Translations under genes and position numbers: made by a program
The notes under the pieces: model-generated
What the model saw: the letters and a program-made list of their open reading frames with translations, nothing else
Database searches by the model: none
Told to the model about the DNA's origin: nothing
Assembly (NCBI RefSeq): GCF_900091465.1
Contig: NZ_FMHV01000002.1
Location: forward strand, 6,944,001 to 7,008,000
Direction: 5' to 3'
Length of the DNA: 64,000 nucleotides
Source: Micromonospora rhizosphaerae
Lineage (GTDB): Bacteria; Actinomycetota; Actinomycetes; Mycobacteriales; Micromonosporaceae
Shown here: piece after piece, positions 1-64,000 of the stretch
Position numbering within the stretch: the stretch's first letter is position 1
Layout of the letters: each line of letters starts with the position of its first letter

Positions 1-2
1 CG

Positions 3-404
3 CACGCCTCGCACGCGCAGCTGCAGGAGGTCTTCGGCTACCCGGTGATCACCATGCAGCTCGTGGACCCGCGCTTCTACCACCTGGACACCGCGCTCAC
101 CGTGCTCGACGAGCGGACCGTGGCGTACCTGCCGGAGGCGTTCTCGCCCGGCAGCCGCGCGGTGCTGCGCCGGCTCTTCCCGGATGCGATCCACGCCACC
201 ATGGCCGACGCCGAGGTGCTGGGGCTGAACGCGGTCAGCGACGGCAAGCACGTGGTGCTGCCCGCCCAGGCCACCGACCTGGCCGCCAAGCTGCGCGACC
301 GGGGCTACGAGACCATCGGGATCGACCTGTCCGAGCTGCGCAAGGCCGGCGGGGGACCGAAGTGCTGCACGTTGCGACTCCGTCAGGGAAAGGCAGGCAA
401 GTGA
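3..404 (+). CDS. Amidinohydrolase / dimethylargininase-like protein (3' part)
   Basis: The reading frame is open from the window edge, so the N-terminal half lies outside. The visible 133 codons match the C-terminal part of the amidinotransferase / dimethylarginine dimethylaminohydrolase fold. They end in GGGPKCCTLRL, where a Gly-rich turn precedes the cysteine that acts as nucleophile in this family. Such enzymes hydrolyse methylated arginines or related guanidino compounds to citrulline-type products. The TGA stop overlaps the GTG start of rocD in the form GTGA, so the two genes are probably translationally coupled and work in arginine/ornithine breakdown. The catalytic His and Asp cannot be checked, so arginine deiminase or glycine amidinotransferase activity remains possible. 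Confidence 0.75.
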   Translation, partial: HASHAQLQEVFGYPVITMQLVDPRFYHLDTALTVLDERTVAYLPEAFSPGSRAVLRRLFPDAIHATMADAEVLGLNAVSDGKHVVLPAQATDLAAKLRDRGYETIGIDLSELRKAGGGPKCCTLRLRQGKAGK

Positions 405-1618
405 TCGTCGACGACATGCTGCGGACGCCGGGGGCGGTCCGGGACGCTGAACGCTGGACGGCGCACAACTACCACCCGCTGCCCGTGGTGATCTCCTCCG
501 CCGAGGGCTGCTGGCTGACCGACGTGGACGGCCGCCGCTACCTGGACTGCCTGGCCGGCTACTCGGCGCTGAACTTCGGCCACCGGCACCCGAAGCTGAT
601 CGAGGCGGCGCACGCGCAGCTCGACCGGCTCACCCTGACCAGCCGGGCGTTCATCCACGACCAGTTCGCCGACTTCTGCCGCGAGCTCGCCAAGCTCTGC
701 GGCAAAGACCTGGTCCTGCCGATGAACACCGGCGCCGAGGCGGTCGAGACCGGCATCAAGGTGGCCCGCAAGTGGGGCTACCAGGTCAAGGGCGTGACCC
801 CCGGCCAGGCGAACATCGTGGTGGCGGAGGGCAACTTCCACGGCCGGACGACCACCATCGTCAGCTTCTCCACCGACGAGGACGCCCGCGCCGACTTCGG
901 GCCGTACACTCCGGGCTTCACCGTGGTCCCCTACGGTGACCTGGACGCGCTGACCGCGGCGATCGACGAGAACACGGTCGCCGTGCTGCTCGAGCCGATC
1001 CAGGGCGAGCAGGGCGTCGTGGTGCCGCCGGAGGGCTACCTGCCGGGCGTCCGCCGGGTCTGCACCGAGCGCAACGTGCTCTTCATCGCCGACGAGATCC
1101 AGTCCGGCCTGGGCCGGACCGGCGCGACCTTCGCCTGCGACCTGGCGGGCGTCACGCCGGACATGTACCTGCTGGGCAAGGCGCTCGGCGGCGGCATCGT
1201 GCCGGTCTCCGCGGTCGCCGCGGACGCCGACGTGCTGGGCGTGCTCAAGCCCGGCCAGCACGGCTCCACCTTCGGCGGCAACCCGCTGGCCTGCGCGGTG
1301 GCCACCGAGGTGGTCCGGCTGCTGGCCACCGGCGAGTTCCAGCAGCGCTCGGCCGAACTGGGCGAGCGGCTGCACGGCGGCCTCCAGTCGCTGGTCGGCA
1401 AGGGCCTGGTCGCCGTCCGGGGCCGCGGCCTCTGGGCCGGCCTGGACATCGACCCGGCGCTGATGACCGGCCGGCAGGCCTGCGAGCGGCTCATGGAGCA
1501 CGGGATCCTGGCCAAGGACACCCACGGCTCGACCATCCGGCTGGCCCCGCCGCTGGTGATCACCGAGGAGGAGATCGACCACCTCCTGGCCCAGCTCGCC
1601 GCCGTGCTGGCCGGCTGA
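401..1618 (+). CDS. rocD: Ornithine--oxo-acid transaminase
   Basis: A class-III PLP aminotransferase of 405 residues, the usual length. It transfers the delta-amino group of ornithine to 2-oxoglutarate, giving glutamate semialdehyde and glutamate. NTGAEAVE near residue 110 is the PLP phosphate site, the cofactor Asp is in IADEIQSG (about residue 231), and the PLP lysine is in YLLGKALGGG (about residue 260). The GTG start at 401 is chosen over an upstream ATG at 362. It overlaps the preceding stop (GTGA), has a purine-rich stretch AGGGAAAGGCAGG before it, and gives the normal N-terminus. The pairing with an amidinohydrolase gene suggests a catabolic arginine route. Confidence 0.93.
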   Translation: MIVDDMLRTPGAVRDAERWTAHNYHPLPVVISSAEGCWLTDVDGRRYLDCLAGYSALNFGHRHPKLIEAAHAQLDRLTLTSRAFIHDQFADFCRELAKLCGKDLVLPMNTGAEAVETGIKVARKWGYQVKGVTPGQANIVVAEGNFHGRTTTIVSFSTDEDARADFGPYTPGFTVVPYGDLDALTAAIDENTVAVLLEPIQGEQGVVVPPEGYLPGVRRVCTERNVLFIADEIQSGLGRTGATFACDLAGVTPDMYLLGKALGGGIVPVSAVAADADVLGVLKPGQHGSTFGGNPLACAVATEVVRLLATGEFQQRSAELGERLHGGLQSLVGKGLVAVRGRGLWAGLDIDPALMTGRQACERLMEHGILAKDTHGSTIRLAPPLVITEEEIDHLLAQLAAVLAG

Positions 1619-1632
1619 TCTCTGCGTACGGC

Positions 1633-1669
1633 CGAAGGGCGCCGGGACCCGCGGTCCCGGCGCCCTTCG
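1633..1669. terminator. Bidirectional hairpin terminator after rocD
   Basis: Perfect 16-bp inverted repeat (1633-1648 with 1654-1669; loop CCGCG) between the convergent rocD and FHA genes. There is no U-tract, as is common for actinobacterial terminators. Confidence 0.8.
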
Positions 1670-1703
1670 CCGTCCCCGCCGCGTGGCGGGCGTCCGGGAG
1701 CCG

Positions 1704-2852
1704 TCAGGGCCGGGGGAGGCGCATGGTCATGGTGGGGGCCTCGGCCATCACCGAGGTGGGGGTGAAGGGGGCGCCGCTGGGGAGTTCGTCGGCGCGACCG
1801 ATCTGCACCCCGGGGTAGAGCTCGACGATGTCGCCCTCGCTCAGCACCCGGGACTGCTTCGGGGCGAGCGGGACCCGGTCCGGCTCCGCCATCGAGCCGC
1901 TGGGGCGGATGCCCGAGCCGTTGGTGCTCGTGTCGGTCACCACGACCTCGCCCACCCGCAGCTCGAACTGGACGTGGCTGCGGCTGATCCAGCGCCGGGC
2001 CTCGTCGTTGAGCCACTGACCGAGCATGATCCCCTCGGACTGCTCCGGCGCCCGTCCGACCGGCACCGGCTGGGTCTCGGTGAGCACGAACCGGCGCCGG
2101 ACCAGCCCGCCGATCCGCACCGCCAGCACCTCGGTACGCGGCCGCGGCCCGGTGTCGCCGAGCCGGGTGCCGTGCCGGGGACAGACCGGCACGCCGCCCC
2201 GGAGACTGGGTGGCGGCTGCCCGGCCGGGGCTCGGTCCGCCCGGGCCAGGTCGGCGAAGGCCCCACCGCCCCCACCGCCGCCGAAGAGCGCGCAGCCCGG
2301 TTCGGGGCAGCGCCACTGCCGGGCGAGCAGCTTCGCGCCGACCGGTGACCGCGTACCAATGGTCGGGCTCTGCCCGCCGCCGACATGTGCGATGAAGACC
2401 GGGCCACCGGCGCCGGGCACCGGGGCGAGGACGCGGCCGGCCTGCCCGAGCCACGGGTAGCGGCCGCCCAGCCCGTCGAAGCGGACCCGGCTGAGCACCG
2501 GCAGCCCGAGCAGGTCCGCGACCTCCAGCATCCGGTCCCCGGGGTTGTCGAGCACCTCCACCAGGCCGTCGTCGGCCCAGCGGCGGACCACCATCCGCTC
2601 GTTGGAGGTCAGGTCGGCGTCGGAGAGCAGGGCCCGGTGCACGATCGCGTAGACCGGAACGCTGTCCTCCTCCAACTGCCGCGACAGGGCGTCGATCACC
2701 ATGCCGAGCCGGAGGAGGCTGCCCGGGCGGCCGCCGTCGAGATCCTGCCAACGAATCACCTCGGCCAGGTCCACGACGGCCCGGGCCAGCGAGGGGTCGG
2801 TGCAGACCCGGCCCTCGATCGCGTCCAGCACCTTGCTGATCTCGAATCTCAT
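1704..2852 (-). CDS. FHA-domain protein with central zinc-finger-like motif
   Basis: 382 residues. The N-terminal ~130 residues are helical and of no family I recognise. A middle section holds a CxxxxC pair (RCPEPGCALF), a run of seven glycines, and about 40 residues later a CPRH pair, together plausibly one zinc site. The C-terminal ~90 residues are a forkhead-associated domain with the characteristic ISRSHVQFE and DTSTNGSGI motifs, which bind phosphothreonine peptides. This suggests a cytoplasmic partner of a Ser/Thr kinase pathway, but no kinase gene is in the window. The ATG overlaps the stop of the upstream pterin dehydratase gene (ATGA), so the two are co-translated. Confidence 0.8.
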   Translation of the reverse strand: MRFEISKVLDAIEGRVCTDPSLARAVVDLAEVIRWQDLDGGRPGSLLRLGMVIDALSRQLEEDSVPVYAIVHRALLSDADLTSNERMVVRRWADDGLVEVLDNPGDRMLEVADLLGLPVLSRVRFDGLGGRYPWLGQAGRVLAPVPGAGGPVFIAHVGGGQSPTIGTRSPVGAKLLARQWRCPEPGCALFGGGGGGGAFADLARADRAPAGQPPPSLRGGVPVCPRHGTRLGDTGPRPRTEVLAVRIGGLVRRRFVLTETQPVPVGRAPEQSEGIMLGQWLNDEARRWISRSHVQFELRVGEVVVTDTSTNGSGIRPSGSMAEPDRVPLAPKQSRVLSEGDIVELYPGVQIGRADELPSGAPFTPTSVMAEAPTMTMRLPRP

Positions 2853-3142
2853 CGGGCGCTCCGGACGATGTCATCGATCCGCCGAGCCAGCTCCAGGTCA
2901 CGGTGGGTGACCCCACCGGCCGAATGGGTGACGCAGCGGAAGGTCAAGGTCCGCCACCGGATGTCGATGTCGGGATGGTGGTCGAGTTCCTCGGCCGCCG
3001 CGGCGACCCGGTCGACCACCGCGATGGCGTCCGGGAAGCTGCCCAGCTCGACGGTACGGCTGATCCCGGCCGGATCGCCCGACCAGTCCGCCAGCCCGCC
3101 CAGCTCGTCTCGCACCGCCTCCGCGGTGAGCACGTCTGCCAT
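2849..3142 (-). CDS. 4a-hydroxytetrahydrobiopterin dehydratase (PCD/DCoH family)
   Basis: 97 residues, full length for the family. The diagnostic active-site signature is complete: LDHHPDIDIRW (histidines 55 and 56), followed by THSAGGVTHRDLELA with His73 and an acidic residue. The enzyme dehydrates the 4a-carbinolamine of tetrahydropterin. In bacteria without aromatic amino acid hydroxylases its role is often in molybdopterin or folate side-reactions, so the substrate here is not certain. No pterin-dependent hydroxylase is nearby. A TAGGGT box ends 6 nt before the ATG, pointing to a leaderless mRNA that continues into the FHA gene. Confidence 0.9.
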   Translation of the reverse strand: MADVLTAEAVRDELGGLADWSGDPAGISRTVELGSFPDAIAVVDRVAAAAEELDHHPDIDIRWRTLTFRCVTHSAGGVTHRDLELARRIDDIVRSAR

Positions 3143-3148
3143 GCGACG

Positions 3149-3154
3149 ACCCTA
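3149..3154 (-). promoter_or_regulatory. -10 box TAGGGT, leaderless start of the dehydratase gene
   Basis: TAGGGT on the minus strand ends 6 nt upstream of the ATG at 3142. There is no Shine-Dalgarno sequence, so transcription probably starts at the start codon. Confidence 0.6.
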
Positions 3155-3247
3155 CCGGTGCGCTCTCCCGGGGGCTCGGTCCGCCACGTCCCTGAGCAGC
3201 GGGGGGGCCCAGAGAGCGGCCACCGCACGGGGCGCAGCGGCGCGGCG

Positions 3248-6200
3248 TCAACCCATCCGGCCGACCGCGGCCCGCAGTCGGGCCAGGTCCCGCCGGCGCC
3301 GCTCGTAGGTGGCGGCCAGCCCGATCAGCGCCAGTCCGCCGAGGGCGAGGAAGATCCACCGGGGCAGCAGGTCCCAGCCGCGGACCAGCTCGTGCAGCGC
3401 GAGCGGAACCAGCGCGGCCGCGCCGAGCAGGACCGGCGCCTGCCAGCGCCGGACCGCGCCGACAAGCACCGCGACGAGCGCGGCGACGCCGAGCGCCAGC
3501 CGCCGCCACGGCTGCGGGTCCGGTGCCACCAGCACCGACACCAGGCTGGGCAGCAGCGCCGCGCCGAGCCCCGGCCCGAACGCCAGCCAGCTGTTCAGGC
3601 CCGGCCGGGTACGCAGCGCGACCAGGCCCGCGGCGAGGGCGAGGCCGGCCGCCGGCACCGTGTACGCCTCCAGCAGCACCACCCCGCCGGCGGCCAGCAG
3701 CAGCCACGCGCCGAGCAGTTCGCTGCCGCCCGCGATGCCGGCGAAGACCCACCGCCGGGACGTCGACTCACCCCGCCGCAGCACCCGCAGCGCCACGGCC
3801 GCACCCCAAAGGACGGAGACCGCCGCCGCGTGCCGCAGCGCGCCATCGGTCAGCAGCAGCGCCACCAGGGCCACGGCCTGGGCCGCCGCCTCCATCGCCA
3901 CGCCGACCGCAGGCTCGCGGGCGGCCAGCACGGGCGCCGCGAACAGGACGAGCGCCCCCACCGCCAACACCGCGAAGGCCGCGGTCCGCAGCGGCAGCCC
4001 GCCGGCCAGCGACGCGGTCACCGCGAAGCTGGCCGCCGTCAGCACCGTCACCAGCCAGCCGACGAGCCGGGTGCCGGATTCCCGCCCGGCCGCCCCGACG
4101 ACCGCCCCGGCCACCACCAGCGCGCCCAGGCCGGCGAGCGTCCCGGCCCGGGTGGCGACCAGGCCGCCCAGCCCCGGTCCCGCCAGCACCAGCCCCACCG
4201 CCGCCGCGACGGGCGTCAGCGGCGAACGCGACGCGGCGACCGCGGCGGCCAGCAGCGCGGCCACCCCGGCGCCGAAGGCGGCGGCCGGCACCAGCGGCCA
4301 GGGCGCGCCGGCCGCCACCAGCAGCACCGGCAGCGCGACCGCGGCGAACGGCAGCGCGGCCAGCACAGGCAGCATCCCCCGCCCGCCGCGCGCCATCACG
4401 GCGTACGCGGTCGCGGCCACTGCCAGCACCAACAGCGCCGACCCGGTGGGGAGGGCACCCGGCACCCGCTCGACCGGGGGGATCCCGGACCAGGGCCGGA
4501 CGGGCAGGCCGGCCAGCACCCGGAGGGAGACCGGCGCGGCGGTGAACACGGCGACCACCACCAGCCCGGCAGCGACCCACCGCAGCGCGACGCCCGGCCG
4601 CACTCTCCCGCCGGCCAGGACCGCCAGCAGCGCGGCAAGCGCGGCGTAGAGCGCCACCGGCTCCGCGCCCGGTACGACCAGCGGCCCGATGCCGACCAGC
4701 GCGAGGGCGACAGCGAGCCCGGTCGAGGCGTACCCGTGCAGGTCCGGCCAGTATCGACGGACGGCGAGCGACCCGGCCGCCAGCAGCCCGGCGGCGGCGA
4801 ACGCGGCCCGGGCCTGCCACCACGGCGGCGACCCGGCGGCGATCAGCCCGACCGCCGCACCGGCCGGTACGGCCAGCAGCGCCGCCACCAACGCCACCCC
4901 GGCGACGACCGGCTGGACGCCAACGCCCCGCCGGCCCTGGGCCGCCACGGCGAGACCGACGACCGCCGCGACGGCGAGTGCCGCCCCCGCACCGGCCGGA
5001 TCGGCCAGCCCCACCAGCAACGCGTGGCCGAGCAGGGCGGCCCCGGCGACGGCCGGGGCCAGCACCGCCGGGTACCGCCGATGCGGTCGGACCACCGCGG
5101 CCAGCAGCAGCGCCGACGCCGACAGCAGATCCGCCGCCACCACCACCGGCCATCCGGTGGGCGCGATCGCCGGGGCGGCCAGGACGGCCAGCGCGCCGCC
5201 CGCCACGGCGACGACCGGCCAGGCGGGCCGGGGCAGCAGCAGCGCCACCGCCCCGGTGGTCAGCAGCACCGCGACCGGCAGTTGCCAGCCCCAGTGCAGC
5301 GTCGGGCCGGCCGGGGCGCCCTGCCAGGGCGGCACCGACCGGACGACCGCGGCGCCGGCGAGGACGGCGACGGTCACCGTGACGAACTGGGCCAGTCCCC
5401 CGGCGACCACCAGCGCCCCGACCCGGGGCCCGGTACGCAGCCGCTCCGGCAGCGCCCGGACCGCCCCGGCCAGGACGGCCACCACCAACCCGGCCGACAC
5501 CAGCAGCAGCCCGGGACGCAGCACGGCGACCGGCCGGAGCAGCGCGGTGGCGAGCACCGGCACCAGCAACCCGGCGGCGACCATCCGATGTGTCCGGCCC
5601 CCGGCCAGCAGCGCGCCGCACAGCAGCGCCAGCGCCACCAGCACCAGCGGGCCGCCGGCCAGCAGGGGCGTACCGGCCGCCCGTCCCCGGGCCAGCGGCA
5701 CCAGCGCGTACCCGGCCGCGATCGCCAGCGCGACCCCGTGGCCGACCCAGCCGAGCACCCGCCCGGCGACCACCGCCGCGGACACCCCCGGCGCGGCGAC
5801 CGGTCCCCCGCCGGCCGCCGCTCCCCCGATCGGCCGGGCGGGATCCGCCGGCCCCGCACCGGCCACCCCGCCCCGGTTCCGCAGGGCGACCACCACCGCG
5901 AGGTCACCCAGCGCCACCCCGGTGAACACCACGGCCCAACCGGCCGCCGACGGCCGGGCCTCGATCGCGAGCATCGGCAGCACCGGCTGCCCGGCCAGCA
6001 GCGCCGCGAACCACGGCACGGTCAGCCGGCTGAGCCGGGCGTACCCGGCGGCGGCCAGCGCGGTGAGCCCCACGACCATCGCGGCGTACCGGGTCCTCGG
6101 CCAGCCGGCCACCCCGAACAGGTCCACGGTCCAGGCGGCGTACCCGTCGAGGAGCACCAGCAGCAGCCCCACCGCGGCGAACGTCTCGGCGGTGCCGCGC

Positions 6201-6712
6201 AGCCCGCGCCGGGCGGCGATCAGCGGCACGGCCAGCGCGAGCGCGGTGAACGCGGCCAGGATCAGCGCCCGACCGGCCACCCCGACGGCCGCCCAGGCGA
6301 CAGCGGTGAAGACCACCGCCGCGGTGCCGAGGAGCAGCCCGCCGAGGACGAAGAGCAGACCCTGCACGGTCCGGGTCGAGGTCTCCGGTCGACCCGGGAT
6401 GACCTGCGCCGCGGGCACGATCGGCGGCGCGGGGCGGGACGGGGCCGGCGGCACCGAGCCTGGCGCCGGGATCTCGGCGCGGATCAGGACCACCAGCTCC
6501 GCCCGGCGCTGCCGGGTCACCTGGAGCCGATCCAGCAGGTCCTGGTACCTCCGTCGCGCCCGCTCCAGCTCCGCCCCCAGCGACACGATCTCCTGGTCCA
6601 GCCGGACCACCTCGGCTGCGGGCGGGTAGGGCGGGCGACCGCAGCCGGGGCAGCCGGAGGCAAGGTCGGCGGGAGCGCCGCAGCCGGGACAGGGGTAGCC
6701 GGTGTTCTCCAC
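3248..6712 (-). CDS. Giant multi-spanning membrane protein with N-terminal zinc ribbon (SCO7613-like)
   Basis: 1154 residues. The N-terminus has four CxxC-type cysteines (YPCPGCGAP and SGCPGCGRP), a likely zinc ribbon. A charged helix follows (about residues 30-70, coiled-coil-like), then a Pro-rich linker, then roughly 1000 residues of very hydrophobic Ala/Leu/Val/Gly sequence that could form 30 or more membrane helices. It resembles proteins annotated as SCO7613 C-terminal domain membrane proteins; no function is known to me. The GTG start at 6712 places the zinc ribbon at the N-terminus, and a GATGCT -10-like box lies 6 nt upstream. Longer frames running to 6988 overlap cutA and are not credible. 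The opposite strand also has a long open frame, a by-product of GC-rich codon use. Confidence 0.78.
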   Translation of the reverse strand: MENTGYPCPGCGAPADLASGCPGCGRPPYPPAAEVVRLDQEIVSLGAELERARRRYQDLLDRLQVTRQRRAELVVLIRAEIPAPGSVPPAPSRPAPPIVPAAQVIPGRPETSTRTVQGLLFVLGGLLLGTAAVVFTAVAWAAVGVAGRALILAAFTALALAVPLIAARRGLRGTAETFAAVGLLLVLLDGYAAWTVDLFGVAGWPRTRYAAMVVGLTALAAAGYARLSRLTVPWFAALLAGQPVLPMLAIEARPSAAGWAVVFTGVALGDLAVVVALRNRGGVAGAGPADPARPIGGAAAGGGPVAAPGVSAAVVAGRVLGWVGHGVALAIAAGYALVPLARGRAAGTPLLAGGPLVLVALALLCGALLAGGRTHRMVAAGLLVPVLATALLRPVAVLRPGLLLVSAGLVVAVLAGAVRALPERLRTGPRVGALVVAGGLAQFVTVTVAVLAGAAVVRSVPPWQGAPAGPTLHWGWQLPVAVLLTTGAVALLLPRPAWPVVAVAGGALAVLAAPAIAPTGWPVVVAADLLSASALLLAAVVRPHRRYPAVLAPAVAGAALLGHALLVGLADPAGAGAALAVAAVVGLAVAAQGRRGVGVQPVVAGVALVAALLAVPAGAAVGLIAAGSPPWWQARAAFAAAGLLAAGSLAVRRYWPDLHGYASTGLAVALALVGIGPLVVPGAEPVALYAALAALLAVLAGGRVRPGVALRWVAAGLVVVAVFTAAPVSLRVLAGLPVRPWSGIPPVERVPGALPTGSALLVLAVAATAYAVMARGGRGMLPVLAALPFAAVALPVLLVAAGAPWPLVPAAAFGAGVAALLAAAVAASRSPLTPVAAAVGLVLAGPGLGGLVATRAGTLAGLGALVVAGAVVGAAGRESGTRLVGWLVTVLTAASFAVTASLAGGLPLRTAAFAVLAVGALVLFAAPVLAAREPAVGVAMEAAAQAVALVALLLTDGALRHAAAVSVLWGAAVALRVLRRGESTSRRWVFAGIAGGSELLGAWLLLAAGGVVLLEAYTVPAAGLALAAGLVALRTRPGLNSWLAFGPGLGAALLPSLVSVLVAPDPQPWRRLALGVAALVAVLVGAVRRWQAPVLLGAAALVPLALHELVRGWDLLPRWIFLALGGLALIGLAATYERRRRDLARLRAAVGRMG

Positions 6713-6759
6713 GCGGCCAGCATCGTGGCCGGACGGCCGGCCGCCAAGAGTGCGCGTAC

Positions 6760-7080
6760 CTAGGGACGGGTGTGCTCGTGCAGCCAGGCCGAGTAGTCGG
6801 GGTTGGCGCTCTCCACCCGGGTCACCAGGATCTCCGGCACCTCGTACGGGTGGTTGGCGCGGAGCTGGTCGACCAGGGCGGCCACCCGGTCGGGCGCGGT
6901 CTTGAACTGCACCGGCCACTCGGCCGTGGTCTCCATCGCCGACTTCCACCAGTAGGTGCTGTCCACCTGCCCGCCGACCCGGGCGCACGCCGCCAGCCGC
7001 CCGGCCACGGCCGTGGCCGCCAGCACGTCCGCGACGGAGCGCGCGTCCACCATCGTCGTCACCACGCAGATCTGCTCCAC
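6760..7080 (-). CDS. cutA: Divalent-cation tolerance protein CutA
   Basis: 106 residues, the full length of this trimeric cytoplasmic family. Characteristic segments include VVTTMVDARSVADVLA at the start, RLAACARVGGQVDSTYWW in the middle and HPYEVPEIL near the end. CutA was linked to copper tolerance in E. coli, but its biochemical role is unsettled. The GTG start at 7080 is preceded by TAGGGT with a 6-nt gap and no ribosome binding site, so it is probably leaderless. It sits 47 bp upstream of the giant membrane protein gene on the same strand. Confidence 0.93.
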   Translation of the reverse strand: MEQICVVTTMVDARSVADVLAATAVAGRLAACARVGGQVDSTYWWKSAMETTAEWPVQFKTAPDRVAALVDQLRANHPYEVPEILVTRVESANPDYSAWLHEHTRP

Positions 7081-7086
7081 GAGCGC

Positions 7087-7092
7087 ACCCTA
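7087..7092 (-). promoter_or_regulatory. -10 box TAGGGT, leaderless cutA
   Basis: TAGGGT ends 6 nt before the GTG start of cutA on the minus strand. Confidence 0.6.
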
Positions 7093-7132
7093 CGCGGAAT
7101 CCCCACCCATCCGGTCGACTCCGGCCGGCGGG

Positions 7133-8155
7133 TCAGCGGGTGGCGACGCCGTCCCGGTTGGCCGCGATCCACTCGTCGATCCGGGTCCACCAGTCGAAGA
7201 GCCATTCGATGCGCTTTTGCCTGTCGGCGGGGACCTCCTCCGGCGGGACCGACCAGAACCGCATCACGATCCGCTTGTCCATCGGCAGCTCCCGCCAGAC
7301 GTCGGTCACGGTCAGCATCCGGTCCAGCCCGGTGTGTGCCACGAAGATCACGCCAGCGTCCGGGGCGGCGTCGAGGGCGGCGAGCAGTCCGCCGGGCTGC
7401 GGAGCCAGCACGTGCTGCATCCGCTCCGCGCGCCGCGCCATCCGTTCCAGCCCGAGCGCGCGCAGCCGGGCGATGGCCCGCAGCCGCCGGCGCGGGGTGA
7501 AGTTGCCGCCCTCCGGAAAGATCACGAACGCGTCGTCGTCGTCCAGGTCGGACGCGAGGTGGCCGATCTGCGCGATCACCGACTCCCGACCGTCCGGCCC
7601 GGGTGCGATGAAGCGGTTGGGCAGCCGGTTCAGCATCACGTCGATCGCCGGGTCCCACTGCAGGCTCTCCTTGAGCACGATCCGGGGCTCCCGGTGGAAC
7701 CAGTTCACCAGCGCGTGGATCAGGATGAACGAGTCACCGGGCCCCGCGTGCCGGCAGAGCACCAGCTCCGGCCGGCCGGGCAGCGCGGTGTCCGGGTCCG
7801 CGCCGATCACGTCGATGCGCAGCCGCAGCGTCCACCGGGCCTGCCAGAACAGCACCCGGAGGAACCACCCGGCCAACCGGTAGTGCGCCCGCTGGAACGC
7901 CGGTGACCGCTTGCGGGTTCCGAACCCGGAGGCCACCCAGAGGGCGAAGAGGGCGAGCAGCGCGGCCGCGTCCCAGACCAGGTAGACCGCGCCGATCCAG
8001 AGCAGACGCAGCGGTCGGAGCCGGCCGGGCACCAGCGGCGAGCCGGCCAGCGCGAGCAGCGCCCAGACCGGCAGTGTGGTCAGCAGCGCCGCCGCGAGCA
8101 GCACCACGCCGGGAGCCAGCAGCAACCGGCGCACCCACCGCGGCGGCAACGGCAT
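7133..8155 (-). CDS. Lysophospholipid acyltransferase-like membrane protein
   Basis: 340 residues. Two or three hydrophobic helices occupy roughly residues 8-80, followed by a soluble domain with the acyltransferase signature CRHAGPGDSF (HxxxxD) near residue 145 and FVIFPEGGNF further on, equivalent to the substrate-binding EGT block of PlsC enzymes. The expected reaction is acyl transfer to a lysophospholipid or other hydroxyl at the membrane. The ATG at 8155 overlaps the stop of the upstream patatin gene by one base (TGATG), so the pair is co-translated. A phospholipase next to an acyltransferase suggests membrane-lipid remodelling. The substrate is not deducible. Confidence 0.8.
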   Translation of the reverse strand: MPLPPRWVRRLLLAPGVVLLAAALLTTLPVWALLALAGSPLVPGRLRPLRLLWIGAVYLVWDAAALLALFALWVASGFGTRKRSPAFQRAHYRLAGWFLRVLFWQARWTLRLRIDVIGADPDTALPGRPELVLCRHAGPGDSFILIHALVNWFHREPRIVLKESLQWDPAIDVMLNRLPNRFIAPGPDGRESVIAQIGHLASDLDDDDAFVIFPEGGNFTPRRRLRAIARLRALGLERMARRAERMQHVLAPQPGGLLAALDAAPDAGVIFVAHTGLDRMLTVTDVWRELPMDKRIVMRFWSVPPEEVPADRQKRIEWLFDWWTRIDEWIAANRDGVATR

Positions 8156-8991
8156 CAGCGGTCCAGCTGTTGGGTCGCGAGGTAGTGCCGGGAGGCGGTG
8201 TACGCGCGGCTGATCCGCCGCCCCACCGCCGCCATGTCCCGGTACGCCCATGGGCTGTCGTCGCGCGGACTCCCGCCCCCGGTGGGCAGCACGTGCACCT
8301 CCACCTCGTCGGGCAGGGCCGCCATCTCCCGGGCGAACCGGTGCCGCCGGGCGATCTCGAAGGCGACCTGGGCGATCTCCCAGGGCCGCCGGGGCGGGCT
8401 CAGCTCCCGCTCGATCCGCCCCACCTGCAGCACGAAGATTCTCGTCGCGCCGGCCGCGACCGCCTCGCCGATCGGGATGGAGTTGACGATCCCGCCGTCA
8501 ACGTAGTGCTGGCCGTCGATCTCGGTCGGTGGCAGCAGCCCCGGCACCGAGGCGGAGGCGAGCACCGCCGGCACCAGCGGTCCGCGGTGGAACCAGTGCT
8601 CGGCGGCCCGCTCGATGTGCGCCGCGCAGCAGCGGAACGGCACCTTCAGGTCGGCGAAGGTGGTCTCCTCGCCCAGCTCGCTCTCGAGCAGCCGGCGCAA
8701 CGGCCGGGGCGAGTGCAGGTGGGTACGGGCGGCGAAACGGCGCAGCTGCCGGGCCACCGAGTCGCCGTACACCTCGCTCGCCTCGGGGGAGGCCCAGAGC
8801 CGGACCAGTCGGTCGGTGACCGCCTCGGACGGGTCAGCCGCGACCAGGGCGCCGTTGACCGCCCCGATCGAGGTGCCGAGCACCATGTCCGGCCGGATCC
8901 GGGCCCGGAACAGGGCACGGAGCATGCCCACCTCGACCGCGCCGAGCACTCCCCCGCCGCCGAGCACGAACGCCACCGGACCGCCAACCAT
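8155..8991 (-). CDS. Patatin-like phospholipase
   Basis: 278 residues from the chosen start. The catalytic pieces are all visible: the glycine-rich oxyanion loop LGGGGVLGA (residues 10-17), the nucleophile serine in GTSIG (about residue 41) and the Asp in YVDGGIVNS. Patatins hydrolyse acyl esters of membrane lipids. The ATG at 8991 is preferred over a GTG at 9036 or an ATG at 9000, because AGGA at 9000-9003 lies 8 nt upstream and the conserved fold begins at once. The downstream acyltransferase overlaps its stop codon. Confidence 0.85.
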   Translation of the reverse strand: MVGGPVAFVLGGGGVLGAVEVGMLRALFRARIRPDMVLGTSIGAVNGALVAADPSEAVTDRLVRLWASPEASEVYGDSVARQLRRFAARTHLHSPRPLRRLLESELGEETTFADLKVPFRCCAAHIERAAEHWFHRGPLVPAVLASASVPGLLPPTEIDGQHYVDGGIVNSIPIGEAVAAGATRIFVLQVGRIERELSPPRRPWEIAQVAFEIARRHRFAREMAALPDEVEVHVLPTGGGSPRDDSPWAYRDMAAVGRRISRAYTASRHYLATQQLDR

Positions 8992-9107
8992 GGCGTTCAT
9001 CCTGGCACGCGCCCCGAAAGGGTCCCGGCGAGCCACTCGGCCACCCGTCCACCGTCACCCCTGCGACATGGGCCGTCGCGCTCCGCGATCGGCAACGCAC
9101 GCTCGAA

Positions 9108-9129
9108 GCGGCCGGCGCGAGCCGGCCGC
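9108..9129 (-). terminator. Hairpin after the GT4 gene
   Basis: Perfect 9-bp stem (9108-9116 with 9121-9129, loop GCGA), placed 18 bp past the stop codon of the glycosyltransferase gene. Confidence 0.55.
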
Positions 9130-9146
9130 CGTGGGTAGCTGAACCG

Positions 9147-10262
9147 TCAGCGGGCCGCGGCCCGGACCGTCTCCCGCACGCCCGCCTGGCCGGCGCCGGT
9201 GAGGAAGCGCCGGAACACCTCCGCGTAGCCGCTGGCCATCCGCTCGGCGGAGAAGTCCTCCCCGACGTGCGCCACGCAGTCGGCCGGGTCCAGCCGAGTC
9301 GACTCGCGCAGCGCGGCCGGCAGCTCGTCGACGCTGTCGCAGATCAGCCCGGTCACCCCTTGACGGACCAGTTCCGGAACCGCGCCGCGGCGCAGCGCCA
9401 CCACCGGCGTACCGGTCGCCATCGCCTCCACCATCACCATGCCGAACGGCTCGTCCCATTGGACCGGCATGATCAGACAGCGGGCGTCCAGGAGCAGTCG
9501 CAGTGCCGCGTCCCGGCCGGCGTTCAGCACCAGGGTCACGTCCTCGTCCAGCATCGGCTCGACGACCTGCTCGAAGTAGCGGCGCTCGGCGGGCTCGTTG
9601 CACTTGCCGGCCATGATCAGCGGCAGGCCGGCCGCCCGGCAGGCCCGGATGGCGACGTCGGGGCCCTTGTCCGGGCTGAATCGGGCCAGCCAGAGCACCG
9701 GCCCGGGAGTGGGCCTCGTCTTGCGGGGGATGCCCTCCAACGGCATCGCGTTGTGCACGGTGCCGACCCAGGGCAGCTGCGGGTTCAGGCGGCGTTGGGC
9801 ATGCGAGATGGCCACCAGGCCGACCCCGTGGTCGGTGTCGCTGAGCACGTCGCCGTACTCCCCCACCGGGTTGCCGTGCACGGTGGCCACGGTGGGCACC
9901 GCCCGCCGGCCGGCGACCAACGGGCCGATGGTGGTGTGGTCATGGATGACGTCGAAGTCGGCGGCGGTCACCAGGTGCTGGATCCGGGCCACGTGGGCCA
10001 GTTCGGGCAACGACTCGCCGAGGCGTTCGTACTGGAGGTCGGGCTCGGTGGAGACGAAGTCGGCGGCGGTCCCGTGGTCGTGACCAGCACCGAAGAGGGT
10101 CACGGCGTGGCCCTGCCGGACCAGGGCGTCCACCAGCCCGGCCACCAGGTGCTCCAGGCCGCCGTATCCGGCCGGCGGCACCGGGAGCCACGGTGGCACC
10201 ACCATCGCGATCCGGAGCGGCCCTTCCCGCGCTCGATCCGACGGCAGGTAGTTCACGGCCAC
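9147..10262 (-). CDS. Glycosyltransferase family 4 protein
   Basis: 371 residues with a GT-B fold. PPAGYGGLEHLVAGL near residue 30 is the N-terminal glycine loop, VIHDHT near residue 107 a conserved core segment, WLARFSPDKG near residue 195 the nucleotide-sugar domain, and EPFGMVMVE (E271 and E279) the E-x7-E donor-binding motif. The acceptor is unknown. GTG at 10262 is preceded by GGGGAGGA at good spacing. The gene follows a BON-domain gene on the same strand with a 79-bp gap. GT4 enzymes of this kind make glycolipids or small glycosides. Confidence 0.85.
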   Translation of the reverse strand: MAVNYLPSDRAREGPLRIAMVVPPWLPVPPAGYGGLEHLVAGLVDALVRQGHAVTLFGAGHDHGTAADFVSTEPDLQYERLGESLPELAHVARIQHLVTAADFDVIHDHTTIGPLVAGRRAVPTVATVHGNPVGEYGDVLSDTDHGVGLVAISHAQRRLNPQLPWVGTVHNAMPLEGIPRKTRPTPGPVLWLARFSPDKGPDVAIRACRAAGLPLIMAGKCNEPAERRYFEQVVEPMLDEDVTLVLNAGRDAALRLLLDARCLIMPVQWDEPFGMVMVEAMATGTPVVALRRGAVPELVRQGVTGLICDSVDELPAALRESTRLDPADCVAHVGEDFSAERMASGYAEVFRRFLTGAGQAGVRETVRAAAR

Positions 10263-10341
10263 GAGTCCTCCCCGCTGGTGCCCGGTGACTGTGCTCCGCG
10301 GCGCTTTCCCGGCGCCTTCGGCGGTAAACGACGGGCGGTGC

Positions 10342-11013
10342 TCACCCGGCCACGACGAGCTGGTCGTGCACCTCGCACACGCCCGGGGTCGCCCAGGCGG
10401 CGCGCTCCGCCTCGTTCCGCTGCCACCAGGAGCGGACCACCCCGCGGAGCACCACCGTGTCCCCGCTCACCTGGATGTCGATCCGTTCGGTGCCGGTCCG
10501 CCGGATCAGCGCCCGTTGCAGCTCACGGCGGGTCTGCTCGGCACTGGACGGGGCCGGCGGGCGGACCTCCACCAGGTTGGTGATCCCGCGTACGCCCCGC
10601 AGCCGGCGCAGCTCCCGTTCGGCGGTACGCCGCTGGAAGCCGTACTCCACCTCGCCGCGGAGCATCACCCAACCGTTGGCGACGGTGACGTCCAACCGCT
10701 CGGCCGGCACGAAGCTGTCCCATTCCAGCGCCCGGCTGGCCGCGATCGCGATCTCCGCGTCGGTGCGCTCCTCGGCGGCCGGCAAACGCACCTCGATGTC
10801 GCTGGCGACCGCCCGGACCCCGCCTACCCGGTGCGCGCATTTCTCCGCGGCCCACTTGCGGGCGTACAGGTCCACCCATCCGGTCAGCGTGACCACGCCG
10901 TCGGAGACGGTCACGCCGATCTCGTTCGGCTGCACCTGGGGGTCCCAGACGAGCTCGTCCAGCACGTCGCGCTGGATTTCCTGATCGGTGCGGACGGCGG
11001 CTGCGGTGGTCAT
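10342..11013 (-). CDS. Triple BON-domain protein
   Basis: 223 residues made of three consecutive BON domains at roughly 10-77, 84-150 and 153-221. Each carries the hallmark turn: ITVSDGVVTLTGWV-like, VTVANGWVMLRGEV and VSGDTVVLRGVV. BON domains bind phospholipid or polysaccharide and commonly act at the envelope. This protein has neither a signal peptide nor a membrane helix, so it would be cytoplasmic. The ATG follows GGGGAGGGACGTC, a strong ribosome site. The position next to an HtrA-type stress module may be meaningful, though a terminator separates them. Confidence 0.82.
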   Translation of the reverse strand: MTTAAAVRTDQEIQRDVLDELVWDPQVQPNEIGVTVSDGVVTLTGWVDLYARKWAAEKCAHRVGGVRAVASDIEVRLPAAEERTDAEIAIAASRALEWDSFVPAERLDVTVANGWVMLRGEVEYGFQRRTAERELRRLRGVRGITNLVEVRPPAPSSAEQTRRELQRALIRRTGTERIDIQVSGDTVVLRGVVRSWWQRNEAERAAWATPGVCEVHDQLVVAG

Positions 11014-11105
11014 GACGTCCCCTCCCCGTGAGTTTCCTGCATCGAGGGTGCCGCCGGAGCGGGTGAGCCGGGCTCACCCGCTGAGGGTGAGCCCGGAACG
11101 GAAGA

Positions 11106-11154
11106 AGGCGGCGGGCGCCGGAACCAACCCCCTTGGCTCCGTCGCCCGCCGCCT
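11106..11154 (-). terminator. Terminator after htrA
   Basis: 12-bp GC-rich stem (11106-11117 with 11143-11154) 23 bp past the protease stop. A second 10-bp hairpin lies at 11059-11081. Confidence 0.65.
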
Positions 11155-11177
11155 GGGAGGAGGCAGGTCCGTGTCTG

Positions 11178-12719
11178 TTATGACGTCTCGGCCAGCGTCA
11201 CGGTTGCCGTCTCGGTCGAACCGTTCCGCTTGAACTGCACCTCGACCCGGTCGCCCACCTTGCCGGACTGGACGGCCCCCACCAGGTCGTTGGAGTCGTT
11301 GATCACCTTGTCACCGAACCTGGTGATCACGTCACCCCGCTGGAGTCCCGCCTTCTCGGCGGGGCTGCCCGGGGTGACCGCGGCGATCAGCGCCCCGCCG
11401 TCCTCGGCGGCGTTGACGCTGACCCCGAGGGAGGGGTGGCTCACCTTCTCGCCGCGCTGGAGCTTCTCGGCGACGTCCTTGGCCTTGTTGCTCGGGATGG
11501 CGAAGCCGACGCCGATGTTGCCGTTGCTGCCCTGCCCGGCGGTGGCGATCGCGGTGTTGATGCCGATCACCTCGCCCCGGGTGTTGACCAGGGCGCCGCC
11601 GGAGTTGCCGGGGTTGATCGGCGCGTCGGTCTGGAGCAGGCCGGAGATCGAGCTGGCGCCCTGCCGCGGGTCCTGCTGCTGGCCACCCTCGCCGGCCTGG
11701 ATGGTGCGGTCCCGGGCGCTGAGGATGCCGGCCGTGACCGAGCCCTGGAGGCCGAGCGGGCTGCCCAGGGCGAGCACCTGGTCGCCGACCTGCATGGCGT
11801 CGCTGTCGCCGAACTTCGCCGCCTTGAGGCCGCTCACCCCGCTGGCCTTGACCACCGCCAGGTCGGTCTTGGGATCGGTCCCGACGATCTTCGCCTGGGC
11901 GCTCTTGCCGTCGGCGAAGACCACCCTGACCGTGTCGCCGCTGGCGGAGGCCACCACGTGGTTGTTGGTCAGCACGAAACCGTCGGCGCTGAGGATCACC
12001 CCGGAGCCCTCACCGTTGTCCGTGATGATCGAGACGACGCTGTCCTGGACGGACGCGGCAATCTTGGGCAGGTCCGCGCTGTTGAGCACGGGGGCCGCCG
12101 AGTAGGTGCGGGTGACACCGCCCGAGCCGCCGTCGACAGCGAGGGCGAGCGCGCCGCCGGCCACGCCGGAGCCGAACATCAGCGCCAGCACCAGGGCGCC
12201 CGCGCCGACGAACTTGGCCGCCCGGCCAGGGCGCGCGGCCGGCGCCTGGGCCCACGGCGGGACCGGCTGGCCGGCGTGGTGCGGCTGGTACCCCTGGTAC
12301 GGCGGGACCGCCCCGCCGGGGTGCGGCTGGTAGGCCGTCCCGCCCTGGTGTGCCCCGGCGGTCCAGCCGGTCTGCTGCGGCCCGGCGTACCAGGGGGCGC
12401 CCGGGTGCTGCCCGCCCGGCTGCGGCTGCCCCGACCCGGGGTACGGCGGGGCGGACGGGGTGACCGTCTGCGGTGCGTACGGCCCGGCGGGGTGGGTGCC
12501 GGGAGCCGGCGCGTCGGCGCGGCCCGCGTCGGGGGCGGTGGGCGTGGTGTCCGGAGCGGCGAGGGCTCCGGCCGCCGGGGAATCGGCCGGAGCCGGCGCG
12601 GCGGCCGGGGTGTCGGGAGCGGTGTCGGACTGCCCGCGCTGGGCGGGGGGCAGCTCGGCGGTGGGCTCGGCGTCGGCCGCAGCCGGCGACCGCTGCGGGT
12701 CGGTCTCGTACTCGGTCAT
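11178..12719 (-). CDS. htrA: Membrane-anchored HtrA/PepD-type serine protease
   Basis: 513 residues. Residues 1-165 are a Pro/Gly/Gln-rich cytoplasmic tail, 168-195 one membrane helix, about 210-400 a trypsin-like domain and 410-505 a PDZ domain. The triad is intact: His in LTNNHVVAS, Asp in DPKTDLAVVK, Ser in INPGNSGGAL. It should degrade or refold damaged exported proteins outside the membrane. The gene lies directly downstream of a histidine kinase/response regulator pair in the same orientation, the arrangement I recall for M. tuberculosis mprA-mprB-pepD. The ATG at 12719 follows a GGGGAGAAGG ribosome site. Confidence 0.92.
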   Translation of the reverse strand: MTEYETDPQRSPAAADAEPTAELPPAQRGQSDTAPDTPAAAPAPADSPAAGALAAPDTTPTAPDAGRADAPAPGTHPAGPYAPQTVTPSAPPYPGSGQPQPGGQHPGAPWYAGPQQTGWTAGAHQGGTAYQPHPGGAVPPYQGYQPHHAGQPVPPWAQAPAARPGRAAKFVGAGALVLALMFGSGVAGGALALAVDGGSGGVTRTYSAAPVLNSADLPKIAASVQDSVVSIITDNGEGSGVILSADGFVLTNNHVVASASGDTVRVVFADGKSAQAKIVGTDPKTDLAVVKASGVSGLKAAKFGDSDAMQVGDQVLALGSPLGLQGSVTAGILSARDRTIQAGEGGQQQDPRQGASSISGLLQTDAPINPGNSGGALVNTRGEVIGINTAIATAGQGSNGNIGVGFAIPSNKAKDVAEKLQRGEKVSHPSLGVSVNAAEDGGALIAAVTPGSPAEKAGLQRGDVITRFGDKVINDSNDLVGAVQSGKVGDRVEVQFKRNGSTETATVTLAETS

Positions 12720-12751
12720 GGATCCACCTTCTCCCCTGGCACTGCGATCGG

Positions 12752-12780
12752 CCTGGAACCCGCCTGGAAGTTGGCTGAAA
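12752..12780 (-). promoter_or_regulatory. Three 11-bp-spaced direct repeats upstream of htrA (candidate response-regulator site)
   Basis: Reading the minus strand, TTTCAGC, TTCCAGG and TTCCAGG begin 11 bp apart in the 62-bp gap before htrA. Head-to-tail repeats at 10-11 bp spacing are what OmpR-type regulators bind. A related pair precedes the regulator gene itself. Confidence 0.6.
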
Positions 12781-12781
12781 G

Positions 12782-14335
12782 TCACTCGGTCTCGCTCGGC
12801 GTCTCGGGCAGCAGCGGCAGCCGGACCCGGAAGGTGGCCCCGCCGCCGGGGGTCTCGGCGACCTCCACGGTGCCGTGGTGGGCCGTCACCAGCGCCGCGA
12901 CGATGGCCAGCCCCAGCCCCGTGCTGATGACCCCGCCGGCCCGCCGGGTCCGCGCCGGGTCCGCCCGGTAGAACCGCTCGAAGACCCGCTCGGCCTGCTC
13001 CGGGGTCAACCCGGGACCGGTGTCCGCCACCTCCACCACGGCCAGGTTGCCCGGCTCGGCACGCAGCCGCAGGGTCACCGAGGCGTCCGGCGGGGTGTGG
13101 GTGAGCGCGTTGGTCATCAGGTTGCCGATCACCTGCCGGAGCCGGGCGTCGTCGCCGTGCACCACCAGTTGGCCGGCGCCCGGCTCGATCTCCAGCTCGA
13201 TCCTGCGCTCCGGGGCGACCGCCCGGGCCGCCTGCACCGCGTCGCCGGCCAGCACCGGCAGCTCCACCGGCGCCAGCGCCAACGGCCGTTCCCGGTCCAA
13301 CCGGGCGAGCAGCAGCAGGTCCTCCACCAGCAACCCCATCCGGGCCGCCTCGTCCTCGATCCGGCGGAGCAGGCCGGCGGTCTGCTCCGGGGCGCGGGCC
13401 GCGCCCTGCCGGTAGAGCTCGGCGAAGCCCCGAATCGTGGTCAGCGGCGTGCGCAGCTCGTGCGAGGCGTCCGCGACGAACTGCCGCATCCGCTCCTCGG
13501 ACCGCTTGGCCCGGGCCTCGGACGCCTGCGCCGACGCGGCCGCGTCGCGCGCGCTGACCTCGGCGCTGCGCGCCGCTGCCTCGGAGGTGGCCCGGGCGGT
13601 GAACGCCGCCTCGATCTGGGTGAGCATCGCGTTCAGCGCCCGGGACAACCGGCCCAGCTCGGAGGTGGGGCAGGCGCGCCCCTCCTCCGGATCGGGCACC
13701 CGCCGGGTCAGGTCGCCGCCGGCGATCGCGGCCGCTGTGCGCTCGATCTCCACCAGTGGCTTGAGGCTGGTACGCACGATCGCCGCACCGACCGACGCGA
13801 GCAGGATCAGCACCGCCCCGCCGACCAGCAGGTCGATCCAGACAAGCTGCTTGACCGCCAGGTCGACGTCGGTGAGGTGCTGCCCGATGGCCAGCACTCG
13901 GCCGTCCGGCAGCTCGCGGTAGAGCATCCGCCACCGTCCACCGCGGTCCACGGCGCGGACGCTGAAGGGCTGGCCCTCGCGGTCACGAAAGCCCGTCAGG
14001 TCTGCCGGGATCGGCGGAAGGTCGTCCGCGGCCAGGTTCGGGTCGTAAAAGAGGATCCGCGTCTGCTCGGGGTCGGCCAGCGCGACGAAGTAGTCGGTGG
14101 GCACCGTCGCCCGGGCCCGACCCGCCTCCAGATCAGGCAGTACCTTGCCGATCGACCCGCTCGCCGACTGCAGCTCTCCGTCCACCTGTCCGATCAGATA
14201 GCTGCGCAGGAAGAAGGCCGTCAGCAGGCTGATCACGACCAGCGCGGCGGCGACCAGCGCCAGGACCGAGGCGACCAGCTTGATCCGGAGCGGGACGCTG
14301 CGCAGCCGCCCCTTCACCTGTTGGACGGGATTCAC
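12782..14335 (-). CDS. Sensor histidine kinase, MprB-like
   Basis: 517 residues. Membrane helix 1 is at about 17-43, an extracytoplasmic sensor at 44-160, helix 2 at 164-187 and a HAMP linker follows. An Ala/Ser-rich coiled section (245-280) leads to the phospho-accepting His in FVADASHELRTPLTT (about residue 292). The ATPase domain has N (NLMTNALTHT), G1 (VADTGPGL) and G2 (STGLGLAIV) boxes. GTG at 14335 overlaps the stop of the regulator gene (GTGA). With the regulator and htrA it forms an envelope-stress module; the stimulus is likely misfolded exported protein, by analogy only. Confidence 0.88.
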   Translation of the reverse strand: MNPVQQVKGRLRSVPLRIKLVASVLALVAAALVVISLLTAFFLRSYLIGQVDGELQSASGSIGKVLPDLEAGRARATVPTDYFVALADPEQTRILFYDPNLAADDLPPIPADLTGFRDREGQPFSVRAVDRGGRWRMLYRELPDGRVLAIGQHLTDVDLAVKQLVWIDLLVGGAVLILLASVGAAIVRTSLKPLVEIERTAAAIAGGDLTRRVPDPEEGRACPTSELGRLSRALNAMLTQIEAAFTARATSEAAARSAEVSARDAAASAQASEARAKRSEERMRQFVADASHELRTPLTTIRGFAELYRQGAARAPEQTAGLLRRIEDEAARMGLLVEDLLLLARLDRERPLALAPVELPVLAGDAVQAARAVAPERRIELEIEPGAGQLVVHGDDARLRQVIGNLMTNALTHTPPDASVTLRLRAEPGNLAVVEVADTGPGLTPEQAERVFERFYRADPARTRRAGGVISTGLGLAIVAALVTAHHGTVEVAETPGGGATFRVRLPLLPETPSETE

Positions 14336-15033
14336 GCTGCCGGCTTGCGCAGCACGTAGCCGACCCCGCGCAGGGTGTGGATCAGCCGGGGTTCGGTGTT
14401 GTCGACCTTGCGCCGCAGGTAGGAGATGTAGGACTCGACGATGTTGTCGTCGCCCCGGAAGTCGTAGTTCCAGACGTGGTCGAGGATCTGCGCCTTGGAG
14501 AGCACCCGGTTGGCGTTCAACATCAGGTAACGCAGGAGCTTGAACTCCGTCGGCGAGAGCTGCACCCGCTGACCGGCCCGGTGCACCTCGTGGGTCTCCT
14601 CGTCCAGCTCCAGGTCGGCGAAGGTGAGCCGGGACGGCGCCTGCTCGCCCGTCGCGGTACGCCGCAGCACGGCCCGGATCCGGGCGGTCAGCTCCTCCAG
14701 GCTGAACGGCTTGGTGACGTAGTCGTCGCCGCCCAGGGTCAGCCCGCGGATCTTGTCGTCGGTGGCGTCCCGGGCGGTCAGGAACACCACCGGGGTACGC
14801 GTACCGCCCTCGCGGAGCATCCGGATGACCTCGAAGCCGTCCAGGTCGGGCAGCATCACGTCGAGCACCACCAGATCCGGCCGGTGGTCCTTGGCGGCGT
14901 TCAGCGCCGCGCTGCCGCTGGTCGCGGTGGCCACGTCGAAGCCCGCGAAGCGCAGGCTCGCGGAGAGCAGTTCGAGGATGTTGGGATCGTCCTCGACGAC
15001 GAGCAGTCGCGCCTCGGTCTGGGTAGCCACCAT
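14332..15033 (-). CDS. OmpR-family response regulator, MprA-like
   Basis: 233 residues: a receiver domain with acidic pocket VVEDD near residue 15, phospho-acceptor Asp58 in VVLDVMLPD and conserved Lys in VTKPFSLEE, then a winged-helix DNA-binding domain ending in HTLRGVGYVLR. The start at 15033 (MVATQTEAR) is chosen. Two further ATGs, at 15042 and 15045, are in frame, and none has a convincing ribosome site. The stop overlaps the kinase start. It probably binds the repeats before its own gene and before htrA. Confidence 0.9.
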   Translation of the reverse strand: MVATQTEARLLVVEDDPNILELLSASLRFAGFDVATATSGSAALNAAKDHRPDLVVLDVMLPDLDGFEVIRMLREGGTRTPVVFLTARDATDDKIRGLTLGGDDYVTKPFSLEELTARIRAVLRRTATGEQAPSRLTFADLELDEETHEVHRAGQRVQLSPTEFKLLRYLMLNANRVLSKAQILDHVWNYDFRGDDNIVESYISYLRRKVDNTEPRLIHTLRGVGYVLRKPAA

Positions 15034-15077
15034 GAGGCCCATCATCCGCGCTGTGGCTGCGGCTCCGCTGGGCGGTT

Positions 15078-15095
15078 CCTGGAAACAACCTGTGA
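15078..15095 (-). promoter_or_regulatory. 11-bp-spaced direct repeat upstream of the mprA-like gene
   Basis: Minus strand TCACAGG and TTCCAGG begin 11 bp apart about 45 bp before the regulator start, matching the repeat type before htrA. This suggests autoregulation. Confidence 0.5.
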
Positions 15096-15128
15096 GCCTG
15101 GTCGTCGGCCCCTCCCGGGGCGCCGGCG

Positions 15129-15746
15129 TCAGCGGAGCAGTCGGCGCAGCCCGTCGAGCGCCCCGTCCAGCACCCGGATCGCGGTACGCAACTGGGTGTC
15201 GCTGAGGCGGCCGGCCCGGACCAGCGCGCCGACCTCGACGGTGAACTCGGCCAGCCGCTGGTCGAACTCGGCGAGCAGGGGCGACTCCGCGCTCCGCGGG
15301 GCACCGTTGGCGCGCGGCCGGGTGGGCGGCGGCGGCTCCCACCGGGTCCGTCGGGTCTGCCGGGCCGCCTCGCGCAGCTCGCGCTTGAGGTCGCGCACCG
15401 AGCCGCGTACCTCGGTCTGGATCTCACCGGCCAGTGCGGAGAGGTCCTCGACGGAGGCGCTGATGTCGGATTCCAGGGTGGCCAGCTCGTCGGCGCGCTG
15501 CCGCAGCTCGGCCCGGCCCGCCTCGGTGATCTCGTACACCTTGCGGCCGCCGGCGGCGGTGTGGGTGACCAGCCCCTCGGCCTCCAGCCGTTGCAGCCGG
15601 GGGTAGATGGTGCCGGCGCTCGGCGCGTACAGGCCGAGGAAGCGGTCCTCCAGCAGCCGGATCAGCTCGTAGCCGTGCTTCGGGCCGTCGTCGAGGAGCT
15701 TGAGCAGGTAGAGCCGGAGCCGCCCGTGACTGAACACGGCGGTCAC
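15129..15746 (-). CDS. PadR-family transcriptional regulator
   Basis: 205 residues. The N-terminal winged helix (residues 8-80) carries the PadR pattern: LLDDGPKHGYELI, SAGTIYPRLQRLEAEGLV and GRKVYEITEAG. A long C-terminal helical and Pro/Arg-rich half follows, larger than in typical PadR proteins, perhaps for dimerisation. The GTG start overlaps the stop of the upstream DUF4097 gene (GTGA). It is therefore likely to repress its own operon; a palindrome lies at the operon promoter. Confidence 0.87.
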   Translation of the reverse strand: MTAVFSHGRLRLYLLKLLDDGPKHGYELIRLLEDRFLGLYAPSAGTIYPRLQRLEAEGLVTHTAAGGRKVYEITEAGRAELRQRADELATLESDISASVEDLSALAGEIQTEVRGSVRDLKRELREAARQTRRTRWEPPPPTRPRANGAPRSAESPLLAEFDQRLAEFTVEVGALVRAGRLSDTQLRTAIRVLDGALDGLRRLLR

Positions 15747-16576
15747 GGCAGCTCCTCCTCGTCCTCGTCGTCGACCGGGCGGGCGAGCAGCGCGATGCTG
15801 CCCGAGGTCGCGGACGCCCAGAGCTTACCCTCGCCCGCGCCCAGAACGCCGTGGCTGTCCTTGACCGCAGCGAGCCCGGCGTCGCCGCGTACCTGCGGGA
15901 AGCCGCTGGTGATCCGGCCGGAGGTGGTGTGCAGGTGGACGGCGAGGTCACTGTCCTCGCGAACCCGCACGGTGATGCTGCCGGAGATGGCGCTGAGCCG
16001 GATCTCGCTGCGCCGGGGGTTGTCCAGATCGCAGGTGATCGCCCCGGAGACGGTGTGCGCCTGCACCCGGTCGGCCGCGCTCTCGGCCAGGATCACCTCG
16101 CCGGAGACCGCCTCCAGGGTCAGGTCGCCGGCCACCCCGAGCGCCTCCACCGGACCAGAGATGATCTTCGCGGCGGTCCGGCCGCGCAGCCCCATCAGGG
16201 TGATCTGCCCGGAGGTGACGTCGACCCGGGTGTCCCGGCGCAGTCCGGAGGTGACCAGCGAGCCGTCGATCAGGCGCAGGTCGGCCAGCACGTCGGCCGG
16301 GACGGCGATGGAGACCTCGGCCCGGAACCGGCGGCCGAGCTGGCCGAGCCACCAGAGGAACCCCGGCCATCGGGGGTGCCGCTCGTGGCCGACCTGCAGG
16401 CGCCCGTCCCGGTGCTCCACGATGACCGGCCGCCGGCTCACCCGGGTGACGTCGACCCGGGCCGGGCCGTCGGTGCCGACCACGTTGAGCCGCCCGGTGA
16501 TCAGCCGTACGTCGAGCCGGGTGACCGGCCCCTCCAGGGTGAGCCGTTGCGGGCTGTCGACCGTCCAGCTGGCCAT
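15743..16576 (-). CDS. DUF4097 (adhesin-like beta-helix) protein
   Basis: 277 residues. From about residue 100 onward it repeats short beta units such as VDVTSGQITL, AKIISGPVEA, LEAVSGEVIL, AHTVSGAITC, LSAISGSITV and HTTSGRITSG, the right-handed beta-solenoid pattern of DUF4097. It has no signal peptide or membrane helix and ends in an acidic tail DDEDEEELP. Function is unknown in the family. The ATG at 16576 has GGGGAGGA 4 nt upstream. It is the first gene of an operon with a PadR regulator, a pairing common in actinobacteria. Confidence 0.85.
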   Translation of the reverse strand: MASWTVDSPQRLTLEGPVTRLDVRLITGRLNVVGTDGPARVDVTRVSRRPVIVEHRDGRLQVGHERHPRWPGFLWWLGQLGRRFRAEVSIAVPADVLADLRLIDGSLVTSGLRRDTRVDVTSGQITLMGLRGRTAAKIISGPVEALGVAGDLTLEAVSGEVILAESAADRVQAHTVSGAITCDLDNPRRSEIRLSAISGSITVRVREDSDLAVHLHTTSGRITSGFPQVRGDAGLAAVKDSHGVLGAGEGKLWASATSGSIALLARPVDDEDEEELP

Positions 16577-16636
16577 GATGTCCTCCCCTCGGCGACGCGC
16601 CGGCCCACGGCACGTCGAGCAACGGGGAGAGCATAA

Positions 16637-16650
16637 CGCGATACATCGCG
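16637..16650 (-). promoter_or_regulatory. Palindrome at the DUF4097-padR promoter (candidate PadR operator)
   Basis: Perfect inverted repeat CGCGAT-AC-ATCGCG centred about 67 bp before the DUF4097 start. The position and symmetry suit autoregulation by the PadR protein encoded in the same operon. Confidence 0.6.
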
Positions 16651-16682
16651 ACTGAACAAGACTGTCGCGTGTCGCCGATCCG

Positions 16683-17624
16683 TCAGGCGGCCCGACGAAG
16701 CTCCTCCCCCTCGGCCCGCCAGGGGGGCAGCGCGACGGGCCGCGCCGGCGCACCGGCCACCGGCACGGACCGCACGCCGACGCTGGCCGGCACCCGGCGC
16801 GGCCCCGCCGGGAGCAGGTGGACCGCCGACTCGGCGACCCGCGCGAGCGGCCGACGATCGGCGCCGGCCCCCGGATGCAGCGCCGAGGCGACCGCGATCC
16901 GGGCCGTCAGATCCCGGGCGGCGAGCACGCGGCGCACCGACTCCCACAGGGTCTCGTCGCCGACGAAGGCGGCCGCCGTCGTGTCGGAGTCGGTGCCGGC
17001 GTACCGGTAACCGATCCGCAGCGGCACCACCGGCGCCCCCGCGTCGATCGCCGCCTGGAACATGGCCGGCCGGAACCCCCGGCCGGGCCGGCAGTCCGCC
17101 GCCTCGCCGCACCACGTCGTACCCTCCGGAAAGACGGCGACCGGGTGACCGGCGCGCAGCGCGGCGGCGACCCGGCCCACCGTGGCCGGCAGGTCCCGCG
17201 GCCGCGACCGGTCGACGAAGACCGTGCCCGCCGCGGCGGCCAGCAGGCCGACCAGCGGCCAGCCGCGCACCTCGCGCTTGGCCAGCATCCGGGCCGGCGC
17301 GACCGCCAGCACCGCCAGCACGTCCAGCCAGGAGAGGTGGTTGGCGACCAACAGGGCACGCCGGCGCGGCAGCCGACCCCGGATCACCAGCCGCACGCCC
17401 AGCGCCCGGAGCGTCCCGCGAGCCCAGCCGCGCACCGCGGCGTCCCGCTCCCGCGGGGGCAGCACCGGCACCAGCGCGGCCAGACCGACCCCGACGACGA
17501 GCATGCTGAGTACGGCCACCAGCCGACCCGCCCGCCGCAGGGCCGGCACCGCGGGCTCGGCGGGCACCGGCAGGCAGTCCGGACCGCAGCCGGAGGCGGG
17601 CCGCCAGAGGTCGCCGCCGCTCAC
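16683..17624 (-). CDS. 1-acyl-glycerol-3-phosphate-type acyltransferase, OlsA-like
   Basis: 313 residues. A membrane helix lies at about 32-58. The acyltransferase domain has NHLSWLD (H-x4-D, about residue 95), FVDRSRPRDLP and VAVFPEGTTW, the four-block PlsC pattern. The start overlaps the stop of an OlsB-like N-acyltransferase by 4 bp (17621-17624). An OlsB gene followed by a PlsC-like gene is the ornithine-lipid biosynthesis arrangement, where this enzyme would add the second fatty acid. A role in phosphatidic acid synthesis is the alternative. Confidence 0.82.
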   Translation of the reverse strand: MSGGDLWRPASGCGPDCLPVPAEPAVPALRRAGRLVAVLSMLVVGVGLAALVPVLPPRERDAAVRGWARGTLRALGVRLVIRGRLPRRRALLVANHLSWLDVLAVLAVAPARMLAKREVRGWPLVGLLAAAAGTVFVDRSRPRDLPATVGRVAAALRAGHPVAVFPEGTTWCGEAADCRPGRGFRPAMFQAAIDAGAPVVPLRIGYRYAGTDSDTTAAAFVGDETLWESVRRVLAARDLTARIAVASALHPGAGADRRPLARVAESAVHLLPAGPRRVPASVGVRSVPVAGAPARPVALPPWRAEGEELRRAA

Positions 17625-18400
17625 CGCTGCTCACCGCCGAGGAAGTGCCGCAGGTAGCGGGGGTTCATCCGGTCCAGCGAGAAGAGCACGTAGAAGTCGG
17701 CCACCCCGAAGTCCGGGTCGTACGCCGGCTCGCCGCAGACCCAGGCGCCGAGCCGCAGGTACCCGCGCAGCAGCGGCGGGACCAGCGCGCGGCGCTCGGC
17801 CGACGGGAGGGTGCCCGGGTCGGCGGCCGCCGGCACCTCGGCGAACCACGGGCGCAGCGGGCGGACCCGCAGCGGCGGCGGGGCCAGGTGCCGGGCGGTG
17901 ACCTGTGCCCAGACCTCGGCCGCGGCGGTCCCGCCGTCGGCCACCGGCACCGAGGCGCAGCCGCCGAGCCAGCGCGACCCGCGCAGGTGCAGGTAGCGGG
18001 TGATGCCGACCCACATCAGGTTGATCACCGCGCCGGAACGGTGGTCCGGGTGCACGCAGGACCGCCCGGCCTCCACCAGGTCGTCGCGGAGCGGATCGAG
18101 CGCGGTCAGGTCGAACTCGCCCTCGGCGTACCGGCGATCGGTACGCCCGGGCGGTAGCAGCCGGTAGGTGCCGACCACCTCGCCGGTGCGCTCCTCCCGG
18201 ACGATCAGGTGGTCGCAGTGGGCGTCGAAGCCGTCGGTGTCCAGTCCGGCGGCGCCCGGGTGCAGCGTCGCCCCGAGTTCGGTGGCGAACACCTCGTGGC
18301 GCAGACGTTGAGCGGCCGCGACCAGGGTGGGGTCGTCGGCGATCAGCAGGGTGTATCCGCTGGTCGTCAGGGGTGCGCCAGCGGCGTGCAGAACGGCCAT
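17621..18400 (-). CDS. OlsB-like ornithine N-acyltransferase (hemolysin-type GNAT)
   Basis: 259 residues. The conserved line of the Acetyltransf_5/OlsB family is present: LRHEVFATELGA, then FDAHCDHLIV, VVGTYRLL, EGEFDLTAL and VEAGRSCVHPDHR. Known members attach a 3-hydroxy fatty acid from ACP to ornithine to form lyso-ornithine lipid. ATG at 18400 is chosen because an upstream extension to 18505 is low-complexity and unrelated. No strong ribosome site is seen. Together with the downstream PlsC-like gene it suggests that the cell makes ornithine or a similar aminolipid; the amino acid acceptor is inferred. Confidence 0.8.
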   Translation of the reverse strand: MAVLHAAGAPLTTSGYTLLIADDPTLVAAAQRLRHEVFATELGATLHPGAAGLDTDGFDAHCDHLIVREERTGEVVGTYRLLPPGRTDRRYAEGEFDLTALDPLRDDLVEAGRSCVHPDHRSGAVINLMWVGITRYLHLRGSRWLGGCASVPVADGGTAAAEVWAQVTARHLAPPPLRVRPLRPWFAEVPAAADPGTLPSAERRALVPPLLRGYLRLGAWVCGEPAYDPDFGVADFYVLFSLDRMNPRYLRHFLGGEQR

Positions 18401-18615
18401 GGGTATCTGTGTAGGTGCCCCGGGTTGCCGGCTGCGGGGGCGCGGGGTGTCGATCCGGTGAACGGCGGCCGGCGGCCGGGGCCCCGCGCTCCACCTGCCC
18501 CGCATCGCCCGCCGGCCGGCACCGGCCAGGTGCCGACACCGCGGACCGACGTGCGAGGCTGCCGGGGCGGACCCGGCGACGCGGCCGGGGCCGGACCACG
18601 CCTCGGAGGACGTAG

Positions 18616-19272
18616 ATGATCATCGAGTCGCGCTTCAACGGACCGCCCGGCTCGGGCAACGGCGGCTGGAGCGCCGGGGTGTTCGCGGCGGCGCTCGGCG
18701 ACCGCGGCCCGGTCGAGGTGACCCTGCGTAAGCCGCCGCCGTTGGAGACCCCGCTCGCCGCCGTCGATGGGGAGATCCGCGATCCCGAGGGACAGGTCGT
18801 GGCCCAGGTACGCGGGGTCGAGCCGTTCACCGCTGTGGTCCCGCCGGTGGACCGGCCGACGGCCGAGGCCGCCGCGAAGGCGTACCCCGGACTGGTCGAC
18901 CACCCCTTCCCCGGCTGCTACGTCTGCGGCCCGGAGAACCCGCAGGGGCTGCGGATCTTCCCCGGCCGGCTGCCGGACGGGCGGACCGGGGCGCCATTCC
19001 GGGCGCCGGAGCGGGTGGTGCCGGCGACGGTCTGGGCCGCGCTGGACTGCCCCGGCGGCTGGGCGGTGATCGCCCCCGGCCGCCCGTACGTCCTCGGCCG
19101 GATCGCCACGGTGGTCGCGGCGCTGCCGAAGCCGGGCGACGAGTGCGTGGTGACCGGCGCGATGGTGGGCGCCGAGGGTCGCAAGGCGCTGGTCCACTCC
19201 AGCCTCTACGGCCCGACCGGGGACCTGCTCGGCTACGCCCGGGCGACCTGGATCGCGCTGCCGCCGGGCTGA
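18616..19272 (+). CDS. Hot-dog-fold thioesterase-like protein
   Basis: 218 residues. The pattern NGGWSAGVFAAAL at the start, FPGCYVCGPENPQGL in the middle and a second hot-dog-like half (VWAALDCPGGWA to the end) suggests a double hot-dog acyl-CoA thioesterase or dehydratase-like protein. No catalytic acid can be assigned with certainty. The ATG has GGAGG 7 nt upstream. It is transcribed divergently from the OlsB/OlsA pair across a 215-bp gap, so a role in acyl-chain supply is possible but unproven. Confidence 0.65.
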   Translation: MIIESRFNGPPGSGNGGWSAGVFAAALGDRGPVEVTLRKPPPLETPLAAVDGEIRDPEGQVVAQVRGVEPFTAVVPPVDRPTAEAAAKAYPGLVDHPFPGCYVCGPENPQGLRIFPGRLPDGRTGAPFRAPERVVPATVWAALDCPGGWAVIAPGRPYVLGRIATVVAALPKPGDECVVTGAMVGAEGRKALVHSSLYGPTGDLLGYARATWIALPPG

Positions 19273-19434
19273 TCCCTCATCCCTGCGGATGATCACCTCC
19301 TGCCCGAGGCGGAGGCGCGCCTACGGACCTCGCCTGATTGACCGGCTTGCCCGGCCTTGCCACGCTGTCCGTCGGCGCCTCCGCAACGGCGTCCCCACCG
19401 GCGCGTCCCCGTGCCGCGGCAGGAGAGGAGAACG

Positions 19435-20373
19435 ATGTCCGACGGGCAGTGGAGCCCCAGCGCCGGGACCGGCCAGATCGTGGTGTCCGGACTGACCAAG
19501 CAGTACAAGAACGTCCGGGCGGTCGACAATCTGTCCTTCACCGTCGAGCCGGGGCGGGTGACCGGCTTCCTCGGCCCCAACGGCGCCGGCAAGACGACCA
19601 CCCTGCGCATGCTGCTCAACCTGGTGACCCCGACCGCCGGTGCGGCGACCATCGGCGGCCACCGGTACGCCGATCTGACCGCCCCGCTGCGCTCGGTCGG
19701 CGCGGTGCTGGAGGCGTCCAGCGCGCACAAGGGCCGCACCGGCCTCAACCACCTGCGGGTGATCTGCGCGGCGGCGGGCCTGCCCCGCCGGCGGGCCGAC
19801 GAGGCGCTCGCGCTGGTCGGGCTCACCCCGGCGGCGAGGCGCAAGTTCAAGGGCTACTCGCTGGGCATGAAGCAGCGACTCGGCATCGCCGCCGCGATGC
19901 TCGGCAATCCGCAGGTGCTGATCCTCGACGAGCCGGCGAACGGCCTCGACCCGGAGGGCATCCGGTGGATGCGCGGCTTCCTCAAGGGGCTGGCCGCCGA
20001 GGGCCGGACCGTGCTGGTCTCCAGCCACCTGCTGTCGGAGATGCAGCTGCTGGCCGACGACGTGGTGATCATCGCGGCCGGCCGGCTGGTCCAACAGGGG
20101 CCGGTCGACCAGGTGATCGGCTCGATGGCCCACGGCTCCCGGGTGCGGGTCCGCACCCCGCAGGCGGACGAGCTGGTCGCCGCGCTGCGCGAGCAGGCGG
20201 CCACCGTGGACACCGCCGAGCACGGCACGCTGCTGGTCGGCGGGGTGGACGCCCCGACCGTCGGCCGGATCGCCCTCGCCGCCAAGGTGGAGCTGCACGA
20301 GCTGACCACGGAACGGCCCGACCTGGAACGGGTCTTCCTTGAACTGACGGCCGGAAAGGCGGACATCCGATGA
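19435..20373 (+). CDS. ABC transporter ATP-binding protein
   Basis: 312 residues. Walker A is GPNGAGKTTT (about residue 44), the Q-loop region and signature appear as YSLGMKQRLGIAAAML, and Walker B is VLILDEPANGLDPEG. A C-terminal extension of about 90 residues is of the type seen in DrrA/bacitracin-family exporters. The ATG has GGAGAGGAG 4 nt upstream. The stop overlaps the permease start (ATGA), so the two form a simple ABC-2 exporter. The substrate is unknown. Confidence 0.9.
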   Translation: MSDGQWSPSAGTGQIVVSGLTKQYKNVRAVDNLSFTVEPGRVTGFLGPNGAGKTTTLRMLLNLVTPTAGAATIGGHRYADLTAPLRSVGAVLEASSAHKGRTGLNHLRVICAAAGLPRRRADEALALVGLTPAARRKFKGYSLGMKQRLGIAAAMLGNPQVLILDEPANGLDPEGIRWMRGFLKGLAAEGRTVLVSSHLLSEMQLLADDVVIIAAGRLVQQGPVDQVIGSMAHGSRVRVRTPQADELVAALREQAATVDTAEHGTLLVGGVDAPTVGRIALAAKVELHELTTERPDLERVFLELTAGKADIR

Positions 20374-21203
20374 ACCTGGTCCGATCCGAGCTGCTCAAGA
20401 TCCGTACGACCAACACCTGGTGGCTCTTCGGCATCGGCGCGCTGGTCACCCTGGCGCTGGCGTTCCTGGTGAACGCGGTGAACGCGAACTTCAGCCTGAG
20501 TGGCGGACAGGATCTGGAGGGCGTACCGGCGGACCAGGCCGAGCAGATCCGGGCGACCGCGAACGAGGTCTACCAGGCGGCGAACCTGTTCACCTCGGGG
20601 CAGTACTTCGGGCTGCTCTTCGTGCTGCTGCTCGGCATCCTCGTGGTGACCAACGAGTTCTACCACCAGACCGCGACCACCACCTTCCTCACCACGCCGC
20701 GGCGCACGCTGGTGGTCCTCGCGAAGCTGGTCACGGCGGCGCTGTTCGGCGCGCTGCTCTGGCTGGTCACCACCCTGCTGACCGTGCCGGCGACGCTCAT
20801 CTACTTCGGTGTCCAGGGCTGGGACGCCCACCTCGGGTCGTGGGACGTGACCCGGGCGATCCTGCTCAACCTGCTCGCGTACGTGCTCTGGGGCATCTTC
20901 GGCGTCGGCTTCGGCGTGCTGATCCGCAGTCAGATCGGCGCGACCATCACGGCGGTGGTGCTCTACCTGGTCGGCACGACCGCGGCGAACCTGGTCTTCT
21001 TCCTGCTCCAGCAGTGGCTGGGCTGGGACTGGATCAGCAAGCTGGCGGTGATCGTTCCGTCCACCGCCTCGTCCCTGATGATCAGCGGGACGGAACTGCC
21101 CGGCAGCCCGCCCCAGTGGGTGGGCGCCGCGGTGCTCATCGGGTATGCGGCGGTGACCGGCGCGGTCGGCACGATGATCATGCGGCGGCGCGACATCGCC
21201 TGA
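20370..21203 (+). CDS. ABC-2 type permease
   Basis: 277 residues with about six membrane helices: one at 17-37, a pair around 80-130, three more between 145 and 215, and a last one near 250. MNLVRSELLKIRTTNTWW is the amphipathic entry typical of ABC-2 permeases, and a large loop rich in Asn, Glu and Gln follows the first helix. It partners the ATPase encoded just upstream with a 4-bp overlap. A strong hairpin follows the stop. Confidence 0.88.
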   Translation: MNLVRSELLKIRTTNTWWLFGIGALVTLALAFLVNAVNANFSLSGGQDLEGVPADQAEQIRATANEVYQAANLFTSGQYFGLLFVLLLGILVVTNEFYHQTATTTFLTTPRRTLVVLAKLVTAALFGALLWLVTTLLTVPATLIYFGVQGWDAHLGSWDVTRAILLNLLAYVLWGIFGVGFGVLIRSQIGATITAVVLYLVGTTAANLVFFLLQQWLGWDWISKLAVIVPSTASSLMISGTELPGSPPQWVGAAVLIGYAAVTGAVGTMIMRRRDIA

Positions 21204-21217
21204 GCGCGACCCTTGAG

Positions 21218-21258
21218 CGGCCCCGGGCCGGTGACCGGACGTCACCGGCCCGGGGCCG
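21218..21258 (+). terminator. Terminator after the ABC transporter operon
   Basis: Perfect 18-bp stem (21218-21235 with 21241-21258, loop CGGAC), 14 bp past the permease stop. Confidence 0.85.
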
Positions 21259-21461
21259 TTCGTCGTCCCACAGGAGCCGACGGGACACGCCGCGTTTGCC
21301 GAACTTCTGGCATCTTTTGTGAAACGGACCACCAGGCGGAGGCGAGAATGCCTGCGCCATCCGTACGGCGTAGCCTGGGAGCCGTCTCCCGTGCGCCCTT
21401 ATTCCGGCACGGCGGACACCGCGTGACATACGAACCCGCGTGAAAGAGGCGATTACCGGCC

Positions 21462-24400
21462 GTGTCGACCCAGCAGACTTCGCAGGAGAACCCACTGGCG
21501 GGTTTCGGCCCGAACGAGTGGATCGTCGAGGAGATGTACCAGCGCTACCTCGCCGACCCCTCGAGCGTCGACTCGGCCTGGCACGACTTCTTCGCCGACT
21601 ACCGGCCCGCGCCGGGCGCCGCCACGCCGCGCCCCGCCGAGCCGAAGGCGCAGCCGGCCGCCAGGCCGGAGCCCGCCGGGCAGCAGGAGCCGGCCGCTGC
21701 GGTCGCCCAGCAGCCGGCCGCCGCCAAGCCGGCCCCCGCGAAGCCCGCGCCCGCCAAGCCGGCCGCCGCCAAGCCCGCGCCGGCCGCGAAGGCCGCCCCG
21801 ACGAAGCCCGCCGTCAAGGCCCCGGCGCCGGCTGGCGCGAGCACCACTCCGCTGCGTGGCGTCGCCGCCAAGATCGTGCAGAACATGGACGCCTCGCTGA
21901 GCGTCCCGACCGCGACCAGCGTGCGCTCGGTCCCGGCCAAGCTGCTCGTCGACAACCGCATCGTGATCAACAACCACCTCGCCCGCGGGCGGGGCGGCAA
22001 GGTCAGCTTCACCCACCTGATCGGGTACGCGATGGTCCGGGCGCTGGTCGAGCACCCGGAGATGAACAACTCCTTCGCCGAGGTCGACGGCAAGCCGGCG
22101 GTGGTCCGCCCCGAGCACGTCAACCTGGGCATCGCGATCGACCTGACCAAGCCGGACGGGTCGCGCAACCTGGTGGTGCCGTCCATCAAGGCCTGCGAGC
22201 AGATGGACTTCCGGCAGTTCTGGCAGGCGTACGAGGACGTGGTCCGGCGCGCCCGCCGCAACGAGCTGACCATGGAGGACTACGCCGGCACCACCATCTC
22301 GCTGACCAACCCGGGCGGCATCGGCACGGTTCACTCGATCCCCCGGCTGATGCAGGGGCAGAGCGCGATCATCGGCGTCGGCGCGATGGAGTACCCGGCG
22401 CCGTACCAGGGCATGTCCGAGGCGACCCTCGCCGAGCTGGCGGTCAGCAAGGTCATCACCCTGACCAGCACGTACGACCACCGGATCATCCAGGGCGCGC
22501 AGTCCGGCGAGTTCCTCAAGGTCATGCACGAGCTGCTCCTGGGCGAGCGCGGCTTCTACGACGACGTCTTCACCTCGCTGCGCATCCCGTACGAGCCGGT
22601 GCGCTGGATGCGGGACGTCGCGGTCGACTCCGAGGGCCAGATCAACAAGACCGCCCGGGTGCACGAGCTGATCCACGCGTACCGGGTCCGCGGCCACCTG
22701 ATGGCCGACACCGACCCGCTGGAGTTCAAGATCCGCAGGCACCCGGACCTGGACGTGCTCCAGCACGGCCTGACCCTCTGGGACCTGGACCGGGTCTTCC
22801 CGGTCAACGGCTTCGCCGGCAGGCAGCGGATGAAGCTGCGGGAGATCCTGGGCGTGCTGCGCGACTCGTACTGCCGCCGCGTCGGCATCGAGTACATGCA
22901 CATCCAGGACCCGGAGGAGCGGCGCTGGCTCCAGGAGCGGGTCGAGCGCAAGTACGAGAAGCCCACCGCCGACGAGCAGAAGCACGTGCTCAACCGGCTC
23001 AACGCCGCCGAGGCGTTCGAGACCTTCCTGCAGACCAAGTACGTCGGGCAGAAGCGCTTCTCGCTGGAGGGCGGCGAGTCGCTGATCCCGCTGCTCGGCG
23101 AGGTGCTGGAGTCCTCCGCCGAGGGGGGGCTTGACGAGGTCGTCATCGGCATGGCCCACCGGGGCCGGCTCAACGTGCTGGCCAACATTGTCGGCAAGCC
23201 GTACGAGAAGATCTTCTCCGAGTTCGAGGGGCACCTCGACCCGCGCTCGACGCAGGGCTCGGGCGACGTGAAGTACCACCTCGGCCAGAACGGCAAGTTC
23301 ACCACCCCGGACGGCCAGCACGCGGTCAAGGTGTCGGTGGTGGCCAACCCGTCGCACCTGGAGGCCGTGGACCCGGTGCTGGAGGGCATCGTCCGGGCCA
23401 AGCAGGACCGGATCGACCTCAAGCTGGAGGGCTACACCGTGCTGCCGCTGGCGGTGCACGGTGACGCCGCCTTCGCCGGCCAGGGCGTGGTCGCCGAGAC
23501 GCTCAACCTGTCCCAGCTGCGCGGCTACCGCACCGGCGGCACCGTGCACGTGGTGGTCAACAACCAGGTCGGCTTCACCACCGCCCCGGAGTACAGCCGG
23601 TCCAGCCTCTACAGCACCGACGTGGCCCGGATGATCCAGGCGCCGATCTTCCACGTGAACGGCGACGACCCCGAGGCGGTCGTCCGGGTGGCCCGGCTGT
23701 CCTTCGAGTACCGGCAGGCGTTCAACAAGGACGTCGTGATCGACATGGTCTGCTACCGCCGGCGCGGACACAACGAGGGCGACGACCCGTCGATGTCCAA
23801 CCCGCAGATGTACCGGATCATCGACTCGAAGCGCTCGGTCCGGAAGCTCTACACCGAGGAGCTCATCGGGCGGGGTGACATCACCGTGGAGGACGCGGAG
23901 GAGCTGCTGCGCGACTACCAGGCGCAGCTGGAGCGGGTCTTCAAGGCCACCCGGGACGCGGCCAGCACGCCGCGTCACCTCAGCCGCTCGCCCCGTCTGG
24001 TGGAACCGGAGCCGCAGGTCGAGACCGCGACCGACGCCGCCGTCGTCAAGGCGATCGGCGAGGCGCACGTCAACCTGCCGGAGGGCTTCACCCCGCACAA
24101 GCGGATCCAGCAGCTGCTCGACCGGCGGGCCAAGATGTCCGTCGAGGGCAACATCGACTGGGGCTTCGGCGAGATCATCGCCTTCGGCGCGCTGCTGCAC
24201 GACGGCGTCACCGTCCGGCTCGCCGGGCAGGACTCCCGCCGGGGCACCTTCGTCCAGCGGCACGCGTCGGTGGTGGACGCCAAGACCGGCGACGACTACC
24301 TGCCACTGAAGTCGCTCACCGGCGACGGCGAGCGGTCCCGCTTCTTCGTGCACGACTCGCTGCTCAGCGAGTACGCCGCGATGGGCTTCGAGTACGGCTA

Positions 24401-25187
24401 CTCGGTGGAGAACGTCAACGCGCTGGTCTGCTGGGAGGCCCAGTTCGGCGACTTCGTCAACGGCGCCCAGTCGGTGATCGACGAGTTCATCTCCTCCGGC
24501 GAGGTGAAGTGGGGCCAGCGCTCCGCGGTCACGCTGCTGCTGCCGCACGGCCACGAGGGCCAGGGCCCGGACCACACCTCCGGCCGCCCCGAGCGGTTCC
24601 TCCAGCTCTGCGCCGAGGACAACATGCGGGTGGCCATCCCGACCACCCCGGCGAACTACTTCCACCTGCTGCGTCGCCAGGCCCTCTCGCCGAAGCGCAA
24701 GCCGCTGGTGGTGTTCACGCCGAAGTCGCTGCTGCGGCACAAGCTCTGCGTCTCCCCGGTCGAGGACTTCACCACCGGCACCTTCCAGCCGGTGCTTCGG
24801 GACACGGGTGCCCCGGCGCCGGAGCAGGTGAAGCGGGTGCTGCTCTGCTCGGGCAAGGTCTACTACGACCTGTTCCAGGCCCGGGCCGAGCGGGGCGTCA
24901 CCGACACCGCGATCATCCGGATGGAGCAGCTCTACCCGCTGCCGGTCGAGGAGATCCGGGCCGCGCTGGCGCTGTACCCGAACGCCGAGGACTTCGCCTG
25001 GGTGCAGGAGGAGCCGGCCAACCAGGGGGCCTGGTCCTTCGTGGCGCTCAACCTGCTGGAGCACCTGAGCGAGATCCGGCTCCGCCGCATCTCCCGCCCG
25101 GCCGCCGCCGCCCCTTCGGTGGGCTCGGCCAAGATGCACGACGTCGAGCAGGCCGCGCTGATCGAGGCGGCCCTCCCCCGCCCGTAA
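21462..25187 (+). CDS. kgd: Multifunctional 2-oxoglutarate dehydrogenase E1/E2-like component
   Basis: 1241 residues, the actinobacterial fused form. Residues 1-45 are the N-terminal segment ([18 protein letters not shown]), about 50-125 a flexible Ala/Pro/Lys linker, about 130-365 an E2-type acyltransferase domain with [10 protein letters not shown] near residue 340, and the rest a thiamin-diphosphate E1 domain. The E1 part has [10 protein letters not shown] near residue 733 and [12 protein letters not shown]. It decarboxylates 2-oxoglutarate and passes succinyl groups to the dehydrogenase complex in the TCA cycle. GTG at 21462 follows AAAGAGG. In mycobacteria and corynebacteria an FHA protein (GarA/OdhI) inhibits this enzyme; the FHA protein at 2 kb here is of different build. 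Confidence 0.95.
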
Positions 25188-25206
25188 CCCGACCGCACCG
25201 CCGAGG

Positions 25207-25244
25207 CCGGGGCAGAGACCGTCAGCACGACGGCTCTGCCCCGG
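25207..25244 (+). terminator. Hairpin with T-run between kgd and the DUF6104 gene
   Basis: 11-bp outer stem (25207-25217 with 25234-25244) plus an inner 5-bp stem, followed by TTT. It ends only 32 bp before the next gene, so it may attenuate rather than fully stop transcription. Confidence 0.65.
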
Positions 25245-25276
25245 TTTCGTGGGCGGACCATCCGAGAGGACAGAGC

Positions 25277-25456
25277 ATGTACTTCACCGACCGCGGCATC
25301 GAGGAACTGGTCGAGCGCCGGGGTGACGAGCAGGTCAGCATGGAGTGGCTCGGCGAGCGCCTGCGCGACTTCGTCGACCTGAACCCGGAGTTCGAAACCC
25401 CGATCGAGCGCTTCGCCACCTGGCTCGCCCGGCTGGACGACGAGGACGAGGAGTAG
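25277..25456 (+). CDS. Small acidic DUF6104-like protein
   Basis: 59 residues. It begins MYFTDRGIEELVERRGDEQ, continues with the motif EWLGERLRDFVDLNPEFE and ends in an acidic tail LARLDDEDEE. It matches the actinobacterial family DUF6104 as I remember it, often found right after kgd. Function is unknown. The ATG has GAGAGGA 6 nt upstream. Longer overlapping frames from 24509 are shadows of kgd. Its constant position suggests a link to the 2-oxoglutarate dehydrogenase complex, which is inference only. Confidence 0.8.
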   Translation: MYFTDRGIEELVERRGDEQVSMEWLGERLRDFVDLNPEFETPIERFATWLARLDDEDEE

Positions 25457-25467
25457 CCGCCCGCAGG

Positions 25468-26046
25468 TCAGCGCTCCCCTGCCTCGACGAGGCGCACACA
25501 GCGTTCGACCACCGCCGTCGTGCGCTCGACGTCACCGGTGGCCAGCAGGTCGAGGAGGGCACCGCGCAGCAGCGCCAGGCCGAGGGCGTCGCGCGTCGCG
25601 TCGCCACCATGGCCGCCGCCGGGCAGCGCGGCCAGCAGCCCGAGCCAGTCCTCGACCGTCTGCCGGGCGAAGCCCGCCCACGGCCCGTCCGGCTCGCTCA
25701 GCGAACGGGCGTACGCCTGGAGCCAGAGGATCAGCATCGGTCGGTGCGCCGGATCCACGAGCCATCTCCAGGTGGTCCGGATCGTGGCGACGAGGTCCTC
25801 GGAGCCCCCCGCGTCCCGGGCCCGCCGCAGCGCGGTCAGTTCGTCGGCTCGGGCCCGCGCGAGCAGGGCACGGATCAGCTCGTCCTTGGAGCCGAAGAGA
25901 AAGAGCAGGACGCGGGGGCTGGACCCGATGGCCGCGGCGAGCGGGCGCAACGACAGCTGCGCGAGTCCGTGCTCCAGCGCGTACTGGTAGGCCCGCTCGA
26001 GGAGTTCGTCGCGGCGGGCGCTCGGGGGTCGATCGTGCTGCGTCAC
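25468..26046 (-). CDS. TetR-family transcriptional regulator
   Basis: 192 residues. The N-terminal helix-turn-helix is at about 15-60 (RDELLERAYQYALEHG, then LSLRPLAAAIGSSPRVLLFLFGSKDELI). The recognition helix has an unusual SPRVLLFLF in place of the usual KGTLYRHF-like sequence. The ligand domain is divergent. GTG at 46 in the 26,000s is selected because a perfect palindrome and a CAGAGT -10-like box (6 nt before the start) lie just upstream. A longer frame to 26199 would read through the divergent acetyltransferase gene. It probably represses itself and that neighbour. Confidence 0.85.
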   Translation of the reverse strand: MTQHDRPPSARRDELLERAYQYALEHGLAQLSLRPLAAAIGSSPRVLLFLFGSKDELIRALLARARADELTALRRARDAGGSEDLVATIRTTWRWLVDPAHRPMLILWLQAYARSLSEPDGPWAGFARQTVEDWLGLLAALPGGGHGGDATRDALGLALLRGALLDLLATGDVERTTAVVERCVRLVEAGER

Positions 26047-26058
26047 AGCGCTACTCTG

Positions 26059-26082
26059 CCACTGAAACGACTGTTTCAGTGG
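26059..26082. promoter_or_regulatory. Perfect 10-bp-arm palindrome (TetR operator)
   Basis: CCACTGAAAC and GTTTCAGTGG separated by GACT, located between divergent TetR and GNAT genes and ending 13 bp before the latter's start. It has the size and symmetry of a TetR operator. Confidence 0.82.
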
Positions 26083-26095
26083 TGGAGGGATGTCG

Positions 26096-26599
26096 ATGAG
26101 CGCAGAGGCCGTAATTCGTCCGCTCGGTCGTCCGGGTGACCTCGGCTGGGTGGTGATGGCCCACGGCGAGGTGTACGCGGCCGAGTTCGGCTGGGACACG
26201 AGCTTCGAGGCGCTCGTGGCACGGATCGTCGCCGACTACGCCGCCGAACACGACCCGGCGCGGGAGGCCGCGTGGATCGCCGAGGTCGACGGGGAACGGG
26301 TCGGCTGCGTCTTCTGCGTCGCCGCGGACGAGCGCACGGCCCAGCTCCGGATCCTGTTGATCGCCCCGTCGGCCCGGGGACGGCGCCTCGGCGGCCAACT
26401 GGTCGACGAGTGCCTGGCCTTCGCCCGGCGGGCGGGGTACGCCCGAATCCGGCTCTGGACCAATCACCCGCTGGTCGCTGCCCGTCAGATCTATCTCTCC
26501 CGGGGCTTCCGCCTGGTCCGGGAGGAGCCACACCACAGCTTCGGCGTGGCCCTGACCGGCCAGGTGTACGAACGGGACCTGGAACCGGCGGAGGCGTGA
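26096..26599 (+). CDS. GNAT-family N-acetyltransferase
   Basis: 167 residues. The acetyl-CoA loop is present as LLIAPSARGRRLGGQLVDE (RxxGxG/A pattern), followed by ARRAGYARIRLWTN and AARQIYLSRGFRLV, the C-terminal GNAT beta-bulge region. The substrate is unknown. ATG at 26096 is preferred to ATG 26090, because GGAGG at 26084-26088 leaves 7 nt to the former and only 1 nt to the latter. The gene shares a palindromic operator with the divergent TetR gene, so it is the likely regulated target, perhaps for drug or metabolite detoxification. Confidence 0.82.
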   Translation: MSAEAVIRPLGRPGDLGWVVMAHGEVYAAEFGWDTSFEALVARIVADYAAEHDPAREAAWIAEVDGERVGCVFCVAADERTAQLRILLIAPSARGRRLGGQLVDECLAFARRAGYARIRLWTNHPLVAARQIYLSRGFRLVREEPHHSFGVALTGQVYERDLEPAEA

Positions 26600-26627
26600 C
26601 GACCCTGGTGGACGGCCCCGAGCGATT

Positions 26628-26651
26628 GACGCGACGCCTCTCCGTCGCGTC
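26628..26651 (+). terminator. Hairpin after the GNAT gene
   Basis: 8-bp stem (26628-26635 with 26644-26651) in the 124-bp gap before the DUF998-like gene; weak. Confidence 0.4.
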
Positions 26652-26723
26652 CACTGGAGAGCAGCGTCCAGGGTCCGACGAGGACGCGCCGGACCCCACG
26701 CCGCCCGACGCCAGGGAGGCGGA

Positions 26724-27437
26724 ATGAACCCCGAAGCCCGCAAGCCGCCGCAGGACGCCGTGACGGTCCGCCGCCTCCGACTCGGCATCGGATCCGTCGG
26801 CATCGCACTGCCGATCGTGCTGATGGTCGGTCACCTGATCGTCGCCCGCCGGCCCACGCTGCTCGACTCGCTCAGCGGCTACTACCACACCGAGATGCGG
26901 GATGTCTTCGTCGGCAGCCTGTGCGCCATCGGGGTGTTCCTCCTCAGCTACCGGTACCGGCGACCGGACGACATCCTGAGCACGATCGCGGGCCTGCTGG
27001 CGATCGCGGTGGCGCTCTTCCCCACCACGACGGACGCCCCGGGCACGACCAGCGCCAGCGACCGAATGGTCGGGCTGGTGCACCAGGTCTCCGCCGCGGC
27101 CCTGTTCGTCCTCCTCGCCGTCTTCTGCCTGTTCATCTTCACCGGGACCGACCGGGCCGGCCGACCGGCGCGACCCGGCAACCGGTTCTACCGCACCTGC
27201 GGCTGGCTCATCCTCGCCGCGATCGGGCTCGCCCTGGCGAGCAACGCGCTCCCCGACGACCTGCGCGACACGCTCAAGCCGCTGTTGTGGTGCGAGACGC
27301 TCGCGGTGTTCGCCTTCGGCGCCGCATGGCTGGCCAAGAGCTACGAGCTGTTCCGGGCGTCCAGCCCGCCGGACGAGCCGGGGCATGACCTGGGCTCCAC
27401 CGCCGCGTCCGGGCCGCCCGTGACGGCGAATTCGTGA
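26724..27437 (+). CDS. DUF998-like integral membrane protein
   Basis: 237 residues with about six membrane helices, at roughly 20-42, 62-80, 88-105, 122-142, 160-178 and 190-208. LSGYYHTEMRDVFVGSL after the first helix is a pattern seen in DUF998 and related small membrane proteins. The C-terminal 30 residues are soluble and Pro/Ser-rich. The ATG has GGGAGGC upstream at 3-9 nt. No function is known. It lies between the GNAT gene and pta in the same direction, but each neighbour seems to have its own start signals. Confidence 0.65.
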   Translation: MNPEARKPPQDAVTVRRLRLGIGSVGIALPIVLMVGHLIVARRPTLLDSLSGYYHTEMRDVFVGSLCAIGVFLLSYRYRRPDDILSTIAGLLAIAVALFPTTTDAPGTTSASDRMVGLVHQVSAAALFVLLAVFCLFIFTGTDRAGRPARPGNRFYRTCGWLILAAIGLALASNALPDDLRDTLKPLLWCETLAVFAFGAAWLAKSYELFRASSPPDEPGHDLGSTAASGPPVTANS

Positions 27438-27484
27438 GCAACGGCCCGGGCACAAGGACCCGGGCGAGGGGCGCCGCGATCTCC

Positions 27485-27490
27485 TAGGGT
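27485..27490 (+). promoter_or_regulatory. -10 box TAGGGT, leaderless pta
   Basis: TAGGGT ends 6 nt before the GTG start of pta, with no separate ribosome site, so a leaderless mRNA is likely. Confidence 0.6.
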
Positions 27491-27496
27491 GGGGAC

Positions 27497-29563
27497 GTGG
27501 CTCGCAGCGTCTACCTCACCAGCGTGGGGTCCGGCGGGGGGAAGTCCACCATCGCGCTCGGGCTGGCCGAGCTGCTCTCCCGGCAGGTTGAGCGGATCGG
27601 CGCGTTCCGGCCGCTGGTCTCCGGCACCGACCCCGATCCGATCCTCGCGCTGCTCACCGGCCGCTACCGGATGGACCTCCCGATCGCCGAGCTCTCCGGC
27701 GCGACGTACGCGGAGGCGAGGATGCTGGTCGCCGACGGCCGGCGGGAGGAGCTGATCTCCCGGATCGTGGATCGCTACCGGGACGTGGAGCGGCGCTGCC
27801 CGGCGGTGGTCGTGGTGGGCAGCGACTTCGCCGACGGGGACGGCGGCGGCCCGCGCGAGCTGGCCTTCAACGCCCGGCTGGCCACCGAGTTCAGCAGCGT
27901 GGTGGTGCCCGTGATCGACGGGTTCGGCCAGGAGCCGGAGGCGATCGCGGCGGCGGCCCGCGGGGCGTACCACGATCTGGAGGACCTGGCGGCGACGGTG
28001 CTGGCGGTGATCGCAAACCGGGTGCCCGGCCCGATGACTCTGCCCGAGCTGCCCGTCCCCGCGTACGCCATCCCGGAGGTGCCGACCGTGTCGGCGCCAA
28101 CGGTGGCCGAGGTGGCGGCGGCGCTCGGCGCCACCCTGCTGGCCGGTGACGACACCGCGCTCGGCCGGGACGTGCTCGACTACGTGGTCGGCGCGGCGCA
28201 CGTGCCCACCCTGCTCGACCACCTGACCGAGGGCGCGCTCGTGATCACGCCGGGCGACCGGGCCGACCTGCTGGTGGCGGCGAGCGCCGCGCACGTGGCC
28301 GGTCAGGTCTCGCTGGCCGGGCTGGTGCTCACCCTCGGCGAACTGCCCGACCCGCGGGCGATGCGGCTGGTCGAGCGGCTCAACACCGGGCTCGCCGTGC
28401 TCTCGGTGCCCAGCGACAGCTACGACACGGTGGCGGCGTCCAGCCGGATCGAGGGCCGGCCCAGCGTCGACAACCCGCGCAAGGTGGAGGCCGCGCTCGG
28501 CGCGTTCGAGCGCTGCGTGGACACCGTCGAGCTGGCCCGCCGGCTGCGGGTCAGCCGCTCCGAGCGGGTCACCCCGCTGATGTTCGAGAACGACCTGATC
28601 GACCGGGCCCGGGCGCAGCGCCGCCGGCTGGTGCTGCCGGAGGGCTTCGAGGAACGGATCCTGCGGGCGGCGGAGATCCTGCTGCGCCGGGGCGTCGCGG
28701 ACCTGACCCTGCTCGGCCGTCCCGACGACATCGCTCGGCGCGCTCGGGAGCTGGGCGTCGACATCGGCGACGCCGAGGTGGTCGACCCGGTCACCAGCGA
28801 GTGGCGGGACGCGTTCGCCGCCGAGTACGCGAAGCTGCGCGCGCACCGGGGAGTCAGCGTCGAACTGGCCCACGACATCGTGGCGCAGCCCAACTACTTC
28901 GGCACGATGATGGTGCAGACCGGGCACGCGGACGGCATGGTCTCCGGCGCCACCCACACCACGGCGGCCACCATCCGCCCCGCCTTCGAGATCATCCGGA
29001 CCGTGCCGGGCGTCTCGATCGCCTCCAGCGTCTTCTTCATGCTGCTCGCCGATCGCGTGCTGGTCTACGGCGACTGCGCGGTCAACCGCGACCCGGACGC
29101 CGCCCAGCTCGCCGACATCGCCATCTCCTCCGCCGACACCACGGCCCGGTTCGGCATCGAGCCGCGGGTGGCGATGCTGTCGTACTCGACCGGCAGGTCC
29201 GGTGCCGGCGCCGACGTGGAGAAGGTCGCGGCGGCCACCAAGCTGGTCCGCGAGCGCCGCCCGGAGCTGCTGGTGGAGGGCCCGATCCAGTACGACGCGG
29301 CGATCGATCCGCAGGTCGCGGCCACAAAGCTGCCGGACAGCCCGGTGGCCGGGCGGGCCACGGTCTTCATCTTCCCGGACCTGAACACCGGCAACAACAC
29401 CTACAAGGCGGTGCAGCGCTCGGCCGGCGCGGTGGCGGTCGGGCCGGTGATGCAGGGCCTGCGCCGGCCGGTCAACGACCTGTCCCGCGGGGCCACCGTC
29501 CCGGACATCGTCAACACCGTCGCCATCACCGCCATCCAGGCCGCGGCCGGGGAGTCGTCATGA
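27497..29563 (+). CDS. pta: Phosphate acetyltransferase, long form
   Basis: 688 residues. The N-terminal P-loop-like region (TSVGSGGGKST, residues 8-18) and a DRTGG-type middle domain precede the C-terminal phosphotransacetylase domain, which starts near residue 360 with TPLMFENDLIDRARAQ. Catalytic-domain motifs include MMVQTGHADGMVSGA and the segment PEVAMLSYSTGRSG-like near residue 555. It interconverts acetyl-CoA and acetyl phosphate. The stop overlaps the ackA start (ATGA), giving the classical pta-ackA acetate operon. Confidence 0.95.
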   Translation: MARSVYLTSVGSGGGKSTIALGLAELLSRQVERIGAFRPLVSGTDPDPILALLTGRYRMDLPIAELSGATYAEARMLVADGRREELISRIVDRYRDVERRCPAVVVVGSDFADGDGGGPRELAFNARLATEFSSVVVPVIDGFGQEPEAIAAAARGAYHDLEDLAATVLAVIANRVPGPMTLPELPVPAYAIPEVPTVSAPTVAEVAAALGATLLAGDDTALGRDVLDYVVGAAHVPTLLDHLTEGALVITPGDRADLLVAASAAHVAGQVSLAGLVLTLGELPDPRAMRLVERLNTGLAVLSVPSDSYDTVAASSRIEGRPSVDNPRKVEAALGAFERCVDTVELARRLRVSRSERVTPLMFENDLIDRARAQRRRLVLPEGFEERILRAAEILLRRGVADLTLLGRPDDIARRARELGVDIGDAEVVDPVTSEWRDAFAAEYAKLRAHRGVSVELAHDIVAQPNYFGTMMVQTGHADGMVSGATHTTAATIRPAFEIIRTVPGVSIASSVFFMLLADRVLVYGDCAVNRDPDAAQLADIAISSADTTARFGIEPRVAMLSYSTGRSGAGADVEKVAAATKLVRERRPELLVEGPIQYDAAIDPQVAATKLPDSPVAGRATVFIFPDLNTGNNTYKAVQRSAGAVAVGPVMQGLRRPVNDLSRGATVPDIVNTVAITAIQAAAGESS

Positions 29564-30678
29564 GTCGGGTGCTCGTCCTCAACTGCGGGTCGTCGTCGGT
29601 CAAGTACCGGCTCTACGACGGCGAGACCGTGCGCGACAAGGGCACGGTGGAGCGAATCGGCGAGCCGGGTGGCGGCCCTGCCGACCACGAGACCGCGGTC
29701 CGGGAGATCATCGCCCGGCTGGACCTGACCGGGCTGAGCGCGGTGGGGCACCGGGTGGTGCACGGCGGCCGGACGTTCAGCGAACCGATGCTGATCGACG
29801 ATGCGGTGTTCGCCGCGATCGAGGATCTGGTGCCGCTCGCACCGCTGCACAACCCGGGCAACCTGACCGGCATCCGGGTCGCCCGCGAGTCGCTGCCGGA
29901 CGTCCCGCAGGTCGCGGTCTTCGACACCGCGTTCCATCACACGCTGTCGGAGGCCGCCGCCACGTACGCGATCGAGCGGGACGTCGCGCAGCGCTACGGC
30001 ATCCGGCGGTACGGCTTCCACGGCACCTCGCACGCGTACGTCTCCCGGCGCACCGCCGAGCTGCTGGAGCGGCCGTACGAGGAGTTGAACATCATCACGC
30101 TGCACTTGGGCAACGGCGCCAGCGCCTGCGCGGTCCGGGGCGGCCGCAGCGTGGCCACCTCGATGGGGATGTCGCCGCTCGAAGGGCTCGTGATGGGCAC
30201 CCGCAGCGGGGACCTCGACCCGACGATCATCTTCCACCTGCGTCGCGAGGGCGGGATGGGCGTCGACGACATCGACGACCTGCTCAACCACCACAGCGGT
30301 CTGCTCGGGCTGACCGGCGCCAACGACATGCGCGAGGTGCTCCAGCGCCGGGAGGCCGGGGACGCCGCGGCGGCGCTCGCCTTCGACGTCTACTGCCGCC
30401 GGATCACCGGCTACGTCGGGGGGTACTACGCGCTGCTCGGGCGGGTGGACGCGATCACCTTCACCGCCGGGGTGGGCGAGCACGCCGCGCCGGTCCGCGC
30501 TGCGGCGCTGGCCGGGCTGGACCGGCTCGGCATCACGGTCGACCCGGCGCGCAACGGCGGCAGCGGCGACCGGGTGATCTCGCCGGACGGCGCCGAGGTG
30601 ACCGTCTGCGTGATCGCCACCGACGAGGAACGGGAGATCGCCCGGGAGACCCGGGCCGTGGTGGCGAACCAGCACTGA
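29560..30678 (+). CDS. ackA: Acetate kinase
   Basis: 372 residues. The family signatures are present: VLNCGSSSVKYRLYD at the N-terminus, VGHRVVHGGRTF, FDTAFHHTLSEAA, GFHGTSHAYVSRRTAELL and HLGNGASACAV, with FTAGVGEHAAPVR near the end. It moves phosphate from acetyl phosphate to ADP (or the reverse) in the cytoplasm. The length is slightly shorter than the usual ~400 because a surface loop near residue 45 is trimmed. The start overlaps the pta stop by 4 bp. Confidence 0.96.
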   Translation: MSRVLVLNCGSSSVKYRLYDGETVRDKGTVERIGEPGGGPADHETAVREIIARLDLTGLSAVGHRVVHGGRTFSEPMLIDDAVFAAIEDLVPLAPLHNPGNLTGIRVARESLPDVPQVAVFDTAFHHTLSEAAATYAIERDVAQRYGIRRYGFHGTSHAYVSRRTAELLERPYEELNIITLHLGNGASACAVRGGRSVATSMGMSPLEGLVMGTRSGDLDPTIIFHLRREGGMGVDDIDDLLNHHSGLLGLTGANDMREVLQRREAGDAAAALAFDVYCRRITGYVGGYYALLGRVDAITFTAGVGEHAAPVRAAALAGLDRLGITVDPARNGGSGDRVISPDGAEVTVCVIATDEEREIARETRAVVANQH

Positions 30679-30691
30679 CCCGGGCGGGCGG

Positions 30692-30862
30692 TCAGCTCAG
30701 CGCCAGCCAGGCGACGACGGCCAGCAGCAGCACCACGACCACCGCGCCGACGATCAGCGGCAGGCGGGAGGAAGCGGCGGCCGGAGCGGTGGCCTCGGGC
30801 GCGCTGGCGAAGGCACGGAACTGCTCGGTGTTGCCGCTCGGGTCGGTGTAGTTCTCAGGCAT
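30692..30862 (-). CDS. Small single-span membrane protein
   Basis: 56 residues. A polar N-terminus MPENYTDPSGNTEQFRAF is followed by an Ala-rich stretch and a C-terminal membrane helix at about 34-54 (LPLIVGAVVVVLLLAVVAWL). This gives a tail-anchored topology. I do not recognise a family. TAGGCT ends 7 nt before the ATG, so it appears to be transcribed as a leaderless mRNA. It is convergent with ackA, whose stop is only 13 bp away. The larger frame reading to 33166 is a shadow of the lipoprotein genes. Confidence 0.7.
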   Translation of the reverse strand: MPENYTDPSGNTEQFRAFASAPEATAPAAASSRLPLIVGAVVVVLLLAVVAWLALS

Positions 30863-30869
30863 GCCGCCG

Positions 30870-30875
30870 AGCCTA
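30870..30875 (-). promoter_or_regulatory. -10 box TAGGCT, leaderless small membrane protein
   Basis: TAGGCT on the minus strand ends 7 nt before the ATG at 30862. Confidence 0.6.
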
Positions 30876-31006
30876 GCGAAGCTCGTCGAACCCGGCCGTC
30901 CCGGCGGGCCGGTCACGGCAGGTCGGTCCGGCCGGTGGAGACGGATCGACCGGGTGGCGGTGGCGGCGGATCCGGACGGCGGGACCGGGCGGACCGCCCG
31001 GCCGCC

Positions 31007-31012
31007 TACCGT
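31007..31012 (+). promoter_or_regulatory. -10 box TACCGT, leaderless lipoprotein hydrolase
   Basis: TACCGT ends 6 nt before the GTG at 31019 and decides that start over an upstream ATG at 30935. Confidence 0.6.
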
Positions 31013-31018
31013 GGAAAC

Positions 31019-31987
31019 GTGGGCGTACAGCGGCTGATCGCCGTGCTGATGACGGCGCTGCTGGCGGGCTGCGGCCCGGCCACCGCCGTCACCGGCGACG
31101 CGCCGCCGCGGAGCGCATCCCGCGTGGATCGCCCGGAGGCGTCCCGGCACGCCCCGGACGGGCCGTATCCGGTGGGCGTACGGCAGCTCACCGTCGACCC
31201 GGGCGGCGCGAGGCCCCTCCCCGTGACGATCTGGTACCCGGCGGATCCGGGCCCGATGGCCTCGGTCCCGGCGACGGTCATCGCCGGCGCGCCGATCGCC
31301 GCCGGACGGTTCCCGGTGGTGGTCTACAGCCACGGGTTGCGCAGCCTCCCGGAGCTGCACGCCCCGCTGACCACCCGGTGGGCCGCCGCCGGCTTCGTGG
31401 TGGCCGCCCCGACCTACCCGCGGACCAACCTCCACGCGCCGGACTTCACCCGGGCGGACGTCCGCAACCAGCCCGCCGACGGCTGGCGGCTGATCCACCA
31501 CCTGGTACGCCTCGACGCCCGCCGGGACGATCCCCTCGCCGGCCACCTGGACGTCAACCGGATCGCGGCGGCCGGCCACTCGGCAGGCGGCTTCACCACG
31601 GCCGGGATGTTCACCTCCGGTCACTCGGCGCGGCTGCGCTCCGGCATCGTCATCGCCGGCGGGGGCCTGGCCGGCAGCTTCGCCGGTCCGGCCGCGCCGC
31701 TGCTCTTCGTGCACGGCGGGGCCGACCCGATCGTGCCGGAGTCCGTCGGCCGCGCCGCGTACGCCCGGACGACCGGACCGGTGGCGTTCCTGAGCCTGTC
31801 CGGCCAGGGCCACGGCGAGTACCTGACCCCGGGCCGTCCCGGCTTCGCCCAGGTCCTCGCCACCACCACCGACTTCCTCCGCTGGACCCTCTACGACGAC
31901 CCGACGGCCCGGCACCGCCTCCCCACCGACGCCCACCTCCCCGGCATCACCACCTTCACCGACGGCGGGACGACGGGCGAGGGCTGA
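31019..31987 (+). CDS. Lipoprotein alpha/beta hydrolase, copy A
   Basis: 322 residues. A short signal peptide ends in the lipobox LLAGC (cysteine about residue 19), so the protein is anchored outside the membrane. The hydrolase domain has the oxyanion-side motif VVYSHGLRS, the nucleophile elbow AGHSAGG, the acid in FVHGGADPIVP and the base in GQGHGEY. It resembles dienelactone-hydrolase/chlorophyllase-like or polyester-hydrolase-type enzymes; the substrate is unknown. The next gene is a clear paralogue, so this is a tandem duplication. GTG 31019 is chosen because it yields the signal peptide and follows a TACCGT box. Confidence 0.83.
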   Translation: MGVQRLIAVLMTALLAGCGPATAVTGDAPPRSASRVDRPEASRHAPDGPYPVGVRQLTVDPGGARPLPVTIWYPADPGPMASVPATVIAGAPIAAGRFPVVVYSHGLRSLPELHAPLTTRWAAAGFVVAAPTYPRTNLHAPDFTRADVRNQPADGWRLIHHLVRLDARRDDPLAGHLDVNRIAAAGHSAGGFTTAGMFTSGHSARLRSGIVIAGGGLAGSFAGPAAPLLFVHGGADPIVPESVGRAAYARTTGPVAFLSLSGQGHGEYLTPGRPGFAQVLATTTDFLRWTLYDDPTARHRLPTDAHLPGITTFTDGGTTGEG

Positions 31988-32131
31988 TCCACTCCGTTTG
32001 CCGGAGATAGGGGTGTCCCGACGTATCCGACACCCCCAGATGCGGCGCCTCGTGACGATCTTGCGCGGGGTCGCCCCCGGTCGCGCCGATGTCGGGTCGG
32101 CGGTCCGCGGGTGCCAGGCACAATCGTCTTC

Positions 32132-33097
32132 ATGTCCCGCCGCCGTACCCCCGCCCTGATCGCCGCCGCGCTGCTCACCCTGAGCCTGGTGGGCTGCTCG
32201 AGCGATGCCGCCCGGGCCCCGCGCAGCGTCCCGACGGCGCCGCCGAAGGCGACCACCCCGGCGCCGCGGGTACCCGCCGGGCACGCACCCACCAAGGCCT
32301 TCGCGGTCGGCGTACGCCAGCTCACGCTGAACCGCGGCGGCGACCGCCCCCTGCCGGTGACCGTCTGGTACCCGGCCGGCGGCACTGCCGGCGGCCCGCC
32401 GGAGCGGTCCGCCCCGGCGGCGACCGGCCGGTTCCCGGTGGTGATGTTCAGCCACGGCCTCGGCGCCCGCCCGGAGGACTACCAACTGCTGCTGAGCCGC
32501 TGGGCGGCGGCCGGCTTCGTCGTCGCCGCGCCGAAGTTCCCGCACACCGGCAAGGGCGGCGACGGCAACGTGCTCGACGTGCTCAACCAGCCCGCCGACG
32601 TGTCGTACGCGCTGACCCAGGTGCTCACGCTCGACACCAGGGCGGGCGACCCGCTGCGCGGCCGGCTGGACCCCGACCGGGTGGCCGCGGCCGGGCACAG
32701 CGCCGGCGGGGTGACCACGATCGGGCTCTTCACCGCCGGCCGGGACGACCGGCTCGACGCCGGCGTGGTCTTCGCCGGCACCGCGCTCGGGGTCGGTACT
32801 GCCTTTGCCGGGGCGGCCGCGCCGCAGCTCTTCGTGCACGGCGAGGCCGACGAGGTGGTGGACTACGCCGCCGGCAAGGCGGCCTACGACGCGGTGCCCT
32901 GGCCGAAGGCGATGCTCAGCCTGCCCAAGGGGGACCACGGGCAGGCGCTGCTCGCCGACGGCAAGGCCCTCCGCGTGGTCTCCGACACCACGGTCGAGTT
33001 CCTCCGCTGGACCCTCTACGGCGACGCGGCGGCCAAGCGCCGGCTCCCCGCCGAGGCCACCCGCGGCAACCTCGCCACCCTCGACGACCACCTCTGA
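32132..33097 (+). CDS. Lipoprotein alpha/beta hydrolase, copy B
   Basis: 321 residues, paralogous to the preceding gene over its whole length (shared blocks YPVGVRQLT / FAVGVRQLT, WYPAD / WYPAG, HSAGGFTT / HSAGGVTT, and TTDFLRWTLY / TTVEFLRWTLY). The signal peptide ends in the lipobox LSLVGC (cysteine about residue 23). The catalytic Ser (AGHSAGG), Asp (HGEADEVVD) and His (KGDHGQA) are present. ATG at 32132 lies 7 nt past a CACAAT box, so it too may be leaderless and separately promoted. Divergence between the copies suggests an old duplication with different substrates. Confidence 0.83.
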   Translation: MSRRRTPALIAAALLTLSLVGCSSDAARAPRSVPTAPPKATTPAPRVPAGHAPTKAFAVGVRQLTLNRGGDRPLPVTVWYPAGGTAGGPPERSAPAATGRFPVVMFSHGLGARPEDYQLLLSRWAAAGFVVAAPKFPHTGKGGDGNVLDVLNQPADVSYALTQVLTLDTRAGDPLRGRLDPDRVAAAGHSAGGVTTIGLFTAGRDDRLDAGVVFAGTALGVGTAFAGAAAPQLFVHGEADEVVDYAAGKAAYDAVPWPKAMLSLPKGDHGQALLADGKALRVVSDTTVEFLRWTLYGDAAAKRRLPAEATRGNLATLDDHL

Positions 33098-33128
33098 CGG
33101 CGCCGCATCCCGCCCGCAGGCACGCTCT

Positions 33129-33178
33129 TTCACCGAAAGAGTGGCCATCCGCGCGGAAATGGCCACTCTTTCGGTGAA
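33129..33178. terminator. Long bidirectional hairpin, less GC-rich than its surroundings
   Basis: Perfect 20-bp arms (33129-33148 with 33159-33178, 10-nt spacer) between convergent genes, containing GAAAGAGTGGCCA and its complement. The stem is far longer and more AT-containing than other terminators here. Confidence 0.75.
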
Positions 33179-33206
33179 TTTGCGGGGATTTTGCCCGGGC
33201 GCCGCG

Positions 33207-34160
33207 TCAGGCGGTGTGGTCGATGACGACCTTGCCGAAGACCTCGCCGGAGTGCAGCCGGGCGAAGGCCTCCTCGATCCGGCTGAACGGCATGACGCTG
33301 TCGATCACCGGGTGCACGTCGCGCTCGGCGCAGAACGCCAGCAGCTCGGTCAGCTCGTCCGGCGTGCCCATCGAGGTGCCCAGGATCTCCAGTTGCATCG
33401 CGAAGACCCGGCGCAGGTTGACCTTGGGCTCGTGCCCGGCGGTGGCGCCGGAGACGACGATCCGGCCCATCGGCGCCGCCGACTTCAGCGAGTGGTCGAA
33501 GGTGGCCGCGCCGACCGTCTCGATCACCACGTCGACCCGCTCGGGCAGGCGCGCGCCGGGCTCCAGCGCGGTCGCCCCCAGTTCGGTGATCCGCTCCCGC
33601 TTGGCGGCGTCCCGGCTGGTCGCGTACACCCGCTTGCCGAGCGCGACGCCGAGCGCGACGGCCGCGGTGGCGACGCCGCCGCCGGCGCCCTGGACCAGCA
33701 CCGACTCGCCCTCGTCGACCCGGCCCTTGGTGGTCAGCATCCGCCACGCGGTGAGCCAGGACGTCGGCAGGCACGCCGCGTCGGTCACCGACAGGCCCGT
33801 CGGCAGCGGCAGCAGGTTCATCCGGGGTACGGCCACCCGCTCGGCGAAGGTGCCGGGGAAGTGCTCGGAGAGGATGGAGACTCCCCGCGGGTCACCCGGG
33901 GTGGGCACGACGGGGTAGATGACCACCTCGTTGCCGTCCGGGTCCGTGCCGACCGCGTCGCAGCCGAGGGTCATCGGCAGCTGGTCCGAGCTGAGCCCGA
34001 CTCCGCGCAGCGACCACAGGTCGTGGTGGTTGAGCGAGCTGGCCTGCACCTGCACGGTGACCCAGTCGTCATCGGGGTGGGTCGGCTCGGGGCGGTCGCC
34101 GACGCTGAGCGCGGCGAGCGGGTTGTCGGCGTCGAAGCTCGAGGCATAGGCGGCACGCAT
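33207..34160 (-). CDS. Zinc-free MDR family oxidoreductase (quinone-reductase-like)
   Basis: 317 residues. The GroES-like N-terminal half includes SLNHHDLWSLRG and PMTLGCDAVG. The Rossmann half has VLVQGAGGGVATAAVALG and KRVYATSRDAAKRE, which bind NADPH, and the C-terminus ends GKVVIDHT. The four structural-zinc cysteines of alcohol dehydrogenases are absent, pointing to the quinone oxidoreductase/enoyl reductase branch. ATG 34160 is favoured over GTG 34169, since TACGGT ends 7 nt upstream. It is convergent with the lipoprotein genes. Confidence 0.85.
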   Translation of the reverse strand: MRAAYASSFDADNPLAALSVGDRPEPTHPDDDWVTVQVQASSLNHHDLWSLRGVGLSSDQLPMTLGCDAVGTDPDGNEVVIYPVVPTPGDPRGVSILSEHFPGTFAERVAVPRMNLLPLPTGLSVTDAACLPTSWLTAWRMLTTKGRVDEGESVLVQGAGGGVATAAVALGVALGKRVYATSRDAAKRERITELGATALEPGARLPERVDVVIETVGAATFDHSLKSAAPMGRIVVSGATAGHEPKVNLRRVFAMQLEILGTSMGTPDELTELLAFCAERDVHPVIDSVMPFSRIEEAFARLHSGEVFGKVVIDHTA

Positions 34161-34167
34161 GATCGGC

Positions 34168-34173
34168 ACCGTA
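34168..34173 (-). promoter_or_regulatory. -10 box TACGGT, leaderless MDR oxidoreductase
   Basis: TACGGT on the minus strand ends 7 nt before the ATG at 34160. Confidence 0.6.
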
Positions 34174-34235
34174 ACAAGAGGAGCGGGTGTTCAGAAGGGG
34201 CCCCGCCCCTACCCGAAGCGGTAGCAGGGGGCCTG

Positions 34236-34286
34236 CGAACGGGCCGGCGGCGAGTCCCGCGCGTCGGGACGCCCCCGGCCCGTTCG
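34236..34286 (-). terminator. Terminator after the malic enzyme gene
   Basis: 12-bp outer stem (34236-34247 with 34275-34286) and an inner GTCCCG/CGGGAC stem, 10 bp past the stop. Confidence 0.75.
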
Positions 34287-34296
34287 TCCGTCGACC

Positions 34297-35472
34297 TCAG
34301 CGGCGGGCGACGCCGTCGCGGCGGGCGGCCTCGGCGACCGCCTCGGCGACCGCCGGGGCGACCCGCGGGTCCAACGGGGAGGGCACGATCGCATCGGCGG
34401 TCAGCGACTCGGCGACCACGCCGGCGATCGCGTCGGCGGCGGCCACCTTCATCCCGTCGGTGATCCGGGTGGCACCGGCGTCCAGCGCTCCGCGGAACAC
34501 GCCGGGGAAGGCCAGCACGTTGTTGATCTGGTTGGGGTAGTCGCTGCGCCCGGTGGCGACCACCGCCACGTGCCGGGCGGCCACCTCCGGGTGCACTTCG
34601 GGGGTCGGGTTGGCCAGCGCGAAGACGATCCCGCCGGACGCCATGCCCGCCACCGCCTCCTCGGGGATCTGCCCGCCGGAGACGCCGACCAGCACGTCGG
34701 CGCCGCGCAGCGCCTCGGTGATGTCGCCCTGCCGGCCCTCCGCGTTGGTGGTCTCCGCCAGCTCGGCCTTGGTCCCGGTCAGGTCGCGGTGCCGGCCGAT
34801 GATCCCCTTGGAGTCGCAGACCACCACCTGGTCCGGGTTCACTCCCCCGGCGACCAGCATCTTCGTCACCGCAACCCCGGCCGCGCCGGCGCCGCTGACC
34901 GCCACCCGCAGGTCGCCGAGCTTGCGGTTGAGCAGGGTGGCGGCGTTGCGCAGCGCGGCCAGCACGACGATCGCGGTGCCGTGCTGGTCGTCGTGGAAGA
35001 CCGGGATCGGCAGCGCCTCGTCCAGCAGGCGCTCCACCTCGAAGCAGCGCGGGGCGCTGATGTCCTCGAGGTTGATCCCGCCGAACGAGGGCGCGAGCGC
35101 CCGCACCGCCGCCACGATCTCGTCCACGTCCTGGGTGTCGAGGCAGATCGGCACCGCGTCCACGCCGGCGAACTGCTTGAACAGCACCGCCTTGCCCTCC
35201 ATCACCGGCAGCGCCGCGCGCGGGCCGATGTTGCCCAGGCCGAGTACGGCGGAGCCGTCGGTGACGACCGCGACGGTGTGCGACACCCAGGTGTAGTCGT
35301 CGGCCAGGTCCGGGTCGGCAGCGATCGCCTCACACACCCGGGCCACCCCCGGCGTGTACGCGAGGGAGAGGTCCTCCCGGCTGGTGAGGGGGACGGTCGA
35401 GGCGACCGCCAGCTTGCCGCCGACGTGCAGCCGGAAGACGGGATCAGCGGGGTCCACGGTGGACGAAGACAT
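34297..35472 (-). CDS. NAD(P)-dependent malic enzyme
   Basis: 391 residues, the short bacterial form without a phosphotransacetylase-like tail. The motifs are SLAYTPGVARVC with the catalytic Tyr, VLGLGNIGPRAALPVMEGKAVLFK with the catalytic Lys, DISAPRCFEVE and VFHDDQHGTAIVV for metal binding, and the dinucleotide loop SGAGAAGVA. It decarboxylates malate to pyruvate, generating reducing power. Cofactor preference cannot be read safely; the DSKG at the end of the nucleotide-binding strand has an acidic residue, favouring NAD. It is a single gene ending in a terminator. Confidence 0.93.
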   Translation of the reverse strand: MSSSTVDPADPVFRLHVGGKLAVASTVPLTSREDLSLAYTPGVARVCEAIAADPDLADDYTWVSHTVAVVTDGSAVLGLGNIGPRAALPVMEGKAVLFKQFAGVDAVPICLDTQDVDEIVAAVRALAPSFGGINLEDISAPRCFEVERLLDEALPIPVFHDDQHGTAIVVLAALRNAATLLNRKLGDLRVAVSGAGAAGVAVTKMLVAGGVNPDQVVVCDSKGIIGRHRDLTGTKAELAETTNAEGRQGDITEALRGADVLVGVSGGQIPEEAVAGMASGGIVFALANPTPEVHPEVAARHVAVVATGRSDYPNQINNVLAFPGVFRGALDAGATRITDGMKVAAADAIAGVVAESLTADAIVPSPLDPRVAPAVAEAVAEAARRDGVARR

Positions 35473-35609
35473 GGTGACTCCAGGATCTGTCGAGCAGACG
35501 GACCGGCCGACTCGGGCGCGAGGTCAGCGGCGAGCGGGGCGGGCGGTGCGGGGGTCACCCGGGCACTTCCGAGCATAGTGGTGCGCGGGCAGCGCCGATG
35601 TGAGCGGGG

Positions 35610-35960
35610 TCATATCGGCCGAGGACGTACCCGCCCGGGGCGGGGCCAGTAGCGGACCACCACCCGCCCCCGGACGTCGGCCACCCCGTACGCCCGGGAG
35701 TCGTCGGCGACCAGGTCGTTGTCCCCGCGTACCCACCAACCGCCCTCCTCGGGACGGACCGCGCGCTTGACCACGAGCAGCTCAGGGCGGCTGCGGAAGA
35801 CCGCGAGCACCACGTCTCCCGGCCGGACCGCCCGCCCGCCGGTGCGGACCAGCACCGCGTCGCCGTGTCGCAGCGTCGGGGCCATGGAGGGCCCGGTGAC
35901 CAGTACGGGCACCAGCGGCCCCCGCAGCTCGGGGCCGCCGGGCTCGTCGACCGCACGCAC
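35610..35960 (-). CDS. sodX: Nickel superoxide dismutase maturation protease
   Basis: 116 residues of S26/S24 signal-peptidase type. The catalytic serine is in VTGPSMAPTLRHGD and the lysine in LLVVKRAVRP, followed by GDNDLVADDSRAYGV. It has no membrane helix, as expected for the SodX family, which removes the N-terminal leader of NiSOD in the cytoplasm. GTG at 35960 is chosen because GGAGGTG lies 7-8 nt upstream. Longer starts up to 36062 would run into the divergent sodN gene and add residues unrelated to the family. It sits head-to-head with its substrate gene. Confidence 0.88.
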   Translation of the reverse strand: MRAVDEPGGPELRGPLVPVLVTGPSMAPTLRHGDAVLVRTGGRAVRPGDVVLAVFRSRPELLVVKRAVRPEEGGWWVRGDNDLVADDSRAYGVADVRGRVVVRYWPRPGRVRPRPI

Positions 35961-36045
35961 CGGGGTTTCACCTCCCGCCCGCTGGGGAGCATGTCCAGGA
36001 GTAATGTCGGCTTGGATCATCGCAAACATCCCATGGAGGACCCTG

Positions 36046-36450
36046 ATGCGCCTTCCTCGCATCCTTACGCCCCGTGTGACCGCCAGCGCCCACTGCGACC
36101 TGCCGTGCGGCGTCTACGACCCGGCGCAGGCCCGGATCGAGGCCGAGTCGGTCAAAATGATCTGCGAGAAGTACCAGTCCAACACCGACCCCGAGTACCG
36201 CACCCGGGCGATCATCATCAAGGAGCAGCGCGCCGAGCTGGTCAAGCACCACCTCTGGGTGCTCTGGACCGACTACTTCAAGCCGGCCCACTTCGAGAAG
36301 TACCCGCACCTGCACCAGCTCTTCAACGAGACCACCAAGCTGGCGGGCTCCGCCGGCGCCAAGGGCGCGACCGACCCGGCCATCGCCGACCAGCTGCTGC
36401 AGAAGATCGACGAGATCTCGAAGATCTTCTGGGAGACCAAGAAGGCGTGA
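36046..36450 (+). CDS. sodN: Nickel-containing superoxide dismutase
   Basis: 134 residues. A 15-residue leader (ending TASA) precedes the mature N-terminus HCDLPCGVYD, the nickel hook in which His1, Cys2 and Cys6 bind the metal. The remainder is the four-helix bundle, with VKMICEKYQ and VLWTDYFKPAHFEKYP as conserved blocks. It dismutates superoxide in the cytoplasm. The ATG has GGAGGA 5 nt upstream. The maturation protease gene is divergent 85 bp away, and an acetyltransferase gene overlaps the stop. Nickel-responsive (Nur) control is usual in this group, but I cannot define an operator here. Confidence 0.96.
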   Translation: MRLPRILTPRVTASAHCDLPCGVYDPAQARIEAESVKMICEKYQSNTDPEYRTRAIIIKEQRAELVKHHLWVLWTDYFKPAHFEKYPHLHQLFNETTKLAGSAGAKGATDPAIADQLLQKIDEISKIFWETKKA

Positions 36451-36971
36451 CCCTGGCTTCCCAGGCACCGACGATCCGGCCGGCGCGTCCCGAGGACGTG
36501 CCGGCCGTCGTCGCGATGGTGCACGAGCTGGCCGAGTACGAACGGGCCGCCGAGCAGTGCCACCTGACCACCGAGCAGCTGAGCGCCGCCCTGTTCGGGC
36601 CGGACCCGGCGCTCTTCGGCCACGTCGCGGTGGACGCGGAGGACGAGCCGATCGGCTTCGCGCTCTGGTTCCTCAACTTCTCCACCTGGGAAGGCGTGCA
36701 CGGCATCTACCTGGAGGACCTGTACGTCCGCCCGGCCGCCCGGGGCAGCGGGGCGGGGCGGCTGTTGCTGGCCACCCTGGCCGCGATCTGCGTGCAACGG
36801 GGCTACCGGCGGCTGGAGTGGTGGATGATCAACTGGAACCCCGCGGCCGGCTTCTACGCGTCCATCGGGGCGGTTCCAATGCAGGAGTGGGTGCCGTACC
36901 GGCTCTCCGGGCCGGCACTGCACGGCCTGGCCGCGCAGGCGACGGCCGCACCCACGCACCCGACCGCCTGA
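36447..36971 (+). CDS. GNAT acetyltransferase, diamine/spermidine acetyltransferase-like
   Basis: 174 residues. The sequence FLNFSTWEGVHGIYLEDLYV followed by RPAARGSGAGRLLLATLA strongly resembles the SAT1-type diamine acetyltransferase core, including the acetyl-CoA loop. NWNPAAGFYASIGAVPM is the C-terminal GNAT segment. The likely substrate is an amine or thialysine-type amino acid. GTG at 36447 overlaps the sodN stop (GTGA), so it is translated with superoxide dismutase. The functional reason for this coupling is unclear. Confidence 0.85.
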   Translation: MTLASQAPTIRPARPEDVPAVVAMVHELAEYERAAEQCHLTTEQLSAALFGPDPALFGHVAVDAEDEPIGFALWFLNFSTWEGVHGIYLEDLYVRPAARGSGAGRLLLATLAAICVQRGYRRLEWWMINWNPAAGFYASIGAVPMQEWVPYRLSGPALHGLAAQATAAPTHPTA

Positions 36972-37003
36972 CCCGGTAGAGTCCCGCACCGGGGGGATGA
37001 GGC

Positions 37004-37411
37004 GTGACTCCATTGACCGGCCAGCCGACGATCGACGAGGACGTCGTGCACCTCACCGTGCCCGCCGACGGCGGCTACCTCGGCGTGCTCCGCACCGCCA
37101 CGGCCGGCCTCGCGGCCCGGCTACAGTTCGCCCTCGACGAGATCGAGGACCTGCGCATCGCCGTTGACGAGGCGTGCGCCATGCTGCTCGCCATCGCCAC
37201 CCGCAACGCCGAGCTGGAGTGCCGGTTCGCGGTGACCGACGACGCACTGACCGTCGAGGTGACCGTGCCGACCGTCCGGGGCGCGACGCTCCCCTCGGAG
37301 TCGTCCTTCGCCTGGAAGGTGCTCACCGCGCTGACCACGGGCGCCTCCGCGAAGGCCGCCGACGGCCGGGCCACCATCTCGCTGCTCACCCGCCGCGCCC
37401 CGGGCTACTGA
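37004..37411 (+). CDS. RsbW-like anti-sigma regulatory ATPase
   Basis: 135 residues of the HATPase/RsbW fold. IEDLRIAVDEACAMLLAIA is the N-box region, in which the usual Asn after EAC is replaced, as in some actinobacterial anti-SigF proteins. ESSFAWKVLTALTTGAS near the end is the last conserved block. Such proteins hold a stress or sporulation sigma factor inactive. Normally a SigF/SigB-type gene follows; here the next gene is unrelated and on the other strand, so its partner lies elsewhere. GTG 37004 follows GGGGGGATGAGG. Confidence 0.8.
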   Translation: MTPLTGQPTIDEDVVHLTVPADGGYLGVLRTATAGLAARLQFALDEIEDLRIAVDEACAMLLAIATRNAELECRFAVTDDALTVEVTVPTVRGATLPSESSFAWKVLTALTTGASAKAADGRATISLLTRRAPGY

Positions 37412-37420
37412 CCAACGCCG

Positions 37421-37441
37421 CCGCGGGCTACTGACCCGCGG
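37421..37441 (+). terminator. Hairpin after the RsbW-like gene, built on a duplicated stop region
   Basis: CCGCGGG/CCCGCGG stem with loop CTACTGA. The 13-bp string CGGGCTACTGACC occurs at 37401-37413 (holding the real stop) and again at 37424-37436. Confidence 0.45.
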
Positions 37442-37505
37442 CTTCAGGCGGATGATCGGCCCAGGCCGCGCAGTCGGGCAGCGCGTGCCGCGACGGGCCG
37501 GCAGG

Positions 37506-37895
37506 TCATTCGAAGCCGAGCGCCCGGGTGGTCGGCGGGCTGACCAGCAACCCGGCCACGCCGAGGCCGAGGGCCATCAGCGGCAGCCCGAGCCAGCCCA
37601 TTCCGCCCTGGATCATGTACCAGCCGATCGGCAGCAGCATCAGCTGGAGCACGATGGCCGGGGCGCGGGCGCCCGCCTTCCGGCGCGCCAAGGCGCCGCC
37701 GAGGGCCCAGAGCGCCGCCGCCCCCGCGACCGCGAACGCCGTCACCAGCAGCGCCGACGTGAGGTGGGTCGTGGCGGCGGTGAGATCGGACCAGATCAGC
37801 CACACCGCGACCAGGCCGAGGGCGACCGCCTCGGCGCGCAGCAGGCGTACCGCCCAGCGGAGCGTGACGGGGATCGGGTCGGAGTCAATGGCCAC
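37506..37895 (-). CDS. Small integral membrane protein (Rv3217c-like)
   Basis: 129 residues with four hydrophobic helices at about 15-35, 42-65, 80-97 and 103-120. There is no recognised catalytic motif. GTG at 37895 follows TATCGT by 7 nt, so it is probably leaderless. The position, divergent from a lipid kinase gene and close to whiB1, parallels Rv3217c in M. tuberculosis as I recall that region. Function is unknown. Confidence 0.72.
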   Translation of the reverse strand: MAIDSDPIPVTLRWAVRLLRAEAVALGLVAVWLIWSDLTAATTHLTSALLVTAFAVAGAAALWALGGALARRKAGARAPAIVLQLMLLPIGWYMIQGGMGWLGLPLMALGLGVAGLLVSPPTTRALGFE

Positions 37896-37902
37896 GCGCG
37901 AC

Positions 37903-37908
37903 ACGATA
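37903..37908 (-). promoter_or_regulatory. -10 box TATCGT, leaderless small membrane protein
   Basis: TATCGT on the minus strand ends 7 nt before the GTG at 37895. It is back-to-back with the kinase promoter. Confidence 0.6.
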
Positions 37909-37925
37909 CCCGTGGGTAGTCGCGG

Positions 37926-37931
37926 TACAGT
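37926..37931 (+). promoter_or_regulatory. -10 box TACAGT, leaderless lipid kinase
   Basis: TACAGT ends 7 nt before the ATG at 37939, with no ribosome site. Confidence 0.6.
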
Positions 37932-37938
37932 GCCGCCC

Positions 37939-38889
37939 ATGCGGGCCGTCCTGGTGGTCAACCCGAAGGCCACCACCACCAGCGAACGCAGCCGGGACGT
38001 CCTTGTCCGGGCGCTGCGCAGCGAAGTCGACCTGTCGGTGCGGTACACCCGCCGACGGGGCCACGCCGTGGACCTGGCGCGGGAGGCGGCCGAGGAGGGG
38101 GTCGACCTGGTGGTCACCCTCGGTGGTGACGGCACGGTCAACGAGGTGGTGAACGGCCTGATGGCGGCCGAGCCACCGACCTTCCGGACCGGTGCCACCC
38201 CCGCGGACCGGCTGCCGGCGCTGGCCACCGTCCCGGGCGGCTCCACCAACGTCTTCGCCCGCGCGCTCGGGCTTCCCCGCGAGTGGCCGGACGGCACGAG
38301 CATGATCCTGGAGGGGCTGCGGCTCGGCCGGTCGCGGACGATCGGGCTCGGCCGCGCCGACGACCGCTACTTCACCTTCTGCGCCGGCTTCGGCATCGAC
38401 GCGGCGGTGATCCACCGGGTGGAGCGGGCGCGCAGGCGGGGCCGGGTCTCCACGCCCGGGCTCTACCTGCGGTCGACCGTGGGCCAGTACTTCCTTGCCT
38501 CCGACCGCCGGCACCCGGCGATCACACTGGAACGCCCCGGTGAGGCGGCCGAGGGCGAGCTGGCCACGGTCATCATCCAGAACACGGCGCCCTGGACCTA
38601 CCTCGGCGACTGGGAGATCAACCCGAACCCGGACGCGTCCTTCGACCTGGGGCTGGACGTGCTGGCAATGCGTCGACTGCGGGTGGCCAGCACGGCACGG
38701 ACGGTGACCCAGTTCTTCTCCCGAAACGCCGATCCCCATGGCCGTCAGGCGCTGCGGCTGCACGACGTGTCGGAGTTCACCGTGCTCTCGGCCCGTCCGC
38801 TGGCTTTCCAGCTGGACGGGGACTACCTCGGCGAGCGGGAGAAAGTTAGATTCACGTCCGTTCCGGCCGCACTGAGAGTAATCTGCTAG
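37939..38889 (+). CDS. Diacylglycerol/sphingosine-kinase-like lipid kinase
   Basis: 316 residues. The nucleotide loop TLGGDGTVNEVVNGL (GGDGT) and VPGGSTNVFARALG are the defining motifs of the DAGK catalytic domain. The C-terminal half has FCAGFGIDAAVI and QLDGDYLG. The enzyme phosphorylates a lipid such as diacylglycerol or phosphatidylinositol-type substrates at the membrane surface. It is leaderless, divergent from the small membrane protein and upstream of whiB1, as in the mycobacterial locus. Confidence 0.9.
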   Translation: MRAVLVVNPKATTTSERSRDVLVRALRSEVDLSVRYTRRRGHAVDLAREAAEEGVDLVVTLGGDGTVNEVVNGLMAAEPPTFRTGATPADRLPALATVPGGSTNVFARALGLPREWPDGTSMILEGLRLGRSRTIGLGRADDRYFTFCAGFGIDAAVIHRVERARRRGRVSTPGLYLRSTVGQYFLASDRRHPAITLERPGEAAEGELATVIIQNTAPWTYLGDWEINPNPDASFDLGLDVLAMRRLRVASTARTVTQFFSRNADPHGRQALRLHDVSEFTVLSARPLAFQLDGDYLGEREKVRFTSVPAALRVIC

Positions 38890-39072
38890 GTCTCGGGTAC
38901 TGCCGTCGGTTGACGCGAAGGACCACCGCAAGCGGTGGCCGCCACACCGACGGAAGGTGCCGGAAATGTCAGCAATGTCACGCGGACTGTACTATATTGA
39001 TCCTCGACTGTGGTACGCCGGGTAACCAGAGCGCTCTGAAACCCGGACAAAGGGGTGGTGAGGTCGCTCACT

Positions 39073-39091
39073 GCTCGGAGTTTTTCCGAGC
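39073..39091 (+). terminator. Short hairpin between the lipid kinase and whiB1 promoter
   Basis: GCTCGGA/TCCGAGC stem around a GTTTT loop. It lies just upstream of the TTGACA promoter and may end transcription from the kinase gene; there is no T-tail. Confidence 0.4.
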
Positions 39092-39098
39092 GGCGCCC

Positions 39099-39131
39099 TT
39101 GACATCGCGAGAGTTCGTGAAAGTATTCACA
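39099..39131 (+). promoter_or_regulatory. TTGACA promoter overlapped by a CRP-like site, upstream of whiB1
   Basis: TTGACA at 39099-39104 is followed 16 nt later by AAGTAT (39121-39126). CGTGA-AAGTAT-TCACA at 39116-39131 fits the CRP-type pattern GTGA-N6-TCAC and covers the -10. I recall that whiB1 of M. tuberculosis is controlled by CRP (Rv3676). Confidence 0.6.
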
Positions 39132-39330
39132 AGCGAACTCGTGTTACCGGGACATTGCCTGGATATGCTCGGCAGGTTGAGCTGTTCCAGCAGGTCCGAG
39201 GGGCCGTAAGCCTGCTCACGCAGTGCCGAATTGATGGATGCTGACCGTCACCAATCGGCATTGCGGATGCATATACAAAACGCAATGAAGTAAAAGCTGC
39301 CACCCATCCAGAACGAGGAGTGTTGCCGCC

Positions 39331-39588
39331 ATGGACTGGCGCCACCGTGCTGTCTGCCGCGACGAGGACCCGGAGCTGTTCTTCCCGATCGGGACGTCCG
39401 GTCCGGCTCTGCTGCAGGTCGAGCAGGCCAAGGCCGTGTGCCGGCGGTGCCCCGTGACCGACCAGTGCCTGCAGTGGGCGCTCGAGTCGGGTCAGGACGC
39501 CGGCGTCTGGGGCGGGATGAGCGAGGAGGAGCGCCGCGCGGTCAAGCGCCGCGGCGGTCTCCGGGTGCTGCGCGCTCACTCCGCCTGA
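39331..39588 (+). CDS. whiB1: WhiB1-type iron-sulfur regulator
   Basis: 85 residues. The four cluster cysteines are at 9, 37, 40 and 46, the spacing of WhiB1. The turn GVWGGMSEEERR is followed by the basic tail RRAVKRRGG. The N-terminus MDWRHRAVCRDEDPELFFP is nearly identical to the WhiB1/WblE group as I remember it. WhiB1 binds a [4Fe-4S] cluster and nitric oxide and interacts with the principal sigma factor; it is essential in mycobacteria. GAGGAG lies 10 nt before the ATG. A long low-GC upstream region with a CRP-like site precedes it. Confidence 0.93.
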   Translation: MDWRHRAVCRDEDPELFFPIGTSGPALLQVEQAKAVCRRCPVTDQCLQWALESGQDAGVWGGMSEEERRAVKRRGGLRVLRAHSA

Positions 39589-40394
39589 TCCAACCGCACA
39601 GCTGCACGCCCCGGCCGAGCCATCCGCCGGGGCGTCTTGCTGTCCACCGCCAGGGCGGCGCGGCGGAGGACCAGGTCGGCGAGTTCGGGGGCGTCGGTGA
39701 GCGGGCCGGCCACGGCCACCGCGCCGGCAGCCCGGGCCGCCGCCACGACCGCGTCATGGAAGCGGCCGGGCGCCAGGAAGTAGGCGGCCACCGCCACCCG
39801 CCGGGCGCCGGCCGCGCGCAGCCGGGTCACCGCCGCACCGGTGGACGGGGGCGCCGCCGAGGCGTACGACACCCGGCAGGGCACCCCGAGCTCCCCGCCC
39901 AGGGCCGCGGCCACCCGGCCCACCGAGCCGCGGGCGTGCGGATCGCGGGTGCCCGCCGCCGCCAGCACCAGCGCGTCGAACCGGCCCGGGTCCGCCTCGG
40001 CCAGCCGGCGGCGCAGGGCGGCCAGCAGCGCGGCGTCCACCGCAGCGTCCGCCGGGCCGAGCACGTCGGTGACCCGGACGTCCATCGCCGGACCGGGCTC
40101 CCGGGCCGCGGCGACCGCCGCCGGGATGTCCACCCGCCGGTGGTACGCGGCGGTGAGCAGCAACGGCACCAGCACGGCCTGCGGCCGACCCGCCTCGGCG
40201 AGGCCCCGCAGCACCGCGGTCGGCCCCGGCTCGGTGTGGTCCAGCCAGCTCGGCAGCACCGTCGTGCCGGGACGGGCGGCCGCCACGGCCCGGGCCAGCG
40301 CCCGGGTCGCCTCGGCCGCCCGTGGATCACGGCTGCCGTGGGCGACCAGCACCACCGGGTCGGCAGCGGGGGCGGTCAGACGTGCAGGCCGCAC
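39576..40394 (-). CDS. Sirohydrochlorin chelatase-like protein (CbiX family)
   Basis: 272 residues with two tandem CbiX-like domains. The first has VLVAHGSRDP and TAAYHRRVDI with both expected histidines. The second keeps the shape (LAAAGTRDPHARGSV, AYFLAPGRFHD) but has Ala-Gly in place of the first His. It should insert iron into sirohydrochlorin to make siroheme, the cofactor of the sulfite reductase in the same operon. GTG 40394 overlaps the 3' end of cysH by 19 bp. The 3' end overlaps the end of whiB1 by 13 bp on the opposite strand. Confidence 0.88.
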   Translation of the reverse strand: MRPARLTAPAADPVVLVAHGSRDPRAAEATRALARAVAAARPGTTVLPSWLDHTEPGPTAVLRGLAEAGRPQAVLVPLLLTAAYHRRVDIPAAVAAAREPGPAMDVRVTDVLGPADAAVDAALLAALRRRLAEADPGRFDALVLAAAGTRDPHARGSVGRVAAALGGELGVPCRVSYASAAPPSTGAAVTRLRAAGARRVAVAAYFLAPGRFHDAVVAAARAAGAVAVAGPLTDAPELADLVLRRAALAVDSKTPRRMARPGRAAVRLDQAE

Positions 40395-41137
40395 TCGGTC
40401 TTCTCGAACATGGCCCACCGGCCCGCCCGCGGGTCCTCCCCCGCCTTCGTGCGGCGGGTGCAGGGCCAGCAGCCGATCGAGCCGTAGCCGCGGCTGAACA
40501 GCTCGTTGACCGGGATGTCGTACCGGGAGATGTAGGCGTCCACGTCCCGCTGGCTCCAGGCCGCGATCGGGTTGACCTTGACCTTGCCGCGCCGGGCGTC
40601 GAAGGCCACCACCGGCGTGTTGGCCCGGGTCGGCGACTCGTCCCGGCGCAGCCCGGCGGCCCAGGCGTCGTACCCGGTGAGAGCCCGCTCCAGCGGCTCC
40701 ACCTTGCGCAGTTGGCAGCAGTCGTCCGGGGACTTGTTGAACAGCCGCGGGCCGTACTGGCCGTCCTGCTGCCCGACCGTCATCCGGGGACGGATCGAGC
40801 GCACGTTCACGGGAAGCCGCCGGGCCACCTCGTCGCGGACCCGCAACGTCTCCGGGAAGTGCAGGCCGGTGTCCAGGAAGATCACATCGACGCCGGGCGC
40901 GACCCGGGAGACCAGGTGCGCCAGCACCGCGTCCGCCATCGAGCTGGTCACGCAGAACCGGTCACCGAAGGTGTCGGCCGCCCAACGGGCGATCTCCAGC
41001 GCCGGGGCGCCCTCCAGCTCCCGGCCGGCCGCCTCGGCCAGCGCGCGCAGCTCCTCGGGGTCGCGCCGCGCCGGGTCGACCGGCGTCGGGCCACCGATCC
41101 CGACCAGGCCCAGGTTGGCCGCGGAGCCCAGAGTCAT
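40376..41137 (-). CDS. cysH: Adenylyl-sulfate reductase (assimilatory)
   Basis: 253 residues. DDCCQLRKVEPL and IGCWPCTRR provide the paired cysteines for a [4Fe-4S] cluster, marking an APS rather than PAPS reductase. ECGLH at the C-terminus has the catalytic cysteine, and VTSSMADAVLAHL is the nucleotide loop. It reduces activated sulfate to sulfite. ATG 41137 is chosen. A GTG at 41194 overlapping the previous stop would add 19 residues translated from a 56-bp repeat element, with no family counterpart, so it is less likely. No strong ribosome site precedes the ATG. Confidence 0.92.
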   Translation of the reverse strand: MTLGSAANLGLVGIGGPTPVDPARRDPEELRALAEAAGRELEGAPALEIARWAADTFGDRFCVTSSMADAVLAHLVSRVAPGVDVIFLDTGLHFPETLRVRDEVARRLPVNVRSIRPRMTVGQQDGQYGPRLFNKSPDDCCQLRKVEPLERALTGYDAWAAGLRRDESPTRANTPVVAFDARRGKVKVNPIAAWSQRDVDAYISRYDIPVNELFSRGYGSIGCWPCTRRTKAGEDPRAGRWAMFEKTECGLHV

Positions 41138-41142
41138 CTGTG

Positions 41143-41198
41143 CTGGCTTTTCGTTCGCGACTGCGGGGCTCGCAAGCTCACTCCTCGCGCTCACCGGG
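41143..41198 (-). repeat. 56-bp REP-like repeat, copy in the sulfur operon
   Basis: On the minus strand it matches the tandem units at 59.2 kb at 52 of 56 positions. It fills the gap between the small CxxC gene and cysH, and that gene's TGA stop lies at its sixth to eighth bases. Confidence 0.9.
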
Positions 41199-41349
41199 CC
41201 ATCACCTTGCTGAGCAGGCCGGTGAACTTCACCGTGAAGACCCGGGCGCAGGCGTGGCACTCCCAGGCGCCGTGCCCGGCCTCGCTCGGCCGCAGGTCCT
41301 CCTCGCCGCAGTACGGGCAGTAGAGAGGTGCGGAACGTGTCTCACTCAA
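41191..41349 (-). CDS. Small CxxC zinc-ribbon-like protein of the sulfite-reduction operon
   Basis: 52 residues. It begins at a TTG overlapping the sulfite reductase stop (TTGA), with GAGGAGGA 6 nt upstream. Two cysteine pairs, LYCPYCGEEDL and ECHACARVF, should bind zinc or iron-sulfur; the tail TVKFTGLLSKVMAR is basic. I recall a similar small hypothetical gene between nirA and cysH homologues in Streptomyces. The role is unknown; electron transfer or assembly of the reductase is a guess. Confidence 0.8.
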   Translation of the reverse strand: MSETRSAPLYCPYCGEEDLRPSEAGHGAWECHACARVFTVKFTGLLSKVMAR

Positions 41350-43055
41350 CGCAATTCCTCCTCGTCGACCCTGATCACCCAGTTGGCGAACGTCTCGCCC
41401 TCGGTCCGGCCGGCCAGGTAGCGGCGGGCCAGCCGTTCCACGTACTCCGGAAGCTCCTCGGCGGTGGTCTTCAGGCCGCGCAGCTTGCGGCCGAAGCCGG
41501 CGGTCTGCCCCTGCGCCATGCCGAGGCCGCCGCCGAGGTGCACCTGAAAGCCCTCCACCTGCCGGCCGTCCGGGCCGACCACGAGCTGGCCCTTGAGGCC
41601 GATGTCGGCGACCTGGGTCCGCGCGCAGGCGTTCGGGCAGCCGTTGAGGTGGATGGAGATGTCGGCGTCGAAGTCGCGCAGCCGCTCCTCCAGCCGGGCC
41701 ACCAGCTCCTCGCCGCGCCGCTTGGTCTCGACGATGGCGAGCTTGCAGTACTCGATGCCGGTGCAGGCCATGGTGCCGCGCCGCCAGGCCGACGGCCGGG
41801 CCTCCAGGCCGACCCCGCGCAGCGCTTCGACCAGCGACTCCGTCCGCTCCGGCGCCACGTCGAGCACCAGCAGCTTCTGGTACGGGGTGAGCCGGACCCG
41901 GTCGCTGCCGTGCGCCTCGACCAGGTCGGCGAGCCGGGCCAGCTGCGGGCCGGAGACCCGACCCACCACCGGGGCGGCCCCCACGTAGTTGCGCCCGTCG
42001 CGCTGCGGGTGCACCCCGATGTGGTCCATCGGCTTCGCGGGCAGCTCCGGGGCCGGGCCGTCGAGCAGCGTCCGGCCCAGGTACTCCTTCTCCAGTACCT
42101 CGCGGAACTTCCCCACGCCCCAGTCCGCGACCAGGAACTTCAGCCGGGCGCGGTTGCGCAGCCGGCGGTAGCCGTAGTCGCGGAAGATGCCGACCACGCC
42201 GGCCCAGACGTCCGGCACCTCGCCCAGCGGCACCCAGACGCCGAGCCGCTGGGCCAGCATCGGGTTGGTGGAGAGGCCGCCGCCGACCCAGAGGTCGAAG
42301 CCGGGGCCGTGCTCCGGGTGGTCCACCCCGAGGAAGGCGATGTCGTTCGCCTCGTACGGGGTGTCCACGAGCCAGGAGATCGAGGACTTGAACTTGCGCG
42401 GCAGGTTGGAGAACTGCTTGTCGCCGATGTACCGGCGGACGATCTCGTCGATCGCCGGCGTCGGGTCGACCAGCTCGGCCTCGGCCACCCCGGCGACCGG
42501 GCTGCCCAGCACGATGCGCGGGCAGTCACCGCAGGCCTCGGTGGTCTGCAGGCCGACCGCCTCCAGCCGGCGCCAGATCTCCGGCACGTCCTCGACCCGG
42601 ATCCAGTGGAACTGGATGTTCTGCCGGTCGGTGATGTCGGCGGTGTCCCGGGCGAACTCCCGGGAGATATCGGCGATCACCCGGAGCTGGGCCAGGTTGA
42701 GCTGACCGCCGTCGACCCGGACCCGGAGCATGAAGAACTCGTCCTCCAGCTCGTGCGGCTCCAGCACGGCGGTGCGCCCGCCGTCGATGCCGGCCTTGCG
42801 CTGGGTGTAGAGCCCCCACCAGCGGAACCGGCCGCGCAGGTCCTGCGGATCGATCGAGGCGAAGCCCCGGTGGGCGTAGATGTTCTCGATCCGGGCCCGG
42901 ACGTTCAGCGGGTCGTCGTCCTTCTTGATCCGCTCGTTGGCGTTGAGCGGCTCGCGGTGACCGAGCGCCCACTGCCCCTCACCGCGCGGGCGGCGGGCCG
43001 CCCGCGCGGCGGGCGCCGGGGTCTCGGGCCGGGTCGGGGTGCTGCTGACCGCCAT
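41346..43055 (-). CDS. Ferredoxin-dependent sulfite reductase
   Basis: 569 residues, two-domain siroheme reductase (NirA/Sir family). The cluster cysteines are in MACTGIEYCKLA and LNGCPNACAR. Siroheme-region blocks include ITDRQNIQFHWIR and EACGDCPRIVLG. It reduces sulfite to sulfide with ferredoxin electrons; nitrite is the alternative substrate, but the cysH context makes sulfite the choice. GGAGGA lies 8 nt before the ATG. It is the first large gene of the operon, 131 bp past a short leader peptide. An opposite-strand open frame of similar length is a shadow. Confidence 0.93.
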   Translation of the reverse strand: MAVSSTPTRPETPAPAARAARRPRGEGQWALGHREPLNANERIKKDDDPLNVRARIENIYAHRGFASIDPQDLRGRFRWWGLYTQRKAGIDGGRTAVLEPHELEDEFFMLRVRVDGGQLNLAQLRVIADISREFARDTADITDRQNIQFHWIRVEDVPEIWRRLEAVGLQTTEACGDCPRIVLGSPVAGVAEAELVDPTPAIDEIVRRYIGDKQFSNLPRKFKSSISWLVDTPYEANDIAFLGVDHPEHGPGFDLWVGGGLSTNPMLAQRLGVWVPLGEVPDVWAGVVGIFRDYGYRRLRNRARLKFLVADWGVGKFREVLEKEYLGRTLLDGPAPELPAKPMDHIGVHPQRDGRNYVGAAPVVGRVSGPQLARLADLVEAHGSDRVRLTPYQKLLVLDVAPERTESLVEALRGVGLEARPSAWRRGTMACTGIEYCKLAIVETKRRGEELVARLEERLRDFDADISIHLNGCPNACARTQVADIGLKGQLVVGPDGRQVEGFQVHLGGGLGMAQGQTAGFGRKLRGLKTTAEELPEYVERLARRYLAGRTEGETFANWVIRVDEEELR

Positions 43056-43186
43056 CGCGGCGTCCTCCGTTGTCTGCGGTGCCCGGGTGCGCGGACGCGG
43101 CGGCCGGCCCTAGGAAGGGCCGTGGACGGCGATGTCTTTCAACGGCCGGCGCGGGAGCGCGCCCGAGACGGAAAGGTCGGGCGTCG

Positions 43187-43273
43187 TCAGTGGGCCGGAC
43201 AGATCGCGCTGCGCACGCGGCCGTAATCGACGTGGCGACGGGCCACGAAGCGGCGGACGACAGCGGCGGTCAT
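43187..43273 (-). CDS. Sulfur-operon leader peptide
   Basis: 28 residues, ATG to TGA, with the core RRHVDYGRVRSAICPAH. Very short actinobacterial peptides with HVD-x-x-RV-x-S-A-x-C are annotated as putative leader peptides upstream of sulfur-assimilation genes. The cysteine codon near the end (UGU) could sense Cys-tRNA supply. The stop is followed by GC-rich inverted repeats (for instance CGGCCC/GGGCCG near 43100) and then the sulfite reductase gene, fitting attenuation or ribosome-mediated control. Confidence 0.7.
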   Translation of the reverse strand: MTAAVVRRFVARRHVDYGRVRSAICPAH

Positions 43274-43411
43274 GGACCCATGCTTCCACACCCCCGAGGA
43301 CCCGGCCAATGACCGCGTGTGCCATCCCACATCACGGACCAGCACCCTGCGATCCCGGCCCGCCGTCCAGGTCCGGCAGCGGCGCGTGGCGCGGTGTGGC
43401 AGGCTCGGCGC

Positions 43412-44926
43412 GTGGGCACAATGTCCGGAAAGCGGCAATTAGTCGGCGCCGGTGATCCCCGAATGGTCGGGCAGGACGAGGCCGGCGGGCGGGCGGCCCA
43501 CGACATGCGGCGCGTGACGCGGTGGGCGGGGCTGGTCTGGCTCGGGCCGACGCTGCTCACCCTGATCGTCACCCTCGCCGGGATCGATCGGGCCCAGCTG
43601 TGGCGGGACGAGCTGGCGACCTGGAGCGCGGCGACCCGCCCGGTCGGGGACCTGCTCCGGCTGGCCGGCACGATCGACGCCGCGACCGGGCCCTACTACC
43701 TGCTGATGCACGGCTGGGTCGCGGTGTTCGGCGACTCGACCACCGCGCTGCGGCTGCCCTCCGTGCTGGCCATGGCCGGGGCGGCCGGGCTCACCGCCCT
43801 GCTCGGCCAGCGGCTGCTCGGCGCCCGGGTCGGCCTGCTCGCGGGGCTGCTCTTCGCCGTCCTCCCCGGCACCTCCCGGTACGCCCAGGAGGCCCGCCCG
43901 TACGCGCTGGCCACGCTCCTCGCCGTGCTGGCCACCCTGCTCCTGGTCGACGCGCTGCGGCGACCGGCGTGGTCACGCTGGGCCGGCTACGCCGTCGCCG
44001 TCGCCGCGCTCGGGCTGACCCATCTCATCGCGCTCACCCTGCTCGCCGCGCACGCCCTGGCGGTGCTGACCACCTTGCGGACAGGTGAACGTCGCGCGTG
44101 GCGGTGGCTGGTGGCGCTGCTGCCGGCCGTCCTGCTGGCGGCCCCGCTGGTGCTGCTGGCCCGGGGGCAACGATCCCGGCAGCTCGACTGGGTGGACCTG
44201 GCCCGGCTGAGCGACCTGATTGCGCTGCCGAGCGGGGTGGCGCAGAGCGGCCCGGTGGGTGGGCTGGTGCTCGGCCTCGCCGCGCTGGGCGCGGCACGGC
44301 TCGGCCGGCGGGCGCTGCTGTCGGGGGGGTGCGTCCTGCTGCCCGTGCTGCTGGTCTTCGCCGCCGGGCTGGTCGTACCGCTCTGGGTGCCGCGCTACCT
44401 GGTCTTCACCGTGCCGTTCGGCTGCCTGCTGGCCGGCGCGGCCCTGGCCAGCGTGCCGGTGGCGCCGGCGCTCACGCTGGTGGCGCTGGCCGGGGTGCTG
44501 GGCCTGCCCGACCAGGCGGCGCTGCGCCGCACCCACGAGTGGCCGCGCAGCGCCACGGTGGACTACCGGGGCGTGGCCCGGGTGATCGCCGACCATGAGC
44601 AGCCCGGTGACACGATCGTCTTCTCGCCCCGGGACAGCTGGCTCTTCCCCGACGTCGGCACCGCGTACCACCTGCGGGGGCGGCGGCCGCGCGACGTGCT
44701 GGTGGTTCGCGACCAGCGGCAGCGCGCGGACCTCTGGGCCAGCGAGTGCGACCGGCCGGCGGAGTGCCTGGCCGGCGTGCGACGGGTCTGGCTGGTGGTG
44801 ACCGGACAGCGGAACAACCCGGTGGCCGCCGTGCCCGGGGCGAAGGGCGCGGCGCTGCGGGACGGCTTCACCGTCCAGCAGGTCTGGCCCCGCCCCGGCC
44901 TGACCGTCGCCCTCCTCACCCGCTGA
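43412..44926 (+). CDS. GT39-like membrane glycosyltransferase
   Basis: 504 residues. The first loop after helix 1 has QLWRDELATWSAATRP, with the acidic pair that defines GT-C (PMT/ArnT-like) enzymes. DAATGPYYLLMHGWVAVFG follows, and about eleven membrane helices span to residue 385. A soluble C-terminal domain of about 110 residues ends the protein. It would use a polyprenyl-phosphate sugar to glycosylate an exported acceptor. The start is ambiguous: GTG 43412 (6 nt after CAGGCT) or ATG 43421; both give nearly the same protein. Confidence 0.8.
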   Translation: MGTMSGKRQLVGAGDPRMVGQDEAGGRAAHDMRRVTRWAGLVWLGPTLLTLIVTLAGIDRAQLWRDELATWSAATRPVGDLLRLAGTIDAATGPYYLLMHGWVAVFGDSTTALRLPSVLAMAGAAGLTALLGQRLLGARVGLLAGLLFAVLPGTSRYAQEARPYALATLLAVLATLLLVDALRRPAWSRWAGYAVAVAALGLTHLIALTLLAAHALAVLTTLRTGERRAWRWLVALLPAVLLAAPLVLLARGQRSRQLDWVDLARLSDLIALPSGVAQSGPVGGLVLGLAALGAARLGRRALLSGGCVLLPVLLVFAAGLVVPLWVPRYLVFTVPFGCLLAGAALASVPVAPALTLVALAGVLGLPDQAALRRTHEWPRSATVDYRGVARVIADHEQPGDTIVFSPRDSWLFPDVGTAYHLRGRRPRDVLVVRDQRQRADLWASECDRPAECLAGVRRVWLVVTGQRNNPVAAVPGAKGAALRDGFTVQQVWPRPGLTVALLTR

Positions 44927-45003
44927 CGGGCCCCGTCACCACCCCCGCCCCGGTATCCGGAGGATTCTCTGAGCGGGCGCGGATCGCCGGGGGCGGAGGG
45001 GTC

Positions 45004-46563
45004 TCAGGCGGTTAGGCGGTCGGCGCCGGGGCGGGCCAGCGGGACGACCAGCACCGCCTCCGTGCCGCCGGTGGTGCCGTTGCGCAGCTCGATGGTGCCG
45101 CGCAGCTCCCCGGTCACCAGCGCCCGGACGATCTGGAGCCCCAGCCGGCTGCCGCTTTCGGCGTCGAACTGCTCGGGCAGGCCGCGCCCGTTGTCGGCGA
45201 CCGAGACGTGCAACTCCTTGCGGAGCCGGTGCGCCGAGACCACCACCTCGGGCGGCAGGCCGGCGTCCCCGACCGGCTCCGAGGGCAGCTCGCCGTCGGC
45301 GGCGGCCGGCGGGAATCCGTGCTCGACGGCGTTGAGCAGCAGCTCGTTGAGGACCATCACCAGCGAGGTGGCGATCTCGGCGGGCAGTACGCCGAAGCTG
45401 CCCGAACGCCGCATGCGGACCGTCACCTCGGTCGCCGCGACCTCGGTCGCCGCGCTGGCCACCCGGTCGACGATGCCGTCGAACTCGACCGCCTCGTCGC
45501 TGGACATGGAGAGCGTCTCGTGCACCAGGGCGATCGAGGCGACCCGGCGTACCGACTCCTCCAGGGCGACCCGGGCCTCGGGCATGGCGACCCGGCGGGC
45601 CTGCAGGCGCAGCAGGGCGGCGACGGTCTGGAGGTTGTTCTTCACCCGGTGGTGGATCTCCCGGATGGTGGCGTCCTTGGTCATCAGCGCCCGATCCCGG
45701 CGGCGTACCTCGGTGATGTCGCGGACCAGCACCAGCGCGCCGATCGGCACGCCGGCCGGCATCAGCGGCAGCGCCCGGGTGAGCATGGTCGCGCCCCGGG
45801 CGTCGATCTCCCGCCGGGGCGGCGCCTCGCCGCGCAGCGCAGCCAGGACGGCGTTCCCGGCGTCGGTGCCCTCCAGCGGGTCGTCGGCCAGCCGGCGGTG
45901 CAGCTTGGCCAGGTCCTCCCCCACCAGGTGGGAGGCGTATCCCAGCCGCCGGTACGCGGACTGCGCGTTCGGGCTGGCGTAGGTGACCTTGCCGTTGGCG
46001 TCCAGCCGGACCAGCCCGTCGCCCACCCGCGGCGCCGAGGTGGTCTCGCCGGGGTGCCGCGGCGGCGGGAAGGTGCCGTCGGCGATCATCTGGGCCAGGT
46101 CGTCGGCGGTGGTGAGGTAGTTCAGTTCGAGCTGGCTGGGCGTGCGGGCCGTGGAGAGGTTGGTGTCCCGGCCGACCACCGCGATGATCTCGCCGTTCTC
46201 TCCGTCGGCGCTGCGCAGCCGGACGGGGATCGCCTCGTGCCGGGCGGGCACGTCGCCGTACCAGACGGGGTCGCCCTCCCGCCAGATCCGGCCCTGCCGG
46301 TGGGCGACCTCCAGGTGGGCCACCTCCGGCCCACCGACGATCCGGCCCACCTGGTCGTCGAGGTACGCGGTCGGCGCGGTCGTCGGGCGGACCTGGGCCA
46401 CGCAGAGGAAGGTGCCCTCGCCGTCCACCGGCACCCAGAGCAGCAGGTCGGCGAAGGAGAGGTCGGAGAGCAGCTGCCAGTCGCCGGCGATCCGGTGCAG
46501 GTGATCGATGTCGGCCGGGCGGAGCTGGGTGTGCTCCTCGGCGAGGTCGCGCAGCGTGGACAC
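45004..46563 (-). CDS. pdtaS: PdtaS-type sensor histidine kinase
   Basis: 519 residues and no membrane helix. Residues 1-145 are a GAF-like domain, about 180-290 a PAS domain, and the HisKA_2 block IHHRVKNNLQTVAALLRLQ holds the phospho-His near residue 304-305. The ATPase domain has LNELLLNAVEHG and VADNGRGL. The class matches PdtaS (Rv3220c), which signals to the RNA-binding antiterminator PdtaR; the regulator gene is not in the window. GTG 46563 lies 7 nt after CACTCT and is probably leaderless. It is convergent with the GT39 gene. Confidence 0.88.
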   Translation of the reverse strand: MSTLRDLAEEHTQLRPADIDHLHRIAGDWQLLSDLSFADLLLWVPVDGEGTFLCVAQVRPTTAPTAYLDDQVGRIVGGPEVAHLEVAHRQGRIWREGDPVWYGDVPARHEAIPVRLRSADGENGEIIAVVGRDTNLSTARTPSQLELNYLTTADDLAQMIADGTFPPPRHPGETTSAPRVGDGLVRLDANGKVTYASPNAQSAYRRLGYASHLVGEDLAKLHRRLADDPLEGTDAGNAVLAALRGEAPPRREIDARGATMLTRALPLMPAGVPIGALVLVRDITEVRRRDRALMTKDATIREIHHRVKNNLQTVAALLRLQARRVAMPEARVALEESVRRVASIALVHETLSMSSDEAVEFDGIVDRVASAATEVAATEVTVRMRRSGSFGVLPAEIATSLVMVLNELLLNAVEHGFPPAAADGELPSEPVGDAGLPPEVVVSAHRLRKELHVSVADNGRGLPEQFDAESGSRLGLQIVRALVTGELRGTIELRNGTTGGTEAVLVVPLARPGADRLTA

Positions 46564-46588
46564 GCTGAAAAGAGTGCCACGCCGGGCG

Positions 46589-47641
46589 TCACATCGTCGC
46601 GGTGATCTTCCGCAGCCCCCGGGGCGCGTCCGGGTCCTCGCCGCGGGTCAGCGCCAGCGCCAGGGCGAGCCGCTGCAGCGGCAGGATGTCCAGCAGCGGG
46701 GCGTACCGCTCGTCGACCTCGGGGACGGCCATCCGGGCGGTCGCCTCGACGTCGGCGGAGCCGACCACCACCACGTCGGCGCGGCGCTCGCCGAGCCGGG
46801 GCAGCACCTCCCGCATCGACCGGCCGCCGGGGCCGGAGCCGACCACCGCGAGCACCGGCACGTCCGGGTCGGTCATGGCGAGGGGGCCGTGCAGCAGGTC
46901 GGCGCCGGAGAAGGCGAGCGCGGGCAGGTAGGAGGTCTCCATCAGCTTCAGCGCCGCCTCCCGGGCGGTCGGGTACGCGTACCCGCGGCCGGTGGTGACC
47001 AGTTGGGCGGCGAACCGGTAGCGCGGCGCGAGCTGGGCCGGGGTGGGGTCGGCCAGCGTGCGGGTGGCGAGCTCGGGCAGCGCGGCGAGGGCGGATCGTT
47101 CCTCGGCCGGGAGCACCCCGTCGCCGGCCCGCACGCCCTCTATCAGCATCAGCAGCGCGAGCAGCTCGGCGGTGTACGTCTTGGTGGCGGCGACCGCCCG
47201 CTCATGCCCGGCGGCGATGTCCACCGAGAGCTCGGCGGTCTCCGCCAGCGGGGAGCCGGGAGCGTTGGTGACCGCGAGGGTGAGCGCGCCGGAGGCCCGG
47301 GCCACCCGCAGCACCTCGGCGAGGTCGGGCGAGCCGCCGCTCTGGCTGACCCCGACTACCAGGGCGTCGGAGAGGTCCGGCCGGGCGCCGAAGACGGTGA
47401 TCGCGCTCGGCGAGGCGAGGCCGGCCGGGAGGCCGAGGCGGATCTCGGTCAGGTACGCCGCGTAGAGGGCGGCGTGGTCGGAGGTGCCGCGCGCGGTGAG
47501 GACCACGTGCCGGGGGCGGCGCTCGGCGATCACGGCCGCCACCCGGGCGATCGCCCCGGCGTGCTCGGCGGAGAGCAGGCGCTCGTAACCGGCCGGCTGC
47601 TCGTCGATGTCGGCCGCCATGCCGGCCCCTGGACGGGTCAC
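46589..47641 (-). CDS. SIS-domain sugar isomerase/deaminase-like protein
   Basis: 350 residues with two SIS domains (about 35-165 and 205-330), equivalent to the isomerase half of glucosamine-6-phosphate synthase. Motifs are TARGTSDHAA, VVGVSQSGGSPDL and VAATKTYTAELLAL, with RGYAYPTAREAALKLMETSYL in the second domain. There is no glutaminase domain, so it probably acts on a sugar phosphate in amino-sugar catabolism or is a deaminase. GTG 47641 has GGGAGGAGC upstream. No transporter or NagA-like gene is adjacent. Confidence 0.82.
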   Translation of the reverse strand: MTRPGAGMAADIDEQPAGYERLLSAEHAGAIARVAAVIAERRPRHVVLTARGTSDHAALYAAYLTEIRLGLPAGLASPSAITVFGARPDLSDALVVGVSQSGGSPDLAEVLRVARASGALTLAVTNAPGSPLAETAELSVDIAAGHERAVAATKTYTAELLALLMLIEGVRAGDGVLPAEERSALAALPELATRTLADPTPAQLAPRYRFAAQLVTTGRGYAYPTAREAALKLMETSYLPALAFSGADLLHGPLAMTDPDVPVLAVVGSGPGGRSMREVLPRLGERRADVVVVGSADVEATARMAVPEVDERYAPLLDILPLQRLALALALTRGEDPDAPRGLRKITATM

Positions 47642-47804
47642 GAAGAGCTCCTCCCTGCGCGGTTTCCGCGCGATCCGTGCTCAGTCTTGCATCATTTGTC
47701 CTGCTCGAGCAATGGAACGAACAGCAATGCGCAGTGGATCACCATGTTGACGCACCATCCCCTAGGCTTGCCCGGCCGGCGAACCGACTCACCGAGAGGA
47801 CGAC

Positions 47805-49637
47805 GTGCCCGAGGGAACGGACGACCCCGCGCTGTCCGCGGCGGAGGAGCTCGCGCTGGCCCGGCTGGCGCTGGCCGAGGGAGACCTCCGACACGCCGCC
47901 GACCACGTCGCCGCCGCCATCGTCCAGGCCCCGACCCTGCCCGAGCTGCACGAAACGCTGGCCCGGGTCGCCGCGGCCAGCGGCAACGACCTGGAGCTCT
48001 TCCCGCTCGGGCACCACGCCTTCGTCGGCGCGGTGGTGGCCCGCGCGCACCTGCTCGCCGCCGCCGGGCGGCCGGCCGAGGGCCTCGACCTGCTGGCCGC
48101 CGCCACCGGCTACGCGCCCGGCGTCGACTGGGCCGGCGTGCCCTGGGTCACCGCGCCCGAGCTGCCCGAACGGCTCGATCCCGAGCGGACCGCCCGGATC
48201 CTCATGCAGCTCTGTGCGGCCGTGCCGGACCCGGTGCCCCGGCGCGCCCGGGACCCGCTGCGGCCGTACCTCACGCTCGCCCGCAACGCGATCACCGTCC
48301 ATCCCGGGCATTCCCTGCTGCTGGGCGCGGCGTCCGCGCTGGCCCGGCGGGTCGGCGAGGTCACCCTCGCCGTCACCTGGGCCAGCCGGGGGGTACGCGC
48401 GCAGCCCTCCAAACTCGGCGAGGTCTGGCTCGGGTACGCGTACCGCAGTGCCGGCCGGACCCGAGACGCCCTGGCGGCGCTCGGCCGCGCGGTCGGGCAT
48501 GATCCGGACGATCTCGCGGTCTACGCCGACATCGCCGGCACGCTGGCCGACCACGGCCGGCTCGACGAGGCGCTCGACTGGATCGACCGGGCGCTGGCCC
48601 GCGACCCCACCTTCGACTGTGCCGTGCACACCGCGCACCGGCTGCGGTTCCTGCGCGACGGGGACGTGGCCCACCTGGTGGCGCTCGCCGACTTCATCCG
48701 CGACCATCCCGACGACAGCCACGAGCACGGCGACCTGGCCGAGTGCTGCCGCAGCCGCCCGTGGCTGGGGCAGGTGACGCCGGCCGGTGGGCTGATGCTG
48801 GACGCGCTGCGGCAGGCCCTCGCCGCCGAGGGCGCCGCCCGGGTGGCCGTCCGGCTGGACGCGCTTGAGCCGCCGAGCGCGATGCGTACCGTCGCGGCGG
48901 CCGTGCCCGGGTTGGACGTCGAGGTGGCGGAGGTGGCCGACCCGGATCCGCGCGAGCCCCGCCGGGCCACCGCCTGCCAGCTCTGGCGGTACGACGGCAC
49001 GACGGTCGCGCCCACGCTGCCCCTCCCCTCGGGCGAGGCGACGGAGCGGATCCGGCAGCTCGCCCACCCGGCCTGGCCCCACCCACCGGCCGCGTACGAC
49101 GCCGCCGTCGGGCTGGCCACCCTGGAGCTGAAGGACCTGCTCCGCCTGCTGGTGCACCCGCCCGCGGCGCCGCCGACCGGGTTGGGGCGGGTGCTGGCGG
49201 GCCAGGACCCTTCGCTCTGGGTGCGCTGCGTGCAGGTCTGGGCCTGCCTCGGCCTGCTGCATCACCGCACGGACGAGTCGTGGGCGGAATCCACCCGGCG
49301 CCGGGTGCTCGTGCAGCTGGTCTGGGGCGTGGAGGACTGGATCACCGAGGCGGCGCTCTTCGCCCTGATCACCGCCGCCTGGGTGGAGCCTGCGGTACGC
49401 CCGGACGTGGCCCGGGTGGTGGCCGAACGCCTCGCCGACGTGGCGGCCGTGGCCCGGGAACGCCGGGTGCCGATCGCCGCCTCCCTGGCCCACCTGGCCC
49501 TGGCCACCCCCGCCGTGGACGCGGCGACCATCGCGCTCGCCCACGAGCTGCTCGGCGACACGTCGGGGCGGCCGCGGCGGCCCGGCCCGCTGGCTCGCCT
49601 CTGGCGCCGCCTCGGCGCCCTACTCCGGCACCCCTGA
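47805..49637 (+). CDS. Tetratricopeptide-repeat protein
   Basis: 610 residues and soluble. Degenerate TPR units are visible at about 13-45, 85-110, 195-225 (GEVWLGYAYRSAGRTRDALAALGRAVGHDP) and 230-265. From 300 on the sequence is Trp-rich helical repeats of unknown type, ending in a basic tail. No catalytic motif is seen. GTG 47805 follows GAGAGGA, and a TAGGCT box lies 37 nt upstream. It is divergent from the SIS gene. Proteins of this type are probably scaffolds; the partner is unknown. Confidence 0.75.
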   Translation: MPEGTDDPALSAAEELALARLALAEGDLRHAADHVAAAIVQAPTLPELHETLARVAAASGNDLELFPLGHHAFVGAVVARAHLLAAAGRPAEGLDLLAAATGYAPGVDWAGVPWVTAPELPERLDPERTARILMQLCAAVPDPVPRRARDPLRPYLTLARNAITVHPGHSLLLGAASALARRVGEVTLAVTWASRGVRAQPSKLGEVWLGYAYRSAGRTRDALAALGRAVGHDPDDLAVYADIAGTLADHGRLDEALDWIDRALARDPTFDCAVHTAHRLRFLRDGDVAHLVALADFIRDHPDDSHEHGDLAECCRSRPWLGQVTPAGGLMLDALRQALAAEGAARVAVRLDALEPPSAMRTVAAAVPGLDVEVAEVADPDPREPRRATACQLWRYDGTTVAPTLPLPSGEATERIRQLAHPAWPHPPAAYDAAVGLATLELKDLLRLLVHPPAAPPTGLGRVLAGQDPSLWVRCVQVWACLGLLHHRTDESWAESTRRRVLVQLVWGVEDWITEAALFALITAAWVEPAVRPDVARVVAERLADVAAVARERRVPIAASLAHLALATPAVDAATIALAHELLGDTSGRPRRPGPLARLWRRLGALLRHP

Positions 49638-49792
49638 CCCGCCGCGAACCCGTCCCCTCAGGTCGCCGATGATCGACTCAAGGCGCGGCATGTCGCGGTG
49701 TCAGAGGGCGCTGACAGCCCGACCTGCCGCAAGCCGTGACGGCCCTGGCGGGCATGCCGCCCGGAGTAGGGCGGGGCGGGGCGGAAATGCGG

Positions 49793-49832
49793 CGCGGCCA
49801 CGCCGTACCCGGGAAGGGTCGGCGTGGCCGCG
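49793..49832. terminator. Bidirectional hairpin between the TPR and MFS genes
   Basis: 12-bp stem (49793-49804 with 49821-49832) plus an inner ACCC/GGGT pair, 10 bp past the MFS stop and in a 204-bp convergent gap. Confidence 0.7.
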
Positions 49833-49841
49833 GACCGCGCG

Positions 49842-51431
49842 TCAGGCGACGGGGGCCTTGCCGAGGGCGGTCTCGGCCTGGTCCTCCGGGGTCTCGCCGC
49901 CGGGCCGGGCGTCGTTGGCCGAGCGGAGCGGGACCTCCTTGATGAACCAGGCGAGCACCGGCACCACGACGGTGAAGAGCACCGCCCACAGGAAGACGTG
50001 GGAGATGGCATCGGCCAGGCCACCGAGGACCAGCTCGCGCAGCTGCGCCGGCAGCTCCTTCAGCTTCTCCAGGTCCATCCCCCGGCCCTCGCCGGTGCCA
50101 CCGCTGAACGCGTCGCCGGCGGCGGACTCGGCGAGCCGGTTGGCGAAGATCGCGCCGAACAGCGAGACCCCGAACGAGCCACCGATGGACCGGAAGAAGG
50201 TCGCCGCGCCGCTCGCCGCGCCCAGGTCCCGCTGCTCGACGCTGTTCTGCGCGATCAGCATCGAGGTCTGCATGAGGAAGCCCATACCGACGCCGAGGAC
50301 GATCATGTAGAGCGACGACTCGGTCTTGCTGGTGCCCAGGTCCAGCCGGGTCAGCAGCGCCATGCCCGCGGTCATCACCACGCCGCCGATGATCGGGAAG
50401 GCCCGGTAGCGGCCGGTCTTCGTGATCGTGCGCCCGACCACGAGCGAGACCACCAGCATGCCGAACATCAGCGGGAGCAGCAGCAGCCCGCTGTTGGTCG
50501 CCGAGGCGCCCTGCACGGTCTGCTGGTAGAGCGGCAGGAAGCTCATCGCGCCGAACATGGCGAAGCCGAGCAGGAAGCCGATCACCGAGATGAGGGCGAA
50601 GTTGCGGTTGGCGAAGAGCCCCAGCGGCAGGATCGGCTCGGCCGCCCGCCGCTCGACGAAGCCGAAGACGACCAGGGCGACCAGGGCGAGGGCGGCGAGA
50701 CCGAGGATCTGCGGCGAGGCCCAGTCGTACTCGTTGCCGCCCCACGTGGTGAGCAGCACGACAGCGGTGATCCCGACCGAGAGCAGCGCGGCGCCCAGCC
50801 AGTCGATCCTGTGTTCGGTGCGGTACTTCGGCAGGTGCATGGTGGTGGCGAGCACCAGCAGCGCCACGCCGCCCAGCGGCAGGTTGACGTAGAACGCCCA
50901 GCGCCAGGAGAGGTGGTCGGTGATGAAGCCGCCGACCAGCGGGCCGGCGACCATGGCGATGGCCATGATGCCGGCGATCATGCCCTGGTAACGGCCCCGC
51001 TCGCGGGGCGGCACCAGGTCGCCGATGATCGCCATCACCCCGACCATCAGGCCGCCGGCGCCGAGGCCCTGCACGGCGCGGAAGGCGATCAGCTCGATCA
51101 TGCCGTCGTGGACGCCGCCGAACAGGTCCGAGCCGGACATGCCGCAGAGCGCCGAGCCGACCAGGAAGACGACCACCGAGGTGAGGAAGACGGCCTTACG
51201 GCCGTAGAGGTCGCCTAGCTTGCCCCAGATCGGGGTAGAGACCGTGGTGCCCAGCACGTACGCGGTGACCACCCAGGTGAAGTGGTCGACGCCGCCGAAC
51301 TCGCCGACGATCCGCGGCAGGGCGGTGCTGACGATCATGTTGTCGAGCATCGCGAGCATCATCGCGATCATCAGGCCGAAGAGCACGACCCGTACGTTGG
51401 GTCGCGCCGACGCCTGGATTTCCTGACTCAT
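49842..51431 (-). CDS. DHA2-family MFS drug exporter (14 helices)
   Basis: 529 residues. Fourteen helices can be counted. Motif A is GKLGDLYGRKAVF, motif B RAVQGLGAGGL, and motif C is in MVAGPLVGGF, the antiporter signature of EmrB/QacA-type drug:H+ exporters. The C-terminal tail (about 45 residues) is hydrophilic. The ATG has GGGGGAGC upstream. A TetR gene is divergent, with two operator-like sequences between them, so export is probably induced by the drug that releases the repressor. Confidence 0.9.
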   Translation of the reverse strand: MSQEIQASARPNVRVVLFGLMIAMMLAMLDNMIVSTALPRIVGEFGGVDHFTWVVTAYVLGTTVSTPIWGKLGDLYGRKAVFLTSVVVFLVGSALCGMSGSDLFGGVHDGMIELIAFRAVQGLGAGGLMVGVMAIIGDLVPPRERGRYQGMIAGIMAIAMVAGPLVGGFITDHLSWRWAFYVNLPLGGVALLVLATTMHLPKYRTEHRIDWLGAALLSVGITAVVLLTTWGGNEYDWASPQILGLAALALVALVVFGFVERRAAEPILPLGLFANRNFALISVIGFLLGFAMFGAMSFLPLYQQTVQGASATNSGLLLLPLMFGMLVVSLVVGRTITKTGRYRAFPIIGGVVMTAGMALLTRLDLGTSKTESSLYMIVLGVGMGFLMQTSMLIAQNSVEQRDLGAASGAATFFRSIGGSFGVSLFGAIFANRLAESAAGDAFSGGTGEGRGMDLEKLKELPAQLRELVLGGLADAISHVFLWAVLFTVVVPVLAWFIKEVPLRSANDARPGGETPEDQAETALGKAPVA

Positions 51432-51459
51432 GGGTAAGCTCCCCCGAAGATGTGTCGAA

Positions 51460-51503
51460 CTTACTTGCCGCCCGGCTAGTCACCTTACTAGCCGGACGGT
51501 AAG
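51460..51503. promoter_or_regulatory. Two tandem 20-bp operators between MFS and TetR genes
   Basis: CTTACTTGCCGCCCGGCTAG (51460-51479) and CTTACTAGCCGGACGGTAAG (51484-51503) share the CTTAC...TAG/TAAG frame and start 24 bp apart. They suggest paired dimer binding by the divergent TetR protein. Confidence 0.7.
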
Positions 51504-51534
51504 TTGGGCAGCAGGAAACCGTCAAGCGAGTTAG

Positions 51535-52113
51535 GTGGTTCGGGTGAGGGAGAGCACAGGCGGCACGCGGAAACGCATCCAGGCCGTCGCGCTGGAGCTC
51601 TTCACCGAGCAGGGGTACGAGAAGACCTCGCTCCGGGAGATCGCCGAGCGGCTGGGCGTGACCAAGGCCGCCCTCTACTACCACTTCAAGAGCAAGGACG
51701 AGATCGTCAACAGCTTCGTCGAGGACCGGCTGGGCCGGATGGACGAGCTGATCGCCTGGGCCCAGTCGCAGCCGGCCACCCTGGCCACCCGCCGGGCGCT
51801 GATCACCAGGTACGCCGACGCCATGTTCGCCAGCGAACAGCCCTCGGTGATGCGCTTCTTCGAGCAGAACCAGACCGTGCTGAAGAGCCTCGCCGCCGGC
51901 CAGCAGATGCGGGACCGGATGATGCGCCTCGCCAACGAGCTGTGCCGCGGCGACGACTCGCCCGCCGCCCAGCTGCGCGCCGCGCTGACCCTCTTCGCCG
52001 TGCACAGCAGCTGGTTCGCGGTGCGCGCCCCGCACATCACCGACGAGGAGCGGAAGAAGATCGCCCTGGAGGTCGCCGACGAGCTGCTGTCGAGGATCGC
52101 CGACGCCGACTGA
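51535..52113 (+). CDS. TetR-family repressor of the MFS exporter
   Basis: 192 residues. The helix-turn-helix is in residues 10-55 (RKRIQAVALELFTEQGYEKTSL, then LGVTKAALYYHFKSKDEI, a textbook recognition helix). The C-terminal domain has no recognisable ligand motif. GTG 51535 is the first start after the operators; a GTG three codons later is an alternative. It lies divergent to the exporter gene, with the tandem operators between, and should control both. Confidence 0.88.
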   Translation: MVRVRESTGGTRKRIQAVALELFTEQGYEKTSLREIAERLGVTKAALYYHFKSKDEIVNSFVEDRLGRMDELIAWAQSQPATLATRRALITRYADAMFASEQPSVMRFFEQNQTVLKSLAAGQQMRDRMMRLANELCRGDDSPAAQLRAALTLFAVHSSWFAVRAPHITDEERKKIALEVADELLSRIADAD

Positions 52114-52122
52114 CCCGACCGA

Positions 52123-52635
52123 TCAGGCCCGGCCGGTCAGGTCCAGGCGCAGGCCGAGCAGCATCACCCCGGGCAGCGGGGACCAGTCCTTCTCCGGCAC
52201 GCGGACGAAGCCCATCCGCTCGTAGAGCCGGTGCGCCGTGGCGGCCATCCCGCTGCGTACGCAGATCACCACGGCCGAGCAGCCCAGCTCGGTCGCCCGG
52301 GACACGCAGGCGCGGACCAGGGCCGCCCCGGCTCCCCGGCCCTGGACTGACGGATCGACGGCGAGCATCCGGAACTCCGCCTCACCCGGGCCACACAGTT
52401 CGGCGTACGGGCTGCCGGGCAGCACGAACGTCACGGCCCCCAACACCTCACCGGTGGCCTCGTCGACGGCGACCAGCACCTCGCCGGTCTCCGCCCGGGT
52501 GGCCACGTCGGCGAGCACCACGCCGTAGCCGTTCTCGCCCTTGAGCTGGCCGTCGGCCTCGTACGCCGCGACCGTCAGCCGGGCCACCGCGGCGAAGTCG
52601 GTCGGGTCCGCCCGGCGGACCGAGAGGCCGGTCAA
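52123..52635 (-). CDS. GNAT-family N-acetyltransferase
   Basis: 170 residues. The acetyl-CoA site is FRMLAVDPSVQGRGAGAALV, followed by AAVICVRSGMAATAHRLYERMGF-type sequence, canonical for GNAT (AHRLYERMGFVRV). The substrate is unknown. Its start overlaps the stop of the biotinyl-protein gene (ATGA, 52632-52635), so it is made together with that carrier. It is convergent with the TetR gene at a 9-bp distance. Confidence 0.85.
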   Translation of the reverse strand: MTGLSVRRADPTDFAAVARLTVAAYEADGQLKGENGYGVVLADVATRAETGEVLVAVDEATGEVLGAVTFVLPGSPYAELCGPGEAEFRMLAVDPSVQGRGAGAALVRACVSRATELGCSAVVICVRSGMAATAHRLYERMGFVRVPEKDWSPLPGVMLLGLRLDLTGRA

Positions 52636-52847
52636 CCGATCACCGCGATCAGGTCGCCGTCCTGCACGACGTCGCCCTCGTTGACCGCGATCTGCTGCAC
52701 CACGCCGTCGGACTCGGCGACGACCGGGATCTCCATCTTCATCGACTCGAGGATCACCAGCGTGTCCCCTTCGGAGACGGTGTCCCCGGCCGACGCGACG
52801 ACCTTCCAGACGTTCGCCACCATCTCGGCGCGGATCTCCTCGGCCAT
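52632..52847 (-). CDS. Biotinyl/lipoyl carrier protein (TB7.3-like)
   Basis: 71 residues, a free-standing biotinyl domain. The attachment lysine is Lys37 in ILESMKMEIPV, with the flanking methionines typical for biotin. It matches the small biotinylated protein TB7.3 (Rv3221c) of M. tuberculosis in size and neighbourhood. It may act as a carrier for an acyl-CoA carboxylase, though no carboxylase gene is nearby. GAGGG lies 7 nt before the ATG. Confidence 0.88.
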   Translation of the reverse strand: MAEEIRAEMVANVWKVVASAGDTVSEGDTLVILESMKMEIPVVAESDGVVQQIAVNEGDVVQDGDLIAVIG

Positions 52848-53071
52848 CTCACGGCCCTCCCTCCACCGGTGTGTCTGCGAACGGTATCCAATCATGACCC
52901 GGGACACCGCGGGCGCGGAGCGGTCATCACGCCGCGTTCGGCCCCGCCGGACCACCGGCGCCGCCGCCGGCACTAGGCTCAGCGGGTCGGACCCCGGAAG
53001 CCCGGAGGACCGGTACGCGACCTCCGCCGCGCTCGCCGCGGTCGGATGTGACCAGCTCAAGGAGGCACAGC

Positions 53072-53146
53072 ATGGCGAAGAAGGCCCGGAAGAAGAGGGC
53101 TCGGAAGAAGAGCAGCGCCAACCACGGCAAGCGCCCCAACGCCTGA
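53072..53146 (+). CDS. Ribosomal protein bL37
   Basis: A 24-residue, extremely basic peptide starting MAKKARKKRARKK and ending NHGKRPNA. The composition and the end match the small actinobacterial large-subunit protein bL37 first seen in mycobacterial ribosome structures, as I recall. AAGGAGG lies 6 nt before the ATG, one of the best ribosome sites in the window. A TAGGCT box is at 52974. It is followed by a strong terminator. Genes this short are commonly missed in annotation. Confidence 0.85.
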   Translation: MAKKARKKRARKKSSANHGKRPNA

Positions 53147-53207
53147 TCGGCGGCGGGCGCACCCGCCGGCGACGATCAGCAGCTCCCGCGGCCCCGGGCC
53201 GGGAGAC

Positions 53208-53245
53208 ACCGGTGGCCCGGGTCGAATCCGACCCGGGCCACCGGT
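53208..53245. terminator. Strong bidirectional terminator after bL37 and rsrA
   Basis: Perfect 17-bp stem (53208-53224 with 53229-53245, loop AATC) followed by TTCT, between convergent genes. Confidence 0.88.
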
Positions 53246-53263
53246 TTCTCGTCACTCAGGCGC

Positions 53264-53557
53264 TCATTCCGCCAGCTCGCGGGACTCGTTCGTCTCGAAG
53301 ACCACCAGCTCGGTGAGGCGCACCCGCAGCCGCTCGCGCAGCTGCTCCGGCGCGATCTCGTTGCCGCAGCAGCGGGCGACCAGCGCCTTCACCTCCTGCT
53401 CGATGCCGTACTCGCGCAGGCAGTGCCCGCACTCGTCGAGGTGGTGGCGGATCAGTGTGCGGCGCTCCTCCGCGCACTCCAGATCGAGGTAGAGGTAGAC
53501 CTCCGCGAGCACCTCGCGGCAGTCCGTCTCGTGCGGCTCTCCACAGCTCACGGTCAC
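53264..53557 (-). CDS. rsrA: Mycothiol-system anti-sigma factor (RsrA/RshA)
   Basis: 97 residues. The zinc-binding anti-sigma motif is H39-x3-C43-x2-C46 (HHLDECGHC), with Cys13 as the fourth ligand candidate, the same spacing as in RsrA. Under disulfide stress the cysteines oxidise, zinc leaves and the sigma factor is freed. GTG 53557 overlaps the sigma factor stop (GTGA), so the pair is co-translated at matched amounts. Confidence 0.93.
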
Positions 53558-54351
53558 ACCTCCCGGCCGGCGGCGGCGGCCGAACCCTTGGACGCCGGCG
53601 CGGCGCTGAAGCCCCGCTCCGCGGCGTACTGCTCCAGCAGCTTGCGCAGATTACGTCGACCCCGGTGCAGTCGCGACATCACGGTGCCGATCGGCGTGCC
53701 CATGATCTCGGCGACCTCCTTGTAGGAGAAGCCCTCGACGTCGGTCAGGTAGACGGCCAGCCGGAACTCCTCCGGCAGCTGCTGAAGGGCCTCCTTGACA
53801 TCGCTGTCCGGCAGGCGGTCCAGCGCCTCGGTCTCCGCCGAGCGCAGCCCGCTGGAGGTGTGCGACTCGGCCTCGGCGAGCTGCCAGTCGGTGATCTCGT
53901 CGGTGGGCGCCTGGATGGGCTGGCGCTGCCGCCGACGGTAGGAGTTGATGTACGTGTTGGTCAGGATCCGGTAGAGCCAGGCCTTCAGGTTGGTGCCCTG
54001 CTCGAACTGGTGGAAGGCGGCGTACGCCTTCAGGAACGTCTCCTGGACCAGATCCTCGGCATCCGCCGGGTTACGCGTCATCCGCAGCGCGGCAGGGTAG
54101 AGCTGATCGACGAAGGGCATCGCGTCCCGCTCGAAGCGGGCCCTGCGCTCGTCCGTCTTCTCGGTGGTCAACCGCACATCCCCTCGCGTCGGATGCTTTC
54201 CCGCCGAGGATACGCGTGCGGACCTGCCCGCAGATCCAGTTCCGGCCGGTGTGGTACTCACCACGGCCGACGCGGGCCACTCCGGCGCGTCCAGCAGCTG
54301 CCTCAGCTGCCGCGCGTCCCGTTCGTCCCGGCTCCGTGTCTGGGTCGGCAC
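53554..54351 (-). CDS. sigR: ECF sigma factor SigR/SigH, long isoform
   Basis: 265 residues from GTG 54351. Region 2 is at about 75-140 ([20 protein letters not shown], then [18 protein letters not shown]) and region 4 at about 185-245 ([27 protein letters not shown]). The first ~60 residues are an extension not found in the basic sigma fold. Streptomyces makes an unstable long form (sigmaR') from such an extension. The long start has GAGGGGGG at good spacing; internal starts near 54177 (GTG) or 54171 (TTG) would give the short form. It directs the thiol-oxidative stress response. Confidence 0.92.
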
Positions 54352-54651
54352 CGGTCACCCCCCTCGGCTGAAAACGTCATCCGCGGGTAGTAACGCGCGC
54401 CGTGGGCCGGCTCATTCCGCCCCCGCCGATCCTGGTCCCGGCCTCGGCCGCGAACCGACGCTGGGACCAGGAAGGGCCTGGGAGGATGACCCCAAACGTC
54501 CGAACCGGGCGATTGGTGCCATCGATTGCAACGAGCTGCTGGTACCGCCGGAAACGCCCCGCTTGTCCGAGCCGGCCTAACGGATCGGCATCAACATCCG
54601 GCAGACCCGTCCGGACCCGCCCGGTCGCCCGCCCAGACGCGGCCGCCGCGG
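54352..54651 (-). other. 300-bp gap upstream of sigR
   Basis: It contains the SigR-type promoter at 54392-54418 and the long-isoform ribosome site. The rest (54420-54651), up to the 3' end of the hydrolase gene, shows no gene, repeat or clear hairpin. Confidence 0.5.
54392..54418 (-). promoter_or_regulatory. SigR-type autoregulatory promoter
   Basis: GGAATG and CGTT separated by 17 nt on the minus strand, about 40 bp before the long sigR start. This is the known SigR/SigH consensus (GGAAT...GTT). Confidence 0.75.
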
Positions 54652-55290
54652 CTACCCACGAGCCGACTCGGGCGGTTGCTCCGTCCAGCCCTGCCGGCGC
54701 AGCCACCCGAGCACCGCCTCGGCCGTGCCGGCCGGGTCGCGCCGCAGGCCGTGGCGCTCCCCCGGCCGCACCACGACCTCGATCCCCGGGCCGGCCTCCG
54801 GCACGCCGAACGGATCCCGGTCGCCGTTGACTACGAGGGTCGGCAACCCCGTCGACAGCTCCGCCGCGCGCGAACGCTCCGGACGACCCGGCGGGTGCAG
54901 CGGGAACGCCAGCGCCACGATCCCCGCCGCGCCGACCGCGCCCGCCGTGCGGCAGGCGACGCGGGCGCCGCTGGAGCGCCCGCCGACCACCAACCGGGAC
55001 ACCGTCGGATGGCGCTCCGGCAGCGCGGCGAGCACCGCCGTCCACGCCTCGTCCAACTGCCCGGCCGGAGCCGGCGCGCGTCGACCGGCGACCCGGTAGG
55101 GCTGCGTCACCCGGACCACCGCCACCCCGGCGTCGACCGCCGCGTCGCGGACCGCGAGCAGATCCGGCGCATCCACCCCGCCGCCGGCGCCGTGCCCGAG
55201 CACGAGCACGGTGGTGGCCGGCCCGGCCGGCAGATCGGTGTCGATCCGGGCCCGCCCGCGGGGCGTGTCTATCTCGTCGCTGTGCCGCAC
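54652..55290 (-). CDS. Alpha/beta hydrolase (KANL3/Tex30-like)
   Basis: 212 residues. VLVLGHGAGGGVDAPDL is the oxyanion-loop strand, VGGRSSGARVA the nucleophile elbow with serine, VNGDRDPFG the acid and GERHGLR the base. The size and the HGAGG motif fit the small hydrolase family that includes Tex30. The substrate is unknown. GTG 55290 is taken over an upstream start at 55368: CAGAAT ends 6 nt before it, and the extra residues overlap a terminator-like region. It is the next gene upstream of sigR on this strand. Confidence 0.78.
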   Translation of the reverse strand: MRHSDEIDTPRGRARIDTDLPAGPATTVLVLGHGAGGGVDAPDLLAVRDAAVDAGVAVVRVTQPYRVAGRRAPAPAGQLDEAWTAVLAALPERHPTVSRLVVGGRSSGARVACRTAGAVGAAGIVALAFPLHPPGRPERSRAAELSTGLPTLVVNGDRDPFGVPEAGPGIEVVVRPGERHGLRRDPAGTAEAVLGWLRRQGWTEQPPESARG

Positions 55291-55354
55291 CGGCCCATTC
55301 TGCGCCCGAGGCGGGACGTGGCACGGGCCCTCGGCGAGCGACGCCGGAACGGAT

Positions 55355-55390
55355 CCGCCCGCCCCCACCGTGAACGGCGGAGGCGGGCGG
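55355..55390 (-). terminator. Hairpin after the second whiB gene
   Basis: 9-bp stem (55355-55363 with 55382-55390), 8 bp past the stop codon. Confidence 0.55.
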
Positions 55391-55397
55391 CAAGGGG

Positions 55398-55790
55398 TCA
55401 GCTCAGCGGCACCAGGGTGAGCAGGCGGTCACGCACCGGCGGCCCGGCCTCGTCGACCGCGTCCGGATCCGGCTGCACCTCGCTGCGCCAGGCGACGAGC
55501 ATCGCCCGCCGCTCGCGCGGTGTGGTGCCGCCCCAGACGCCGTGGCAGTCGCCCACCTCCAGCGCCCAGGCCAGGCAGGACCCCTGGACATCACAACTGC
55601 GGCAGAGCGCGACGGCCGTGTCCGCCGGTTCGTTGGGTGCCGGAAAGAAGGTTTCCGGGTCCACACTCTGGCAGGTCCCTCTGGTCCGCCACGCCTCGTC
55701 CTGTCGCCGCTCTCGCACGGCCCGCAACAGTCGCGGATCTCGTCGTGCGGCGGCCACCTCATGCGGGCGGGGCATACGCGCCCGTGTCAT
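55398..55790 (-). CDS. WhiB-family iron-sulfur regulator, second copy
   Basis: 130 residues. The cluster cysteines are at 40, 63, 66 and 72 (RGTCQS and LCRSCDVQGSC), followed by the turn HGVWGGTTPRERR. A 35-residue Arg-rich N-terminal extension and an acidic C-terminal tail distinguish it from the WhiB1-type protein at 39.3 kb. The DNA-binding tail lacks an AT-hook. The ATG has GGAGGTGGG upstream. The subgroup cannot be assigned safely. Confidence 0.87.
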   Translation of the reverse strand: MTRARMPRPHEVAAARRDPRLLRAVRERRQDEAWRTRGTCQSVDPETFFPAPNEPADTAVALCRSCDVQGSCLAWALEVGDCHGVWGGTTPRERRAMLVAWRSEVQPDPDAVDEAGPPVRDRLLTLVPLS

Positions 55791-55996
55791 TCACCCACCT
55801 CCCCCGTGGGACCGGCAAGATCGTGAAGATCGATGGGGTCACCCGCCCCGTGCGAATGGACGCCCATCGCCGGCGCTGTGTTCTATCGCACTTGCCGACG
55901 CGTGGACAAGACTCTGCCGTAAAGATGGCTAAACGGCCGGGAGACGTTTCACCCGCAACCCTGGCAAATCAGCACACGACAATGTGACGACAGTGA

Positions 55997-56707
55997 TCAG
56001 AAGAGCGTCATTTCCGTCGCGTCCTCCGCGCGCGCCGTCGGCACCCGGGCGGTCAGCTGCGGGCCGTCGTTGCGGACGTCGCCGACCGCCGGGGAGACCG
56101 GGCGGATCTCCAGCCCGGCGAGCCACTCAGCCGACGGCGGGGCCAGCAGCCGGGCGGGATCCTCGGTCGGGGCGAGCCAGGGCGTCCAGCGCTGCCGGGG
56201 CAGCAGCAGCGGCATCCGGTCGTGCACCTCGGCCAACTCGCCGACCGCCGCCGTGGTCAGCACGCTGAAGGTGAGCAGCGGGATGCCCGCCGACTCCCAG
56301 ACCGACCAGATGCCGGCGAAGGCGAGCACCGAGCCGTCTCTCGGCGTCATGTAGTAGGGCTGCCGGCGACCGCCCGGCTCACGGACCCACTCGTACCAGC
56401 CGTCGGCCGGGACCAGGCAGCGCCGGCGGGCGAAGGACGGGGCGTACGCCCGGCTGGTGGCGACCGTCTCGGCCCGGGCGTTGATCATGCGGGCCGCGCC
56501 GGCGGCCGTCCGGGACCAGTGCGGGACCAGCCCCCACCGGCCGACCGACAGGGCGCGCCGCCGCTGCGGGTCGAGCCGGACCAACGGCACCGGGTCGGTG
56601 GGGGCGACGTTGAAGTCCGGGCCGACGCCGCCGCCGGTCTCGTCGTACGACTCGAACAGCGCGCTCAGGTCGTCCGTGCTCCTGGTCGTCGCGTACCTCC
56701 CGCACAT
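55997..56707 (-). CDS. SRAP-domain DNA-abasic-site protein (YedK/HMCES family)
   Basis: 236 residues. It starts MCGRYA, so removal of Met exposes the catalytic Cys2 that crosslinks to abasic sites. The other conserved residues are in FNVAPTDPVP, MINARAETV, RRCLVPADGWYEW and VHDRMPLLL (catalytic His). It protects single-stranded abasic DNA during replication. TAGCGT ends 7 nt before the ATG. It is divergent from aroA, as in the Rv3226c-Rv3227 pair. Confidence 0.93.
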   Translation of the reverse strand: MCGRYATTRSTDDLSALFESYDETGGGVGPDFNVAPTDPVPLVRLDPQRRRALSVGRWGLVPHWSRTAAGAARMINARAETVATSRAYAPSFARRRCLVPADGWYEWVREPGGRRQPYYMTPRDGSVLAFAGIWSVWESAGIPLLTFSVLTTAAVGELAEVHDRMPLLLPRQRWTPWLAPTEDPARLLAPPSAEWLAGLEIRPVSPAVGDVRNDGPQLTARVPTARAEDATEMTLF

Positions 56708-56714
56708 GGCGCAC

Positions 56715-56720
56715 ACGCTA
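56715..56720 (-). promoter_or_regulatory. -10 box TAGCGT, leaderless SRAP gene
   Basis: TAGCGT on the minus strand ends 7 nt before the ATG at 56707. Confidence 0.6.
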
Positions 56721-56797
56721 ACCCGCCGACGGGTCCCCGGCTGTCCCGCCAACCGGGAGTCGGCCCGACGGCCGGGTCCGCCCGTCGGTGGAGACGG

Positions 56798-56803
56798 CAG
56801 AAT
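56798..56803 (+). promoter_or_regulatory. -10-like box CAGAAT upstream of aroA
   Basis: CAGAAT ends 6 nt before the GTG at 56810; the first base deviates from TANNNT. Confidence 0.45.
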
Positions 56804-56809
56804 GTAACC

Positions 56810-58111
56810 GTGGGGAATCTGACCGCAACCCGGCCGCCGCAGCCGTGGACCGCACCGACCGCCAGCGACCCGGTGGCCGCGACGCTGCGCCTGCCCGGTT
56901 CCAAGTCGATGACCGCGCGGGCCCTGGTGCTCAGCGCCCTGGCCAACGGCCCGTCGACGCTGGACGGGCCGCTGCGCGCGCGGGACACCGAGCTGATGGC
57001 CGGCGGGCTGCGGGCGATGGGCGCACACGTGTCGATCTCCGACGACGAACGCTGGCTGGTCCGGCCGCACCGGCTGGTCGGCCCGGCCCACGTCGACGTC
57101 GGCCTGGCCGGCACCGTGATGCGCTTCGTGCCGCCGGTGGCCGGCCTCGCCGAGGGTCGGGTCACCTTCGACGGCGACCCGCAGGCCCGGGTCCGCCCGC
57201 TCGGCCCGCTGATCGGGGCGCTGCGCTCCCTCGGCGTACGCATCGACGCCCCGGCCACCCGCAGCCTGCCACTGGTGGTCCTCGGCGCCGGGCGGGTGAC
57301 CGGCGGTGAGGTGGTGATCGACGCCTCCGCCTCCAGCCAGCTCGTCTCCGGGCTGCTGCTCGCCGCGCCGCGCTTCGACCGGGGCGTGGTGGTCCGGCAC
57401 CAGGGCCCGCCGGTCCCCTCCGCGCCGCACCTGCGGATGACCGTACAGATGCTCCGGGCCGCCGGGGCCGCCGTCGACGACACCACCCCGGACGTCTGGG
57501 CGGTCGAGCCCGGCCCGCTGAGCGGCCGCGGCTGGAAGATCGAGCCGGACCTCTCCGGTGCGGTCCCGTTCTTCGCCGCCGCGCTGGTCACCGGCGGGGA
57601 GGTGACCCTGCAGGGCTGGCCGCGCAGCAGCATGCAGCCGGTCGAGCAGCTCCGCTCGCTGCTGCACCGGATGGGCGGCGAGGTGACCCTGACCACCGCC
57701 GGACTGACCGTGCGGGGCACCGGCACGGTGCACGGCCTGGACGCCGACCTCTCCGACGTCAGTGAGCTGACCCCGGCGCTGACCGCGCTGGCCATGCTCG
57801 CCGACTCGCCGTCCCGGCTGACCGGCGTCGGGCACATCCGGGGTCACGAGACCGACCGGATCGCCGCGCTGGCCCGGGAGTTCGCCGCGCTGGGCGCGGA
57901 CATCACCGAGTCCGCCGACGGGCTGGAGATCCGCCCCCGCCCGCTGCGCGGCGGGACATTCCGGACGTACGCCGATCACCGGATGGCGCATGCCGCCGCG
58001 GTGGCCGGGCTGGCCGTCCCGGGCATCGAGGTGGACGACGTGGCGTGCACCTCGAAGACCATGCCCGAGTTTCCGGCACTATGGTCGGCGATGGTTACCG
58101 GAAAGAGCTGA
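56810..58111 (+). CDS. aroA: 3-phosphoshikimate 1-carboxyvinyltransferase (EPSP synthase)
   Basis: 433 residues. LPGSKSMTARALVLSAL holds the phosphate-binding Lys-Ser, LAGTVMRFVPPVAGL the GT-x-x-RF motif and VRPLGPLIGAL the next ligand block. DASASSQLVSGLLLAAP and DHRMAHAAAVAGLAV near the end complete the two-domain fold. It joins shikimate-3-phosphate and phosphoenolpyruvate in aromatic amino acid synthesis. GTG 56810 is probably leaderless. rsgA follows closely in the same direction. Confidence 0.95.
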   Translation: MGNLTATRPPQPWTAPTASDPVAATLRLPGSKSMTARALVLSALANGPSTLDGPLRARDTELMAGGLRAMGAHVSISDDERWLVRPHRLVGPAHVDVGLAGTVMRFVPPVAGLAEGRVTFDGDPQARVRPLGPLIGALRSLGVRIDAPATRSLPLVVLGAGRVTGGEVVIDASASSQLVSGLLLAAPRFDRGVVVRHQGPPVPSAPHLRMTVQMLRAAGAAVDDTTPDVWAVEPGPLSGRGWKIEPDLSGAVPFFAAALVTGGEVTLQGWPRSSMQPVEQLRSLLHRMGGEVTLTTAGLTVRGTGTVHGLDADLSDVSELTPALTALAMLADSPSRLTGVGHIRGHETDRIAALAREFAALGADITESADGLEIRPRPLRGGTFRTYADHRMAHAAAVAGLAVPGIEVDDVACTSKTMPEFPALWSAMVTGKS

Positions 58112-58129
58112 CGCGACGGGGGGCACGTC

Positions 58130-59212
58130 CTGACGAGCAGGCGGCGGGAGTACGACGAGGAGGACGTACGGGTCCGACCCGGGAAGTCCTCGCGCCCGCG
58201 TACGCGCACCCGCCCCCGGCACGAGAACGCGGTGGACGGCTTCGTGATCGCCGTCGACCGGGGCCGGTACACCTGCGTGCTGCCCGACGTCGGGCCGGAG
58301 GGGCCGACCGTGACCGCGATGCGGGCCCGCGAGCTGGGGCGCAAGTCGGTGGTGGTGGGCGACCGGGTCGCGCTGGTCGGCGACACCTCCGGCGCGGCCG
58401 GGGCGCTGGCCCGGATCGTCCGGATCGCCGAGCGCAGGTCGGTGCTGCGCCGCACCGCCGAGGACGACGCGACCACGACCGAGGGGCGACTGGAACGGGT
58501 CGTGGTGGCCAACGCCGACCAGTTGATGATCGTCAGCGCGCTGGCGGACCCGCCACCGCGTACCGGCTTCATCGACCGCTGCCTGGTGGCCGCGTACGAC
58601 GCCGACATCGAGCCGCTGCTCTGCCTGACCAAGGCCGACCTGGCCGGCCCGGAGGCGGTGCTCGGCTACTACACCGAGCTGGAACTGCCGTACGTGCTGA
58701 TCCAACCGGACTCCGACCTCGACGCGCTGCGCACGCTGCTCGCCGGCCGGATCTCGGTCATGGTGGGGCATTCCGGGGTGGGCAAGTCGACGCTGGTCAA
58801 CCGGCTGGTGCCGGAGGCGGACCGGGCGGTCGGCACGGTGAGCGCCATCGGTCGCGGCCGGCACACCTCGACCAGCGCGGTCGCGCTGCGACTGCCACCG
58901 GCACCCGGCGCGAAGGGAGACCCGGGCTGGATCATCGACACCCCCGGGGTGCGCAGCTTCGGGCTGGCGCACGTCTCGGCGGACAGCCTGCTGCACGGCT
59001 TCCCCGACCTGGTGGAGGGGACGGTGAACTGCCCCGCCAACTGCCAGCACACCGCCGACGAGGCGGACTGCGCGCTGGACGCCTGGGTGGCGGCCGGCAA
59101 GGCCGACCAGCGCCGGCTGGCGTCGTACCGCCGGCTGCTGGCCTCCCGGGCCGGCGAGGTCGACCCGCGCGGCGAGCCCACCCAGCGCGGGCCCGGCGAG
59201 CGCGAGGAGTGA
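58130..59212 (+). CDS. rsgA: Ribosome small-subunit-dependent GTPase RsgA
   Basis: 360 residues from a CTG start. Circularly permuted GTPase: G4 in LCLTKADLAG comes first, then the P-loop GHSGVGKST, then DTPGVRSFGL. The zinc site CPANCQHTADEADC follows. The N-terminal OB fold begins at FVIAVDRGRYTC. No ATG, GTG or TTG exists between the aroA stop and codon 35 (GTG 58232). The preceding residues SRRREYDEEDVRVRPGKSSR resemble the N-terminus of mycobacterial Rv3228, so CTG 58130 with upstream GGGGGG is proposed. The last residues PGEREE come from a 56-bp repeat. It matures the 30S subunit. Confidence 0.85.
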   Translation: MTSRRREYDEEDVRVRPGKSSRPRTRTRPRHENAVDGFVIAVDRGRYTCVLPDVGPEGPTVTAMRARELGRKSVVVGDRVALVGDTSGAAGALARIVRIAERRSVLRRTAEDDATTTEGRLERVVVANADQLMIVSALADPPPRTGFIDRCLVAAYDADIEPLLCLTKADLAGPEAVLGYYTELELPYVLIQPDSDLDALRTLLAGRISVMVGHSGVGKSTLVNRLVPEADRAVGTVSAIGRGRHTSTSAVALRLPPAPGAKGDPGWIIDTPGVRSFGLAHVSADSLLHGFPDLVEGTVNCPANCQHTADEADCALDAWVAAGKADQRRLASYRRLLASRAGEVDPRGEPTQRGPGEREE

Positions 59213-59247
59213 GCTTGCGAGCCCCGCAGTCGCGAGCGAAAGACCAG
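59192..59247 (+). repeat. 56-bp REP-like repeat, tandem copy 1
   Basis: Begins inside the rsgA C-terminus and contains its TGA stop. It can fold as GCTTGCGA/TCGCGAGC with one G-U pair around a 9-nt loop. Confidence 0.92.
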
Positions 59248-59303
59248 CCCGGCGAGCGCGAGGAGTGAGCTTGCGAGCCCCGCAGTCGCGAGCGAAAGAC
59301 CAG
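59248..59303 (+). repeat. 56-bp REP-like repeat, tandem copy 2
   Basis: Identical to copy 1 at all 56 positions. Confidence 0.92.
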
Positions 59304-59357
59304 CCCGGCGAGCGCGAGGAGTGAGCTTGCGAGCCCGGCGGTCGCGCGAAAGACCAG
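59304..59357 (+). repeat. REP-like repeat, degenerate tandem copy 3 (54 bp)
   Basis: Same unit with two substitutions and a 2-base deletion in the second half, at 55 bp before hisN. Confidence 0.88.
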
Positions 59358-59399
59358 CGCGGCGATCCGCCCGCCGGAACGTGGCGCCGGGACGATCGT

Positions 59400-59405
59400 T
59401 ACCGT
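59400..59405 (+). promoter_or_regulatory. -10 box TACCGT, leaderless hisN
   Basis: TACCGT ends 7 nt before the ATG at 59413. Confidence 0.6.
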
Positions 59406-59412
59406 TTCCGGC

Positions 59413-60222
59413 ATGACCGGGTACGCCGCGGACCTCGCTCTCGCCCACCTGCTCGCCGACCGGGCCGACGCCGTCGCCACGGCCCGGTTCCGCGCCCTGG
59501 ACCTGCGGGTCGAGTCGAAGCCGGACCTGACCCCGGTCTCCGACGCGGACACCGCGGTCGAGCGGGAGATCCGCGGCCTGCTTGCCGAGCACCGCCCGGG
59601 CGACGGCCTGCTCGGCGAGGAGTACGGCGAGCAGCCGGCGGCGGCTCCGGGCGGGCGGCGCTGGGTGGTCGACCCGATCGACGGCACCAAGAACTTCGTC
59701 CGGGGGGTGCCGGTCTGGGCCACCCTGATCGCGCTGCTGGAGGGGGATCGGCCGGTCCTCGGCCTGGTCTCCGCCCCGGCGCTGGGCCGGCGCTGGTGGG
59801 GCGCGCTCGGCGCCGGGGCGTACGCCGGACCGGACCTCGCCGGCGGCACGCCGATCCGGGTCTCCGCGGTGAAGGACCTCGCCGACGCCAGCTTCTGCTA
59901 CTCCTCGCTCACCGGGTGGGAGGAGGCCGGCCGGCTGGACGCGATGCTGCAGATCATGCGGGACAGCTGGCGCAGCCGGGCATACGGCGACTTCTACGGC
60001 TACATGCTGCTGGCCGAGGGGGCGCTGGACGTGATGGTCGAGCCGGAGCTGTCGCTCTGGGACATCGCCGCGCTGGTGCCGATCGTCACCGAGGCCGGCG
60101 GTACCTTCACCGATCTGGCCGGACGCCCCGCGCCGGCGGGCGGCGAGAACAGCGCGGTGGCCAGCAACGGCCTGCTCCACGCCGACATCCTGGGCCGCCT
60201 CGGTCGGCCGGCCGAGCGTTGA
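59413..60222 (+). CDS. hisN: Histidinol-phosphatase, inositol monophosphatase family
   Basis: 269 residues. The metal-binding motifs are LLGEEYGE (Glu), WVVDPIDGTKNFVRG (DPIDGT) and ELSLWDIAALVPIVTEAGG (WD...GG). The block GVPVWATLIALLEGDRPVLG fits the HisN subgroup of actinobacteria, which removes phosphate from histidinol phosphate. Inositol-1-phosphatase activity is the alternative. It is transcribed from its own leaderless promoter just after the repeat cluster. Confidence 0.87.
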   Translation: MTGYAADLALAHLLADRADAVATARFRALDLRVESKPDLTPVSDADTAVEREIRGLLAEHRPGDGLLGEEYGEQPAAAPGGRRWVVDPIDGTKNFVRGVPVWATLIALLEGDRPVLGLVSAPALGRRWWGALGAGAYAGPDLAGGTPIRVSAVKDLADASFCYSSLTGWEEAGRLDAMLQIMRDSWRSRAYGDFYGYMLLAEGALDVMVEPELSLWDIAALVPIVTEAGGTFTDLAGRPAPAGGENSAVASNGLLHADILGRLGRPAER

Positions 60223-60236
60223 CCGGCAGTTGCCTC

Positions 60237-60242
60237 TATCCT
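60237..60242 (+). promoter_or_regulatory. -10 box TATCCT, leaderless DMT permease
   Basis: TATCCT ends 6 nt before the GTG at 60249. Confidence 0.55.
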
Positions 60243-60248
60243 CGCCAG

Positions 60249-61148
60249 GTGGCGTCCTCCGGTTGGTGTTTTCTCGCGGCGATGATCGTCGCCTACGGCT
60301 TCGCCAACCTCCTCCAGTCCGTGGCCGCCACCCGCACCACGGTGCACCACACCTTCGACCCGGGGCTGCTGCTGCGGCTGGCCAGCCACCGGACGTACCT
60401 GGTCGGGCTGCTCTGCCAGGTCACCGGCTTCGTGCTGGCCTTCCTGGCCCGCCGTGACCTGCCGCTCTTCCTGGTCCAGGCCAGCGTGGCGGCCGGGCTC
60501 GGGGTGACCGCCCTGCTCGGGGTGATGGTGCTCAAGTGGCGGCTGCCGGCCGCCGAGGTGGCGCTGCTCGCGCTGCTGTTCGGCGGGATCACCGCGCTGG
60601 TGCTGGCCGCCCGGCCGGCGCCGTCGCGGCAACTCGGCACGGCCGGGCTGATCGCGCTGGCGGCCGCGCTGGGCGCGATAGCCGTGCTCGGCTTCTTCGC
60701 GGTCCGGCTGCACGGCGCGCCCGGCTCGGTGGCGCTCGGCTCGCTCGCCGGCCTGGCGTTCTCGGCCGCCGCGGTGGCCGCCCGACCGCTCGCCTCGGCG
60801 GACTCCGCGGAGGCGTTCGTCCGGGACCCGCTGCTCTACCTGCTGGTCGCCCACTCGGTGGTCGGGCAGTTGCTGCTCGGCCTGGCGATGCAGCGCGGTT
60901 CCACCACGGCGGCGGTGGCGGCGATGGACGCCGCCGGGGCGGTGCCCGCGGCGATCGTCGGCCTGCTGCTGCTCAACGACAAGATCTGGCCGGGACGGGA
61001 GTGGCTGGCCGCCGCGGGCTTTCTGATCACGCTGGTCGCGGTGGTCGGCCTGACCCGGTACGCCGAGCCGCAGCACCACCATGCGGTGGCCCGGGACCGG
61101 GAGCGTTTGATGGTCGGCGCCGGCTCGGCCGCCCGCCCGCGCCGCTGA
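60249..61148 (+). CDS. DMT-superfamily (EamA-like) membrane protein
   Basis: 299 residues with about nine or ten helices. The first helix carries YGFANLLQSVAATRT, and the last two are separated by LLLNDKIWPGREWLAAAGF, a hallmark of EamA/DMT repeats. It is likely a small-molecule or metabolite exporter; the substrate is unknown. GTG 60249 is chosen because TATCCT lies 6 nt upstream and it begins right at helix 1. It follows hisN by 26 bp. Confidence 0.78.
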   Translation: MASSGWCFLAAMIVAYGFANLLQSVAATRTTVHHTFDPGLLLRLASHRTYLVGLLCQVTGFVLAFLARRDLPLFLVQASVAAGLGVTALLGVMVLKWRLPAAEVALLALLFGGITALVLAARPAPSRQLGTAGLIALAAALGAIAVLGFFAVRLHGAPGSVALGSLAGLAFSAAAVAARPLASADSAEAFVRDPLLYLLVAHSVVGQLLLGLAMQRGSTTAAVAAMDAAGAVPAAIVGLLLLNDKIWPGREWLAAAGFLITLVAVVGLTRYAEPQHHHAVARDRERLMVGAGSAARPRR

Positions 61149-61194
61149 CCGGCCGGCCCTCGATACCGCCGCTACCGGCCGCTGCCCTTCCCCA

Positions 61195-62397
61195 TCACGC
61201 CGCCTCGACCGGCTTGCGACGGCGGACCACCCGCTCGTAGAGCCGCTCCAGCGCGCCGGCCGTCCGCTCCCAGGTGTAGCTGCACCGGACCCGGTCGACC
61301 GCGGCGTGCCCGTACGCGAACCGCCCGGCGTTGTCGGAGAGCAGCCGACGGAGGGTCACCCCGAGGGTGCGGATGTCCCCCGGCGGCACCAGCTTCCCGG
61401 TCACCTCGTCCACCACCGCGTCGGCGATGCCGCCCATGGCGTAGCCGACCACCGGCACGCCGCAGGCCATCGCCTCCAGCGACACCCGCCCGGCCGACGA
61501 GTAGTGCGGGGTGCAGGCGACCACGTCGGCGGAGCGGTACCAGGTGGCCATCTGGTCGTGCGGCACCGCGCCCACCAGCTTCACCTGGTCGGCCACCCCG
61601 GTGCGCTCGGCCAGCTCGCTCAGCCGGCGCGCCTCGGCATGGTTGGCCAACTGGTCGGCCGGTGGACCGCCGGCGATCACCAGCTCGGCGTCGCCGACCA
61701 GCCGCATCGCCCGGATCAGGTCCTCCTGGCCGTGCCCGGGCGAGAGCCCGCCGACGGAGAGGATCCGGGCCCGCCGGTCCCGGGGCGCCGCCTCGCCGTC
61801 CGGATGGAACTGCTCGGTGTCGACCCCGGTCGGCACCATCGCCACCGAGGTGCGCTGCAGCCCCATCCGGGTCAGCTCGTCGACCTCGTCGTTGCACTGC
61901 GCGACCGCGATGTCGACCGCGCGGGTCAGCGCCCGCTCCAGCGGGATCCGCTGGCCCGGCCCGTCGTACTGCTGACCGAGGTGACGCAGCTGCTCCACGC
62001 CGAGCGAGTGGAAGGTCTGTACGACCGGTATGTCGGTCTCGCGTACCGCGTGCGCGGCGGCCAGGCCGCCGACCCAGTAGTGCCCGTGCACCACCTCCGG
62101 CGCCCAGTCGCCGGACCACCGCTCGGACAGCCAGCGGCCGAACTCGGCGACGTACGGCACCAGCTCGGCCGTGGGCATCGGGGTGGGCGGGCCGACCGGG
62201 ACCCGTTCCAGCCGGTAGCCGTCGACCTCGACGCACTCCGGCTGCCCCGGCTCGTCGCGGCGCTCGTAGACCTGCACGTCGTGGCCCCGTTCGGCGAGTT
62301 CGGCGGCGACCCGCGCGATGTGCTGGTGCGTGCCGACGGTCGGACCGTCGACCTGCCTGGACGGGCCGGCGTGCGCGCACACAAGGCCGACGCGCAT
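61195..62397 (-). CDS. Glycosyltransferase family 4 protein
   Basis: 400 residues. VDGPTVGTHQHIARVAAEL is the N-terminal acceptor-side loop, EVVHGHYWVGGLAA a typical core block, VGGLSPGHGQEDLIRAM the domain linker and VACTPHYSSAGRVSLEAMACGVPVV the donor region, in which the first Glu of the E-x7-E pair is replaced by Ser/Ala (YSSAGRVSLE). The sequence resembles MshA/sucrose-phosphate-synthase-like GT4 enzymes, but the acceptor is unknown. ATG 62397 has GGAGGTG 5 nt upstream. It is divergent from the SDR gene. Confidence 0.84.
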   Translation of the reverse strand: MRVGLVCAHAGPSRQVDGPTVGTHQHIARVAAELAERGHDVQVYERRDEPGQPECVEVDGYRLERVPVGPPTPMPTAELVPYVAEFGRWLSERWSGDWAPEVVHGHYWVGGLAAAHAVRETDIPVVQTFHSLGVEQLRHLGQQYDGPGQRIPLERALTRAVDIAVAQCNDEVDELTRMGLQRTSVAMVPTGVDTEQFHPDGEAAPRDRRARILSVGGLSPGHGQEDLIRAMRLVGDAELVIAGGPPADQLANHAEARRLSELAERTGVADQVKLVGAVPHDQMATWYRSADVVACTPHYSSAGRVSLEAMACGVPVVGYAMGGIADAVVDEVTGKLVPPGDIRTLGVTLRRLLSDNAGRFAYGHAAVDRVRCSYTWERTAGALERLYERVVRRRKPVEAA

Positions 62398-62642
62398 GGT
62401 GCACCTCCATGCGATGTACGTGCGGTGGTCCTCCGGTCAGAGGGTCCCATTAACCCGGGCCCGGTGCGCCGAAACCTGGCAGATCGGGACCGGACCGGCG
62501 CGGCGGTGCCGGCGGGGCGCACCCCGGCGGGACCCGACCTTCTGTCGACATCCTGACAACCGCCCGGAAACACCCGCTTCGCGACCGTGATCCGGGCGAC
62601 CGCGCCCGCATGACCCACCATGACCGGGGGTACCGGCGAAGA

Positions 62643-63644
62643 ATGCCGCTTTCCCGCAGTCTCGACGACGCCACGGTGGTGATCACCGGCGCCTCCAGCG
62701 GGATCGGGACCGCGACCGCGTACGCGCTGGCCCGGCAGGGCGCCGACGTGGTGCTGGCGGCCCGGAGCCAGGACGCGCTCCAGCGGGTCGCGGAGCGCTG
62801 CCGGGAGCTGGGCGGGCGGGCGCTGGTGGTCCCCACCGACGTGACCGATCCGGAGGCGGTGGTGCGGCTAGCGGCGCGGGCGGCGGCGCAGTTCGGCCGG
62901 ATCGACGCCTGGGTCAACAACGCCGCGGTGAGCGCCGTCGGACTCTTCGACGAGATCCCGGTCGAGGAGTTCCGCCGGGTGGTGGAGGTGAACCTGCTCG
63001 GCACGGTCTACGGGACGAAGGCGGCGCTGCCCTGGCTCGGCGCCGCCGGCGGCGGGGTGCTGGTCAACAACGCCTCGGTGCTGGCCGAGGTGGCGATGCC
63101 GTACCAGTCGGCGTACAACGCGACCAAACACGGCATCCGCGGGCTGGCCGACACGGTCCGGCAGGAGCTGCGAGTCACCGGCCGGGGCAACATCTCCATC
63201 TGCACGGTGCTGCCGGCCAGCATCGACACGCCCTTCTTCCGGCACGTCGCCAACCACACCGGTCGGGAGATGACCCCGGCCCCGCCGGTCTACCCTCCCG
63301 AGGTGGTCGCCGAGACGATCGTCCGGCTGCTGCGCCGGCCGCGCCGGGAGGCGTACGCGGGCGGCGTCGGCCGGCTGATCGCCCTCCAGTGGCGGCTGGC
63401 GCCAGCGCTGGTCGAGCGGCTGCTCGCCTGGTACACCCGCCGGACCCAGTTCGGCCCGGGCGTACGCCTGGCCAGCAGCGGCAACGTCTTCCGGGCCAAC
63501 GCCGAGGCCGAGCCCGTCGGCGGCTGGCACGGCCGGCGCCGTCAGCTCGTCCGGATGACCGCCGCCTTCGGGCTGGCCGCGGTCGGCACCGCCGTCGGCA
63601 CCGCGGCGGCCATGACGAGACGATCGCGGACGGAGCGCCGATGA
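62643..63644 (+). CDS. Short-chain dehydrogenase/reductase with C-terminal membrane segment
   Basis: 333 residues. The NADP loop TGASSGIGTATA, NNAAVSAVG, the serine in NNASVLAE and Y-x3-K in YNATKHG show an active classical SDR. The C-terminal ~80 residues extend beyond the basic fold and finish with a hydrophobic helix (AAFGLAAVGTAVGTAAAM) and a basic tail, suggesting membrane attachment. ATG 62643 begins just before the conserved strand; ATG 62610 is possible. The substrate is unknown. The stop overlaps the STAS gene (ATGA). Confidence 0.83.
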   Translation: MPLSRSLDDATVVITGASSGIGTATAYALARQGADVVLAARSQDALQRVAERCRELGGRALVVPTDVTDPEAVVRLAARAAAQFGRIDAWVNNAAVSAVGLFDEIPVEEFRRVVEVNLLGTVYGTKAALPWLGAAGGGVLVNNASVLAEVAMPYQSAYNATKHGIRGLADTVRQELRVTGRGNISICTVLPASIDTPFFRHVANHTGREMTPAPPVYPPEVVAETIVRLLRRPRREAYAGGVGRLIALQWRLAPALVERLLAWYTRRTQFGPGVRLASSGNVFRANAEAEPVGGWHGRRRQLVRMTAAFGLAAVGTAVGTAAAMTRRSRTERR

Positions 63645-64000
63645 ACCGAACCGAGCGGTCGGATGCGCGGCCCGAGGCCGGCATGCACAATGGGACGATC
63701 ATGCCGACGGACGTGCGCTGCCTGGTGGAGACGGACGAATCGTCCGCGATGGTCAGGCTGACCGGCGTGCTCGACCTGGCCGGCGTCGGCGCCGTCCGCG
63801 ACGCGCTGCTGGCCCGGCTCTGGGCGCGGCCCGGCCCGGTGATCGCCGATCTCTCCCGGCTGCGGGTGGCCGAGCCCGCCGCCCGTGCCGTCTTCGACGA
63901 GGTGCACCGCGAGGTGTCCGACTGGCCCGCCTCGGACCTGCTGGTCCTGGACCCGGCCGGAGCCTGGGAGGCCACCGGGACGCCTGTCTGCGCGAGCCTG
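63641..64000 (+). CDS. STAS-domain protein (5' part, runs off the window)
   Basis: 120 codons are visible and open to the right edge. After a variable first 30 residues, the segment MVRLTGVLDLAGVGAVRDALL followed by PVIADLSRLRVAEPAARAVFDEV has the beta-alpha pattern of the STAS fold used by anti-anti-sigma factors. The phospho-Ser/Thr position is DLSRLRVAEPA, with no clear phospho-acceptor, so it may be non-phosphorylated. An additional domain probably follows. The start overlaps the SDR stop (ATGA). Confidence 0.7.
   Translation, partial: MNRTERSDARPEAGMHNGTIMPTDVRCLVETDESSAMVRLTGVLDLAGVGAVRDALLARLWARPGPVIADLSRLRVAEPAARAVFDEVHREVSDWPASDLLVLDPAGAWEATGTPVCASL

Follow-up and report, generated by a model that had tools for sequence, protein, structure and literature searches.

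The 64,000-nucleotide stretch analysed here (the window) comes from the 7.18 Mb, three-contig genome of Micromonospora rhizosphaerae. It carries rsgA, the gene for the ribosome small-subunit-dependent GTPase A, with the histidinol-phosphatase gene hisN downstream of it, and a head-to-tail repeat at 59191-59356 overlaps the end of rsgA (Table 1). This repeat comprises three units with a 56-bp consensus (3.2 copies, 95% matches), and the final rsgA codons, GAG CGC GAG GAG TGA, fall within unit 1, so that the open reading frame (ORF) ends ...GPGEREE*. An earlier note on this DNA had described a three-copy array in which the first two copies are identical and the third is slightly decayed; this description holds, except that the third unit is 54 bp long and not the 56 bp of the consensus. 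The window contains a further, solo copy of the same subfamily at the 5' end of the cysH ORF, which reads in frame with the copy and has an internal ATG 57 nt in.

Table 1. Features of the window at the rsgA array and at the solo copy in cysH.
Feature	Position	Strand	Remarks
cysH (phosphoadenylyl-sulfate reductase) ORF	40379..41194	-	NF002537, 275.1 bits (cut-off 154)
Solo copy, subfamily of the rsgA array	~41138..41194	-	mini-ORF VSARSELASPAVANEKPAQ open into the next ORF
rsgA (ribosome small-subunit-dependent GTPase A)	58232..59212	+	ORF list; TIGR00157, 146.4 bits (cut-off 100)
5' target flank CCAGCGCGGGCCCGGCGA	59182..59199	+	partial repeat of the flank at each unit's 3' end
Unit 1, 56 bp	59191..59246	+	conserved body from GCGCGAGG, 59200
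Unit 2, 56 bp, same sequence as unit 1	59247..59302	+	
Unit 3, 54 bp	59303..59356	+	2-nt deletion and 2 substitutions
Closing target-flank copy CCAGCGCGGCGA, then TCCGCCCGCCGG	59354..59365	+	like the rsgA tail of relatives
hisN (histidinol-phosphatase)	59413..60222	+	TIGR02067, 286.7 bits (cut-off 275.15)

We compared the end of rsgA among 80 named relatives, 48 of them Micromonospora (the closest ones included) and the remainder from other genera of the same family (Actinoplanes, Paractinoplanes, Salinispora, Plantactinospora and a few more); the tail was readable in 78 of these, L095 and L096 being the two in which it was not. The protein ends in NPGDPL-x-G-x in 23 of the 78, and GGCGATCCGCCCGCCGG, which lies downstream of the array in the window, matches the rsgA tail of such relatives by eye. 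An EREE tail is found in one other relative, M. yasonensis (L065; ...NPREREE*), which bears a single unit at a seemingly identical spot in rsgA, and none of the readable repeat-free orthologues ends in EREE. The earlier proposal that unit 1 supplies the last residues, PGEREE, and the stop codon is therefore correct for EREE and the stop and incorrect for PG, which the relatives show to be rsgA's own. Two relatives (L072 and L083) nonetheless have a similar end, GEE* with GGCGAGGAGTGAGCCGG, which resembles the leftmost part of the 40-nt subfamily described below; these are possibly decayed units or possibly chance, and for L072 a weak core match was the sole indication.

From this comparison, the element entered the C-terminal tail of rsgA at GGCGA, with the removal of approximately DPLAGS and the gain of EREE and a stop. 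Since this target lies inside the tail, the last residues were swapped and the stop was supplied by the element. The repeat had been thought to add a short peptide, which does not suit rsgA, where an end like ...PGDPLAGS* became ...PGEREE*, a replacement and not an addition. The rsgA copy is also atypical in its position inside a C-terminal tail, whereas most copies occupy a stop/start junction (below); its target is CGA and not TGA, and a GCGA start is seen in 6 of the 96 arrays analysed below. In Plantactinospora endophytica (L107), rsgA ends at GTCGAGTAG, and repeats resembling CGAGTAGCGGAGTTA come after it; these may belong to a separate repeat family with a TAG stop as its docking site.

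Dispersal and anatomy of the repeat family

Searched with at most three mismatches, a 22-bp core of the unit has 30 matches in the host genome and none in the reversed control. The right half common to the units, GAGCCCCGCAGTCGCGA, identifies 57 units spread over 41 host-genome loci at up to two mismatches; at three mismatches this tail pattern gives 113 matches versus 111 for the reversed control (a control that was not split by mismatch number), and because such matches are swamped by noise, only the 57 units were used. The whole-genome search that the earlier note had proposed thus finds the repeat dispersed beyond rsgA. Forty of the 41 loci were read, and the left end could be scored at 38. 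When relatives were included, 138 loci were available, of which six lack a scorable left end. Removing 36 orthologues from the other 132 left 96 non-orthologous arrays (38 from the host genome), which hold 145 units.

The cores of these 145 units have three main lengths, 35 nt (V1, the rsgA type; 38 units), 40 nt (V2; 75 units) and 38 nt (V3; 29 units), with three units differing. V1, V2 and V3 share the left-hand sequence GCGCGAGGA and the right-hand sequence CCCGCAGTCGCG, both of which also served as the anchors for finding units. Arrays consist of one to four units, and the spacing between units is 54-60 bp in 47 of the 49 gaps within arrays. No terminal inverted repeats of the element could be seen by eye.

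A 26-bp core, again with at most three mismatches, is present in 149 of the 151 genus genomes, with no reversed-control match in any of them; the two genomes without it (G053 and G073) do carry the exact short core TGAGCGCGAGGARYG. In a separate draw, all 62 genus genomes contained this short core, with 8-86 copies per genome and at most one for the reversed control. Several other genera of the family are also rich in it, with 58 copies in g15 (G164), 38 in g36 (G185), 17 in g37 (G186) and 3-24 in g32 (including G181 and G206), so the element may extend beyond one genus, and many other genera of the family have few copies or none. Outside the family, the short core reaches at most four copies per genome (reversed control up to three), with no excess in the other families of the order. 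A tandem repeat of ~81 bp that contains GTGAGCGCAGCGAGC was observed in a genome of another family (G335; L298 and L304). Our search of the open-access literature did not turn up a Micromonospora paper describing such a repeat, which is weak evidence given that scope; the available part of the single Micromonospora paper that mentions interspersed repeats counts 27 interspersed and 4,100 tandem repeats and describes none of them (PMC4392142).

Docking at codons, empty sites and duplicated flanks

The coding frame upstream of each array was called by a codon model based on 25 window ORFs and not from annotation, and gene starts were called likewise. By this measure, the TGA of the element's 5' xTGA is the stop codon of the upstream gene in 65 of the 96 arrays versus 57 of 1657 control xTGA sites drawn from the same 96 loci (Fisher 6e-60); the relatives' arrays had been chosen with a TGA-containing pattern, and the control sites are TGA sites too. 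The host genome alone shows the same docking on the stop frame (21 of 38 arrays versus 61 of 1394 TGA sites, P = 8e-18), the comparison figure coming from an earlier TGA control on 58 of the 138 loci that gave 36 of 774 for the relatives. In the other arrays the upstream frame is frame A (that of the xTG) in 10 cases, frame C in 10, antisense in four and unclear in seven. The family as a whole thus docks at the ends of reading frames, as had been supposed for the rsgA array.

A mini-ORF, (V/M)SARSE..., begins at the xTG of the same 5' xTGA. Its 3' end and a start codon in the downstream frame form a 4-nt overlap in 57 of the 96 arrays and a 1-nt overlap in seven; in 20 the mini-ORF is fused in frame to the downstream gene, and in six a start lies within 30 nt; two arrays are antisense to the downstream gene, two show another arrangement and two are unclear. 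Antisense orientation is seen in four arrays with respect to the upstream gene and in two with respect to the downstream gene. A Shine-Dalgarno (SD)-like 4-mer is located 4-14 nt before the xTGA that ends the mini-ORF in 48 of 62 arrays, while 500 shuffles gave a mean of 18.8 and a maximum of 29. Bare junctions have the -4 overlap as well, and it may thus have been copied with the target; it is compatible with translational coupling but does not show it.

Two junctions illustrate how occupancy varies among relatives. At purK|purE, where 61 genomes were searched and 30 loci were read (host genome included), the xTGA overlap is bare at 12 loci, a unit can be recognised at 10, and eight are of other or diverged sequence and were placed in neither class; one of the 10 occupied loci has a truncated unit and two have two units, the host genome being among the latter. 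At murG|murC, 16 of 30 loci are without the element, four carry V1, nine carry V2 and one carries something else, and V1 and V2 thus occupy one junction in different lineages. Together with the element-free sites in pyrC and rsgA, these sites in relatives show insertion and not ancestry.

The 5' flank resembles the unit's own 3' tail more closely than shuffled pairs resemble each other (0 of 2000 shuffles in a set of 49 arrays; again with 92 arrays), and the excess identity is found in the three positions that precede xTGA (z = 7.4, 3.0 and 3.8), with none clear farther upstream. A suffix of 8 nt or more is common to both flanks in 14 of 92 arrays (1000 shuffles: mean 0.84, never above 4), and some flank duplications are longer, with 14 nt in L195 and 13 nt in L146 and L344. 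In Micromonospora sp. C31 (L118) a decayed unit lies directly behind the rsgA stop, and 19 of 20 nt that end in the stop are duplicated. Our reading of this flank repeat is a target-site duplication, typically of NNNxTGA (~7 bp), that would decay with time.

We consider it likely that the 56-bp unit represents one of three subfamilies of a short, non-autonomous mobile repeat of Micromonospora that inserts at xTGA and behaves like the mycobacterial interspersed repetitive units (MIRUs). Insertion would occur at an xTGA, usually where a stop and a start codon meet or overlap, in the orientation of the genes, and would duplicate the target, typically NNNxTGA and sometimes more. The TGA of the upstream gene would be kept, and the mini-ORF would run from the same xTG through the element and terminate at the 3' xTGA, overlapping the downstream start by 4 nt. 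A run of purine-rich sequence (such as ..GAAAGG..) located 4-14 nt ahead of the downstream start is a putative ribosome-binding site. The operon could in this way remain translationally coupled, which would make insertion cheap. Tandem units would arise later, by local duplication. The sequences themselves demonstrate dispersal, docking, orientation, element-free sites, duplicated flanks and variable copy number. That the element moves by transposition, that the purine-rich stretch is used by ribosomes and that the flanking genes are coupled in the cell we infer from this arrangement of sequence. Counterpoints to the MIRU-like explanation are that 20 of the 96 arrays are in frame A or C, with four more antisense and seven unclear upstream, that the duplication is short and variable, that terminal inverted repeats are not visible by eye and that a search for PF01797 (below) gave no mobilising enzyme.

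The bias toward junctions could have a different cause, namely that the element inserts at any xTGA without preference and that harmless copies at junctions are the only survivors, in which case the bias would reflect selection and not the choice of an enzyme. The copies inside genes of the host genome (L013, L026 and L027; see below) are all in an open frame, as this idea would have it, nothing decisive speaks against it, and we give it a chance only a little short of even; it is compatible with the MIRU-like explanation, as it concerns only the cause of the junction bias. We think it unlikely that the repeat is not mobile at all but an old operon spacer or translational regulator that was selected and has spread by recombination between copies. 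A function of this kind could explain placement at junctions, and old orthologous copies do persist, for example in pyrC, but element-free sites at purK|purE and murG|murC, the lineage-dependent subfamilies at the single murG|murC junction and the locus-specific flank duplication all argue against it.

Copies inside genes and other known repeats

Three of the 40 host-genome loci that were read lie in frame inside genes, those for dihydroorotase (L013), a UvrD/PcrA-like helicase (L026; this match is below curated cut-offs) and a TIGR03084-family protein (L027), and at one further locus (L030) the element forms a C-terminal extension of a beta-glucosidase. In the dihydroorotase gene pyrC (L013, L227-L256), an 18-codon insert is present in 19 of 30 loci, including that of the host genome and one in which it is shortened, and is lacking in 11; it stays in frame even in strongly diverged DNA. 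Uncorrected pN/pS for the 18 full-length inserts is 0.38 versus 0.19 in the 60-nt flanks on each side, and the insert is thus under relaxed purifying selection, being constrained, though less so than its flanks. Upstream of rnc in the host genome (L009:1493-1711), four 54-bp units constitute a 73-residue ORF of near-identical 18-residue repeats (MSARSELASPAVANEEVA x4), whose end shares a 4-nt overlap with the start of RNase III; it is a possible new gene that consists of the repeat alone.

The nearest case that we found of a short repeat that inserts in frame is that of the Rickettsia palindromic elements (RPEs), which are ~150 bp long, lie within genes in almost half of the cases, and insert in frame into protein genes, where they encode a conserved peptide (PMC10969869). 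The present family differs in its location mostly at gene junctions, its 54-60-bp units, its lack of a fold above shuffled sequence (below) and its host, Micromonospora. It is improbable, in our judgement, that this is an RPE-like coding element with in-frame insertion into genes as its main route: the in-gene copies and the C-terminal extension would agree with such a route, as would frame A, which is open in 98.6% of the 145 units, but the majority of copies lie between genes, and all three antisense frames are equally open (98.6-99.3%), so that openness alone is weak proof of coding.

The repeat had also been called REP-like, with an imperfect hairpin in each unit, and a RAYT transposase gene had been named as something to look for. 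REPs are palindromic and extragenic. The window units do not fold better than their dinucleotide shuffles (z = 0.39, 0.39 and -1.04; 200 shuffles each), nor do slices from L009 and L147 (z = 0.78 and 0.60; slices from L014 and L141 were excluded, the unit not being properly framed), and no Rfam family matches the units at its gathering score. Just behind the units, at 59360-59420, Rfam's M23 RNA scores 18.8 bits where its gathering score is 41.2, a match that was taken as chance. The RAYT-type Y1 transposase domain (PF01797) has no match in the host genome, while a control matched in five of 14; across the genus it matches in 44 of 151 genomes versus 149 of 151 for the 26-bp repeat core. No mobilising enzyme was found in this search, which covered PF01797 only. 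With no fold, no Rfam family and no Y1 transposase in the host genome, the repeat is not a REP moved by RAYT, and neither the hairpin nor the REP label survives. Although the family is, like REPs, short, dispersed and sometimes tandem, and some Y1 transposase does occur in the 44 genomes, RAYT (TnpA-REP)-driven transposition of a classical REP/BIME element is scarcely credible for a genome with 57 units and no PF01797 match, in which the units lack a hairpin signal and nearly all copies are co-oriented with their neighbour genes and touch or overlap their start and stop codons.

MIRU-like layout and its meaning

MIRUs are without dyad symmetry, and in work by Supply et al. from 1997 they are said to share the orientation of the neighbouring genes; we know of no established answer as to their mode of movement. 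According to a 2025 review, they have been known since 1997 (reference in PMC12548453), are apparently mobile, insert at start codons with their ORF coupled to the gene at -4 nt, and probably have a small effect on expression when they insert (PMC12548453). Units of 77 and 53 bp lie in tandem between senX3 and regX3 (PMC4213456). The range of MIRUs is given as only M. leprae and the M. tuberculosis complex by one source (PMC4213456) and as many mycobacteria by the other (PMC12548453). The copy number of the 77-bp unit has been reported for vaccine strains (PMC9392950), and the available parts of that paper and of PMC12817950 contain nothing decisive.

The family described here is like MIRUs in unit size (53- to 77-bp units there, 54-60-bp spacing here), in its tandem arrangement between operon genes and in its variable copy number, with one to four units per array and zero, one or two at purK|purE. 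It is also like them in its co-orientation with neighbouring genes and, to judge from the fold z-scores, in the absence of dyad symmetry. A further likeness, of layout only, lies in the downstream start, which is at -4 in 57 of the 96 arrays, at -1 in seven and fused in 20, and in the bare xTGA of relatives. It differs in its host genus, Micromonospora and not Mycobacterium, in that copies are also found in frame inside genes, and in that flank duplication is documented here. The family may thus be described as the published MIRU layout in another genus, a likening of layout and not of sequence. A guessed MIRU-type motif gave scattered matches in 24 genomes of other families, with no clear kinship; these matches, which fell mostly on gene starts, with a few in tandem repeats of unrelated kind, were rejected.

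Beyond the MIRU-like explanation, we put forward tentatively, and would sooner doubt than assert, that Micromonospora has its own class of operon-junction transposon, which would depend on an enzyme that recognises xTGA overlaps, generate a variable duplication of 7 to ~20 bp and carry a portable codon cassette. If this is true, an 18-codon peptide would have become a conserved loop of dihydroorotase, four tandem copies would have become a 73-residue mini-gene coupled to rnc, and the mycobacterial MIRUs would belong, as one of its branches, to a strategy more widespread in actinobacteria. The variable tandem arrays are candidate markers for strain typing. With tens of copies per genome, empty sites and visible duplications, target choice, duplication length and coupling are directly testable in soil bacteria, and pyrC provides a case of a mobile repeat that has turned into part of an enzyme of pyrimidine synthesis.
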